In this document: positions 1 to 64,000 of the stretch, one piece after another
Layout of the letters: each line of letters begins with the position of its first letter
Position numbering within the stretch: the stretch's first letter is position 1
Assembly: GCF_014852585.1 (NCBI RefSeq)
Contig: NZ_JACVBX010000017.1
Coordinates: 1-64,000, forward strand
Direction: 5' to 3'
DNA from: Pseudomonas sp. PDM18
GTDB taxonomy: Bacteria; Pseudomonadota; Gammaproteobacteria; Pseudomonadales; Pseudomonadaceae
Length of the DNA: 64,000 nt
Program-made: the position numbers and the translations under genes
The notes under the pieces: generated by a model
What the model was told of the DNA's origin: nothing
The model's database searches: none
What the model saw: the letters and a program-made list of their open reading frames with translations, nothing else

Positions 1-110
1 CCGACGGGGCTGGACATGCCCGCATGGAAGCGTGGGTTTTGCAGCAGGATGGCGGACAGCAGCGTACTGCCCGAGCGCGGCAAACCCGATATGAAGTGGA
101 AATTCTGCAT
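1..110 (-). CDS. Sulfotransferase family protein, N-terminus only (runs off window)
   Basis: Only the first 36 codons are present, reading leftwards from an ATG at 110. They contain FHFISGLPRSGSTLLSAIL, which is the 5'-phosphosulfate-binding P-loop of PAPS-dependent sulfotransferases (GLPRSGST), placed right at the N-terminus as the family expects. The acceptor substrate cannot be judged. It lies 149 bp downstream of and on the same strand as the M50/HlyD fusion, so it may be the fourth gene of that operon. The ribosome site upstream is weak. The family is recognised from one strong motif; the rest of the gene is not visible. Confidence 0.8.
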   Translation of the reverse strand, partial: MQNFHFISGLPRSGSTLLSAILLQNPRFHAGMSSPV

Positions 111-259
111 CCCTGCGCAACAACTCAATGGCACTTTGCAATTGCGGGATGCTATTCGGTCTGGGAAATTTCGTACAGATTTTTCGGACTGACCGCGGGA
201 GCATAGACACGCCCGCCGACCGCCCACTCCAGGCAAGGCCCGGAGTAGACATCTACGCG

Positions 260-2365
260 CTAGAAGCCGCTCTCCCGAACCCCCACCGCCGCCAGGCGCC
301 GCAGGAAGCCGCCGAGCAGCGACTCACTGCGCCCCTGCAAGCTGGCCACGCCGCGCACGGCCTGGACCGGCGCCGGGTGGTCAGCCACTAGCTCCAGACG
401 CGCGCCGTACTGGGCGTGTTCGGGGACCGCACGTTGCTCCGCATCGCGGCGTACGGCCAACGGGCCGCCCTGGTCCGACGCCAGCAGTGGCAGCGCCAGG
501 GTTGCGCTGCTGGTTGCATCCAGCTCACTCAAGCGCACCGGCAACGACGGCAGCCCCGGATCCTCGGCCACGAAACGGCCCTCAACGCCCAACGCCAGGC
601 GCTCCAGCGACTGCTGCTCGACATAACCGCGCAGCTTGGGCCGCTGCTGCCCGACCACGCGAAGCAGAACCTGGTCCGGCGCCAGCCAGACGCCTGCCTG
701 CAAGCCGCGGTCGAGATCGCGCACCACGCCATCCTGCGGCGCACGCAGCAGCAGGCGCTCGCGTTCGGCAGCCAGCCCACGGTAGTCCGCCAGTTGCTGC
801 GCGAGCTGGCTTTCCAGCACGCCGGCATCGGCGACCATCAGTGGGTTGGCCCGGCTACGGGCGATCTGCAACTGCAGCGAGCGCAGTTGCAGACCGACGA
901 TCCTCAGGCGCGCCTCAAGGTCCGGCGAGGCCAGTTCCAGCAGCGGCTCGCCCACTTTCACTGCCTGCCCCTGGCTGACCAGCAGGCGGGTAACCTGCGC
1001 TCCCACGGGGGTATGTAGCTCGCTGACCTGCGAAGCCTCCAGCACCGCCGGCACTTCCACCGACGTGCGCCAGGGCACCAGGAGCAACAGGCCGATCAGT
1101 GCCAGCCCGGCCAGGGTCGGCAGGCTGCGGCGCGGTTGCGCATGTTCGCGGTTCTGCCACCAGAACTTCAGCTCGCGGAAGATCGGCAAAGCAATGAACC
1201 AGCCCAGCTCCACCAGCATCAGGAAGATACCCAGCGCCTTGAAGAACAGGTGATAAACCGCCAAAGCGATGCCAAAGAAAAGCAGCGCACGCCAGACCCA
1301 GGAGGCATAGCCCCACGCCAGCAGGCGTCGGCGCAGCGTCGGTGGCAGAGGTTCGGGCATCGGTGCGCCGTAACCGAACAGCGTCTCGCGCAGGCGCCAG
1401 CGGCACAGGGCGAAGGCACGTCCCTGGAGGTTGTCCACGCCCAGCAGGTCGCCTAGCAGGAAGTAACCGTCGAAGCGCAGGAACGGGTTGAGGTTGATCG
1501 CCACCGTGGTCAGCCAGGTGGCGCTCGCCAGCAGGAACGCCGCCGTGCGCATCGGCCCATCGGCCAGCAGCGACCAGGCCAGCAGGGCCACGCAGGCCAG
1601 GAGCATTTCCGCCAGCACACCACCGGCACCGATCAGCAGGCGGCTACGGCGATCCTTCACGCGCCACGCGTCGGACACGTCGGTGTAGAACATCGGCAGC
1701 AGCACCACGAAGGCAATCCCCATGCTGTGCACCCGACAACCGGCGCGCTTGGCCATATAGGCGTGCCCCAGCTCATGGCAGAACTTGGCCAGCCACAGGG
1801 CAATACCGAAAGCCGCCGCACCGGACCAACTGAACAGGTAGGAAAAACTGCCGATGAAACGATCCCAATCGCGGGCCATCAGGAACAACCCCAGCGCCAG
1901 CACGAGAGGCAATCCGTAGCGCAGCAACGCGCCACCGTGCCGAGCCAGCCAGGGCCAGGTACGGTTGAGGAACGGATCGGGCCGCCACAGCGGAACCCGG
2001 AAGAACAGATACTGGTGCAACGCCTTCTGCCACACGCTTTCGCGCCGGGCGTCGACTTTGGCCGAGTAGCTGGCCCGCTGCTGCGGGTCGCAGGCGGCGA
2101 TCAGGTCATGCTCACGCAGAAAACGCTCAAGCTGGGCCAAGTCGTCTTCGCCCAGCGCGCGGCCGGAGCCCTGATTGGCCGCGGCCAGCACCGCCAGCGG
2201 CGCGCCCAGCGCCCATTGGCGTAACAGCCGCACGGCGGCTTCGCCGAGCTTGAAATAGCGACCGCGCAAAGGGTCGTTTAGCACCCATTGGGCGGCACCG
2301 TCGAAGGCCGGGGCGGCCTCGGACAGCTGCAGGTCGTCACGCAGCGCCGGCAGGCTCAAGGTCAT
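260..2365 (-). CDS. M50-type membrane metallopeptidase fused to HlyD-like adaptor
   Basis: 701 residues. After a soluble N-terminus comes a polytopic membrane part (about 145-430) with the zinc site HELGH at 197-201 and the second-motif FDGY with Asp299, as in site-2-protease/M50 proteins. A further membrane span near 445 is followed by a biotinyl-lipoyl/HlyD-like periplasmic region (about 470-660) with coiled-coil helices. Such fusions are annotated beside export machineries; by family the zinc domain could act within the membrane, and the adaptor part suggests envelope transport. The ATG overlaps the stop of the upstream adaptor gene by 4 bp (ATGA), so the two are translationally coupled. 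Substrate unknown. Confidence 0.85.
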   Translation of the reverse strand: MTLSLPALRDDLQLSEAAPAFDGAAQWVLNDPLRGRYFKLGEAAVRLLRQWALGAPLAVLAAANQGSGRALGEDDLAQLERFLREHDLIAACDPQQRASYSAKVDARRESVWQKALHQYLFFRVPLWRPDPFLNRTWPWLARHGGALLRYGLPLVLALGLFLMARDWDRFIGSFSYLFSWSGAAAFGIALWLAKFCHELGHAYMAKRAGCRVHSMGIAFVVLLPMFYTDVSDAWRVKDRRSRLLIGAGGVLAEMLLACVALLAWSLLADGPMRTAAFLLASATWLTTVAINLNPFLRFDGYFLLGDLLGVDNLQGRAFALCRWRLRETLFGYGAPMPEPLPPTLRRRLLAWGYASWVWRALLFFGIALAVYHLFFKALGIFLMLVELGWFIALPIFRELKFWWQNREHAQPRRSLPTLAGLALIGLLLLVPWRTSVEVPAVLEASQVSELHTPVGAQVTRLLVSQGQAVKVGEPLLELASPDLEARLRIVGLQLRSLQLQIARSRANPLMVADAGVLESQLAQQLADYRGLAAERERLLLRAPQDGVVRDLDRGLQAGVWLAPDQVLLRVVGQQRPKLRGYVEQQSLERLALGVEGRFVAEDPGLPSLPVRLSELDATSSATLALPLLASDQGGPLAVRRDAEQRAVPEHAQYGARLELVADHPAPVQAVRGVASLQGRSESLLGGFLRRLAAVGVRESGF

Positions 2366-3678
2366 AGCCCCAGGGTCTGGCGCAGGGCCGTCAGCGGCCG
2401 GCGCAACAGGTAGTAGCCCAGCGGCGCCCGTTCGCCATAGAGCTTGGCGGTGCCGCGCAGGCCGATGCGCGGCGGGGCCTCGTCGAAGCCAGCCAGCAGG
2501 CGGTAGGCCAGCCCACCGCCAGGCACCGGCTCGGCTTCATAGCCGATGCGCTGCAAACGCGCCGGCACTGAGGTCAGCGGCTGGTTGTCGAGAAACAGCG
2601 CCACCTCCGCATCATTGTCCAACTGCATGACGTTGCCGGTCGGCAATTCGATGCGCAGTTCGGCACTCTGCGGATCGGCAATCTCCATCAGGCGCTCGCC
2701 CGTACGCACCGGCTTGCCCGTCCAGCGTTCGGCGTCGGCAAACACCGCCACACCGCTCTGTTCTGCGCGCACTTCGCTGCGTTGCAGCAGGTCGCGGGCG
2801 TAGTCGCGCTCGGCGCGTTTCTGCTCGACACGGGCGGCCAGCAGGTCCAGCCGCGCCGCCGATTCGCCATCCTGGAAGGCACGCTGACTATTCGCTTTCA
2901 ACTCCGCCTCGGCGACCGCAAGGGCGCGCTCGGCGACATCCGCCTGGGCTTTGAGGGTGGTGGCATCGAAGCGCACCAGCAGGTCGCCGCGTTGCACCGT
3001 CTGGTTCGGTCGCACGACCACCTGGGCGATCACGCCGTCCAGCGGCGCAGCAATCACCCGCCCCCCCTTGGGCACGACTTCCGCCGGCGCCAGGGCCGAC
3101 TGGCGGATCGGCAGCAGCAACAGCAACGCAGCGGCTCCCAGCGCTACCGCAAGGCGCCTTTTCGGCCAGCGCAGACGCCACGGAAGGCGCGGCTGGAGGG
3201 CCAGCCAAGCGTGGGAGTAGGTTTCGCCCAGCTCAACCAGCAAGGCGTGTTCTGCCGAATTCCACGGTTGCTCCCGCGCCAGCCACAGACCGCCGAAACA
3301 GATTCCGGCACGGTCGCGCAGGGGCAGCCAGAACACCTGCGGCAGGCTCATCTGTTGCTGGTCCAGGCGCAGTTGCTCACTCAGCAGGTGGCAATCAACG
3401 GCACCGGGCTCGTCCAGCAGCCCCGCCGCGTGCAGCTCACTGCAGGCACCCTCGATGTAGGCCACGAACGGGGCGTTAGGCTCGACCTGGCTGATGCCGG
3501 TCAGCGCACGAACCTTGCCGGCGATGACCAGCGCACCATGGCGAAAGCCGAAGAGGGCCTGGCCGTCGTTGACCATGGCGAAGCACAGGCGCTCCAGGCT
3601 ATCGGCTGCACGCGCCTGGCGCTGCAGCCCCAGATACTGGGCGAAGGCTCGCTCGGTGCCGCTGGCGGCGGCGTTCAT
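2362..3678 (-). CDS. GAF-like / HlyD hybrid adaptor protein
   Basis: 438 residues. The first 165 or so have no signal peptide and resemble a GAF-type sensory fold (weak recognition). One membrane anchor lies near 175-195 (run of Ala/Leu), followed by a periplasmic HlyD-type region with a lipoyl half-motif, an alpha-helical hairpin with many Ala/Glu residues (about 235-300) and a second lipoyl/beta-barrel segment. The topology would put the GAF-like part in the cytoplasm and the adaptor in the periplasm. The gene overlaps both neighbours by 4 bp and so belongs to a tight three-gene operon. No inner-membrane pump (ABC or RND) is visible here; one may lie outside the window. Confidence 0.8.
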   Translation of the reverse strand: MNAAASGTERAFAQYLGLQRQARAADSLERLCFAMVNDGQALFGFRHGALVIAGKVRALTGISQVEPNAPFVAYIEGACSELHAAGLLDEPGAVDCHLLSEQLRLDQQQMSLPQVFWLPLRDRAGICFGGLWLAREQPWNSAEHALLVELGETYSHAWLALQPRLPWRLRWPKRRLAVALGAAALLLLLPIRQSALAPAEVVPKGGRVIAAPLDGVIAQVVVRPNQTVQRGDLLVRFDATTLKAQADVAERALAVAEAELKANSQRAFQDGESAARLDLLAARVEQKRAERDYARDLLQRSEVRAEQSGVAVFADAERWTGKPVRTGERLMEIADPQSAELRIELPTGNVMQLDNDAEVALFLDNQPLTSVPARLQRIGYEAEPVPGGGLAYRLLAGFDEAPPRIGLRGTAKLYGERAPLGYYLLRRPLTALRQTLGL

Positions 3679-4451
3679 GGCGCTTCCGCGAACTGCGCGG
3701 TACCGCTCATGCCAGCGACCAGCCCAGCGGTGGGCGGCACGTTGGCAATCAACAGGAGTGTCTGGCTGGCTTCGTCGATGCGCGCGCCCAGGCGCTTGAT
3801 CTCGACTTGCAGCGACTGGCCAGTTTCGTCAGGGGTGAAGCTGAATTGTGTGCCCGGTTTGAGCTTCGACAACCAGCGCGAAGGCACCAGCAGGCGAATT
3901 TCCAGGCTGCGGTTGTCGACGATCTCCAGCAGAGGCGAGCCGCTGGCGACGCTTTCAAAAGGCTGCGCCTTGCGCTGCACCACCTGGCCATCGTAAGGCG
4001 CCTGCACGCCGCAACGGCGCACCTGCACCTGATAGACCTGGGCCTGGGCCTGGGCTTCGGCCTGCTTGGCCTCGGCCAGCGCGACTTCATAACGCCCCAC
4101 GGAGTTCAGCGCGGCCAGTTGGCGGTTGTGGGAAAGCTCCTCAGACGCGGCGCGTACGCCTGCCTGGGCGGCATTGAGCTGGGCCTGGTAGGCGGAACAG
4201 TCGAAGCGCACCAGGACATCGCCCTTCTTGAAGGACTGCCCTTCGGCAAAGGGCATCTCGAGAATCCGCCCGGCCAGCTCGCTCGACAGCATCGCCTGCT
4301 CACGGGCGTGCAATACGCCACGAATGTCCCGGCTGCCCCCGGCATCGCTGGAGGAAACCGGCAACAAAGGATCAGGCGCGGGCTCCGTCGCCTGCGCACC
4401 GACCGCCAGGGCCAGCAAACTCCAGATTCCCCACACCACCTGCCTGCGCAT
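3675..4451 (-). CDS. HlyD/RND-type periplasmic adaptor subunit
   Basis: 258 residues with a Sec signal peptide (MRRQVVWGIWSLLALAVGAQA). Next comes a membrane-fusion-protein core: N-terminal lipoyl half (AGRILEMPFAEGQSFKKGD), a short Ala/Gln-rich helical hairpin (about 85-130), the second lipoyl half (APYDGQVVQRKAQPFESVA) and a beta-barrel. It is short for an RND adaptor (usually 350-400 residues), lacking an obvious membrane-proximal domain. The start has a good purine-rich ribosome site (AGGAGGGCGAGGG) directly upstream. First gene of the minus-strand export operon; its promoter must lie to the right, between 4452 and about 4700. Confidence 0.85.
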   Translation of the reverse strand: MRRQVVWGIWSLLALAVGAQATEPAPDPLLPVSSSDAGGSRDIRGVLHAREQAMLSSELAGRILEMPFAEGQSFKKGDVLVRFDCSAYQAQLNAAQAGVRAASEELSHNRQLAALNSVGRYEVALAEAKQAEAQAQAQVYQVQVRRCGVQAPYDGQVVQRKAQPFESVASGSPLLEIVDNRSLEIRLLVPSRWLSKLKPGTQFSFTPDETGQSLQVEIKRLGARIDEASQTLLLIANVPPTAGLVAGMSGTAQFAEAP

Positions 4452-4753
4452 CCCTCGCCCTCCTCTTCACGAAGCGCGAAGTCTATGTGAGCGCAGAGGC
4501 GTAGGAAATATCCGCCGAGCACTCTGCCACTATTTATTCGCGGTGGAATCGCGGTAGTGCCCAACACCAGTTGCACCAGCGCTTCTTCGATGACCTCACG
4601 CCGCCCCGGCGCCAGCGGTCCAACAGGGCTCGCAGCACGCCGCCGACGGTGTGGGTGTCGGTGTGGGTGTGGGCGAGGATGAACACCTCGGCCTCGTCTG
4701 GCTTGCGCAGTTGCTGGTCATGGTCGACCAGGCCGTGGGGCACCAAGTGAGTC
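4452..4753. other. Intergenic region with a GT-rich microrepeat
   Basis: About 300 bp between the adaptor operon and the next gene. It contains a short GTGTGGGTGTCGGTGTGGGT microrepeat near 4650-4673. A minus-strand reading from an ATG at 4755 (about 73 codons, including HTHTDTHT) can be drawn but has no clear ribosome site and an implausible Trp/Arg-rich end, so it is not called. The left part presumably holds the promoter of the HlyD operon. Confidence 0.4.
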
Positions 4754-5071
4754 ATGATGCTGCCGCGCAGGGCCGGCAGCGGGCGGGCGGTCAGCGCGTC
4801 CGGTGCCATGGTCGGCGTGTGCCTGACGGTGGTCGGCATCCTGCGCATCATAATCGGCCAACACCGCGTCGACCTGATCGGCCAGGACGTGCTCGCGGCA
4901 ATCACGGTGATCTACCTGGCCACCACCCTCGCCGCCTGCTTCGGCCTGCGTACCCGCAAGCTGCAGCGTGACCATAGCCTGGAGCGCCTCGCTGACACGC
5001 TGTTTCTGATCGGTCTGACCATCACCACGCTGACCACCGCCTTCATCGCCTGCGCCATGTCCTGCTGTTGA
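4754..5071 (+). CDS. Small three-helix membrane protein of unknown function
   Basis: 105 residues as read from the first ATG. The body (from about residue 19, MVGVCLTVVGILRIIIG) forms three hydrophobic segments: about 18-34, 45-62 and 82-101, separated by a short basic loop (RTRKLQRDHS). This looks like a common family of small uncharacterised inner-membrane proteins. The N-terminal 18 residues are not convincing: no ribosome site is seen at 4754, and the ATG at 4808 is an alternative start. No operon partner. The family assignment comes from topology only. Confidence 0.55.
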   Translation: MMLPRRAGSGRAVSASGAMVGVCLTVVGILRIIIGQHRVDLIGQDVLAAITVIYLATTLAACFGLRTRKLQRDHSLERLADTLFLIGLTITTLTTAFIACAMSCC

Positions 5072-5376
5072 ACCGGCGATGACTGGAACGGCTCGCTTCA
5101 TGAAGAGCAATCCGCTGCCCGCCTTGGCATCATTGCGACCATCGCCCTACAAACATCAGCCCGAATTGATGTCAGCCCAATCAAATATGAATTTTTCTTG
5201 ATGCAGCAGCACCCTACTCTGGCTACGCGCTGCACTGACAGCGCCAGCTACTCAGCCGTCCTCTAGAGACGCGGGTTCTCGATAACAACTCCAACTGCCC
5301 CGAGGATCTCCCATGCGCCTTCGCTCGCTCATGCCTGGCCGTGAATCCCCCTTTTCCCTCAACACCGGAGGCCGGC
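5072..5376. other. Intergenic leader of the APC permease gene
   Basis: About 305 bp with no convincing gene on either strand. An AT-richer patch at about 5160-5205 (AATCAAATATGAATTTTTCTTGATG) is the most likely place for the promoter of the downstream permease, since it stands out from the G/C-rich surroundings. No certain -35/-10 pair or hairpin was recognised. Confidence 0.35.
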
Positions 5377-6876
5377 ATGTCTGACCTTCGCCGCTCCACC
5401 GCCGCCAATGGCGACGAAAGCCTGCTCGCCAGCCACGGCTATCGCCAGGAGCTGGATCGCGGGCTGAACCTGTGGTCATCCTTCTCGGTCGGCTTCGCCA
5501 CCATTTCCCCAGTCGTCGGTATCTACTCGGTGATGTCCCTCGGCGCCATGAGCGTCGGGCCGTCGTGGGTGTGGATCGTGCCCCTGTGCCTTCTGCTGCA
5601 GCTGACCGTGGCGCTGGTGTACGCGGAGTTGTCTTCGCAGTTCCCCCTGGCCGGCGGCTGCTACCAGTGGGTACGCCGGCTGATCGGCGACCGCGCGGCC
5701 TGGTTCACCGGCTTCCTCTACCTCGCCTCCGCCCTCGCCTCGCTGACCACGGTCGCCTACCTGGGCGGTTTCTGGCTCGGCCTGCTGGTTATCGGCGAGC
5801 CGCCATCGGCCAACGTGCAGGTGCTCTGCGGCGCGGCGCTGCTGGCCCTGGGGCTGGGAGTGAACCTGCTGGGCATCAATCCGCTGAAGTACTTCGTCAA
5901 CGCAGGCATCTTCGCCGAGGCCATCGCTTCCATCGGCATCGGTGTGCTGTTGCTGCTGTTCTTCCGCAACCACTCCTTCGAGCTGCTGTTCAGCAGCCTG
6001 AATGCCCTGGAAGTCTCCGGCGGAACCTACTGGTCGGGCTTCCTCACAGCGCTGGCGGTCGGCGGCTGGGCCTTCCTCGGCTTCGACGCCTGCTCGCAGA
6101 TTTCCGAGGAAACAACTGACGCCCGCGTCTCGACCCCGCGCGCCATCCTGCGCTCGATGTTGGTAGTCGGGCTGACTGTGATGCTCACCGCGTTCGCCGT
6201 CACCCTGTCGTACAAGGACCCCGCCGCCGTGGTCAGCGGGCAGATCATCGACCCGGTGACACCCGCCGTGGTGGACGCCTTCGGCGCCTGGGCCGAGCGG
6301 CCGTTCGTGGCCATCGTGCTGGTCGCATTTGTTGCCTGCGTGGTGTCGGTGCAGACCTACATCGGCCGCGCCATCTTCGGCATGGCCCGCGATAAAATCC
6401 TTCCCGGCTCCGCCCTGTTGCGCCGCGTGGACAAGCGCAAGGTGCCAATGGCCGCGATGGTCTGCAGCACCCTGCTGGCGAGCCTGGGCCTGGCGCTGGG
6501 GCTGAACGCCACTGCGGTCGGCACGCTGATCGCCTTCGGCAGCGGCGGCTTCTTCTTCGTCTTCCTGATCGTTGCCGCCAGCGCGCTGTATGCCCGCCTA
6601 AGCGGTCGCTGGGACCCGGACAAGGGCGCACTGAAGCTGGGCCGCAAGGGCCTGGTGGTCAACGTCATCGCCGTGGTCTGGCTGGTGTTCGAGGCAATCA
6701 ACGTGGCCTGGCCGCGGGAGATGCTCGCCCCGCCTGGCGCGCCCTGGTTCCAGGTCTGGGCGGTGGTCGTGGTGTTCTCCGTGCTCGCCCTGTTCGGCCT
6801 GGCCTACCTGTTCATCGCCAAGCCGCACCGCCGCATCGCCACCAGCCTGAGCTTCGCCGGCCGCGCGGTCGGCTGA
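5377..6876 (+). CDS. APC-superfamily amino acid/amine permease
   Basis: 499 residues with twelve predicted membrane spans and the APC signature near the N-terminus (LNLWSSFSVGFATISPVVGI), typical of the amino-acid/choline/GABA permease branch. It would import an amino acid or amine by proton symport. The ATG at 5377 is chosen because CGGAGGCCGGC sits just upstream; an in-frame GTG at 5341 lacks this. A hairpin follows the stop, and the next gene is an iron-type alcohol dehydrogenase on the same strand, so uptake followed by oxidation of an amino alcohol is a plausible pairing (inference). Substrate not determinable. Confidence 0.88.
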   Translation: MSDLRRSTAANGDESLLASHGYRQELDRGLNLWSSFSVGFATISPVVGIYSVMSLGAMSVGPSWVWIVPLCLLLQLTVALVYAELSSQFPLAGGCYQWVRRLIGDRAAWFTGFLYLASALASLTTVAYLGGFWLGLLVIGEPPSANVQVLCGAALLALGLGVNLLGINPLKYFVNAGIFAEAIASIGIGVLLLLFFRNHSFELLFSSLNALEVSGGTYWSGFLTALAVGGWAFLGFDACSQISEETTDARVSTPRAILRSMLVVGLTVMLTAFAVTLSYKDPAAVVSGQIIDPVTPAVVDAFGAWAERPFVAIVLVAFVACVVSVQTYIGRAIFGMARDKILPGSALLRRVDKRKVPMAAMVCSTLLASLGLALGLNATAVGTLIAFGSGGFFFVFLIVAASALYARLSGRWDPDKGALKLGRKGLVVNVIAVVWLVFEAINVAWPREMLAPPGAPWFQVWAVVVVFSVLALFGLAYLFIAKPHRRIATSLSFAGRAVG

Positions 6877-6895
6877 GCCGTCGACTGAATCACCC

Positions 6896-6915
6896 GCGCC
6901 GGTACGCACCGGCGC
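6896..6915 (+). terminator. Hairpin between permease and dehydrogenase genes
   Basis: GCGCCGGT and ACCGGCGC form a perfect 8-bp stem around an ACGC loop, followed by a pyrimidine-rich run (CTCTCCTTTCCTTCT). It could terminate or attenuate transcription between the two genes. The T-tract is interrupted, so efficiency is uncertain. Confidence 0.5.
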
Positions 6916-6992
6916 CTCTCCTTTCCTTCTGCCCTGCCGGTCCGCCCTGAGCCCCGGCACGGGCAGGTCATGCCTGAAATCCGGAGCTTCCC

Positions 6993-8174
6993 ATGTCCAC
7001 CCTGAACTACTGGAACTACCCCACGGAAATCCTCTGCGGTGTCGGCGCCCTCGACCAACTGGCCGAGCGCTGCCGCCTCGCCGGAATGCGTAAGCCGCTG
7101 CTGGTCACCGACCCCGGCATGCTCGAACTGCCGCCGCTGCATGAAGTGCGTCGGCGCCTGGAAGCCGCCGGCATCGACTACGCGCTGTTCCACGGCTTCT
7201 CCAGCAACCCTGCGCTAGAGGAAGTCTCCACCGGCGCCCTGGCCCTGGCCGAAGGCGGCCATGACTCGCTGATCGCCCTGGGTGGCGGCAGTGCGCTGGA
7301 CGCGGCCAAGGGCATCGCCCTGCTCAGCCGCGACATCGATGGCCTGAGCCACTTCGAATGGTCGCAGCTGATCGAGCACTACCCGACCCTGGGCGATCAC
7401 CCTGCACTCGACCTGCCGCCGCTGATCGCCATCCCCACCACTGCCGGCACCGGCTCCGAGCTGGGCCGCGAAGCCGTGCTGACCGACACCTCGCGCGGCA
7501 TAAAGATCGTCGTCGGCCACCGCGAATTGCTGGCCCGCTCGGTGATCCTCGACCCGGTGCTGACCGTCGGCCTGCCGAAACCGCTCACCGCCGCCACCGG
7601 CATGGACGCCCTGACTCATCACCTGGAATCGCTGTTCTCGCCGCTCTACCACCCCATGTCCGCCGGCGTCGCCCTCGAAGGCGTGCGCCTGGTGAAGGAG
7701 CACCTGCAGCGCGCCGTCCACAACGGAACCGACCTGGCCGCCCGCGAAGGCATGCTGGTGGCCTCGGCCAGTGCCGCCGTGGCCTTCCAGAAAGGCCTCG
7801 GCGGCGTGCATGCGATGGCCCACCCGCTGGGCGCGAAGCACCACAAGCACCACGGCCTGCTCAACGCGGTGCTGTTGCCCTATGTGCTGGTGGCCAACCG
7901 CTCGGCCATCGAGGCGGACGCCACGCGTCTCGCCCGCTACCTGGAGTTGCCGGAAGCCAGTTTCGACGGTCTGCTCGGCTGGGTGCTGGAACTGCGCTCG
8001 TCCGTGGGCATTCCGCATACGCTCAAGGAACTGGGCCTGGACGGCGAAGACGCGCAATGGGTCGGCGAGCAGGCCGTGGCGGACATTTCCTCCTCCGAGA
8101 CCAATGCCCTGCCACTGCAAGCCGGGGACTACTCGCGCATCTACCTCAACGCGGTCAACGGCGTACTCGCCTGA
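6993..8174 (+). CDS. Iron-containing (group III) alcohol dehydrogenase
   Basis: 393 residues, normal for the family. It carries the dinucleotide-binding GGGSALDAAK at 97-106, the PTTAGTGSE loop near 149-156, and the metal ligands expected from FucO-type enzymes: Asp205 and His209 in GMDALTHH, His273 in GVHAMAH, His287 in HKHHGL. It should oxidise an alcohol with NAD(P)+ in the cytoplasm. The alcohol is unknown. A GGAGC ribosome site precedes the ATG. It follows the APC permease by 116 bp and converges with a LysR gene, which suggests a small catabolic unit. Confidence 0.9.
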   Translation: MSTLNYWNYPTEILCGVGALDQLAERCRLAGMRKPLLVTDPGMLELPPLHEVRRRLEAAGIDYALFHGFSSNPALEEVSTGALALAEGGHDSLIALGGGSALDAAKGIALLSRDIDGLSHFEWSQLIEHYPTLGDHPALDLPPLIAIPTTAGTGSELGREAVLTDTSRGIKIVVGHRELLARSVILDPVLTVGLPKPLTAATGMDALTHHLESLFSPLYHPMSAGVALEGVRLVKEHLQRAVHNGTDLAAREGMLVASASAAVAFQKGLGGVHAMAHPLGAKHHKHHGLLNAVLLPYVLVANRSAIEADATRLARYLELPEASFDGLLGWVLELRSSVGIPHTLKELGLDGEDAQWVGEQAVADISSSETNALPLQAGDYSRIYLNAVNGVLA

Positions 8175-8177
8175 GGG

Positions 8178-9080
8178 TTAACCGCCGAGGCCGTGCACGC
8201 TCAGCAGGTCTTCTATAAAGGCGCGGGCGGCCTCACTGCGGGGCCGCCCGGCGTAAGTGATCATGCTGTGGGTCACCTCGTAGCAGAGCTTCTCCGGTAG
8301 CAGCGGCTTCATCCGACCGCGCTCGACCCAGATGTTCGCGTAGTGGGTCGGCAGGTAGCCCAGGTGCGTGCCGGCCAGCACCGAATGCGCCACCGCCTCC
8401 ATGTGATGCGCGGTGGCGCTGCTGCGTTCGGGGCGGAACGGCAGTTCCTGGTCCGCCGGCAGGAAGCCATGGCGCACCCAGTTGTACTCGGCGATCTGCT
8501 TCAGCGTCGGCTTGCGCGCAGTGAACAGCGGATGGCGCTCGCCGCAGAACACGCCGATCTCCTCGGTGTACAGCGGCAGGTAATCCAGGGTCGGCCGGGT
8601 GCGGCTGAAGTAGGAAATCGCCAGGTCCAGCTGACCGTCGATCACCGCCAGCTCCAGCTCGGTGGGCGAGTTCACGTAGAGGTTCAGCTGCACATCCTGC
8701 TCACGGCCGTGGAAGGCCGCCAGGGTCTCGTCGAAGCGCGCCTGCGGCAATGTCGTGACGTTGTCCGCCAGCCCCAGGTACAGCTCACCGACCAGTTGCC
8801 CGGACAGCGCCTGCGCCTGGTCGCGGAACAGCCCGATGGCGTCGAACATCGTCTGCGACGCTTCGAGAATCCGCTGCCCCTTCGCCGTCAGGCGGAAGCC
8901 GCCCTTGCCACGCTCGCACAATCGATAGCCCAGGCGCTTTTCCAGGCTGCCGATGTGCATGCTGATGTTCGACTGGCTCATGTTCAGCTCGGCCTGCGCC
9001 GCGGTGAAGCCGCCGCACTTCACCACGGAGGCGAAGATGCGCAGCAGGCGCAGATCGAGGTCGGTGAAATTCCTGAGCAT
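8178..9080 (-). CDS. LysR-family transcriptional regulator
   Basis: 300 residues: N-terminal winged helix (about 8-67, with FTAAQAELNMSQSNISMHIG as the recognition helix region) and a substrate-binding domain to the C-terminus. It ends 3 bp from the stop of the alcohol dehydrogenase gene (convergent). Because it does not read divergently from the permease/dehydrogenase pair, control of that pair is only suggested by proximity. Effector unknown. Confidence 0.9.
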   Translation of the reverse strand: MLRNFTDLDLRLLRIFASVVKCGGFTAAQAELNMSQSNISMHIGSLEKRLGYRLCERGKGGFRLTAKGQRILEASQTMFDAIGLFRDQAQALSGQLVGELYLGLADNVTTLPQARFDETLAAFHGREQDVQLNLYVNSPTELELAVIDGQLDLAISYFSRTRPTLDYLPLYTEEIGVFCGERHPLFTARKPTLKQIAEYNWVRHGFLPADQELPFRPERSSATAHHMEAVAHSVLAGTHLGYLPTHYANIWVERGRMKPLLPEKLCYEVTHSMITYAGRPRSEAARAFIEDLLSVHGLGG

Positions 9081-9224
9081 GGGCAGAGTCCGGCGCCGGG
9101 CGGGCGGCTAGTCTACTGCAGAGGGCGGAGCCAGTCCCGCTGGTCAGATCCGATGGAATCCCCGGCGCGCCCGCGAGTCCTTCTTCAGATACCCCTCACA
9201 GACCATCCAGCACGGAGAGACGCC

Positions 9225-26648: not shown

Positions 26649-27614
26649 GTGAATAGCCCAACTTCCTTCTACCAGCGCAGCCTGCGCAACGGCGTGTTCT
26701 TCGCCGTGCTGTCCGCCACCGGTTTCAGTCTCAAGGCGGTCTTCGTGAAGCTCTCCTACGCTGCCGCTCCGGTGGATGCGGTGACGGTGCTGGCCATCCG
26801 CATGGGCTTGGCGCTGCCGCTGTTCCTCTGGCTGATCTGGCTGAGCCGCAGCCCGGAACAAGCTCGCCTGACGCTGGCCGATGGCGTGCGCATCCTGCTG
26901 CTCGGGTTGTTCGGCTACTACCTCTCCAGCCTGTTCGACTTCTATGGCCTGGAGTACATCAGCGCCGGGCTGGAGCGGCTGATTCTGTTCACCTACCCGA
27001 CCCTGGTACTACTCCTGCAGATGGCCGTGAACCGGGAGCGCCCCGACTCCCGCACCCTGGTGGCCATGGGCTTGTGCTACCTGGGGCTGGGCATCGCGCT
27101 GGTGCACGACATCCGCGTGGAAGGAGGCCATGGACAGACCCTGCTGGGCGCACTCTGGGTGTTCGCCAGTGCCGTGACCTATGCCCTCTACTACATGGGC
27201 ACGGCCGCCGTGGTGCGGCGCGTGGGCTCGATGCGACTGGCCGGGCTGGCCGGCGGCGCTTCATCGGTGATGGTGCTGATCCACTACGCGGTGAGCGGCA
27301 ACGTGCAGCAACTGGCGTCACTGCCCGGCGCGGTGTGGGTCCACGGCTCGCTGATGGCACTGATTTCCACCGTGCTGCCGATCTACTGGATGGCGCTGGC
27401 AATCCAGCGTATGGGCGCGACCCACGCAGCCGCGTTCGGCAACCTGGGCCCGGTGTTGACCGTGTTCGCCTCTTGGGCGCTGCTGGGCGAGGCGATCACG
27501 GTCTACCAGATCGCCGGCCTGGCGCTGGTGCTGTTCGGGGTTTCGCGGTTGTCCGGGGCCAAGGCAGCCCCTCAGCCTGCGCCGAGCAGCAGGCTGAGGA
27601 TTGCAAAGCCGTGA
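26649..27614 (+). CDS. DMT-superfamily (EamA) transporter
   Basis: 321 residues with ten predicted membrane helices in two EamA repeats (GVFFAVLSATGFSLKAVFVK first; LGALWVFASAVTYALYYMG starting the second). Such proteins export amino acids or metabolites. Start is a GTG at 26649 within CTCCGTGAAT. Divergently paired with the LysR gene at 25645-26544, its probable regulator. Confidence 0.88.
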   Translation: MNSPTSFYQRSLRNGVFFAVLSATGFSLKAVFVKLSYAAAPVDAVTVLAIRMGLALPLFLWLIWLSRSPEQARLTLADGVRILLLGLFGYYLSSLFDFYGLEYISAGLERLILFTYPTLVLLLQMAVNRERPDSRTLVAMGLCYLGLGIALVHDIRVEGGHGQTLLGALWVFASAVTYALYYMGTAAVVRRVGSMRLAGLAGGASSVMVLIHYAVSGNVQQLASLPGAVWVHGSLMALISTVLPIYWMALAIQRMGATHAAAFGNLGPVLTVFASWALLGEAITVYQIAGLALVLFGVSRLSGAKAAPQPAPSSRLRIAKP

Positions 27615-27674
27615 GCTGACAGCTGCACTCAGGTGTTGCGCCAAGGATCAGCCCGACGGCAAGCGCTTGCGGGT

Positions 27675-28433
27675 TCATACGTACCCGATCCTCATGTTGA
27701 TGGGCCAACTGACCGGATGCGTTACGGCAGCGTCGCCCCAGCGGTTGGCCATGTCGGCGGCGAAGTCATGTAGCAGGTCTTCACGTCCGCCCTCGCAGGC
27801 GCTGCGCACCGCCGACCAGGTGGAGACGTAGCCGAGGAATTCCTCGAGGTTCCACGCCAGGCGAATGGCGATTTCTGGCCCTGGAAATTCGCTGAAAGGG
27901 AAATCGAGGGTGGCGTAGCCGCTGTCCACCAGCTTGCGTTCGGCAGGCCAGAAAGGGCCGATCTCCTTCCAGTAGAACTGCTCGAAACGCTCGCCCAGCG
28001 TGCCTTCCAGGCGCAACACGCCATAGCTGATCAGCGCCAGGATCGCGTTGGGTCCGGCGACTCGCCGCACCTCGGCGTAGAACCTCGGCAGGTCGAACCA
28101 ATGCGCGGCCTGCGCGGCGGTGATCAGGCTGGCGCTGCGGCTGAGCAGCGGGAGTTCTTCGGCCGGGGCGCAGGCATAGTTGACGTTCTCTTGCAGCGCC
28201 GCATGGGCGATCTGATCCGCACTGGGATCGAGGCCGACCACGGAACTGAAGTGCTCCGCCAGTTGCCGTGTCAGCTGGCCGCTTCCGCAACCGACGTCGA
28301 CCGCAAGCGCCCGGTCGGGTGCCATTGAAGCCAGGTAGGCGGCCAGCTCCGCCGGGTACTCGGGACGGAAACGTGCATAGGCCTGCCCGCCCTGGTCGAA
28401 CCAGTTGCGCAGGTCGGCGGACGGGGAATTCAT
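27675..28433 (-). CDS. SAM-dependent class I methyltransferase
   Basis: 252 residues from the ATG at 28433 (MNSPSAD), which follows CAGGAGACGCC; further upstream the frame is open but not protein-like. SAM-binding motif I DVGCGSGQLTRQLAEHFSSV is at about 45-64, the acidic loop VGLDPSADQI next, and motif AAQAAHWFDLPRFYAEVRRV near 110-129. This matches the small-molecule methyltransferases of the Methyltransf_11/25 type (for example trans-aconitate methyltransferase-like). Substrate unknown. 118 bp downstream of an SDR gene on the same strand. Confidence 0.87.
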   Translation of the reverse strand: MNSPSADLRNWFDQGGQAYARFRPEYPAELAAYLASMAPDRALAVDVGCGSGQLTRQLAEHFSSVVGLDPSADQIAHAALQENVNYACAPAEELPLLSRSASLITAAQAAHWFDLPRFYAEVRRVAGPNAILALISYGVLRLEGTLGERFEQFYWKEIGPFWPAERKLVDSGYATLDFPFSEFPGPEIAIRLAWNLEEFLGYVSTWSAVRSACEGGREDLLHDFAADMANRWGDAAVTHPVSWPINMRIGYV

Positions 28434-28551
28434 GATTGGCGTCTCCTGTCCTGACGGTTGTGTGACATGAATGTACTGGGCAAACCTGCGTTCAGACCAG
28501 AGCCACCCCGACCGATGCAGGGCTTGCGCCCTGCCCGACCACATTACGCGG

Positions 28552-29301
28552 TCAGACCTGAGCCATGCCGCCGTCGACGAAGAGTTCGATGCCGTTGATG
28601 AAGCTGGCCGACTCCGAGGCCAGGAAAGCCACCGCCTTGCCGATCTCCCGCGGCTCGCCCAGGCGGCCCAGCGGCACTTGGCTGGCCAGCGCGTCGAACA
28701 GGCCCTGGCGCGCCTCATCAGGCACCAGGCCACCGAGGCCGGGCGTGCGCACCGGGCCGGGGCTGACGACGTTGACGCGGATGCCACGGTCCTTGAGATC
28801 CAGCGCCCAGGAGCGGGCGAAGTTGCGCACGGCGGCCTTGCTCGCGCTGTAGACGCTGAAGTTGGCGGTGCCCTGGATCGAGGTGGTGGACGAGGTGAGG
28901 ATTACCGACGCGCCGTCGGTCAGCAGCGGCAGCGCCTTCTGCACGGTGAACAGCACGCCGCGCACGTTGGTGCCGAAGATGCGGTCGAAGTGCTCCTCGG
29001 TGATCGCGCCCAGCGGCAGCATGTCACCGCCGCCGGCATTGGCGAAGAGGATGTCCAGGCGGCCGGCGGTTTTCGCGATCTGCGCGTACACCGCATCGAG
29101 GTCGGCGAGCACCGAAGCGTCGGCGCGGATCGCCGTGGCGGCCGGGCCGATGGCTTGCACGGCAGCGTCCAGTTCAGCCTGGCGGCGGCCGGTGATGAAT
29201 ACCCGGGCGCCTTGCGCGGCGAGTTCCTGTGCGGCGCCGAGGCCAATGCCGGTGCTGCCGCCAGTGACCAGTGCAACTTTACCAGTGAGGGACTTGTTCA
29301 T
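28552..29301 (-). CDS. Short-chain dehydrogenase/reductase (SDR)
   Basis: 249 residues. Cofactor loop TGGSTGIG at about 13-20, NAGG near 90-93, catalytic Ser in LTSSTTS, and YSASK with Tyr/Lys near 154-158, followed by [10 protein letters not shown]. The Arg after the first beta-alpha unit (TGRRQ) favours NADPH. It should reduce a carbonyl or oxidise an alcohol in the cytosol. Start ATG 29301 preceded by GGAGCTCATC. Divergent from a LysR gene; the region between carries an inverted repeat. Confidence 0.9.
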
Positions 29302-29430
29302 GATGAGCTCCTGAGATTTCCGGGTCGAGGGTTCTGCCTCAAAGCCTGCGTCTGACGCGGCTTTGCGGTAAGGCATGGCGTTACTCTAGGGCTCGGTGAT
29401 TGATGGAAAAAGCACATACAATGGAATGAC

Positions 29431-29448
29431 TATCCACAGCCATGGATA
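29431..29448. promoter_or_regulatory. Inverted repeat, candidate LysR operator
   Basis: TATCCACAGCCATGGATA: perfect 6-bp arms TATCCA/TGGATA separated by 6 bp, lying 27 bp before the LysR ATG in the SDR-LysR divergent region. LysR proteins commonly bind such interrupted dyads at shared promoters. Confidence 0.45.
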
Positions 29449-29474
29449 ATCAGACGATCCTCGGAGGAATACCC

Positions 29475-30380
29475 ATGGATCAGCTCCAAGCCATCCGCGC
29501 CTTCGCCCGCGTGGTGGAGGCCGGCAACTTCACCCGCGCCGCCGACTCACTGGACATGCCCAACGCCACCCTGAGCAAGCTGGTGCAGGAGCTGGAGGCG
29601 CACCTGGGCGTGCGCCTGCTGCAGCGCACCACGCGGCGCGTCACGGTGACGCCGGAAGGCCAGGACTACTACGCCAAGGCCACCCGCGTGCTGCGCGACC
29701 TGGAGGACATCGACTCGACCTTCAACGTCGCCCGCAGCAGGCCACGCGGCCACCTGCGCATCGACGTCGGCGGCTCCACTGCGCGGGATGTGCTCTTGCC
29801 GCTGCTGCCGGACTTTCTCGCGCGCTATCCGGACATCCGCATCGACCTGGGCGTGTCCGACCGCTCGGTGGACCTGATCAGTGACAACGTCGATTGCGTG
29901 ATCCGCGGCGGCGCGCTGGACGCCTCTTCGCTGGTGGCGCGCGGCATCGGCCACGCGACCATGATCACTTGCGCCTCACCCGAATACCTGCGCCACAACG
30001 GCGTCCCCGCCTACCCGGAGGAACTGCGCAACGGCCATCGGCTGGTCAGCTACCTGTCGCCGCAGAACGGCCGGGCGGTGCCCTTCCGCTTCGAGCGCGA
30101 CGGCGAACGCAGCGAACTGAAGCTCGAGCACCGCATCGGCGTCAACGAGAGCAACGCGCACCTGGCCGCCTGCGTGGCCGGCCTGGGCATCATCCAGACC
30201 TTCACCTACGCCGCTGGCGCCGCCCTGCGCGACGGTACGCTGGTGGAAATCCTCGCGGACTGGCGCCCGGCGCCCTACCCCTTCCACGCCGTCTACCCGC
30301 ACAACCGCTACGTCACGCACCGCTTGCGGGTATTCATCGACTGGCTGGTGGAGTGCTTCCCGGCGAAGGTCGCCGGCTGA
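29475..30380 (+). CDS. LysR-family transcriptional regulator
   Basis: 301 residues from ATG 29475, preceded by GGAGGAATACCC. Winged helix 1-60 (FTRAADSLDMPNATLSKLVQ) and the CrgA/DmlR-like effector domain (GHLRIDVGGSTARDVLLPLL). Divergent from the SDR gene, which is the likely target. This subgroup often represses or activates a single neighbouring redox enzyme. Convergent with the DyP peroxidase gene, 4 bp apart. Confidence 0.9.
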   Translation: MDQLQAIRAFARVVEAGNFTRAADSLDMPNATLSKLVQELEAHLGVRLLQRTTRRVTVTPEGQDYYAKATRVLRDLEDIDSTFNVARSRPRGHLRIDVGGSTARDVLLPLLPDFLARYPDIRIDLGVSDRSVDLISDNVDCVIRGGALDASSLVARGIGHATMITCASPEYLRHNGVPAYPEELRNGHRLVSYLSPQNGRAVPFRFERDGERSELKLEHRIGVNESNAHLAACVAGLGIIQTFTYAAGAALRDGTLVEILADWRPAPYPFHAVYPHNRYVTHRLRVFIDWLVECFPAKVAG

Positions 30381-30384
30381 TTCC

Positions 30385-31338
30385 TCAGGGCTGTCTGTCA
30401 GCCAGCGACTCGAGCAGCTCGGCCGAAGGCACGAAGAACAGGCTGCCGGTCACCGCCCGGCTGTAGTCCAGCAGGCGGTCGTAATTGCCGGCAGGGCGGC
30501 CGACGAACATGTTCTCCAGCATCTCCTCCACCGGCGCCGGCGAGCGCGCGTAGCCGATGAAGTAGGTGCCGAACTCCCCCGCGCCGGGCCGGCCGAAGGG
30601 CATATTGTCGCGCAGTATCTTCACCTCCTGGCCGTCCTTCTCCAGGGTGGTCAGCGAACTGTGCGAACAGCTCGGCTTCACGTCGTCACCCAGTTCGATG
30701 TCGGCCAGCTTGGTGCGGCCGATGATGCGCTCCTGGGCTTCGGTGGAGAGCTGGTTCCAGCCGGTCATGTCATGCAGGTACTTCTGCACCAGCACGTAAC
30801 TGCCGCCGGCAAAGTCCGCGTCCTCGTCGCCGATCAGGGTGAAGTGCGGGACCTCGCGGCCTTCCGGGTTCTCGGTGCCGTCGACGAAGCCGATGATGCT
30901 GCGCATGTCGAAGTAGCGGAAACCCTGAACCTCGTCGACCACCGTGACCGCATCACCCAGGCGCGCCATGAGTTGCGTCGCCAGCTCGAAGCACAGGTCC
31001 ATCTGCTCCGCGCGGATGTGCAGCAGCAGGTCGCCCGGCGTGGACACCACGACCCGCTCGCCGCTGCCGATCTCGCGGAAGGCATGCAGGGATGCCGGGC
31101 GCGGAGCGCCGAACAGCGCATCCCACGCCGCCGAGCCGAAGCCCACCACACACGACAGGTTGCCCGTCGGCACACGCTTGCCGACCGAGCGCACCAGCGC
31201 GGAAACGTCCTCGCATAACGCGCGGACCGGGCTCCAATCCTTACCAGGAGTCAAGGTGGCGACCAGGAAGATCGCGCTGCGAGTGATGGGGCTGTCCACT
31301 GCCTGGGGTGCCGGGGATTCGTTGAGCATGTCGTCCAT
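30385..31338 (-). CDS. DyP-type haem peroxidase
   Basis: 317 residues, of the short B-type length. The distal motif GFVDGTENP places Asp153; the proximal haem ligand is His226 in PSCSHSSL; the distal Arg lies in ILRDNMPFG (Arg243). The spacing is close to that of Rhodococcus DypB. It should use hydrogen peroxide to oxidise dyes, phenolics or Mn(II). There is no Tat signal, so it is cytoplasmic unless packed into an encapsulin, and no encapsulin gene is nearby. Start ATG 31338; an ATG at 31329 is possible. Confidence 0.92.
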   Translation of the reverse strand: MDDMLNESPAPQAVDSPITRSAIFLVATLTPGKDWSPVRALCEDVSALVRSVGKRVPTGNLSCVVGFGSAAWDALFGAPRPASLHAFREIGSGERVVVSTPGDLLLHIRAEQMDLCFELATQLMARLGDAVTVVDEVQGFRYFDMRSIIGFVDGTENPEGREVPHFTLIGDEDADFAGGSYVLVQKYLHDMTGWNQLSTEAQERIIGRTKLADIELGDDVKPSCSHSSLTTLEKDGQEVKILRDNMPFGRPGAGEFGTYFIGYARSPAPVEEMLENMFVGRPAGNYDRLLDYSRAVTGSLFFVPSAELLESLADRQP

Positions 31339-31433
31339 TCGCCGCCATTGAGGTTGGGGGATGAGATTAGCAAAGCAGCTCGTCTTCGAGCATGACGAAG
31401 TCCGGGGAAATTGATCACGGACGGTGACTGCTA

Positions 31434-32321
31434 CTACGAGGCCTTCGGCTTGATCGAATACAACCCCGCCAGCAGGATCAGCAACGCGCCGACGACGGTC
31501 CAGAGGGTCGGCGTCTCACCGAAGACGATGAGGCCGATCAGCGTGGCGAAGGCCAGCAGCGAGTAGTTGAACGGCTGCAGCGTCGAGGCCTGGGCGTACT
31601 TCAGCGCCTGGATCAGCAGCAGCTGGGCGATCACCCCAGAGACGGCGACGATCGACATCAGCAGCGCCTCGTGGGGCGTCGGCGTGACCCAGGCAGGAAG
31701 CCCGGTGGAGGTAGACGCCACGGCGCCGACCACGGCCATGTACAGCGTGGTGGTGGCGAAGGAATCTGTCTGGCTGATGCGCCGCGAGAGGATGTTGAAG
31801 AAGGCGAAGGTCAGCGCCGCCGCCAACGGGATCAGCGCCGCGGGCTCGAACACGCCCATGCCGGGGCGCAGGATCAGCAGCGTACCGCCAAACCCCACCG
31901 CCGCCGCCAACCATTGCCGACCGACCATCCGCTCACCGAGGAACAGCCGCGCCAGGCCCAGCGTCATCAGCGGGAACACCGCGTAGAGCGCGTGGGTCTC
32001 GGCCAGTCCGAGATAGCGCAGGGCCAGGCCGAAGATGGCGATCTCGCCTACGCCCAGCAATGCGCGGACCACCTGCTGCCTGGGACTGGCGCTGCGGCTG
32101 GCCGCGCGCACGCCGCCCTGGGAGCGACAGACGATGAGCGCGAACAGCACGAACACCCAGTAGCGCACCATCACCAGTTCGGCCACCGGCAAGTGGCGGA
32201 CCAGCACCTTGGTGATGCCATCCTGGCAGGCGAAGATGAGCATCGACAGCAGGCACAGGGCGATGCCGAGGCGCGAGTGGCTGGCGACGGCCAGCGCGGT
32301 GGCCGTGGTCTTGCTGGTCAT
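31434..32321 (-). CDS. DMT-superfamily (EamA) transporter
   Basis: 295 residues with ten membrane helices in two EamA halves (IALCLLSMLIFACQDGITKV; LIPLAAALTFAFFNILSRR). The ATG at 32321 (MTSKTTA) is chosen because the preceding in-frame sequence is Arg-rich and not protein-like, but the ribosome site is poor. Exporter of unknown metabolite. Divergent from the tandem LysR pair at 32512, the likely regulators. Confidence 0.87.
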   Translation of the reverse strand: MTSKTTATALAVASHSRLGIALCLLSMLIFACQDGITKVLVRHLPVAELVMVRYWVFVLFALIVCRSQGGVRAASRSASPRQQVVRALLGVGEIAIFGLALRYLGLAETHALYAVFPLMTLGLARLFLGERMVGRQWLAAAVGFGGTLLILRPGMGVFEPAALIPLAAALTFAFFNILSRRISQTDSFATTTLYMAVVGAVASTSTGLPAWVTPTPHEALLMSIVAVSGVIAQLLLIQALKYAQASTLQPFNYSLLAFATLIGLIVFGETPTLWTVVGALLILLAGLYSIKPKAS

Positions 32322-32511
32322 GGAGGAATGCTCGCGGGCAGTGGCGCCTCGCTGCGGGCGCCTCCCGCGCTTGTGCCGGAGTGTCCGGGGCGCGGTCAAG
32401 CCAGGCGACGCTGGCAAGCACGCCGATGTCGCCCGCAAGCTGCCGGTACTTCAATCCGGCGCGGCTTCCCTCTACAGTCTGGCGACCCGCTCAAGGCGAC
32501 AACGGTGATCC

Positions 32512-33423
32512 ATGGACAGGTTTCAGGAAATGACAGTGCTGCTGGCCGTGGCCGAAGCCGGCAGCTTTGCCGCTGGCGCGAAGCAGGTGGGCCTGTCGCC
32601 ACCCAGCGTGACACGCGCCATCGCTGCGCTGGAGCAACGCCTGGGCACCCTGCTGCTGGCCCGCAGCACCCGCAGCGTGCGCCTGACCGAAGCCGGCCAG
32701 CGCTACGTCGAAGACTGCCGGCGCATTCTCCAGGAGCTGGAAGAAGCCGAGGAGCTGGCCTCCGGCAGCGCCCTGCGCCCGCGCGGCAATCTGACAGTGA
32801 CTGCCCCGGTGCTGTTCGGCGAGCTGTACCTGATCCCGCTGATCGCCAGCTACCTGGACGCCCACGCCGAGGTGACGGTCAACGCACTGCTGCTGGATCG
32901 CATCGTGAACATGCTCGACGAGGGCGTCGACGTCGCCCTGCGCATCGGCCAATTGCCCGAAGGCAGCCTGACCGCGTTGAAGGTCGGCGAAATCCGCCCG
33001 GTGGTCTGCGCCTCGCCCGCCTTCCTCGACCGCCACGAACGACCGCAACATCCCAACGACCTGCTGGGCGCGCCGGTGGTGATGGCGACCACCAGCGTGC
33101 TGCTGACCGACTGGCAGTTCCTCACCGCGGACGGTCCGCTGACCCTGCGCCCGCCCTCGCGCTTCGCGGTCAGCTCGAACAACGCGGCGATCCACGCGGC
33201 GCGGCTGGGCTGGGGCTTTACCCGCGTGCTGTCGTATCAGGCGGCCGAGGCCGTGGCCCGCGGCGAGCTGGAAATCGTCCTCGCCGATTTCTCAACGGCG
33301 CCGCTGCCGATCCACCTGCTCTACCAGGACAGTGCAAGGTTGCCGGCGAAGGTGCGCAGCTTCGTCGCCCATTGCGCGGAGCGCCTGCGCGCCGACCCGG
33401 CCCTGCAAGCCGCACAGCCGTGA
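32512..33423 (+). CDS. LysR-family transcriptional regulator (first of tandem pair)
   Basis: 303 residues. Winged helix 1-60 (FAAGAKQVGLSPPSVTRAIA), effector domain beginning RGNLTVTAPVLFGELYL, of the CrgA/DmlR-like type. Its TGA overlaps the GTG start of a second LysR gene. Divergent from the EamA exporter gene (190 bp between). Confidence 0.9.
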   Translation: MDRFQEMTVLLAVAEAGSFAAGAKQVGLSPPSVTRAIAALEQRLGTLLLARSTRSVRLTEAGQRYVEDCRRILQELEEAEELASGSALRPRGNLTVTAPVLFGELYLIPLIASYLDAHAEVTVNALLLDRIVNMLDEGVDVALRIGQLPEGSLTALKVGEIRPVVCASPAFLDRHERPQHPNDLLGAPVVMATTSVLLTDWQFLTADGPLTLRPPSRFAVSSNNAAIHAARLGWGFTRVLSYQAAEAVARGELEIVLADFSTAPLPIHLLYQDSARLPAKVRSFVAHCAERLRADPALQAAQP

Positions 33424-34322
33424 GCCGCTACCGGGAGATGCAGGCGTTCGACGCCGTGGCGAGCTGCGGCAGCCTTGCCGCGGGCGCGCGCGAGCTGCGG
33501 CTGTCCACCGCGACGGTGATGCGCCTGGTCGCCGCGCTGGAATCGCGCCTGCAGTGCCAGCTGCTGGAACGCGGCCCGCGCGGCATCTCCTTGAGCGCCA
33601 GCGGCGAAGCCTTCGCCGCCAGCTGCCGGCAGATTCTCCAGGGCATCGACGAGGCGGAAGGCTCGCTCGACGGCCTGCAGGCGCATCCGGCCGGGCAACT
33701 GGACATCACGCTGCCGCTGCTGATGGCCGACCGCATCTTCGCGCCCATCGCCCTGGACTACCTGGCGGCCTTCCCCGACGTGCACCTGCGCAGCCGCCAC
33801 CGGGAGGACCTGCCGCGCCTGCTGGAAGACGGCATCGACGTGGCGCTGGTGATAGGCACACTGCCCGACTCCTCCGGTTTCGCCCTGACGGTGGGCACGG
33901 TGCGGCCGGTGATCTGCGCATCGCCCGACTATCTCGCCCGGTACGGCGTGCCGCAGGCGCCGGAAGACCTCAAGGCGCATTGCATCATCGTTTCCGGCAG
34001 CCAGGGCGCAGTCAGCGAATGGCGCTTCCGCCATCAGGACGCAGCGCGTTCGGTGCGCCTGTCCCCGCGCCTGTCCTGCAGCACCACTCATGCGGCGATC
34101 CGCGCTGCCAGCCTGGGCCTCGGGCTGACCCGCTGCATGAGCCACGAGGCGCACGCCGAGCTGAGCAGCGGACGTCTGCAGGTGGTATTGCAGGACTACG
34201 CCGCGCCGGGGCTGCCGGTGCAACTGATCTACCGCGAAGGCCGCCGCGCGGCGGCGCGGGTACGCACCTTCCTCGATTTCGTGGTGCCGCGCTTGCGGGC
34301 GCATCCGGCGTTGCGCGGTTAA
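33420..34322 (+). CDS. LysR-family transcriptional regulator (second of tandem pair)
   Basis: 300 residues from a GTG at 33420 that overlaps the previous stop (GTGA), so the two are translationally coupled; an ATG six codons later would also serve. It closely parallels its neighbour: LAAGARELRLSTATVMRLVA in the winged helix and GQLDITLPLLMADRIFAPIA at the start of the effector domain. This points to tandem duplication and divergence. Confidence 0.88.
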   Translation: MSRYREMQAFDAVASCGSLAAGARELRLSTATVMRLVAALESRLQCQLLERGPRGISLSASGEAFAASCRQILQGIDEAEGSLDGLQAHPAGQLDITLPLLMADRIFAPIALDYLAAFPDVHLRSRHREDLPRLLEDGIDVALVIGTLPDSSGFALTVGTVRPVICASPDYLARYGVPQAPEDLKAHCIIVSGSQGAVSEWRFRHQDAARSVRLSPRLSCSTTHAAIRAASLGLGLTRCMSHEAHAELSSGRLQVVLQDYAAPGLPVQLIYREGRRAAARVRTFLDFVVPRLRAHPALRG

Positions 34323-34340
34323 TTCGCGGCGTTCTGCGCG

Positions 34341-34424
34341 GTTCGCGAGCACGGGCTAGGTGCCCCCCTCGCTCCAACAGGCTTGCTCCGCTGTTTCCCT
34401 GCAGGAGCGAGCTTGCTCGCGAAC
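34341..34424. repeat. Pseudomonas-type dispersed palindromic repeat (two facing copies)
   Basis: Copy A, 34341-34378, begins GTTCGCGAGCACGGGCTAGG and ends CTCGCTCCAAC. Copy B, 34401-34424, is inverted: GCAGGAGCGAGC then TTGCTCGCGAAC. Together they form a long imperfect palindrome after the tandem LysR genes. The GTTCGCGAGC...GCTCCTAC form is common between pseudomonad genes. A third copy lies at 37602-37639. Confidence 0.7.
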
Positions 34425-34614
34425 CGCACGGCACCACTGGCAGCAAATGCCCCGCTCCAACTCGCCGCTCCATTCTTCCGCATTCTGAAACGCTGGATTG
34501 CCCGCCCTGGCGATTCTGCGCGCCGGCCATCGGGCGCAGCATTCACCCATCAGCCCGAGCGAGCCCCCCTATCGACTCGCGCTGCGTACCCACTCAAGCC
34601 AAGGAGTCACCGTC

Positions 34615-35238
34615 ATGTCCCACACCATCAAACTCTTCCGCCATCCGCTGTCCGGCCACGCTCACCGTGTCGAGCTGATGCTCTCGCTGCTGCAACTGCC
34701 CGCCGAGCTGATCTCCGTGGACCTCGCCAAGGGCGCGCACAAGCACCCGGACTTCGTCGCCCTGAACCCCTTCGGCCAGGTGCCGGTGATCGACGATGAA
34801 GGCGTCATCGTCGCCGACTCCAACGCCATCCTGGTCTACCTGGCGAAGAAGTACGGCAATGGCCGCTGGCTGCCGGAAGACCCGGTTGGCGCTGCCCGCG
34901 TGCAGCGCTGGCTGTCGGTGGCCGCCGGGCAGGTCGCCTTCGGTCCCGCCGCCGCCCGGCTGGTCACGGTGTTCGGCGCCGCCTTCAACCCCGAGGAAGT
35001 GATCACCCGCGCCCACACGCTGTTCCAGGTGATGGAACGCGAACTGGCCAAGACGCCCTTCCTCGCCGGCAGCGAGGCGACCATCGCCGATGTGTCGAAC
35101 TACTCCTACATTTCCCATGCGCCGGAGGGCAACGTCTCCCTGCAGGACTACCCCAACCTGCTCGCCTGGCTGGCCCGCGTGGAAGCCCTGCCGCACTTCG
35201 TGCCGATGCAGCGCACCGCCATCGGCCTGCAAGCCTGA
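34615..35238 (+). CDS. Glutathione S-transferase
   Basis: 207 residues. N-terminal thioredoxin-like domain with [11 protein letters not shown] (Ser13 as the likely activating residue), the cis-Pro motif [11 protein letters not shown] (about 50-60) and DSNAI for the glutathione gamma-glutamyl contact. C-terminal helical domain to 207, with [18 protein letters not shown]. The ATG follows AAGGAGTCACCGTC. Fifty-five bp before the flavodoxin-reductase fusion on the same strand, so the two probably form an electrophile/redox-stress operon. Confidence 0.92.
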
Positions 35239-35293
35239 TGCAACCCTCGCTGCCGGGGTAACCCGGCAGCCCCTTCGTCGCGAGGTGCCCGTC

Positions 35294-37330
35294 ATGTTCC
35301 AGTTGCCCAAACACCGTACCTCCCCCTGGCACGCCGGCGAGAAGGCAATCCAGGAGCGTGTCGGCGTCGCCGAGCGCATGGAAGTCCATGGCCAGAAAGT
35401 CATTCGCGACTACATGCCCGACCAGCATCGCGAGTTCTATCACCAGTTGCCCTTCATCATCGCCGGCGCCGTGGATGACCAGGGCCGGCCCTGGGCAACC
35501 CTGCTCGAAGGCGCGGAAGGCTTCGTCACCTCGCCGGACCCGCAAAGCCTGCTGCTCGACAGCGTGTCCGACAGCCAGGACCCAGCTGCCAGCGGCCTGC
35601 AGGCCGGCCACGCGATTGGCCTGCTGGGCATCGAGCTGCACACCCGCCGGCGCAACCGCATGAACGGCGTCCTCCGCGAAGTGGACGGTGGCCTGCTGAC
35701 GGTGGGCGTCGAGCAATCCTTCGGCAACTGCCCGCAGTACATCCAGAAACGCGAGTGGAGCCGCGACGAGCAGCGCTACAGCCAGCGTGCCCCGCGCGAG
35801 GACTTCATTGAATTGAACGAGGAGTTGGCGACGATCATCCGCAGCGCCGACACCTTCTTCGTCGCCAGCTACGTGCAGCACGAGGACGGCGAGCGCTCGG
35901 TGGATGTCTCCCACCGCGGCGGCCGCCCCGGCTTCGTCCGGGTCACCGGCAACCGCCTGACCATCCCCGACTATGCCGGCAACCTGCACTTCAACACCCT
36001 CGGCAACCTGCAAGCCAACCCGCAGGCCGGGTTGCTGTTCGTCGATTTCACCAGTGGCGACGTGCTGCAGGTTCACGGGCGCACCGACATCCTCTTCGAT
36101 AGCCCGTTGCTGACGGCCTTCGAAGGTGCCGAACGCCTGTGGACCCTGGACGTGCAGCACGTGGTGCTGCGCCGCAGCGCCCTGGCACTGCGCTGGAACT
36201 TCCGCGAGTACTCGCCCACCAGCCTGATGACTGGCACCTGGGCCGAGGCCGAAGTCAAGCTGCAGGAACGCGAGCAGCGCCAGCAGTGGCAGGACTGGCA
36301 GGTGCTGCGCGTGGAGCCGGAAAGCGAGGACATCCGCTCGTTCTACCTGCAACCGCCCGCCGGCTCCGCCGTGAGTTTCGCGCCGGGCCAGCACCTGCCC
36401 GTGCGCCTGGTGGCCGGCGACCAGGCGCTGATCCGCACCTACAGCCTTTCCAGCGCTCCGTCGGACGGCGAGCTGCGCATCAGCGTGAAGGCCCAGGGCC
36501 CGGCGTCCCGCCATCTGCATGAGCAGATCGGTGTGGGCGATCGCCTGCAGGTCCGCGCGCCCATGGGCAGCTTCACCCTCAAGGGCGACAGCGCGCGGCC
36601 GGTAGTGCTGATCGGCGCAGGCGTGGGCATCACCCCGCTGCTGTCGATGCTGCGCGAACTGGCGGCCGGCCCGGCGCGGCGCGTGCATCTGTTCCAGTCC
36701 GCGCGGACGCTGGGCCAGCTGCCGTTCCAGCGTGAAATCGCCGAACTGCGCCAGCGCGCGCCGCACCTGAAAATCCATCGGGCGCTCAGCCGCCCCGAAC
36801 AGACAGCCGAAATGGGCCGCGACTTCGAACAGATCGGGCGTCTGGATATCGAGGCGATCAAGGCGCAACTGCCGCTGGACGATTACGACTTCTACGTCTG
36901 CGGCCCCGGCGAATTCACCCAGGCGATCTATGACGGCCTGCGCGGGCTGAACATCATCGACGCACGCATCCATGCCGAAACCTTCGGCCCCTCGACGCTC
37001 AAGCGCCGGGGCGACGGCCAGGCACCGGCGCTGGTGCAGCCGCCCGCAGCCACCGAACCGGTGCCGGTGTACTTCGCCGGCTCAGCCAAGGAGGCGCGCT
37101 GGAAGCCCGAGAGCGGCAGCCTGCTGGAACTGGCCGAGTCCCGTGGCCTGGCACCCGATTTCAGCTGCCGCGGCGGCTCCTGCGGTACCTGCAAGACCAA
37201 GATTGTCAGCGGCCAGGTGCACTACCCCAATCCGCCGGCGGAACTGCCCGAAACCGGCAGCGTACTGATCTGCTGCGCCATTCCGGCGCAGGACGACGGC
37301 GGCGTGCAACCGCTGGTGCTGGACCTCTAG
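35294..37330 (+). CDS. PNPOx-like / FAD-NAD(P) reductase / 2Fe-2S ferredoxin fusion
   Basis: 678 residues in three parts. 1-320: pyridoxamine-phosphate-oxidase-like split barrel (FMN-binding fold). 330-580: ferredoxin-reductase domain with the FAD motif RTYSLSSAP and the NAD(P) motif IGAGVGITPLLSMLREL, ending VCGPGEFTQAI. 590-678: plant-type [2Fe-2S] ferredoxin with CRGGSCGTCKTK and a final Cys in VLICCAIP. The chain implies electron flow from NAD(P)H via FAD to the iron-sulfur centre, with a possible FMN site. Acceptor unknown. Start ATG 35294 (MFQLPK). Downstream of the GST gene. Confidence 0.88.
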   Translation: MFQLPKHRTSPWHAGEKAIQERVGVAERMEVHGQKVIRDYMPDQHREFYHQLPFIIAGAVDDQGRPWATLLEGAEGFVTSPDPQSLLLDSVSDSQDPAASGLQAGHAIGLLGIELHTRRRNRMNGVLREVDGGLLTVGVEQSFGNCPQYIQKREWSRDEQRYSQRAPREDFIELNEELATIIRSADTFFVASYVQHEDGERSVDVSHRGGRPGFVRVTGNRLTIPDYAGNLHFNTLGNLQANPQAGLLFVDFTSGDVLQVHGRTDILFDSPLLTAFEGAERLWTLDVQHVVLRRSALALRWNFREYSPTSLMTGTWAEAEVKLQEREQRQQWQDWQVLRVEPESEDIRSFYLQPPAGSAVSFAPGQHLPVRLVAGDQALIRTYSLSSAPSDGELRISVKAQGPASRHLHEQIGVGDRLQVRAPMGSFTLKGDSARPVVLIGAGVGITPLLSMLRELAAGPARRVHLFQSARTLGQLPFQREIAELRQRAPHLKIHRALSRPEQTAEMGRDFEQIGRLDIEAIKAQLPLDDYDFYVCGPGEFTQAIYDGLRGLNIIDARIHAETFGPSTLKRRGDGQAPALVQPPAATEPVPVYFAGSAKEARWKPESGSLLELAESRGLAPDFSCRGGSCGTCKTKIVSGQVHYPNPPAELPETGSVLICCAIPAQDDGGVQPLVLDL

Positions 37331-37345
37331 GGAGGCGAATCGATC

Positions 37346-37585
37346 ATGAACGCACTGACTGCATTCGAGAGCGGAAGCGCGCGCTTCCCGCGTTGGGACG
37401 AGGAAGTCGTCGAATCGGCCGCGCCGGGTCTCTGCGGGCCGAACGAGGCGGAAGTGGGTTTCCTGCTGCCGCAACTGCTCTCGACGCCGGGCTGCCCGTC
37501 GCGCTCGCGCGCCATGGAGCTCGGTACGACGCTGATCCGCTGGCTGAAAGGCCCTCCTACGAAAATCATTCCAACCAGACCCTGA
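37346..37585 (+). CDS. Short ORF of unknown status after the flavoprotein gene
   Basis: 79 codons from an ATG with a good GGAGGCGAATCGATC site 15 bp after the preceding stop. The beginning (MNALTAFESGSARFPRWDEE) looks protein-like. The end (RWLKGPPTKIIPTRP) runs into repeat-associated sequence: CTCCTACGAAAA at 37554-37565 recurs at 37633-37644. It may be a gene truncated by repeat insertion. No family recognised. Confidence 0.35.
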   Translation: MNALTAFESGSARFPRWDEEVVESAAPGLCGPNEAEVGFLLPQLLSTPGCPSRSRAMELGTTLIRWLKGPPTKIIPTRP

Positions 37586-37601
37586 AGTGAGCGCTAGCTT
37601 T

Positions 37602-37639
37602 GTTCGCGAGCAGGGACTAGACGTCCCCCTAGCTCCTAC
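37602..37639. repeat. Third copy of the GTTCGCGAGC...GCTCCTAC repeat
   Basis: GTTCGCGAGCAGGGACTAGA then CGTCCCCCTAGCTCCTAC. It aligns over its whole length with 34341-34378 with a few substitutions. It lies between the short ORF and the amidohydrolase gene, and is flanked by a 12-bp direct repeat CTCCTACGAAAA. Confidence 0.65.
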
Positions 37640-37652
37640 GAAAAGCCCTGTT

Positions 37653-39236
37653 CTATTCGTCCTCCCGCGCCGGAATCCACCATTCCTCGCCACGTACCGT
37701 GCGGATGTACTCCGGCCAGCGGAAGCGGTGCGGGACCTTGAAGTCCTTCGGCAGCAGCGGCGCCTGCCAGTGTTCGCCGCCAATACCGCCGCCGGTGCGC
37801 TGGTTGAATTCGCGGGTCGCCTCGGCCAGCAGGCCGGCATCGGTGAACAGCTCGATGAGGGTGCTGCCGATGGTCTTGGCGGCCACGTCGATCATCGGGT
37901 CGATGGTCTCGCGGATGCCGCCCAGGGCATTGGACACCCAGTCCGGGTAGGTGAAGCCGGCGGGCGCACTGAGCATCGGCCGGGCCACGTAGAGACGCAC
38001 GGTCGGGCAGTGCCAGGTGTATTCGGGGTAGTCGTCGGAGGTCAGGTATTTCTGCCAGGCCGGCATCTGCAAGCGCATCTGCCGCTCGCATTCCTGGGGT
38101 TCGATCAGTGCCTGGGTAGCCGGAAGAAAGGGTTCGTCCATGGGTTCCAGGCCGAGGTTCACCTGGATTTCCCGCGCCACGGCGATGGCCTGCTCGCCCC
38201 AGCTCGGCGCGCCGATGGCGGCGAGGTTGTCGTAGCAGGCCTGGGCCAACGCATGGTTGGCCAGCCCACCACGGGATTTGCACACCCAGGTTTTCTTCCA
38301 CTGACAGCCGGTGGCCATGGCCGCGGCGGCGGCGTTGTTGTCCATCACCGTGGAGATGGTCTCGGCCTGCTCGATGGAGTCGCAGCGCAGCAGGTACTGG
38401 ATCTGCGAGATGTGCGGCGGCAGGTTGTCGGCGGTGGCTTGTCCGGCAGTAAGGATGGCTTCGTTGAAACTCCATAGCCCAGTGAATGGCAGCGTCGAGC
38501 GGCGCAGGCTCTCGTTCAGCGTGTAGAAGTGCACCAGCGCATCGTTAGCGCCGGGCGCGCGGGCGGCCAGGTGGTTCTGCGGGATCGGGCTGTAGCGGTC
38601 GGCGGCGATCCAGTTCTGCGGGTCTTCGCAGGTGAAGGTGTAGATGTACGAGTAGGCGATGCCGCAGTGGGTATCCCAAGTGGTGGTGTTGTTCAGCGGC
38701 AGCATGTAGGTGGGGTGGAAACTGACGGCGGCGTCGAGGTCGTCGTAGTAGCCCTTGGCGGCATGCACGGGTTTGGAGGCGCGCAGCTTTTCCGCCGGTT
38801 CGCCGAAGAACTTGATGGTGCCCTCGATGCCGAATTCCTGCATTGCAGCCTTGGCCGCCAGCACCCCGCCCAGGGCGCTGATACCCAACGCAGAGTGCGG
38901 GTCGGTGTGGCCCGGCGCGTACTTGGACAGGCCATCGCGTGGCATCGGCCTGGTCGCCGCCGCCTGGCAGTTGCCGGGCACCGCGTCGTATTCGGCGTAG
39001 CTGGCGAGGATCGGTCCGTCTCCATTACTGAAGGTCGCGACGAAGGCAGTGGGCATGCCGCCGCTGCCCTCTTCCACCGTGAAGCCTTCCTGGCGCAGCA
39101 GTTCCACGTACCAGGCGCAGGACTTGTATTCGCGGAACGCCGGCTCGGCGAAATGCCAGATCACCTGGTGCCAGTCGGACAACTGCTGGCGGTGTTCGTC
39201 GATCCACTGCTGGACGTAGGCCTTGAATTTCGACAT
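37653..39236 (-). CDS. M20-family amidohydrolase, AbgB-like
   Basis: 527 residues. Peptidase M20/amidohydrolase fold with the first metal region ILASYAEYDAVPGN, PGHTDPHSALGISALGG and the Glu of FFGEPAEK. A dimerisation-domain insertion and FHPTYMLPLNN follow. The arrangement matches the p-aminobenzoyl-glutamate hydrolase subunit B type, slightly longer than usual, so cleavage of an N-acyl or amide-linked amino acid is expected. Divergent from a LysR gene with a double dyad between them. Substrate unproven; no abgA/abgT partner here. Confidence 0.85.
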   Translation of the reverse strand: MSKFKAYVQQWIDEHRQQLSDWHQVIWHFAEPAFREYKSCAWYVELLRQEGFTVEEGSGGMPTAFVATFSNGDGPILASYAEYDAVPGNCQAAATRPMPRDGLSKYAPGHTDPHSALGISALGGVLAAKAAMQEFGIEGTIKFFGEPAEKLRASKPVHAAKGYYDDLDAAVSFHPTYMLPLNNTTTWDTHCGIAYSYIYTFTCEDPQNWIAADRYSPIPQNHLAARAPGANDALVHFYTLNESLRRSTLPFTGLWSFNEAILTAGQATADNLPPHISQIQYLLRCDSIEQAETISTVMDNNAAAAAMATGCQWKKTWVCKSRGGLANHALAQACYDNLAAIGAPSWGEQAIAVAREIQVNLGLEPMDEPFLPATQALIEPQECERQMRLQMPAWQKYLTSDDYPEYTWHCPTVRLYVARPMLSAPAGFTYPDWVSNALGGIRETIDPMIDVAAKTIGSTLIELFTDAGLLAEATREFNQRTGGGIGGEHWQAPLLPKDFKVPHRFRWPEYIRTVRGEEWWIPAREDE

Positions 39237-39282
39237 GGCGGCTTCCTCATCGTTGCCTGTTGTTGTTGTCGTGTGGCCTAGT

Positions 39283-39349
39283 ATTGGTGAAGCGAAATCT
39301 GCAACAAGCGCAGGTTTTCGCCACCCTATGTCCGGTTAGTTTCACCAAT
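39283..39349. promoter_or_regulatory. Nested inverted repeats, candidate LysR operator
   Basis: Outer arms ATTGGTGAA (39283-39291) and TTCACCAAT (39341-39349) enclose an inner dyad GCGAAATCTGC ... GCAGGTTTTCGC (39292-39321). Both lie in the 130-bp divergent region between the amidohydrolase and LysR genes and would overlap both promoters. Confidence 0.5.
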
Positions 39350-39366
39350 GGAGTAGCGAGCGCCCC

Positions 39367-40314
39367 ATGCACTTTCCCTCGATGACTGCCCTGCGGGCGC
39401 TGGACGCCGTGGCCCGGCTGGGCAGCGTGTCCGCCGCCGCGACGGAGCTGAACCTGACCCGCAGCGCGGTCAGCCACCGCATCGCCACGCTGGAGGAACG
39501 CCTGGGCTTCGCGCTCACCGAGCGCACCGGACGCGGTATTCGCCTGACCTATCGGGGGGAAAGGTATGCGCGCGACGTGCGGCGCATCCTCGCGGAGGTG
39601 CAACTGGCCGGCAGCAGCTTCGACGAGAAGCAGGTCAGTGGCCCGTTGTGCGTGAGCTGCAACCCCGGCTTCGCTACCTACTGGCTGTGCCAGCACCTGG
39701 GTGACTTCCTCGCGCAGTACCCGAAGGTGCAATTGCACGTGGTGACGCCGCGCGTGCCGCAGGACACCAGCGCCAGCGACGCCGACCTGTTCATCGCCTA
39801 CGGCAGCGGCGACTGGCCGAACCAGACGGTCGAGCAACTGGTGGCGCTGCACTTCTTCCCGGTCTGCAGCCCGCGTCTGATCCACTCGCGCGGCGGCCTG
39901 CAGCAGCCGGCGGACCTGGCCCACTACACGCTGCTGCACATGAATGATTTCGCCGACTGGCGCCTGTGGCTGGGCGCGGTGGGCGCCAGCGCCATCGATC
40001 ACCGCTCCGGCGTGCTGTTCGCCGACGCGCCCTGCACTATCGCCGCGTGCATAGCCGCCCAAGGCGTAGCCATCGGCGACAACCTGCTCAGCGGCGACGC
40101 CCTTGCCCGCGGCCTGCTGGTGCGCCCGTTCGACATCACCATCCAGTCCAGCCGCGGTTACTTCCTGGTGACCGACCCGGTGAAGGCCGAGCGCGCGGTG
40201 GTGAAGGCCTTCAGCCAATGGCTGAAGGCCCGTGTCGTCGCCACCACGCAGAGCGCCAGCGACCTCAGCCGGCCGCCCCTGGAGATTACCCACGAGGCGG
40301 AACGAGAGAGCTGA
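39367..40314 (+). CDS. LysR-family regulator, GcvA-like
   Basis: 315 residues. The opening MTALRALDAVARLGSVSAAA and LTRSAVSHRIATLEERLGFA, with PLCVSCNPGFATYWLCQHL at the effector-domain start, match the GcvA/AmpR-like branch. Divergent from the amidohydrolase gene, which it presumably controls through the dyads at 39283-39349. Its stop is 4 bp from that of the cyclodeaminase-family gene (convergent). Confidence 0.9.
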   Translation: MHFPSMTALRALDAVARLGSVSAAATELNLTRSAVSHRIATLEERLGFALTERTGRGIRLTYRGERYARDVRRILAEVQLAGSSFDEKQVSGPLCVSCNPGFATYWLCQHLGDFLAQYPKVQLHVVTPRVPQDTSASDADLFIAYGSGDWPNQTVEQLVALHFFPVCSPRLIHSRGGLQQPADLAHYTLLHMNDFADWRLWLGAVGASAIDHRSGVLFADAPCTIAACIAAQGVAIGDNLLSGDALARGLLVRPFDITIQSSRGYFLVTDPVKAERAVVKAFSQWLKARVVATTQSASDLSRPPLEITHEAERES

Positions 40315-40318
40315 GCGG

Positions 40319-41380
40319 TCAAGCGATGCGGCGCAGCCCTTTGCGCGCCTTGGCGGAGCGGGTGTAGCGGAACAGGTCCTTGGGGTCGTTGTCCTCTTCC
40401 TCGCCCCAGGGCACCAGGTCGATCCGCTCGCCGAGGCCCAGGCGGCTGGCCTGCTCGTTTACGTAGCGCAGCACGGAATAGTCCTCGAGGGCGAAGCCGA
40501 CCGAGTCGAAGATGGTCACCTGCTCGGCGCTGTCGCGCCCCGCGAGCTGTCCGGTCAGCACACGCCACAGGTCGGTCACCGGGAAGTCCGCCGGCATCTG
40601 CTGGATCTCGCCCTCGACCCGTGATTGCGGCTCGTACTCGACGAACACTTTGCCGGCGCGCAGGACGTCGGCATGCAGCTCGGTCTTGCCCGGGCAGTCG
40701 CCGCCCACGCCGTTGATGTGCATGCCCGGCTCGATCATCTCCGGGGTGAGGATGGTCGCATAGGCCTTGTCGGCGGTCACCGTGGTGACGATGTCGGCGC
40801 CGCGTACCGCTTCGGCGGTGGAGCCGGCGCGGATGATCTTCAGGTCGGGGACGTCCGACAGGTTGCGGATCAGCTTCGCGGTGGCCCGCGGATCGATGTC
40901 GTAGACAGCGATTTCCTCGATGCCCAAGTGGTGATGGAAGGCCAGCGCCTGGAACTCGCTTTGCGCACCATTGCCGATCAGCGCCATGCGTCGTGAATCC
41001 GGGCGGGCCAGCGCGCGGGCGGCCATCAGCGAGGTGGCGCAGGTGCGCAGCGCGGTGGCCACAGTCAGCTCGGAGAGCAGCACCGGGTAGCCCGTCTCGA
41101 CGTCGGCCAGCACACCGAAGGCCATGACGGTGAATAGCCCGCGCTGGGTGTTCTGTGGGTGGCCGTTGACGTACTTGAAGGCATAGCGGGCGGTGTCGGA
41201 CACCGGCATCAGTTCGATGACACCGATCTCGGAATGGTTGGCAACACGGGCGGATTTATCGAAGGACTCCCAGCGCACGAAGTCCTGGGCAATGGTGTCG
41301 GCGAGTTCGCCGATGAAGCGGGCGACACCGATCTGCTGAACCAGCTGGGACATCGTGGGGACGTCGACGAAGCGAGTCAT
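40319..41380 (-). CDS. Ornithine cyclodeaminase / mu-crystallin family protein
   Basis: 353 residues, matching ornithine cyclodeaminase length. NAD-binding loop LIGNGAQSEFQALAFH is near 137-152; the N-terminal substrate domain carries FKYVNGHPQN and the Asp region VGGDCPGKTELHADVL (about 223-238). The family includes true ornithine cyclodeaminase (ornithine to proline plus ammonia), alanine dehydrogenase and ketimine reductases; the first is favoured by the closeness to E-type OCD motifs but not proven. ATG 41380 follows GGAGGTCCCACC. Same strand as the Lrp gene upstream, 287 bp apart. Confidence 0.85.
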   Translation of the reverse strand: MTRFVDVPTMSQLVQQIGVARFIGELADTIAQDFVRWESFDKSARVANHSEIGVIELMPVSDTARYAFKYVNGHPQNTQRGLFTVMAFGVLADVETGYPVLLSELTVATALRTCATSLMAARALARPDSRRMALIGNGAQSEFQALAFHHHLGIEEIAVYDIDPRATAKLIRNLSDVPDLKIIRAGSTAEAVRGADIVTTVTADKAYATILTPEMIEPGMHINGVGGDCPGKTELHADVLRAGKVFVEYEPQSRVEGEIQQMPADFPVTDLWRVLTGQLAGRDSAEQVTIFDSVGFALEDYSVLRYVNEQASRLGLGERIDLVPWGEEEDNDPKDLFRYTRSAKARKGLRRIA

Positions 41381-41566
41381 GGTGGGACCTCCGGTTCTTG
41401 TCATTAGAGAATTGTGATTGGACGTGCTCGCCCGCTCCGCCGTGTCTCGAACCGCGGGCACAACTCAGTCGCAGAGGCCCTGGAACAGGTCTGCACGTCA
41501 GGAGCGGGCAACAGGATTCTCCCACCGGCCAGGGGGAAAACCCGGCTGTAATCGAGTGCTTCGCCG

Positions 41567-41611
41567 GCCGATCCGGCTGTATTGGAGGGCAGCAACAGCC
41601 GATTCGGCTGT
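41567..41611. repeat. Repeated GCCGATYCGGCTGT dyads upstream of the cyclodeaminase gene
   Basis: GCCGATCCGGCTGT (41567-41580) and GCCGATTCGGCTGT (41598-41611) differ by one base and are 31 bp apart in phase with about three helical turns. The second copy includes the perfect dyad AGCCGA-T-TCGGCT. They lie between the Lrp stop and the cyclodeaminase start and could be operators for the adjacent Lrp protein. Confidence 0.4.
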
Positions 41612-41667
41612 GTGTCACGCAGCCGTCTACGCGGCGATATCGCGGGAGAAAAACAGAGGAAACAGCG

Positions 41668-42156
41668 CTAGCTGAGCGACTCCTTGATGGTCGTCAGCTC
41701 GGGGTGGGCAACCAGCTTGTCGATGTGCAGGCTCTCGTCGTTCAGCCAGGTTTCGGTGAGTGCGCGGTAGTGTTCCATATCGCGGCAGCGCATGCGCACG
41801 CTGTAGTCGAACGTGCCGCTGATCAGCTGGCAGTGCAGCACTTCCGGGCAGGCAACTACCCGCGCCTCGAAGGCCTTCTGCGCGGTGCGGCCACTCTGGT
41901 TGGACAGCGCGACCAGTACCAGCAGCGACAGGCCCGAGGCGATCTTCTGTTCGTCGATGACGGCGCCGTAGCCGCGGATGATGCCGTGCCGCTCCAGCTT
42001 GCGGACGCGCTCCTGGCAGGGGCGCGGGGTGAGGTGGACCAACGCGGACAGTTTGCCGTAGGTGATGCGCCCCTGGTGACGGAGGATGCGGATGATCTCC
42101 TCGTCGATGCGGTCCAGGGTGAAGGGCGTGGTGCTGTCCTGATCTTTCCTGCTCAT
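41668..42156 (-). CDS. Lrp/AsnC-family transcriptional regulator
   Basis: 162 residues from ATG 42156 (MSRKDQD). The N-terminal winged helix (about 14-70) carries LDRIDEEIIRILRHQGRITY and TPRPCQERVRKLERHGIIRG, and the RAM effector domain follows (about 80-155). Located between an APC permease gene and a cyclodeaminase-family gene on the same strand, as is usual for amino-acid-responsive local regulators. The amino acid sensed is likely the permease substrate (inference). Confidence 0.92.
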   Translation of the reverse strand: MSRKDQDSTTPFTLDRIDEEIIRILRHQGRITYGKLSALVHLTPRPCQERVRKLERHGIIRGYGAVIDEQKIASGLSLLVLVALSNQSGRTAQKAFEARVVACPEVLHCQLISGTFDYSVRMRCRDMEHYRALTETWLNDESLHIDKLVAHPELTTIKESLS

Positions 42157-42240
42157 GCTGTTTCGCGCTAGCTCATCGGTGTTGGCGGCGTCCCTGCACC
42201 GCCCGATCTTTATGGGGCACGCCCCGCCGTCTGTCAAAGC

Positions 42241-42269
42241 GCGCCGTGCCGTCTGCGACAGCACGGCGC
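42241..42269 (-). terminator. Hairpin after the APC permease gene
   Basis: GCGCCGTGC (42241-42249) and GCACGGCGC (42261-42269) form a perfect 9-bp stem with an 11-nt loop, 7 bp beyond the permease stop. Read on the minus strand it is followed by GCTTTGAC, a weak T-run. It separates the permease transcript from the Lrp gene. Confidence 0.6.
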
Positions 42270-42275
42270 ACCCGG

Positions 42276-43619
42276 TCAGATTTCCCGCGCCAGCTCGCTG
42301 CCGTTGCCGCGACGGCTGAGCACCGCGAGGTACACCAGGCCGATGGCGATCCAGCCTGCACCCAGCTCCTGCGCCTCACGGCTCATGCTGAACAGCACGT
42401 AGGCGATGATCACCAGGCCCACCAGCGGGAACACCAGGTGGCGCAGCACCTGGCCGCTCTTCTGGCGGATGAAGTAATGATTGATCACCGCCAGATGCAG
42501 CAGGCAGAAGCCGGTCAGCGCGCCGAAATTGACCAGCGAGGTGAGCACGTCCGGCGAGTCGAGGAAGTAGATGCCAATGCCCAGCGACAGCACGCCAACG
42601 AGGTACAGGCTGATGTGCGGGGTCTGGTACTTCGGGTGCACCCTGGCCAGCACGCGCGGCAGCTTGCCGTCGCGGGCCATGGAGTACAGCAGGCGCGAGA
42701 CGGCGGCTTGGGAAGTGATCGACACGGTCACGCCCCAGGCCAGCGCGGTGGACACCGCCGTCAGCGTGGACAGCCAGCTGCCACCGGCCGCTTCGGCGAT
42801 CTCGTAGAAGGCGGTGTCCGCCGACTTGAAGGTCATGCCGGCAGCCAGGTCGGTGGCCAGCCAGGTTTGCACGATGAAGATGGCGCCCATGACGAACAGC
42901 GCGATCAGCGAGGCGCGACCGATCTGCTTGGCGGGGTCGCCCTTGACCTCTTCGGCGAGGGTGGAGATCGCATCGAAGCCGAGGAACGACAACACCGCGA
43001 TGGACACCGCCTTCATCACCAGGCCGAGGTTGAAATGCTCCGACTGCAGCAGCGGCTCCAGCGTCAGCCGGCCATTGCCCAGGCCGCCTTCCAGCGCGTG
43101 GTAACCCACCGCCAGGAAGATCGCCAGCACCACCAGTTCGGCGATCAGGAACAGCAGGTTGAAGCGCGCCGCCAGGGTAATGCCGCGCAGGTTGATGAGC
43201 GTGGCGGACACCAGGAAGATCAGCATGAACACCAGCTTGGGGATCGCCGGGAACAGGTGGTTCAGCGCCAGCGCGCTGAACACGTAGAGCAGCGGCGGGA
43301 TCAGCAGGTAGTCCAGCAGCAGGACCCAGCCGGCAATGAAACCGACATTGGGATGGATACCGCGCTGGGCATAGGAGTACACGGAACCGGCGATGGGAAA
43401 CGCGCGGGACATCGCGCCATAGCTGAGCGCGGTGAAGAGCATCGCCACCATGCCCACCAGGTAGGCCATGGGCACCATGCCGTGGGCGTCGGCATGGACC
43501 CAGCCGTACACGCCGAAGGGGGCGATCGGGATCATGAAGATCATCCCGTAGATCACCAGGTCGCCGAGCGTCAGGCTGCGGCGGAGTTGTTGCTTGTATC
43601 CGAACTGTTCGATGGCCAC
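42276..43619 (-). CDS. APC-superfamily amino acid/polyamine permease
   Basis: 447 residues with twelve membrane helices. Opens LRRSLTLGDLVIYGMIFMIP and has the central helix SFLGFDAISTLAEEVKGDP, as in putrescine importer-like APC proteins (PuuP group). Putrescine or an amino acid is a plausible cargo. The ATG 43619 precedes MAIEQFGYKQQ. Upstream on the same strand are the NFG-amidohydrolase-like and GS-like genes, so the cargo probably feeds that route. Confidence 0.88.
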   Translation of the reverse strand: MAIEQFGYKQQLRRSLTLGDLVIYGMIFMIPIAPFGVYGWVHADAHGMVPMAYLVGMVAMLFTALSYGAMSRAFPIAGSVYSYAQRGIHPNVGFIAGWVLLLDYLLIPPLLYVFSALALNHLFPAIPKLVFMLIFLVSATLINLRGITLAARFNLLFLIAELVVLAIFLAVGYHALEGGLGNGRLTLEPLLQSEHFNLGLVMKAVSIAVLSFLGFDAISTLAEEVKGDPAKQIGRASLIALFVMGAIFIVQTWLATDLAAGMTFKSADTAFYEIAEAAGGSWLSTLTAVSTALAWGVTVSITSQAAVSRLLYSMARDGKLPRVLARVHPKYQTPHISLYLVGVLSLGIGIYFLDSPDVLTSLVNFGALTGFCLLHLAVINHYFIRQKSGQVLRHLVFPLVGLVIIAYVLFSMSREAQELGAGWIAIGLVYLAVLSRRGNGSELAREI

Positions 43620-43732
43620 GGGGCACTTCCTCTGGGAACGGCAGCTTTTAGGGTTCGGCGCTCATGCGCTGAATTGTTGTTGTTTTCAGAACCTGCCCGG
43701 CCAGTCGAACGAGGCGAGCCGGGTTGGGGTCC

Positions 43733-44476
43733 TCAGAGCCAGGGAGCCAGGCGTGTCGCCCAGGCTTCCACCCCTTGCGGGGTCCGCAGTCCGTCATTGC
43801 GGATTTCGATCAGCACGGCGTCCACGCCGCGCTCGTCGCCATGCACCGGGACCGTCATGTCCTCCAGCGGGTCGATCACATAGGGTTGATTGGCGCCGAT
43901 TTCCTCCCCGCTCTGGCGCAGCCCGGCAACCATGCGCTGGGCATAGACTTCGGCTTTTGCGTAGAGCACCCCGGCGACCCATGGGCGTGGCTCGCCGCGA
44001 TAGCGCGGGGTGAAGCTGTGTACGCCGACCAGTCGAGTCGGCCGGTCGGCCGCCAGGCGCTCGTCGAGCAGCGCGCTCAATTGCCGGTGGAAGGGTTCGA
44101 ACAGGCTCCCCATCCTCTCCTGCCGGGCCGCCGCGCTCAGGTTGCGGTTGCCGGGGATCGGGTAGATCTCGCTGTGTTCGGGAATCAGGTCCGGCGCCGA
44201 TAGAGGTCGGTTGAGGTCGATCAGCAGGCGCGAGTAGTTGGCCACCAGCAGCGTGGCGTCCAGGCGCGCCGACAGCTCGCGGGCCAGGTCCAGCGCGCCG
44301 ATGTCCCAGGCGATGTGCTCGGCGGCGGCTGCATCGTCCAGGCCCAGCTGCGCCAGTTCCTCGGGGATGTAGCGGCTGGCGTGCTCGCAGACCAGCAGCA
44401 CCGGGCTCTCGCCCTGGGGATTGACGATCTCGAATGGCGGACGCCGGTAGAAGCCGGATTCAGTAGAACTTTGCAT
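43733..44476 (-). CDS. N-formylglutamate amidohydrolase (HutG2-like) family protein
   Basis: 247 residues. The zinc-hydrolase motifs of the N-formylglutamate amidohydrolase family are visible: VCEHASRYIPEEL (about 30-42), HIAWDIGALDLARELS, YSRLLIDLNRP and VGVHSFTPRY. In Pseudomonas the family member HutG acts in histidine degradation, but no hut genes are here, so another N-acyl-glutamate is possible. The ATG at 44476 lies inside the last codons of the ligase gene (17-bp overlap); an in-frame GTG at 44509 is an alternative. Coupled to the ligase. Confidence 0.85.
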   Translation of the reverse strand: MQSSTESGFYRRPPFEIVNPQGESPVLLVCEHASRYIPEELAQLGLDDAAAAEHIAWDIGALDLARELSARLDATLLVANYSRLLIDLNRPLSAPDLIPEHSEIYPIPGNRNLSAAARQERMGSLFEPFHRQLSALLDERLAADRPTRLVGVHSFTPRYRGEPRPWVAGVLYAKAEVYAQRMVAGLRQSGEEIGANQPYVIDPLEDMTVPVHGDERGVDAVLIEIRNDGLRTPQGVEAWATRLAPWL

Positions 44477-45800
44477 AGGATTCACAGAGTTGTTCTTCGC
44501 TGAGTTCACGGGTCAGGGCCTGCTCCTGGCGCTTCATGGAAACGTAGGTCTGCAGCAGCGCCGGCGGCAGCTGGGCGCACAGTTCGGTATCGGCGAGCAC
44601 CAGGCGCTGGGCCTCCTCCAGCGAACCCGGCAGCGATTTGATCCCCAGCTCCTCGCGCTGGGCATCGCTGAGGCTGTGCGGATCGACGTCGGTGACCGCC
44701 GACAGCGGCAGCTCCTGCTGCATGCCCAAGCGCCCGGCGATCAGCACGGCGGCCATGGCCAGGTGCGGGCTGGCGGTGGCGTCCATGGGGCGGAATTCCA
44801 GGTTGAACTGGCGCGCCTTGGGCTTGCCGCCGATCTCCACCACCGGGCAGATGCGCAGTGCGGCTTCGCGGTTGCGCAGACCCAGGCAGGCGTAGGCGGC
44901 ACTCCAGTGGTGCGGCTTGAGCCGCAGGTAGGACACCGCCGTTGGCGCGGTGAGCGCGCACAGCGCCGGCAGGTGGCGCAGCACGCCGGCAGCCCAGTGC
45001 TCGGCGAGCTTCGACAGGTTGGTCGGCGCGGCTTCGTCGTAGAACACCGGGGTACCGTCCAGGCGTTGCAGGCTCAGGTGCAGGTGCACACCGTTGGTGA
45101 CGGCGCCGGGCGCCAGCAGCGGCGTGAACGTGCTGCGCCAGCCGAACTGGCGGGCGATCTCGCGGGTGACTTCGCGGACGTTCACCGCACGGTCGGCGGC
45201 GGCAACGCCCTGGGTCGGCCGGCAGGTGACTTCGTACTGGTTGCGGCCGTACTCGGGCAGGAACATTTCCGGCTCGGCGCCGATCTGTTCCAGCGCGCTC
45301 ATCAGCCAGCCGCCGAAGTTGCCGGTCTGCCGCTGGGCTTGCAGGGAGAAAGCGGCGGCGTGCTCGTCCGCCAGGCCCAGCAGGTTGAATTCGTGTTCGA
45401 AGGCGGCGGTGACTTGCAGATCCAGCTCCCGGTAACGGGCGATCTCTTCGCGCAGCAGAGTGCGCGGGCACACCGGCCAGGGCGCGCCGGCGGTGGTCAC
45501 CAAGTCGCCGTGCAGGTAATCCAGCGGCGCGGCCTGGGCGTCCGGGCCATTTTCAAGACGCACCCGGCTGCTCGGGTCGGGCAGCAGGCGCAAGTCGCCG
45601 TGGCTGCCCCAGGGATTGTCGTCGGCGATGATGTCCTGGGGCGTCAGCGCGCTGTTGGCGGGCACCCAGCCACAACCAGTGACGAGCTGCTCGGCGACTT
45701 CCGATTCGGGAAGCGAGCGGCCACGGGTGATGCCGCAGAGGTCGGTGGTGACGAAGCTGGTCAGGCGCATCGGAGCGGGATTGTTATTGTTCTGACTCAT
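44460..45800 (-). CDS. Glutamine synthetase-like (gamma-glutamyl-amine) ligase
   Basis: 446 residues, shorter than GlnA (about 470). GS catalytic features: AAFEHEFNLLG (metal Glu), YGRNQYEVTC, the ammonium-site region NGVHLHLSLQ and the late NLEFRPMDATASPHLAMAA. Missing the classical adenylylation loop. Such divergent members ligate glutamate to amines (putrescine, ethanolamine, isopropylamine and others) with ATP. Gene order, cysteine hydrolase before and N-formylglutamate-amidohydrolase-like after, suggests an amine route via gamma-glutamyl intermediates (inference). Confidence 0.88.
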   Translation of the reverse strand: MSQNNNNPAPMRLTSFVTTDLCGITRGRSLPESEVAEQLVTGCGWVPANSALTPQDIIADDNPWGSHGDLRLLPDPSSRVRLENGPDAQAAPLDYLHGDLVTTAGAPWPVCPRTLLREEIARYRELDLQVTAAFEHEFNLLGLADEHAAAFSLQAQRQTGNFGGWLMSALEQIGAEPEMFLPEYGRNQYEVTCRPTQGVAAADRAVNVREVTREIARQFGWRSTFTPLLAPGAVTNGVHLHLSLQRLDGTPVFYDEAAPTNLSKLAEHWAAGVLRHLPALCALTAPTAVSYLRLKPHHWSAAYACLGLRNREAALRICPVVEIGGKPKARQFNLEFRPMDATASPHLAMAAVLIAGRLGMQQELPLSAVTDVDPHSLSDAQREELGIKSLPGSLEEAQRLVLADTELCAQLPPALLQTYVSMKRQEQALTRELSEEQLCESYAKFY

Positions 45801-45815
45801 GACGTTCTCCCGGCC

Positions 45816-46463
45816 TCAGGCCAGCGCGGCGATGCGGGCCAGCACGCTGTCGGTGTCGGCGATCCAGCAGTAGCCCTTGATCGCTTCCAGACAGGCCTGG
45901 TGGCGTTCGGCGGTGTGGGTGGCGCAGGCGTCCTCGACCAGGGTGACGAGGTAGCCACGGTCGGCGGCGTCGCGCACGGCCATGTCCACGCACTGGTCCG
46001 TGACCACGCCGCAGATGATCAGGTTGCGGGTATTCAGGTTGCGCAGCACGTAGTCGATGGCGGTGGAGTTGAAAACGCCCGAGGACGTCTTCGGCAACAC
46101 GATCTCGTTCTCCCGCGGCGCCAGGGCGTCGATCACCTGCGCGTCCGGGCTGCCCTTGGGCAGGTGCATGTCGGAGAGCTTGTGGTCCAGCGAGCGGTCA
46201 CGGCCATCGGCGGTGAGGCTCTCGATGATGGTGTGCAGCACCTCCCCGCCCACCTCGCGCATGGCCGCCAGCAGGCGCTGCTGGTTGGGTATCACGCTCG
46301 CCTCGACGCGCTCGTAGAAGTAGCGGTGCGTCGTCGGATCGACGTGGGCATCGCGACCGGGGATGACCCAGGCGTTCTGCATGTCGACGAACAGGATGGC
46401 GGTCTGGCCGGGGGTGAACGGAAGGTCACGGGGCGATGGGTGGGGCAAGCTGAACACGGTCAT
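45816..46463 (-). CDS. Isochorismatase-family cysteine hydrolase
   Basis: 215 residues. Catalytic triad of the family: Asp27 in FVDMQNAW, Lys125 in VLPKTSSGVF and Cys158 in VVTDQCVD. It lacks the isochorismate-specific carrier domain, so an amidase role (nicotinamidase, biuret, N-carbamoyl or similar) is likelier. ATGA overlap with the RpiR gene upstream and 15 bp before the GS-like gene: the central enzyme of the operon. Confidence 0.9.
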   Translation of the reverse strand: MTVFSLPHPSPRDLPFTPGQTAILFVDMQNAWVIPGRDAHVDPTTHRYFYERVEASVIPNQQRLLAAMREVGGEVLHTIIESLTADGRDRSLDHKLSDMHLPKGSPDAQVIDALAPRENEIVLPKTSSGVFNSTAIDYVLRNLNTRNLIICGVVTDQCVDMAVRDAADRGYLVTLVEDACATHTAERHQACLEAIKGYCWIADTDSVLARIAALA

Positions 46464-47317
46464 TCCTCGAGGATGTGGCTGCCGAAGGCAGCTCTCAGGT
46501 GGTCGATGCCTTCCAGGCGTTCGTCGAGCTGGCCATCCATGCGCGCTACCAGGCTGGCGATCAGCGCCTCGACCTGGGCCATGGTCGGCACCAGGGTGTC
46601 GAAGGGCGATGGGGATTCCACCGGGGCACTGATGATCAGGTCGGCGAACTCGCGCAGCGGCGAGTCGTAGATATCGGTGAACAGCACCACGCGAGCGCCA
46701 CGGGCCTTGGCGGCGCGGGTCACTCCCAATGCCTGGGCCTGGTAGCGGCGGTAGTCGAATACCACCACCAGCGTCTGGCGGTCGATGTCGCCCAGCTGGT
46801 CGGGCAGCGCGGCGCCGTCGTCCAGCAGCAGGCAGCCGCTGCGCAGCATGCGCAGATGCGCCACCAGGTAACCGGCGAGGAAGCGGCTGAAGCGGCCGCC
46901 GTGGCAGAGCACGCGCAGCTTGGGGTCGAGCAGCCAGTCGCCGAGCAGGCGCACGTCATCGGCCTGGGTCAGCGCCAGGGTGCGCTGGATGCCTTCGCTG
47001 GCGTCGCTCAGGTAATTGGACCAGACGTCATCGCGGCTCATCCCTTCGCGGCGCCCGGCGAGCAGGGTGCGCGGCGAGCGCAGGCGGTCGTCCACCTCGG
47101 CCATCAGCGCGTTCTGGAAGTCGCTGTAGCCGCTGAAGCCGAGCTTCTTCACCAGCCGCAGGATGCTGGGGTCGCTGACCCCGGCCTGCCGGGCGAGGCG
47201 CGACATCGGCCCGAGGCCGGCGCGCGGGTAGTCGTCGAGCAAGGCGCGCAGGACCTTGCGCTCGGCCTTGGTGAGCTCGACTTCCGGGGTGTTCAGGCGA
47301 TTTTTGAGTGTGAGCAT
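46460..47317 (-). CDS. RpiR-family transcriptional regulator
   Basis: 285 residues from ATG 47317 (MLTLKNR). N-terminal HTH_6 domain (about 15-85: LTKAERKVLRALLDDYPR, GVSDPSILRLVKKLGFSGYSDFQ) and a SIS-type effector domain (about 130-270: RVLCHGGRFSRFLAGY, RQTLVVVFDYRRYQ). Most RpiR proteins sense sugar phosphates; some control amine or nucleoside catabolism. It is the first gene of the cysteine hydrolase/ligase/amidohydrolase operon, with a perfect dyad at its promoter, suggesting autoregulation. Confidence 0.92.
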   Translation of the reverse strand: MLTLKNRLNTPEVELTKAERKVLRALLDDYPRAGLGPMSRLARQAGVSDPSILRLVKKLGFSGYSDFQNALMAEVDDRLRSPRTLLAGRREGMSRDDVWSNYLSDASEGIQRTLALTQADDVRLLGDWLLDPKLRVLCHGGRFSRFLAGYLVAHLRMLRSGCLLLDDGAALPDQLGDIDRQTLVVVFDYRRYQAQALGVTRAAKARGARVVLFTDIYDSPLREFADLIISAPVESPSPFDTLVPTMAQVEALIASLVARMDGQLDERLEGIDHLRAAFGSHILEE

Positions 47318-47382
47318 GGAGGCGCCTCTTGTTATGGCACCATTTGTATAATGCGCTTCAGAAAGTTTCAATATGTATTTTT

Positions 47383-47398
47383 TGTAGTATTCACTACA
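47383..47398. promoter_or_regulatory. Perfect dyad, candidate RpiR operator
   Basis: TGTAGTATTCACTACA: arms TGTAGT/ACTACA around ATTC, 66 bp before the RpiR ATG in an AT-rich promoter stretch (about 47340-47400, including TATAAT-like and TTGAAA-like elements on the minus strand). Perfect 16-bp dyads of this type are typical RpiR sites. Confidence 0.55.
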
Positions 47399-47527
47399 CA
47401 ATGCGGACGCACGACAGCAATCTGCCGACGTAGACGTCCGCCTGCGATTTTCCGTGAAATCACGTAGCGTGTTTGCCGGCGCGTCGAACGGCGTTACGCC
47501 GGCGTCGAGGCTGGATGAACGAATTGG

Positions 47528-47562
47528 AAAAAGCCGGCGCCGGAGTGTTCCACGGCGCCAGC
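47528..47562 (-). terminator. Intrinsic terminator of the small minus-strand gene
   Basis: On the minus strand GCTGGCGCCG pairs with CGGCGCCGGC (one G:T) around a 10-nt loop and is followed immediately by TTTTT (47528-47532). A textbook Rho-independent terminator 36 bp beyond the stop at 47599. Confidence 0.8.
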
Positions 47563-47598
47563 CATCACGCTCAGGAGGGGCGCCAGCGCGCCGCTGCG

Positions 47599-47853
47599 TC
47601 AGACGCTGTCGTCGAGGCGCTCGACCCAGCGTTCAGCCGCGTCATGGGACGCCTGGAAGGCTTCCTCATGGGATTCCCACGGGCCGACCACCACATCCAG
47701 CGGCGAGACGCCGGCCGGCATTTTCGCCAGCGACAGCAGCACCTCACCCACCTTGCCCGGGGCGATGTAACGCGGCGACATCAACACGGCGACTCCCGTG
47801 GAAGTCAGGTATTCACTAGGCGCCATGAACTCCGGCTCGCTAGACTGCTGCAT
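47599..47853 (-). CDS. Small conserved-looking protein of unknown function
   Basis: 84 residues: MQQSSEPEFMAPSEYLTS, then a mixed alpha/beta pattern (VAVLMSPRYIAPGKVGEVLL) and an acidic, Trp-containing end (GPWESHEEAFQASHDAAERW). No signal peptide or membrane span. The ATG has GGGGGGAAACCGC upstream and the gene is followed by a perfect terminator, which supports expression as a one-gene unit. No family recognised. Confidence 0.7.
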   Translation of the reverse strand: MQQSSEPEFMAPSEYLTSTGVAVLMSPRYIAPGKVGEVLLSLAKMPAGVSPLDVVVGPWESHEEAFQASHDAAERWVERLDDSV

Positions 47854-48003
47854 GCGGTTTCCCCCCTGGGCTTGTACGGCCTGTTCTCAGGATGACGACG
47901 GCGAGGCGCACAGCGCGCACTCTTACTGATTCCTGACCCGGCCGGGCAAGCGACAGTTCCGGCAACCGCCGCCGTTCCACGCGGTAGCGGACAAACGGCC
48001 GTT

Positions 48004-49551
48004 TCAGGCCGGCAATGGCTCGTGGACCGGCATCGGCCGGTCGAGCAGCGTGCCCACTAGTACGGCGAAAACCAGGGCAGCGATGCCCGCCACCAGCAGC
48101 ACACTCTGGAAACCACCGATGAAGGCCTGGCGCACGACCGGTGCGAGAGCAATGCGCTGGGCCGGATCGACCAGCGACAGCGCGGCCGTGAAGTCCCCCG
48201 CCGCCGCGCGGGTCGCCATCTCGGCGGCCTTCTCCATCTGCGCAGGGGCAAGCTTTACCAGCGCGTCACGCAGCAACTGGGCGCTGCGTGCGGCCAGGAC
48301 ACCGCCCAGAATGCCCACGGCCAGCACGATGGCGGCGAAGCGCGTGGTGGTGCTCAACCCCGAGGCCATGCCGGTACGCTCGCGGGGCACGCAGGCCATG
48401 ATGTTCTTCTGCGTGTCGCCATTGAGCAGCCCGGCACCGGCGCCCAGAACCAGGCTGGCGAGGGCGAAGGCCAGGTAACCGCCCTGCCCGGCCGCCAGCG
48501 CGCAAAGCAGGTTGCCCGCACCGACCAGCACCAACCCCAGGGCAAAAATCCGCGCCGGACTGAAGCGCCCGCTCAGGCGCATGCCCACCCGTGGCGCCAG
48601 CAGCATCGCCAGGGCGAACGGCAGCATGCCCGCGCCCGCCGCCACAGCCGACAGTTGCAGTCCGTTCTGCAGGTACAGCGGCAGCAGGGTCATCATCACC
48701 TGAGCGCAGGCGGCGTAGGCGAACATGCCGAGCAAGGCGCCAATGAAACGCGCGCTGCGCATCAGCCGCAGGTCGATCATCGGCCGCGCCTGGCTGCGCT
48801 CCACCAGCACGAACAGGCCGAGCAGCCCGGCGCTGACCAGCAGCCGCGCGAGGGTCGGTGGGCTGTCCCAGCCGACGCGGTTGCCATCGATCAGCGCCCA
48901 GATCAGGTAGCCCAGGCCGCCGGCGAAGGTCAGGCTGCCCAGCGGGTCGAGGCGCGCGGCCGCGTTGTCGCGGGACTCCTCGATGCTGCGCAGCGCCATC
49001 GCTCCCAGCAGCACCACCAGCGGCAGGTTGAGATAGAAGATCCAGCGCCAGCCCAGGGTCGCGGATATCACCCCGCCCAGCAGCGGCGCAAAGGTGATGG
49101 TGGCGCCCATGCATACGCCCCAGAAGGCCCACGCGCGCAGGCGCTCCTCGGGTTCGTGGAAGCGATGGCCGATGGCGGCCAGCGCCGAGGTCAGCAGCAA
49201 CGCGGCGCCGACTCCCTTGGCGGCGCGGGCGATATCCAGGAACAGCAGGCTCGGCGCCGCACCGCAGGCCAGCGAGGCTACGCCGAACAGCACCAGCCCG
49301 AGCAGCAGCATGCGCCGCAGGCCGAAACGGTCGGCCAGGCTGCCGGCGGGCAGCAGGCAGGCGGCGAAGGCCAGCAGGTAGGCGCTGACCACCCACTCGA
49401 TATCGGCGAAGGAGCCGGACAGGTCGCGGGCGATGCTCGGCAGCGAAACCGCGACGATGTTGGTGTCGAGGATGATCAGCGCGCACACCGCCGAAGCGGT
49501 CAGCAGGGTGAAACGGGCGGAGGGTCGTGGGCGAATCACAGGGTCGGACAT
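48004..49551 (-). CDS. DHA2-type MFS drug efflux transporter (EmrB/QacA-like)
   Basis: 515 residues with fourteen membrane helices, the DHA2 hallmark. Motif A is ADRFGLRRMLLLG (about 73-85), motif C-like GWRWIFYLNLPL near 167-178 and the LDTNIVAVSLPSIARDL opening. It should expel drugs or toxic compounds by proton antiport. No EmrA partner is next to it. Divergent from a LysR gene at 49693, the probable regulator, with an LTTR-like box between. Confidence 0.9.
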   Translation of the reverse strand: MSDPVIRPRPSARFTLLTASAVCALIILDTNIVAVSLPSIARDLSGSFADIEWVVSAYLLAFAACLLPAGSLADRFGLRRMLLLGLVLFGVASLACGAAPSLLFLDIARAAKGVGAALLLTSALAAIGHRFHEPEERLRAWAFWGVCMGATITFAPLLGGVISATLGWRWIFYLNLPLVVLLGAMALRSIEESRDNAAARLDPLGSLTFAGGLGYLIWALIDGNRVGWDSPPTLARLLVSAGLLGLFVLVERSQARPMIDLRLMRSARFIGALLGMFAYAACAQVMMTLLPLYLQNGLQLSAVAAGAGMLPFALAMLLAPRVGMRLSGRFSPARIFALGLVLVGAGNLLCALAAGQGGYLAFALASLVLGAGAGLLNGDTQKNIMACVPRERTGMASGLSTTTRFAAIVLAVGILGGVLAARSAQLLRDALVKLAPAQMEKAAEMATRAAAGDFTAALSLVDPAQRIALAPVVRQAFIGGFQSVLLVAGIAALVFAVLVGTLLDRPMPVHEPLPA

Positions 49552-49672
49552 GGCAAGGCTTCCCGCGCTGGCCGGCGCGCCGGGTTTTGCCCTCGCCGCG
49601 CCGGCCTTGTAGTGTTGCCTCCACGGTAACGCCCGCGTGCGCCGGGCTTGTTAGCCACGGCGGCCTTCGTCA

Positions 49673-49687
49673 TTAGCCTGCGACTAA
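49673..49687. promoter_or_regulatory. LysR-type box upstream of LysR/MFS divergent promoter
   Basis: TTAGCCTGCGACTAA: arms TTAG/CTAA in the T-N11-A layout of LysR sites, 5 bp before the LysR ATG at 49693 and 122 bp from the MFS start. A further TTAGCC occurs at about 49651. Confidence 0.45.
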
Positions 49688-49692
49688 CGAAT

Positions 49693-50583
49693 ATGGAAAT
49701 CCGTCATTTCCGCTACTTCCTCAGCGTCGCCCACCACGGCCACTTCACCCGCGCGGCCGAGCAACTGGGCATCGCCCCGCCGACCCTGAGCCGGCAGATC
49801 CAGGACATGGAAAAGGAGCTCGGCGTGCTGCTGTTCCAGCGCAGCCAGCGCGAGGTGCGCCTGACCGCCGCCGGCGAAGCCCTGCTGGCGGAAGCCGGAC
49901 TCGCGGTACGCCAGTTCGACGCCGCGCAACTGGGCGCGCAGCGCGCCGGCCGCGGCGAAACCGGGCACCTGCGCCTGGGCTACGTGGCCTCGGCGGCCTA
50001 TTCCGGCGTGCTGCAGCAGCATGTCGAGCAATTCACCCGCGCTCTGCCGGCGGTGGATCTGGACATCAGCGAAGCGCCCATGGCGCAACTGCCGGCGCAG
50101 GTACGCGACGGAACGCTCGACCTCGCCTACGTGCGCTCGCCGATGAGCCTGCCGGAGGAGCTGGAAGCCATCGCCCTGCAGGAGGAAGGCTTCGTCCTCG
50201 CCCTGCCCGCTTCCTCGCGCCTCAACGAGCTGCCGGAGATTCGCGCCGCGCGCTTGAGTGGTGAAACCTTCATCCTCCCGGAGCAGATCTCCGGCACGCT
50301 GGAAGTGGCCAGCGCCGGCGGATTCGCCCCGCGCCTGGGCCAGCAGCCGGGCAGCCTGGTCGCGGTGATCGCGCTGGTATCCCTCGGCCGCGGCGTCGCC
50401 ATCGTCCCCGAGTCCGTGGTGCGCCGGGTGCAGCTGCCGCAGGTGAACTACCGCCCGCTCGTCGACTGCGCGCCGCGCTCCTGGCTCTCGCTGCTGTACC
50501 GGCGCTTCGAGAAATCACCGCTGGTGCGGCGCTACATCGAACAGGTCCGGGCTCAGTCCGCCGACCACACCGCCAGCTCGTAG
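49693..50583 (+). CDS. LysR-family transcriptional regulator
   Basis: 296 residues from ATG 49693. Opening MEIRHFRYFLSVAHHGHFTR and IAPPTLSRQIQDMEKELGVL, with HLRLGYVASAAYSGVLQQH, typical of the BenM/CatR-like group. Divergent from the DHA2 pump gene. The last 31 bp overlap, tail to tail, a VOC protein gene. Confidence 0.9.
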   Translation: MEIRHFRYFLSVAHHGHFTRAAEQLGIAPPTLSRQIQDMEKELGVLLFQRSQREVRLTAAGEALLAEAGLAVRQFDAAQLGAQRAGRGETGHLRLGYVASAAYSGVLQQHVEQFTRALPAVDLDISEAPMAQLPAQVRDGTLDLAYVRSPMSLPEELEAIALQEEGFVLALPASSRLNELPEIRAARLSGETFILPEQISGTLEVASAGGFAPRLGQQPGSLVAVIALVSLGRGVAIVPESVVRRVQLPQVNYRPLVDCAPRSWLSLLYRRFEKSPLVRRYIEQVRAQSADHTASS

Positions 50584-50906
50584 CCGTCCGGATCGATGAA
50601 ATGGAAGCGCCGGCCGCCGGGGAAGGCAAAGGTCGCGCGGCTGATGGTGGCGCCGGCGGCTTCGAGGCGCGCCTGTGTCTGCGCCAGGTCGTCGGCGTAG
50701 AGGATCACCAGCGGGCCGCCCGGGCGCACCGGCTCGCCAGTGGTGAAGCCACCGGTGAGGCGACCGTCGCTGAATTCGCTGTAGGTGGGACCGTAGTCGG
50801 TGAAGCTCCAGCCAAAGGCGCTACCGTAGAAGGCCTTGCTGCGCGCGATGTCGCTGACGTTGAACTCGATGTTGTCGATCTGACGGTCGTTTCCGCGGAT
50901 ACCCAT
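50553..50906 (-). CDS. VOC-family (glyoxalase/bleomycin-resistance-fold) protein
   Basis: 117 residues from ATG 50906 (MGIRGND), preceded by GGAGGCGACT. One VOC betaalphabetabetabeta pair: INNIEF-like start (IDNIEFNVSDIARSKAFYGS), GGPLVILYADDL and the end RRFHFIDPDGYELAVW. The putative metal ligands of this family (His/Glu) are only partly conserved, so enzyme activity is uncertain. Convergent, overlapping the LysR gene. Confidence 0.88.
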   Translation of the reverse strand: MGIRGNDRQIDNIEFNVSDIARSKAFYGSAFGWSFTDYGPTYSEFSDGRLTGGFTTGEPVRPGGPLVILYADDLAQTQARLEAAGATISRATFAFPGGRRFHFIDPDGYELAVWSAD

Positions 50907-51049
50907 AGTCGCCTCCTGGCAAGTCATGTCGGCCTGATCCTACGGCAAATCCCTGCGAGCAAAGCGCACCGCGCCGGTCAGCCGCAGGCTGATTGGCCAT
51001 TTCCCGCCGATTGACGAATAATCATCGCGACTCAGCCAGATTCGCCGCC

Positions 51050-51838
51050 ATGCTCAACATCCCCCTCGCCAGCGTCGACGACGTCGACCGCGCCGTGCTC
51101 GCCATCGGCACCGACTACCCGCTCGGCACACTGCTCAAGCCCCACGCCCACCGCCGGGCGCAGTTCCTCTATGGCATGAGCGGGCTGATGGAGGTGGAGA
51201 CCGAGGACGGCGCCTGGGTGATCCCACCCTACAGCGGCGTGTGGATTCCCGCCGGCAAGCAGCATCGGGTGCTGATGCGCGGTGTCAGCACGCGCAGCCT
51301 GTACATCGACCCGCAGGTGCCGGTGCGCGATACCCTGCTGTGCCAGGCGTTGACCGTTTCGCCGCTGCTGCATCACCTGCTGCTGGCCAGCGTCGAGGTA
51401 ACGGCGCTGCACGACGAGAACGGCCGCGACGGCGACCTGATCCGCCTGCTGCTCCACGAGCTGCGCCAGGCGCCGAGCCTGCCGCTGTTTGCCCCGCTGC
51501 CGGCGCACCCGCGCCTGCTGGAGCTGTGCCGGGACTTCCTGCGCGCACCGGCCATCAATGTCACCGCGGACCTCTGGGCCGCCGAACTGCATCGCAGCAC
51601 ACGCACCTTCAGCCGGCTGTTCCGCCAGCAGACCGGCCTCTCCTTCGGCGCGTGGCGCCAGCAGGCCTGCCTGCTCGCCGCCGTCACGCGGCTGGCGGCA
51701 GGCAACCCGGTCACCCGCGTCGCGCTGGAACTGGGCTACGACAGCCCGAGCGCCTTCTCCAGCATGTTCCGCCGCAGCCTTGGCGTGGCGCCCAGCAGTT
51801 ACCAGGCCTCGGCGGACAGTACTGCGGCGACCGCCTAG
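51050..51838 (+). CDS. AraC-family regulator with cupin sensor
   Basis: 262 residues from ATG 51050. N-terminal cupin (HAHRRAQFLYGMSGLMEVET, PPYSGVWIPAGKQH) and a C-terminal double HTH (about 165-255: WAAELHRSTRTFSRLFRQQT, VTRVALELGYDSPSAFSSMF). This layout resembles the NimR/YdeO-like repressors that control drug transporters. Divergent from the VOC gene; a same-strand NAD-binding protein gene follows 94 bp later. Confidence 0.9.
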   Translation: MLNIPLASVDDVDRAVLAIGTDYPLGTLLKPHAHRRAQFLYGMSGLMEVETEDGAWVIPPYSGVWIPAGKQHRVLMRGVSTRSLYIDPQVPVRDTLLCQALTVSPLLHHLLLASVEVTALHDENGRDGDLIRLLLHELRQAPSLPLFAPLPAHPRLLELCRDFLRAPAINVTADLWAAELHRSTRTFSRLFRQQTGLSFGAWRQQACLLAAVTRLAAGNPVTRVALELGYDSPSAFSSMFRRSLGVAPSSYQASADSTAATA

Positions 51839-51932
51839 CACCGCTCGCGCAATTGGACTGAACCCTCGCCGGCGCTCTCCTTCGATATGCACATGTCGCA
51901 TCCATCGAACCACTGCTGTCGAAGGAGCCTCC

Positions 51933-52559
51933 ATGCACAACCTGGAAACCCCGACTCTCAAACTTGGGCTGTTCAAGCCCTTTGGCAGCTTCGGCCAGGC
52001 GCTGATTGCCGGCGCCCTGCAACGCCAGCACGAAGTCACCGTGCTGGTCGATGATCTCAACCGTCTGCGCGCGCGCCCGGGCCTGCGCTGCAAGTTGGGC
52101 AGCCTGGATTCGTCGATCGAGGTCAGCGAGGCCGTGTCAGGGCTGGACGCTGTGTTCGCGTTCCTCGACGACCAACCCGCGCAAAGTCTCCCACCGCAGT
52201 GCGGCGCACTGATCGACGGGTGCTTGCGAGTGCAAGTGCCGCGCCTGCTGCTGGTCGGTCACTGGGGCTGGCTGGTGGAACCTGCTGATGCCGATCAGGA
52301 ACAACTTGGGGCCGGCCTCGCCCGCAGCCTTGAAGTCAGCGGCGTGGACTGGACACTGGTGGAAGCACCACGAATGCCCGAAGGCCTGCGCATCGACGAC
52401 TTCAGCCGCGCCGGCAACGCCTCCGCCGACGACTCTGCCCTGACGTTCTCTTACGCCGAGGCGCTGCTGGACGAGATGCAACTGGGCCTGCACACCGGCC
52501 AGTGTTTGCGCCTGCGCAGAGGCGAGGAGTTGCCGCCATGTCCGGCCCCGATGCACTGA
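51933..52559 (+). CDS. NAD(P)-binding Rossmann-fold (NmrA-like) protein
   Basis: 208 residues. Opening beta-alpha-beta LKLGLFKPFGSFGQALIAGA looks like a divergent NmrA/atypical-SDR nucleotide loop (GPFGSFG instead of GATGxxG), followed by VDDLNRLRARPGL and LLVGHWGWLVEPAD. Shorter than usual atypical SDRs. GGAGCC precedes ATG 51933. Stop overlaps the next gene by 22 bp. Substrate unknown; a sensor-like role is possible. Confidence 0.7.
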   Translation: MHNLETPTLKLGLFKPFGSFGQALIAGALQRQHEVTVLVDDLNRLRARPGLRCKLGSLDSSIEVSEAVSGLDAVFAFLDDQPAQSLPPQCGALIDGCLRVQVPRLLLVGHWGWLVEPADADQEQLGAGLARSLEVSGVDWTLVEAPRMPEGLRIDDFSRAGNASADDSALTFSYAEALLDEMQLGLHTGQCLRLRRGEELPPCPAPMH

Positions 52560-52849
52560 GCCAGTTTCTCGGTACCCTGCTGCTGGCGCTGGCCTTCAGC
52601 GCCTTCATCCTCTTCGTGCGCAGCTATCGGCCGGCCGGCGTCAGCGGCCTCTGGTACGACCTCGTGCTGGTGTTCATCGGTGTCTGGCTGGCGCTGTGGC
52701 CTGAGCTGGGCAACTACCTGCGAAGCATGAGCATCGACAGCGCACTGGGTCTGCTGACGGATCTTTTGGCCACGTTGCTGGGCGGGACGCTCGGGGCGGT
52801 AGCGGCGTATGGGTTGCGCAGGGTGATGAGGGAGAGCCGAGGCAGATAG
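52538..52849 (+). CDS. Small membrane protein of unknown function
   Basis: 103 residues with three hydrophobic segments (about 9-26, 36-53, 73-94), a soluble turn WPELGNYLRSMSIDS and an Arg-rich tail (RRVMRESRGR). ATG 52538 has GAGGAGTTGCCGCC upstream and lies inside the end of the Rossmann-fold gene, so the two are probably co-translated. No family recognised. Confidence 0.7.
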   Translation: MSGPDALSQFLGTLLLALAFSAFILFVRSYRPAGVSGLWYDLVLVFIGVWLALWPELGNYLRSMSIDSALGLLTDLLATLLGGTLGAVAAYGLRRVMRESRGR

Positions 52850-53174
52850 GCACAGCCCGCGTGGTAGTTGGCGAGACAAGCGCAGGCTTGGATGCTTTCG
52901 CCCCTCCGTGGGATGGGTAATCCGGAGCAGTATCGGGGCGTGTGTCGCCTCTCGCAGCAGGCGGAACCACCTTGCAGAATGGCGATTGCCCCGCTTGCGC
53001 GGCCTTCACCAACTGGCAATATGCCGCCGCTTGCAGCAAGTCTGGGAAAACAACCCTGGCCACTCTCGGGGCACCGCTCGCGCAACCGACTGCCGGCTTC
53101 TGCGGCAACGCCCTGGCTGTTGCCAGCCAACGCCCGATGACAATACGAAGAACAAACAGACCAAGGATGCCGTC
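52850..53174. other. Intergenic region without recognisable gene
   Basis: About 325 bp. Open frames occur on both strands but none has a ribosome site and protein-like pattern, apart from in-frame leader sequence of the following gene. It should hold the promoter of the next gene; no clear -35/-10 pair, dyad or terminator was recognised. Confidence 0.3.
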
Positions 53175-53639
53175 ATGAGTGACCGGAACATCAAGACCGG
53201 GGAGATCGGTTCATCGCCTACCGGTTCGCTGGATATCACAGCCGCCTACGCCCCACCCACTGCCGACCTGCTGGAGCCGAAAGCCACTGACAGCGAGCCG
53301 CTCCTGCAGCTCAAGAAGCGCATGCAATACTGCTTCATGGGGACATTGGTGCTGAGCATGCTGCCTTCGCTGTTCCTCAAACTGACCGGCGGGGTGCCCC
53401 TGCTGTTCCTGATCCTTGCCTATCTCTCGCCGGTGCTGTGGATCGCCATGCTGGTGTACATCTTCCGTCTGAACAAACGGCTCAGCTCCGTGGGCTACGC
53501 CACGTTCCGCACGTTGATCTCGCTGGTCCCGCTGCTGGCGCTGTACGTGGTGTACCGCACCTCCTATGACGCCAACAAGGTCATCAGGCCCACCCGACCG
53601 GCGCGACGGACGCTGGCGCAGCGGGTGGAGCCGCGATAA
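53175..53639 (+). CDS. Membrane protein of unknown function
   Basis: 154 residues from ATG 53175 (MSDRNIK). A hydrophilic N-terminus of about 45 residues (TGSLDITAAYAPPTADLLEP) is followed by about three membrane helices (about 51-68, 75-97, 110-127) and a basic Arg/Pro-rich tail. The arrangement recalls small DUF-type inner membrane proteins that begin with a disordered acidic stretch. No family recognised. A hairpin shared with the opposite gene follows. Confidence 0.7.
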   Translation: MSDRNIKTGEIGSSPTGSLDITAAYAPPTADLLEPKATDSEPLLQLKKRMQYCFMGTLVLSMLPSLFLKLTGGVPLLFLILAYLSPVLWIAMLVYIFRLNKRLSSVGYATFRTLISLVPLLALYVVYRTSYDANKVIRPTRPARRTLAQRVEPR

Positions 53640-53641
53640 AA

Positions 53642-53666
53642 AAGACGGCCCGCTCAGGGCCGTCTT
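53642..53666. terminator. Bidirectional terminator hairpin
   Basis: AAGACGGCCC (53642-53651) and GGGCCGTCTT (53657-53666) form a perfect 10-bp stem around GCTCA. A run of A on the left (53638-53643) gives a T-run for the minus-strand adhesin operon; CTATT follows on the plus strand. It lies between the two convergent stops. Confidence 0.85.
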
Positions 53667-53685
53667 CTATTCGGTTTCCCGCCAG

Positions 53686-54552
53686 TCACTTGGCCAACGC
53701 CTGGGTTACCGCCTCCGGGTAGTAGGCGATCTTCAGGGTATGCGACTGCCCCATCAGTTGGCCGTTGCCGTACCAGGTGATGTTGTCCTGACGCAGCGTC
53801 ATGCCGTCGCTGCTGTATTCGTACTCGCCGCCGTTGGAAGTGCTGAAGGCAAAGCGCTCACTGTCCATCTGCTTCAGGTCGAAGCGGGTGCCGGGTGGCG
53901 GCATCATTTCCTTGACGCGTTTGAGGTAGGCGGGTGCCAGCTCGGAGAACAGCTCGCGGGTACGGGCCTGATACTGGGCGTCGGTTAGGCCAGGGGTCTG
54001 CTGCAGCTTCTCGGCGATCAGGATGAAGTACTCGGCATCGGTGCGGGCCAGGGCCATGCGCACGGCCATGACTTCGCCGAGACGGGCCTGGTCGACCTGG
54101 ACCTTGCCGTCGGCGCCTTTCTGCGGGGCGATGAATTCGTTGCCGTCCACCTGGATCATCGGCGCGGTCGCCAGGTAGGCGGCGCAGGCGATCTGCTGCC
54201 CGGCGCGGTTGCCGTTGACCAGCAGCGCGGTTACGCCGCCCTTCTCTTTCAGATGTTGCGTGGTCTCGCCACTGGCAGCGACGAAGCGGTCCACCTCCGC
54301 CTGGCTGGTTTCAGCGCGAGCCAGCCCGCAGATCTGCTGCATCACGGCGGGGTTGCGCTTGCCGTCCACCAGCGGGCTCATGCTGAACACAGCGTTGCGG
54401 ATGATCGGCAGTGCCGGATAGTCCAGCGTGCCCAGTTTCTGTTGGGTGGTCGTGGAGGCATGGCTAGCGGGAGCCTGATCGGAGCCTTTGCAGCCGGCCA
54501 GCAGGCAAACGGGAATCAACATCGCGGTCAGCCATTTGCTTTGAATGTTCAT
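53686..54552 (-). CDS. Lipoprotein at the end of the adhesin operon
   Basis: 288 residues from ATG 54552, preceded by GAGGAACACACC. Lipoprotein signal with lipobox LLAGC at about Cys20, then a Ser/Thr/Gln-rich linker and a mostly helical mature part with no familiar motif (TLRQDNITWYGNGQLMGQ near the end). It follows the TpgA-like gene by 10 bp and is terminated by the hairpin at 53642, so it is the last gene of the adhesin operon. Its role is unknown; assistance in adhesin assembly is a guess from context. Confidence 0.8.
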   Translation of the reverse strand: MNIQSKWLTAMLIPVCLLAGCKGSDQAPASHASTTTQQKLGTLDYPALPIIRNAVFSMSPLVDGKRNPAVMQQICGLARAETSQAEVDRFVAASGETTQHLKEKGGVTALLVNGNRAGQQIACAAYLATAPMIQVDGNEFIAPQKGADGKVQVDQARLGEVMAVRMALARTDAEYFILIAEKLQQTPGLTDAQYQARTRELFSELAPAYLKRVKEMMPPPGTRFDLKQMDSERFAFSTSNGGEYEYSSDGMTLRQDNITWYGNGQLMGQSHTLKIAYYPEAVTQALAK

Positions 54553-54562
54553 GGTGTGTTCC

Positions 54563-55390
54563 TCACTCTTGAGCTTGCGCCGCAACGGCGCTGGATTCGA
54601 TGACGACCCGGCGATCGGCCGCCAGGCAGTTGATCAGTTGGGCGCGCGGCATATCCGGGCAATCGGCGACCGGCTCGGCCGCCCCGGCACCACGTACGCG
54701 CATCGCAGCCGACGGCACGCCAGCGGCGGCCAGGTAGTTGCGCACCGCCTCGGCGCGACGGCGCGACAGGTCGAGGTTATAGGCGGGCGAACCGAGACGG
54801 TCGGTGTGGCCGCTGATGCTGATGCGCGACGGCTGCTGTGCTTTCAATTGTTCGGCCAGGGATGCCAGGCTTGCGCGGCCGGCAGGGCTGAGTTCGGCGC
54901 TGTTGAAGGCGAAAGTGGCATCACCGCCGAGGGTGACGCGCTGCGGGGCCGCAGGCACCGGCGCCGTCACGGGGGACTGCTGGGCAGGCCTGGCCTGATC
55001 CAGGCAGTCAACCGGCGAGAACAGGAAGGTCTGCGCCTGCATGTCCTTGTCGAACAGCACCTTGTACTGGCAGACCAGATCCTCGCGGCCGGCGCGGCGG
55101 AAGCGCAGGACATAGTCCCACTCGTGCACGCCGAACATGCCCTCCTGGAAGTGCGGGGTACCGAGCAGTTCGTAGAGCTGGGCCTTGCCCATGCCCGGCT
55201 GCACCTTGCCCAGGTTCTCCAGGTTCACGTAGCTGCCCTGAGGGCGATAGGAATCACTGATGGCGGGGAATTTAGGATCGGCACTATGGCCCTGGGCATC
55301 GACCACGCTGTGGCTGCCACAGGCCGCCAGCAGCAGACCGCTGCAGGCCAGAGCCAGGGTGCACAGGTTGCGGATATTGAAAGTATTCAT
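54563..55390 (-). CDS. TpgA-like BamE/SmpA-OmpA lipoprotein (adhesin-associated)
   Basis: 275 residues from ATG 55390, preceded by AGAGGAGGTCAAG. Lipobox LLAAC near Cys24. A BamE/SmpA-type segment (QPGMGKAQLYELLGTPHFQE, about 62-81) is joined to a C-terminal OmpA/Pal peptidoglycan-binding domain (FAFNSAELSPAG, ISGHTDRLGSPAYNLDLSRR, about 160-270). This fusion is the composition of TpgA, which helps biogenesis of the trimeric autotransporter AtaA in Acinetobacter. Here it directly follows the trimeric autotransporter gene (50 bp), supporting the same role. Confidence 0.85.
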   Translation of the reverse strand: MNTFNIRNLCTLALACSGLLLAACGSHSVVDAQGHSADPKFPAISDSYRPQGSYVNLENLGKVQPGMGKAQLYELLGTPHFQEGMFGVHEWDYVLRFRRAGREDLVCQYKVLFDKDMQAQTFLFSPVDCLDQARPAQQSPVTAPVPAAPQRVTLGGDATFAFNSAELSPAGRASLASLAEQLKAQQPSRISISGHTDRLGSPAYNLDLSRRRAEAVRNYLAAAGVPSAAMRVRGAGAAEPVADCPDMPRAQLINCLAADRRVVIESSAVAAQAQE

Positions 55391-55440
55391 CTTGACCTCC
55401 TCTGCGCGACCCGACCGGGGCCGGGCCGCGACGCAATGAC

Positions 55441-58400
55441 TTACCACTGGTAACCGAGACCGACGGCGACGCCGGCGTCACCCTGGCTGCTGGTGCTGCC
55501 CTGCAGCTTGGTGACCCACTTGCCGTTGTCGGAGATGCGCGAAACGCCAATCGCCAGGGCGCCCTGGCCGCGGTAGTTGCCCAGCCCGACGGTGGCCATG
55601 CTGGCCCCGGCCGAGTGCGGCTGCGGCAGGGTTGCCATGGCCATGGCCCCGGCGATACCGGCGCTGAGGATGTCGTCCTGTTTCTTCAGGTCGTGGCGCA
55701 GCGCGTTGTAGCGCGAGTCGGTGTAGTCGTAGAACTGGTTGGAGATGTCACCCATGCTTTGCTGCAACTGGCTGACGTTCACCGCGTCGGTCGGCGCAGT
55801 GCCGGCGGCGACGTTGGTGATCTGCCGCTCGTTGCCGGCGCTGCCCACCGAGACGCTGTTGGCGCGGTCGGCCACCGAGTTGGCGCCCACTGCCACCGAA
55901 TTCTGCGCCTGGGCGCTGGAGCCGTTGCCCAGGGCAGTGGAGTTGGCGCCGCTTGCCCGCGCACGGGTGCCGATGGCCGCACTGTTGTTGCCGGAAGCCT
56001 CTGCTCCCGCACCACCAGCCACCGCATCGGTGCCGGTGGGGCGCGGCTTGGGCAGGTTGCTGCTGTTGTTCACCTGGAACATGCCATCAGTGCCGTTCTG
56101 CAGCTGGGTGATGTCGGTCTTCGCCTGGGTGACGCGATTGTCGACGTTGTTGATGGTGCTGTTGATCGTGTCGCCGTGATCGCGCAGCTGGGAGACGTTG
56201 ACCGCATCGGTGTCGGCCTCGCCGGCCTTGACGTTAGTGATCTGCCGTTCGTTGCCGGCACTGCCCACCGAGACGCTGTTGTCGCGATCGGCCACCGAGT
56301 CGGCGCCCAGGGCCACGCTGTTGGCTGCCTCGGCACTGGCCCCGGCGCCGATGGCCGAGCTGCGCTCACCGGTGGCGGCAGCACCGTCACCCATGGCCAC
56401 CGAGGAACTGCCGGTGGCGCTGGCGCCGGTGCCCACCGCAGTGGCGCTATCCCCGCTGGCGGTTGCGCTGCTGCCAACCGCACTGGCGTTGCTGGCGCTG
56501 GCATTGGCGCCGTCCCCCATGGCCAGGGAAGAAGTCCCGGAAGCCTGGGCGGCCGGGCCGACGGCGATGGAATCAGTGCCGCTGGCGACCGAGTCGGGTT
56601 TCTGCGAGTTGGCGTGGAAGTACTTGAAGCCGCCCAAAGTGATGTTGTTGATCTGCGTGGTCACTTCGTAGAGCTGCGAGCCGTTCACCGCGTCGGTGGA
56701 AGTGGAGTTGATATCGCCGGCGGCGACGTTGGTGATCTTGCTCGGCCCACGCCCGCCGTGGTTGGCGTTGTAGGCACCGTTGCCGCCGTTGGCAGTCGGG
56801 TCCCAGAGCAGCGCATCCTGGCCCAGCTGGTCGGTGCGGTCGGCAACGCCCTTGAGTTGCGAGACGTTCACCGCGTCGGTTTCTTCCGCGCCTGCTGCAA
56901 CACCCGTGACACGCCGATTGCCGACGTTGACTTCACCCGTTGCGGTCCCGCCCACCAGGTACGCCTGATGCCCCAGGGTGCTGCCATCGGCGATGGAGCC
57001 GGCGCCCAGCGCCACGCTGCCGTCATGGCTGGATACAGCACCCATGCCGATGGCCACGGAATCCTGACCGAGGGCTGCCGAATCGGTGCCGGTGGAGTTG
57101 GCGTGGAAGTACTTGGTACCGGTTTTGTAGATGTTGTCGACGTGGTCGCCCAGATCGGAGACATCGCCTTCGACGTTGGTGACGCGACCGTCCAGGTTCG
57201 TGACCTGGGTGTTGGTTGCGGAGAGCTGCGAACCATTCACTGCGTCAGTGGAGGTGTCGTTGATATCACCGGCGGCGACGTTGGTGATCTTGTTCGGCCC
57301 AATGCCATAGTGGTTGGCGCTGAAGCTGTTGGTGCCCCAGTCCCAGAGCAGCGCGTCCTGGCTCAGTTGCTCGGCGCGGTCGGCAACGCCCCGCAGTTGC
57401 GAGACGTTCACCGCATCGGTGTCGTCGGCGCCGGCGGCGAGGTTGGTGATACGACGTTCTGCGTTGATTGCGCCGACCGAGACTTCGCCGGTCGCCAGCC
57501 CTCGGGGCGGATGGCCGCCCGCCATGTAGGCCGGTCTGTTCAGATCCGTCCCCGTGCTGCTGTTTGCGCCCAGCGCCACGCTGTTAGAAGTGCTGGCAGT
57601 GGCGTTGCGGCCCAGGGCAAGCGCGCTGTCTCCCGTCGCCTGAGCCTGGTAGCCAACCGCTGTGGAACCCTGGCCCCTGGCGTAGGCGTCTTCCACCGGC
57701 AGGCCGCTGTCGTTGGTGCGCACATAGCGGATGCCGCGACCGTTCAGGGTGACATTGCTGTCGCTGTCGTCACCGAAGACATTGCTCACGCGGTTGTCGA
57801 CATTGGTGACGTTCTGGTTGGTCTGGTGCAACTGCGAACCGTTGACTGCATCGGTGGAAGTGCTGTTGACGTCGCCCGCGGCGACATTGCTGATCTTGTT
57901 CGGGCCGCGTCCGCCATGATTGGCGCTGAACGCACCCTGGCCATTGTCGGCTGTCGGATCCCAGAGCAGTGCGTCCTGGGCCAGTTGGCCAGTTACACCC
58001 TTGAGCTGGGCGACGTTGACCGCATCGCTGTCCAGGGTGCCGGCGGCCAGGCCGGTGATCTGCCGGTAGTTGCCGGTGGTAGCGTCGCCCACGGCAATGG
58101 CGCCAAGGGTGCCGGTGGTTGCCATGATGGCGGCGGCGCGGTCCGGGGCCACGTTACTGGGCAGGTAGCCCTGCTGGCCGGCAACGGTGCCGGCCACGGA
58201 GCCCGAACCCAGGGCCACGCCGCCGGTGACGTTGGCCTGCGCACCGGTGCCCAGGGCCATGGCGTTCTGCTGGCTGGCTACAGCATCGTTGCCGATGGCG
58301 ACCGAGTCCTGTGCGGTGGCGCGAGTGCCGGTGGGGTTGCCGCTGGCATCGGTGCCAATATTGCCAATGGCCATGGAGTTGGTCGGGTTGGTGCCGAACT

Positions 58401-58851
58401 TGTTGTTCAGGCCGATGCGGCCGCCGTTGACGTACAGCTCGTTGCCCAGGGTCAGGGAGTCAGTGCCGTCGGTGCGGGCGCCAGAGCCATAGAAGAGGAC
58501 ACGGGCGGTCTGACTGGCCTTGTCGCTGGTCAGGCAGTTGGTGTTGTTGCTGTCGTACTTCCAGCCGGTGCTGCCGGTATCCCCGGTGTCGTGGACGAAG
58601 ATGCAACCCGAATCGTTGCTGGCATCATTGACGTAGAGGCCGGGATTGCCGGAAACACCCTTCTCGAAGGTCGACCCGTTCTTATACGGCGTCGCCGCGA
58701 AGGTCGAGGTCAGCGGGCTGCAAAGTATCGAGACGGCCAGCGTCCCGACCATCACACCGCGCCCCGTTTTGCGGTGCGCCGTGGCGAACTCCGAAGCGGC
58801 GACCCACGCATTACGCGTGGTACTCCAGACCAGACGATAAATCCTGTTCAT
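55441..58851 (-). CDS. Trimeric autotransporter adhesin (YadA/Hia type)
   Basis: 1136 residues. Begins with an extended signal peptide region MNRIYRLVWSTTRNAWVAAS. The passenger has YadA-head repeats of the SVAIGNDAVASQQNAMALGT type and eight DAVN(V/G)(S/A)QL neck motifs joining beta heads to coiled-coil stalk segments. HANS-containing modules (YFHANSTGTDS; YFHANSQKPDS) occur twice. The last 90 or so are a YadA-like membrane anchor ending VAVGLGYQW. It should form a homotrimeric surface fibre for attachment. Partners: TPR protein upstream, TpgA-like lipoprotein downstream. Confidence 0.95.
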   Translation of the reverse strand: MNRIYRLVWSTTRNAWVAASEFATAHRKTGRGVMVGTLAVSILCSPLTSTFAATPYKNGSTFEKGVSGNPGLYVNDASNDSGCIFVHDTGDTGSTGWKYDSNNTNCLTSDKASQTARVLFYGSGARTDGTDSLTLGNELYVNGGRIGLNNKFGTNPTNSMAIGNIGTDASGNPTGTRATAQDSVAIGNDAVASQQNAMALGTGAQANVTGGVALGSGSVAGTVAGQQGYLPSNVAPDRAAAIMATTGTLGAIAVGDATTGNYRQITGLAAGTLDSDAVNVAQLKGVTGQLAQDALLWDPTADNGQGAFSANHGGRGPNKISNVAAGDVNSTSTDAVNGSQLHQTNQNVTNVDNRVSNVFGDDSDSNVTLNGRGIRYVRTNDSGLPVEDAYARGQGSTAVGYQAQATGDSALALGRNATASTSNSVALGANSSTGTDLNRPAYMAGGHPPRGLATGEVSVGAINAERRITNLAAGADDTDAVNVSQLRGVADRAEQLSQDALLWDWGTNSFSANHYGIGPNKITNVAAGDINDTSTDAVNGSQLSATNTQVTNLDGRVTNVEGDVSDLGDHVDNIYKTGTKYFHANSTGTDSAALGQDSVAIGMGAVSSHDGSVALGAGSIADGSTLGHQAYLVGGTATGEVNVGNRRVTGVAAGAEETDAVNVSQLKGVADRTDQLGQDALLWDPTANGGNGAYNANHGGRGPSKITNVAAGDINSTSTDAVNGSQLYEVTTQINNITLGGFKYFHANSQKPDSVASGTDSIAVGPAAQASGTSSLAMGDGANASASNASAVGSSATASGDSATAVGTGASATGSSSVAMGDGAAATGERSSAIGAGASAEAANSVALGADSVADRDNSVSVGSAGNERQITNVKAGEADTDAVNVSQLRDHGDTINSTINNVDNRVTQAKTDITQLQNGTDGMFQVNNSSNLPKPRPTGTDAVAGGAGAEASGNNSAAIGTRARASGANSTALGNGSSAQAQNSVAVGANSVADRANSVSVGSAGNERQITNVAAGTAPTDAVNVSQLQQSMGDISNQFYDYTDSRYNALRHDLKKQDDILSAGIAGAMAMATLPQPHSAGASMATVGLGNYRGQGALAIGVSRISDNGKWVTKLQGSTSSQGDAGVAVGLGYQW

Positions 58852-58898
58852 GAGAAGCTCCTTCCAGGGGCGCTGCCCCCGGGGTCTGCGAAGGGATA

Positions 58899-59768
58899 TC
58901 AGCGGGAGGACAGCTGCAGGGCGCGGCTGGACTGGATCAGTTGCGGGCGCTCCATGGCGGTCGGGCGCGACTGCTGCAGCGCGCGCTCGTACAGGCGCAG
59001 CGCGCCGGCGTGGTCCTGGCGGACGTAGTCGAGATAACCGCCGGCGAACAGCCCGGCCTCGGTGCGCAGGTCACGCTTGACCGCGTCGGGGGCCTGCAGG
59101 CCATCGATCTGGGCGAACACCGCAGAGCTGTCGGACTTGCCCTGGAACAGCGCGAGCATGGCGCGCTGGTGCTCGTCGACCGGCTTGATGGCGCGGGCGA
59201 GTTTCTCCACACGCGCCTTGGTAACAGCCGGTTTGACGCCGACGTCGCTGGCCTGGCGGGCGGTTACCCAAAGGTTCCAGAGGCCGGCGTAGGCCTGGAC
59301 CTGCGGATTGGGAGAGGTTTTCTGCAGTTCGGCGAAGGCCTTGCCGGCCTGGTCGAAGCGGCCCAGTGCGGCGAGGTTCACTGCTGACGGCAAGGCGATC
59401 ACCGTCGCCTGGTCGCTGCCCTTGAGAGCGTCGTAGAACTGCCGGGCACGCATGTGGCGGCCGCCGGCATCCTCAATGAAGGCCTGCTCGGCCAGGGCTC
59501 GGCTGCCGCCCTGCCCTTGCGCGCCGGCTTCGCGCAGCAGCGCCTGGGCCGAGGCAAGGTCGCCTTCGAGCAGTTGCTGGTGAGCCAGCAGCACCAGGGG
59601 GTGAGTGACCTGTTGCGCGACGGGCTGTGCGCCTTGTTGAGCGGGAGCCTGCGGCGCAGGTTGGACCGGGCCGGCCAGGGCCGAGCCAGTGGCGACCAGC
59701 AAGGCCAGGGCGAGGGCGGAAAGCTTGCCGGAGCGACTGCAGCCGGCGGTTTTAGAGGGATGGTTCAT
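58899..59768 (-). CDS. Periplasmic TPR-like protein of the adhesin operon
   Basis: 289 residues with a signal peptide ending ATGSALAG, then a Pro/Gln/Ala-rich linker (PVQPAPQAPAQQGAQPVAQQ). The rest is paired helices of TPR form: LLAHQQLLEGDLASAQALLR, AALGRFDQAGKAFAELQK, DYVRQDHAGALRLYERALQQ. It precedes the adhesin gene by 47 bp on the same strand, so it is likely co-transcribed and may help export or assembly (inference). No catalytic motif. Confidence 0.82.
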   Translation of the reverse strand: MNHPSKTAGCSRSGKLSALALALLVATGSALAGPVQPAPQAPAQQGAQPVAQQVTHPLVLLAHQQLLEGDLASAQALLREAGAQGQGGSRALAEQAFIEDAGGRHMRARQFYDALKGSDQATVIALPSAVNLAALGRFDQAGKAFAELQKTSPNPQVQAYAGLWNLWVTARQASDVGVKPAVTKARVEKLARAIKPVDEHQRAMLALFQGKSDSSAVFAQIDGLQAPDAVKRDLRTEAGLFAGGYLDYVRQDHAGALRLYERALQQSRPTAMERPQLIQSSRALQLSSR

Positions 59769-59871
59769 GGCGGCAACTCCTGTAAAGGTTCGAGTTACCG
59801 CCCTGCTAGGAAGGGCGGAGGCAAAGCGAACTCAGAGTCCTCCCCGCTCCACCATCAGAGTTTTTCCGCAG

Positions 59872-61458
59872 TCAGGAGAGCGCCGCCAGCGCCAGTTCCA
59901 GCTCCAGGTCGACGGCCATGCACTCAGCGCTGCGCTCGATGCCCATGCGCGCATTCAGTCGCTGCGCCAGGCGCCGCACGTACTGCTGGAGAATGAGGCT
60001 GTGCGCTCCCCCCATACCCCGCAGCTCCAATCGCACCAGCAGCTGTCCTTGCTGCACCGCCCGAGCCGCGAGCGTGATCTCCTGAGGCTCGCCCAACAGC
60101 TCCAGCACGCCGCTCAGCCACTGGGCGAACAGCTCGGCATCCAGCCAGCCATGCATCGGCTGCAGATTGCTGTTATCGAAGCGGCAGCCGGGATACGCCG
60201 CCAGGCAGGACTCGATGACTGACGCCGGATCGCACGGGCGCAGCGCCGGCGCAGGATGATCCTCGCGCGGATTGCTGGTGCTGCGAAGCCTGCGCAGCGC
60301 TTCGAAGACGCCAGCCAGACCCGGTGTCGCCGGGTGCAGTTCGAGGCCCGCCAGGCGCGCGGTCAACTCCTCCAGCGCCACCGTGCTGATCTCGCGGAGG
60401 CGATGCAGTTGCGCTTCGGCGGCCAGGGCGCGATCCCGCCATTCGAGCAACTCGCTCTCGCTGTCGGTAACGTCCTGCAAGCCGCCGAGGACACCCCTGG
60501 GCTGCCCGCTGCTATCACGGCAAGGCACCATCCAGGCGTGGACCACGCGGTTCCTGCCGGAAAAGTCGATTCGCAGGGTGGACGAAACCGGCTCACCTTT
60601 CTCGACGAGGTTGGAAAATTTCCCGGGCAGGGAGTCGCGGTATTGCCGCGGCAACCAAGGGCTGTCTTCCAGACGCGTCCCCAAGGCCTCATCCGCGCTG
60701 ACCTGGTGGTAGTCAAGGAATCGCTGGTTGCAGAACAGCAGGCGACCGTCGACGCCGCGCACGTACATCGGATTGGGCGCAGCATCCACCAGCTCGCGCA
60801 GCATGCCGATCTCGGCCGGCAGCGGCTCGGCCACCGCCGCGCCGGATGGGAAGCCGGCCACCAGGCCGTTGCGCCGGGCGATCTCCGCCAGTTCGACGCT
60901 GGAGCGAACACGCAGCTTTTCCAGCAGGTGCGCCTTGTAGGTGCTGACCGTCTTGAAGCTGATGCGCAGCTGCTCGGCAATGCGCACGTTCGACTGCCCT
61001 TCGGCGATAAGCTGCAGCACCGACAGCTCGCGCGGGGTAAGACTGCCCAGCACATCCCCGGGACCGGACTGCATGTGCTCGCGGGCGAAGTGGCCGCGTC
61101 CAGCCAGCACATCGGCGATGGCCTTGCGCAGCAGCGCAGTATCCTCGCTCTTGCTGACGAAGCCGCTGGCGCCGGCCTGGAAGCACAGCGGGGCGAAGTG
61201 CGCCGGGTTCTGCCGGCTGTAGACCAGCACCTTCTGTCGCGCATCCCGCGCGCGCAGGCGGCGCAGCAGATCGAGCCCGCCGGCCCCCGGCAGGCTCAGT
61301 TCAAGGATCACCAGGTCCGGCCGGTTTTCCCGTGCCAGGCTCAATGCCGTGGGCACATCGACCGACTCCCCCGCCACCTCGTGACCCATTTCCTCCAGCA
61401 ACGTGCGCAAGGCATCGCGCACAATCGGTGTCGCATCCGCGAGCAAAACCCTGGCCAT
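59872..61458 (-). CDS. Atypical response regulator: degenerate REC - LuxR HTH - PAS
   Basis: 528 residues. REC at 1-125 looks folded (Lys103 in FVSKSED; Thr/Ser region VLVYSRQ) but the phospho-acceptor position reads VILEL (Glu53 in place of Asp), and the acidic pair at the start is LLADAT with only Asp8. A LuxR/GerE HTH is at 139-200 (TPRELSVLQLIAEGQSNVRI, FKTVSTYKAHLLEKL). A PAS domain follows (about 218-345: DAAPNPMYVRGVDGRLLFCN), then a helical/alpha-beta tail (about 350-528) that may be a degenerate kinase-type module. Located just upstream of the adhesin operon. Phosphorylation-independent or Glu-activated control is likely. Confidence 0.85.
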   Translation of the reverse strand: MARVLLADATPIVRDALRTLLEEMGHEVAGESVDVPTALSLARENRPDLVILELSLPGAGGLDLLRRLRARDARQKVLVYSRQNPAHFAPLCFQAGASGFVSKSEDTALLRKAIADVLAGRGHFAREHMQSGPGDVLGSLTPRELSVLQLIAEGQSNVRIAEQLRISFKTVSTYKAHLLEKLRVRSSVELAEIARRNGLVAGFPSGAAVAEPLPAEIGMLRELVDAAPNPMYVRGVDGRLLFCNQRFLDYHQVSADEALGTRLEDSPWLPRQYRDSLPGKFSNLVEKGEPVSSTLRIDFSGRNRVVHAWMVPCRDSSGQPRGVLGGLQDVTDSESELLEWRDRALAAEAQLHRLREISTVALEELTARLAGLELHPATPGLAGVFEALRRLRSTSNPREDHPAPALRPCDPASVIESCLAAYPGCRFDNSNLQPMHGWLDAELFAQWLSGVLELLGEPQEITLAARAVQQGQLLVRLELRGMGGAHSLILQQYVRRLAQRLNARMGIERSAECMAVDLELELALAALS

Positions 61459-61539
61459 AGCTACCCTGCCCCGAGCCGGTTTCAGTCCGCAACAGCATAG
61501 GCACCACCGACCATCTGTGCAGCGCGGTTATCGAGCAGA

Positions 61540-62424
61540 TCAGCTCCCTGCCATGTCCAGCGCCGCAGCCTGCTCGTCCACTAGTTGGCGGAACAGCTCC
61601 AGCGAACGCGAGCGCGAGTCGCTGCGCCAGATCAGCCAGGTGTTCAACCGGGCAAACTCCCCCGCCATGGGCCAGGCGCTGACCGAGGCACTGCCGGGCA
61701 TGTTGCTCAGCATGCTGCGCGGCATCACCGCCAGGCCGCCGCCGGCGCTCACGCAGGCAAGCATGCTGTGGTAGGACTCCAACTCGCGGATGGCGCCGGG
61801 GGCCGCGCCGTCGGCTGCGAACCAGCGCTCGAAATGGTGGCGGTAGGAGCAGTTGTCGCGGAACACGTAGATCATCTCGCCGTCGGCATCCTGGCCGCGC
61901 TGGATCGGAGCGTGGTGCGAGGGCGCGACCACCAGCATGTCCTCGTCGAACACCGGCACGCCCTCCAGCGCGGGGTGCCTGATCGGCCCGTCGACGAAGG
62001 CGGCGATCAGCTCGCCGGCGATCACCCCATCGATCATGTCGCCCGACGGGCCGGTTGACAGGTCCAGTTCCACCTTCGGGTACTGCTGGTGGTAGCGCGC
62101 CAGCAGGCGCGGGATACGCACCGCCGCCGTGCTTTCCAGCGAGCCGATGGGGAAGCGCCCGGTGGGCTCCTTGCCCGACACCACCACCCGCGCCTCTTCC
62201 ACCAGGCCGAGGATGCGCGTGGCGTAGACGAGGAAGTCGTGCCCGGCCAGCGACAGGCGCAGGCGGTTGTTCTCGCGGATGAACAGGTCGGCGCCCAGGT
62301 CCGCTTCCAGCTGCTTGATCCGCGTGGTCAGGTTGGACGGCACGCGGTGCATGGCCTGGGCGGCGGCGGCGATGCTCTTGTGGGCCGCCACGGCGCAGAA
62401 GATTTCCAGCTGGACCAGGTCCAT
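61540..62424 (-). CDS. LysR-family transcriptional regulator
   Basis: 294 residues from ATG 62424 (MDLVQLEIF), preceded by GGAGAATGAA; an earlier in-frame TTG is less likely. Winged helix 1-60 ([20 protein letters not shown]) and an effector domain with [20 protein letters not shown], of the GltC/CynR-like type. Divergent from an aldehyde dehydrogenase gene 108 bp away, its probable target. Confidence 0.9.
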
Positions 62425-62532
62425 TTCATTCTCCAAACGAGAGCGTAATCGTCATTATTATTCAGTTTTCATAAGCATGATTCAACGCGACACTGGCTCC
62501 ACATCCTGCAACCCACCCTCCAGGAGCGAGCC

Positions 62533-63921
62533 ATGAGCATCTCCCCGCAGACCCACGCGATCTCCCGCAATCCCGCCACCGGCGAGGTGATCGACAGCTA
62601 CGCCTTCGAATCCGCGCAGGCGCTGGAGCAGTCCCTGGCCCGCGCGGCCCAGGGCTACGCGACCTGGAAGCGCACCCCGCTGGAGCAGCGCGCCGCCGCC
62701 CTGGTACGCCTCGGCCAGGCGCTGCGCGCCAACGCCGATGCCCTTGCCGCCACTATCACCGCCGAGATGGGCAAGCCCATCACCCAGGCCCGTGGCGAAG
62801 AGGAAAAGTGCGCCGGCCTGTGCGACTGGTACGCCGCCAACGGCCCGCAGATGCTCGCCCCGGAGCCCACCAGCGTGGAGCACGAGCGCGCCTGGATCGA
62901 GTACCGCCCGCTGGGCCCGATCCTCGCGGTGATGCCGTGGAACTTCCCGATCTGGCAGGTGCTGCGCGGCGCGGTGCCGGCGCTGCTGGCAGGCAACACC
63001 TATGTGCTCAAGCACGCACCGAACGTCATGGGCAGCGCCTACGGAATGCTGCAGGCGTTCCAGCAGGCGGACTTCCCGGCCGGCGTGTTCGAGGTGATCA
63101 ACGTCGGTAACGACCTGGTATCCCAGGTCATCCGCGACGACCGCATCGCCGCCGTCACCGTGACCGGCAGCGTGCGCGCCGGCTCCGCCATCGGCTCCCA
63201 GGCCGGCGCCGCGCTGAAGAAGTGCGTGCTCGAACTGGGCGGCTCGGACGCCTTCATCGTGCTCGCCGATGCCGACCTCGACGTGGCCGTGAAGGCCGCC
63301 GTCGCCGGACGCTTCCAGAACTCCGGGCAGGTCTGCGCCGCCGCCAAGCGCTTCATCATCGAGGACAGCATCGCCGACGTCTTCACTGAGCGCTTCGTCG
63401 CCGCCACCCGCGAACTGCTGATGGGCGACCCGACCCAGGCGCAGACCTACATCGGCCCCATGGCCCGCTACGACCTGCGCGATGAGCTGGACGACCAGGT
63501 CCAGCGCACCCTGGCCGAAGGCGCGACCCTGCTGCTGGGCGGCGGCAAGGTCGACGGCGTGGGCAACTTCTACCAGCCCACCGTGCTGGCGGACGTAACG
63601 CCGGAGATGACCTCATTCCGCGAAGAGCTGTTCGGCCCGGTGGCCTCGATCATCCGCGCCAGGGACGCGCGCCACGCGCTGGAGCTGGCCAACGACAGCG
63701 ACTTCGGCCTGACCGCCACGGTGTTTACCGCCGACCTCGCCCGCGCCCGGCAGATGAGCGCCGAACTGGACGTCGGTGGCGTGTTCATCAACGGCTACAG
63801 TGCCAGCGATGCCCGCGTTGGTTTCGGCGGCGTGAAGAAGAGCGGTTTCGGTCGCGAGCTGTCGCACTTCGGCGTGCGCGAGTTCTGCAACGCACAGACC
63901 GTGTGGGTCGACCGCCGCTAA
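62533..63921 (+). CDS. Succinate-semialdehyde dehydrogenase-like aldehyde dehydrogenase
   Basis: 462 residues. The aldehyde-dehydrogenase motifs are intact: WNFPIWQVLRGAVPALLAGN (about 137-156), catalytic Glu in LELGGSD (about 235-241) and catalytic Cys in GQVCAAAKRF (about 265-275). The short length and PWNFPIWQ pattern match the Sad/YneI group, which oxidises succinate semialdehyde with NAD(P)+. It may end a GABA or related amine route, but no GABA transaminase is adjacent. Good GGAGCGAGCC site; divergent LysR; perfect terminator after the stop. Confidence 0.9.
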   Translation: MSISPQTHAISRNPATGEVIDSYAFESAQALEQSLARAAQGYATWKRTPLEQRAAALVRLGQALRANADALAATITAEMGKPITQARGEEEKCAGLCDWYAANGPQMLAPEPTSVEHERAWIEYRPLGPILAVMPWNFPIWQVLRGAVPALLAGNTYVLKHAPNVMGSAYGMLQAFQQADFPAGVFEVINVGNDLVSQVIRDDRIAAVTVTGSVRAGSAIGSQAGAALKKCVLELGGSDAFIVLADADLDVAVKAAVAGRFQNSGQVCAAAKRFIIEDSIADVFTERFVAATRELLMGDPTQAQTYIGPMARYDLRDELDDQVQRTLAEGATLLLGGGKVDGVGNFYQPTVLADVTPEMTSFREELFGPVASIIRARDARHALELANDSDFGLTATVFTADLARARQMSAELDVGGVFINGYSASDARVGFGGVKKSGFGRELSHFGVREFCNAQTVWVDRR

Positions 63922-63934
63922 GCGCTGAAAATAC

Positions 63935-63960
63935 AAAGGCCCACCTCGAGGTGGGCCTTT
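63935..63960 (+). terminator. Perfect terminator hairpin after the aldehyde dehydrogenase gene
   Basis: AAAGGCCCACCTC (63935-63947) is followed directly by its exact complement GAGGTGGGCCTTT (63948-63960), a 26-bp perfect palindrome ending in a TTTGTG tract. A strong Rho-independent terminator 14 bp beyond the stop. Confidence 0.9.
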
Positions 63961-64000
63961 GTGCGTCGGTCGCCAGCGTCAGATGGTGCGGGAGAAGCGC

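Follow-up and report, generated by a model that had tools for sequence, protein, structure and literature searches.

A receiver without its phospho-acceptor, on one chain with a kinase-derived tail, as probable local regulator of a Pseudomonas trimeric adhesin operon

What can a response regulator do whose receiver carries glutamate where phosphate should be accepted, and whose DNA-binding domain lies in the middle of the chain? The question is raised by a gene of Pseudomonas sp. PDM18, within a stretch of 64,000 nucleotides the whole of which is here called the window. The answer favoured, at a probability of roughly 0.55, is that its product is a phosphorylation-independent local regulator of the adjoining adhesin operon. 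The gene and the parts of its product are these:

59872 to 61458, minus strand: regulator gene, 528 amino acids, with pseudo-receiver, LuxR helix-turn-helix, PAS domain and putative pseudo-kinase tail (open reading frame, Pfam)
61117 to 61449, minus strand: receiver domain, amino acids 4-114 (Pfam Response_reg PF00072, E 1.2e-19)
61432 to 61434, minus strand: codon 9, alanine where the second Mg-binding acid is expected (translation, alignment)
61300 to 61302, minus strand: codon 53, GAA, glutamate at the phospho-acceptor position (sequence, translation, alignment)
60877 to 61044, minus strand: LuxR/GerE helix-turn-helix, amino acids 139-194 (PF00196, E 1.2e-19)
60460 to 60804, minus strand: PAS domain, amino acids 219-333 (PAS_4 PF08448, E 9.4e-13; PF00989)
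59875 to 60441, minus strand: tail, amino acids 340-528, apparently a decayed DHp/HATPase core (alignment with relatives that keep the HATPase; hhalign)

The sequence-only reading that drew attention to this gene had its open reading frame, coordinates and strand right. Its glutamate at the phospho-acceptor site also stands. Residue 53 is a GAA codon, and glutamate is kept in 12 of 13 orthologous loci (L016 has aspartate), which together rule out an error or a misplaced site. [The 13 loci are the window, L009-L016, L158 and L160-L162; L155, L156, L157 and L159 are taken as identical to loci already counted and lie outside the 13. The closest named loci are those of P. nitroreducens (82% identity) and Pseudomonas sp. 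CAN1 (81%).] Translation and alignment give Asp8, Ala9, Glu53, Ser81 and Lys103, so that one Mg-binding acid is indeed missing and the lysine kept. The domain scores above the PF00072 cut-off yet has E53 instead of phospho-Asp, which makes it a pseudo-receiver, and the acids of the NarL/FixJ type are incomplete, with E53 in place of phospho-Asp and A9 in place of one Mg-binding acid. The order of receiver, helix-turn-helix, PAS and tail is confirmed by Pfam, the helix-turn-helix at 139-194 of 528 residues being not C-terminal but followed by PAS and tail; the description of this order as unusual needs qualifying, since a mid-protein helix-turn-helix is common to the relatives found here. In sequence searches of the PDB, the nearest solved chain to the receiver and helix-turn-helix part is EvgA (5f64), and residues 211-338 match the PAS domain of BvgS (6zj8). 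The NCBIfam EvgA model scores the regulator at 113 bits, far under its cut-off of 251. An anti-phage role was considered and set aside, two PADLOC matches being confined to the helix-turn-helix region, and plasmid copies of the regulator gave no match at E 1e-40.

The regulator has many relatives. Matches to it at E 1e-50 occur in 21 of 56 genomes, its own included, all of one genus, and its own genome encodes five further proteins that align over receiver, helix-turn-helix and PAS (L002-L006). With a family profile and a threshold of E 1e-75, the best 5 candidates per genome being scored, at least 22 of 25 same-genus genomes, the own genome included, have a match over the full length (about positions 1-580 of 582), as do at least 8 of the 223 remaining Pseudomonadaceae genomes. 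Among 369 genomes sampled across the class, with the best 3 candidates scored, the own genome alone appears at 1e-100 among the matches listed. The regulator, itself a row of the profile, gives E 4e-202 over positions 1-580 of 582. Members were picked by whole-length cut-offs (1e-50, 1e-75), which favours close relatives, and 96 full-length rows less 3 duplicates and 4 hybrid kinases of other architecture leave 89 members. L053, whose tail is odd in the alignment, is kept among these 89; it is a member (L053:9810-11210) with a shortened kinase part and an unrelated-looking tail, adjoining an autotransporter.

The receiver pocket is retained across the family in a particular way. Glutamate at 53, whose conservation among homologues had been proposed as a check, is present in 59 of the 89 aligned members; 29 have aspartate and 1 has alanine. 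Aspartate homologues, which the sequence-only reading had counted as speaking against it, therefore do exist (29 of 89, and 1 of the 13 orthologous loci), but the glutamate is not a one-off. Position 53 is acidic in 88 of 89 members, as is position 8; position 9 is acidic in 43. Threonine or serine at 81 is invariant (89 of 89), and Lys103 is missing in a single member (88 of 89). Of the 29 members with Asp53, twelve retain the acid at 9, and in these phosphorylation may still take place; the other 17 are without the second Mg-binding acid.

Behind the PAS domain, the tail alone matches no Pfam family, and a search of the PDB with its profile gave no match beyond one chance-level hit. The HATPase derivation that had been suspected for it gains support from profile comparison with relatives that keep the ATP-binding boxes (hhalign 97.6%, E 4e-12 for one chosen target, 145 columns, the comparison having set against each other regions already thought to correspond), though the single-sequence comparison is weak (5.4%). 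Alignment with relatives keeping the HATPase shows that in the clade of the window the N and G boxes are gone and the ATP lid is deleted, and the phospho-accepting histidine is absent from the DHp column of the window protein. Among the 89 members, in counts that depend on one alignment, this column holds histidine in 5, with a proper SHE-like box in 3 of them (L126, L129, L130); the replacements are varied (R, S, D, E, T and others). Thirty-four members retain the N and G boxes. No member of the 89 combines Asp53, the histidine and both boxes, and it is on this account that the members look like single-chain pseudo-two-component proteins. The loss appears graded: a HATPase domain is recognisable by Pfam at the end of longer members (L003, L103, L129), falls under the Pfam cut-off in L056 and gives no match at all in L057, L141 and L151. 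The tail is thus, as far as alignments can tell, a decayed histidine-kinase core. The family looks like an EvgA/BvgA-like response regulator joined to a PAS-DHp-HATPase sensor-kinase part, with phosphotransfer later lost, and we infer that it originated by fusion of EvgA-like and BvgS-like parts.

What the regulator might act on is suggested by its neighbours. Reading on from the regulator gene, the order is TPR, adhesin, BamE/OmpA lipoprotein and second lipoprotein:

58899 to 59768, minus strand: TPR-like protein, encoded at the head of the adhesin operon (24.5 bits with TPR_19, whose cut-off is 25)
55441 to 58851, minus strand: trimeric autotransporter adhesin with ESPR, YadA head, stalk and anchor (Pfam)
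54563 to 55447, minus strand: lipoprotein with BamE and OmpA domains, likely start 55390 (Pfam)
53686 to 54585, minus strand: lipoprotein-like protein with no family match, likely start 54552

The regulator had been placed directly before a trimeric adhesin operon. The adhesin is there, but the immediate neighbour of the regulator is the TPR-like gene. The link itself is conserved: in 13 of 13 orthologous loci the regulator lies ahead of a trimeric adhesin on the same strand, with a TPR gene between them in 12 (L158 has no TPR match). In all 8 relatives examined, the BamE/OmpA lipoprotein and the second lipoprotein-like family follow the adhesin. The LysR and aldehyde dehydrogenase genes that lie alongside in the window recur in 3 of these 8; the outer neighbours vary and the regulator-adhesin pair is kept. 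Adhesin length ranges from about 950 to 1570 codons among orthologous loci (L038-L045, window 55441-58851).

Similar company is kept by most of the family. Of the 89 members, 57 have a type V passenger no more than 2 kb away (27 autotransporters, 13 two-partner exoproteins and 17 trimeric adhesins), and trimeric adhesin sequence that reaches the end of the stretch is found near two more, L119 (about 6 kb) and L121 (about 2 kb), making 59 of 89 in all. These assignments were made with small HMMs built in this analysis, on context genes called by a custom script; Pfam confirmed 10 of 10 passengers checked, six of them HMM seeds and four not (L047, L139, L140, L153). Of the 57 passengers, 35 follow the family member on its own strand and 1 precedes it there, 17 are divergent (among them L050, although it overlaps) and 4 convergent. 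The kind or presence of partner changes 13 times on the tree, L069 being left out. The own genome holds 13 type V passengers, and 4 of its 6 family members are within 8 kb of one, against none of 54 other receiver or helix-turn-helix matches (Fisher p 3e-5). Because most relatives adjoin genes for secreted surface proteins, the regulator is probably their local phosphate-independent switch. In four loci (L070, L114, L119, L120), a Glu-type member, with a trimeric adhesin, has an EvgS-like/EvgA-like pair beside it; the hybrid kinase of L120 is ordered PAS-HisKA-HATPase-REC-Hpt. Elsewhere in the window (12994-15162, minus strand), a predicted tyrosine phosphatase (PF13350) is joined to an autotransporter beta-domain (PF03797), with the phosphatase as secreted passenger.

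Thirty members have no visible passenger: 23 that keep the ATP boxes, 6 with decayed boxes, and L069, whose neighbours cannot be judged on a 4.6-kb contig (its dropped duplicate L112 has a trimeric adhesin downstream). For 23 of the 34 box-keeping members, then, there is no type V gene within the stretch examined. Sixteen of the 23, in 15 loci, sit in a urate-type locus, where a polysaccharide-deacetylase-family gene (which we take to be PuuE-like) is accompanied by genes for HIU hydrolase and a xanthine/uracil permease; the family therefore does not consist of type V regulators alone. The other seven comprise four in two loci with the permease alone and three with neither. [The urate-type loci are L051, L060-L063, L068, L102-L109 and L111, and their members have Glu receivers, intact ATP boxes and no phospho-His. 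There are two tandem family copies in L051, and tandem copies also near the permease in L064 and L065.] A causal tie between HATPase decay and type V linkage was rejected, the correlation resting on only two changes on the tree.

A wider reading of the whole family can be offered tentatively, with somewhat less than an even chance. Its members would be single-chain two-component systems without phosphotransfer, in which the kinase half serves as an allosteric PAS/nucleotide sensor gating its own DNA-binding half, and much of the family would now be type V regulators that have exchanged one partner for another, whether autotransporter, two-partner exoprotein or trimeric adhesin. The grounds for an allosteric sensor are that conservation of the acid pocket, and of the ATP boxes in one branch, has outlasted the aspartate and the histidine.

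The history of position 53 bears on how the receiver would work. Parsimony with aspartate at the root, on a quick tree with 14 open forks and with three outgroup regulators that do not form one clade in the parsimony run, gives ten changes (five D-to-E, four E-to-D and one E-to-A), and the starred branches alone demand at least 8 to 9. Nine of the ten swap aspartate and glutamate and so leave position 53 acidic; if all single-base changes were equally likely, a crude null, the probability of this would be about 1e-5. An acid thus appears to be under constraint here, unlike the phosphorylation machinery. This toggling suggests that a carboxylate at 53, rather than glutamate as such, is required. 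The sequence-only reading had glutamate mimic phospho-aspartate, so that the protein might be always on. In this form, with Glu53 a true mimic, the receiver constitutively active and the PAS domain switching it off or on, the idea seems unlikely. Glu53 with Thr/Ser81 and Lys103 retained is what a mimic needs, the change from aspartate to glutamate is inferred about five times, and passages of PMC12632262 and PMC4395418 describe partial activation of several regulators by such a change. Against it are the four inferred reversals, the 29 Asp53 members (17 of them without the second Mg-binding acid) and ChxR, which, in a passage of PMC4395418, still binds DNA after its glutamate is changed to aspartate or alanine. 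Two of the four reversals (L045, L139) lack the second Mg-binding acid, and for this reason the conserved feature looks like a carboxylate and not a phosphate mimic, and mimicry is possible but less likely than a local phosphorylation-independent regulator. Always-on activity through mimicry is accordingly not borne out by the homologues.

Lower still are the chances that the pseudo-receiver protein heterodimerises with a canonical EvgA-like regulator that is phosphorylated elsewhere. There is a precedent in WhiI and BldM (as presented in part of PMC12632262), an EvgS-like hybrid kinase and an EvgA-like regulator adjoin the L114, L119, L120 and L070 members, and the own genome has related short regulators (L007, L008) with aspartate at the position-53 site. 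However, no such pair was seen in the other contexts searched, at the cut-offs applied, where L069 (at a contig end) has the kinase alone and L121 the EvgA-like regulator alone. Plain decay, with receiver and kinase parts as drifting remnants and only helix-turn-helix and PAS of consequence, would suit the many ways in which kinase core residues have been lost (R, S, D, E, T and others at the histidine column), but is most improbable given the acid at 53 (88 of 89), Lys103 (88 of 89), Thr/Ser81 (89 of 89) and the nine Asp/Glu swaps among ten changes (about 1e-5 under the crude null).

The spacer between the regulator and TPR genes, where the regulator would bind, has conserved elements:

59769 to 59871, minus strand: regulator-TPR spacer, a conserved promoter-like region of the adhesin operon (alignment of 13 loci)
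59853 to 59862, minus strand: AACTCTGATG, repeating the candidate operator half upstream at a distance of 23 bp (roughly half of the loci have variants)
59828 to 59840, minus strand: GGACTCTGAGTTC, candidate operator where a -35 element would lie (10 of 13 loci have it unchanged)
59803 to 59808, minus strand: -10-like hexamer, TAGCAG here and TAGCAT in the other 12 loci (alignment of 13 loci)

The candidate operator carries one or two changes in L038, L043 and L045. After the -10-like hexamer, GCAACTCGAA and GGAGTTGCC flank the Shine-Dalgarno site of the TPR gene in the 13-locus alignment. In the own genome there are one exact and two one-mismatch copies of GGACTCTGAGTTC, and these three are to be compared with five for a control pattern. 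The site is thus not enriched, and nothing points to a wider regulon. That the 13-bp site is unique in the genome was discarded as evidence, since chance would give a 13-mer fewer than one copy and the count with one mismatch lies below the control. A two-part operator pattern, its spacer set one base too long, had no match. The candidate operator could serve another regulator. In 28 loci of five other groups, alignment reveals conserved spacer blocks of their own, clade by clade, such as the GTAGGAA..TTTCCTAC-type palindromes beside divergent autotransporters, and it is presumably to such blocks that the regulators of the family bind.

An 11-bp hairpin can form over the TPR Shine-Dalgarno (59769-59802, minus strand; -21.2 kcal/mol, z -4.27) and its sequence is conserved. 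It was not accepted as a proven RNA switch: none of 6 pairs is compensatory, and two pairs are each broken in 1 of 9 sequences. All 13 loci have a -10-like element, CCTATGCT (61494-61501, minus strand), ahead of the regulator's own start; inspection by eye showed no conserved -35 to go with it.

Under the favoured reading of local, phosphorylation-independent control, the carboxylate at 53 (usually glutamate), with Thr/Ser81 and Lys103, would probably fix the receiver in one conformation, and the LuxR helix-turn-helix would bind the promoter between the regulator gene and the TPR gene. The signal would come in from the C-terminal side by way of the pseudo-kinase dimerisation region and the PAS domain, whose role as a gate is plausible. 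As the candidate site overlaps the -35 position, our guess as to direction is activation of the adhesin operon. Directly visible in the sequences are the architecture, the absence of both phospho-acceptors, the conservation, the linkage of the genes and the conserved spacer; fusion origin, DNA binding at the spacer, receiver conformation, direction of regulation and PAS signal are proposed.

Each half of the protein has known counterparts. BvgA is a NarL/FixJ response regulator of the EvgA type, and regulators of this type are the best matches to the receiver and helix-turn-helix (EvgA 5f64); in contrast to them, the present regulator is without phospho-Asp and has about 320 extra residues behind the helix-turn-helix. 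The PAS domain resembles that of BvgS, and the order PAS-DHp-HATPase is that of the BvgS/EvgS hybrid kinases, but the family puts receiver and helix-turn-helix first, has no Hpt and is non-His at the histidine column in 84 of 89 members. Aspartate-less receivers (PMC4395418, PMC12632262) are alike in that phospho-Asp is replaced, most commonly by glutamate (26%), and the second triad acid often lost (PMC4395418); activity does not in every case stem from this glutamate (PMC4395418, PMC12632262). The family differs in having its receiver on one chain with PAS and pseudo-kinase, and in toggling between Asp and Glu within the family. According to PMC12632262, Asp is missing from 2.0% of receivers and His from 0.9% of HisKA domains, and the switching mechanisms of pseudo-receivers are there said to "remain a mystery". 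Pseudo-histidine kinases of the DivL type (from the same part of PMC12632262) likewise have a kinase core that is short of a catalytic part yet wired into signalling, but the pseudo-kinase of this family sits behind its own DNA-binding pseudo-receiver. Among the papers listed when the open-licence PMC literature was searched on its parts, no description of the fused family or of its type V linkage was found.

Aspartate-less receivers and pseudo-kinases are, then, each known. Here 60 of 89 members are without the aspartate and 84 of 89 without the histidine on one chain, natural Asp/Glu changes are repeated, and an obvious candidate target adjoins. This combination makes two questions directly testable, namely whether glutamate serves as a phosphate mimic or merely as an acid, and in what way a pseudo-kinase can gate a pseudo-receiver. 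For Pseudomonas, the finding proposes a regulator for many of its type V surface proteins.
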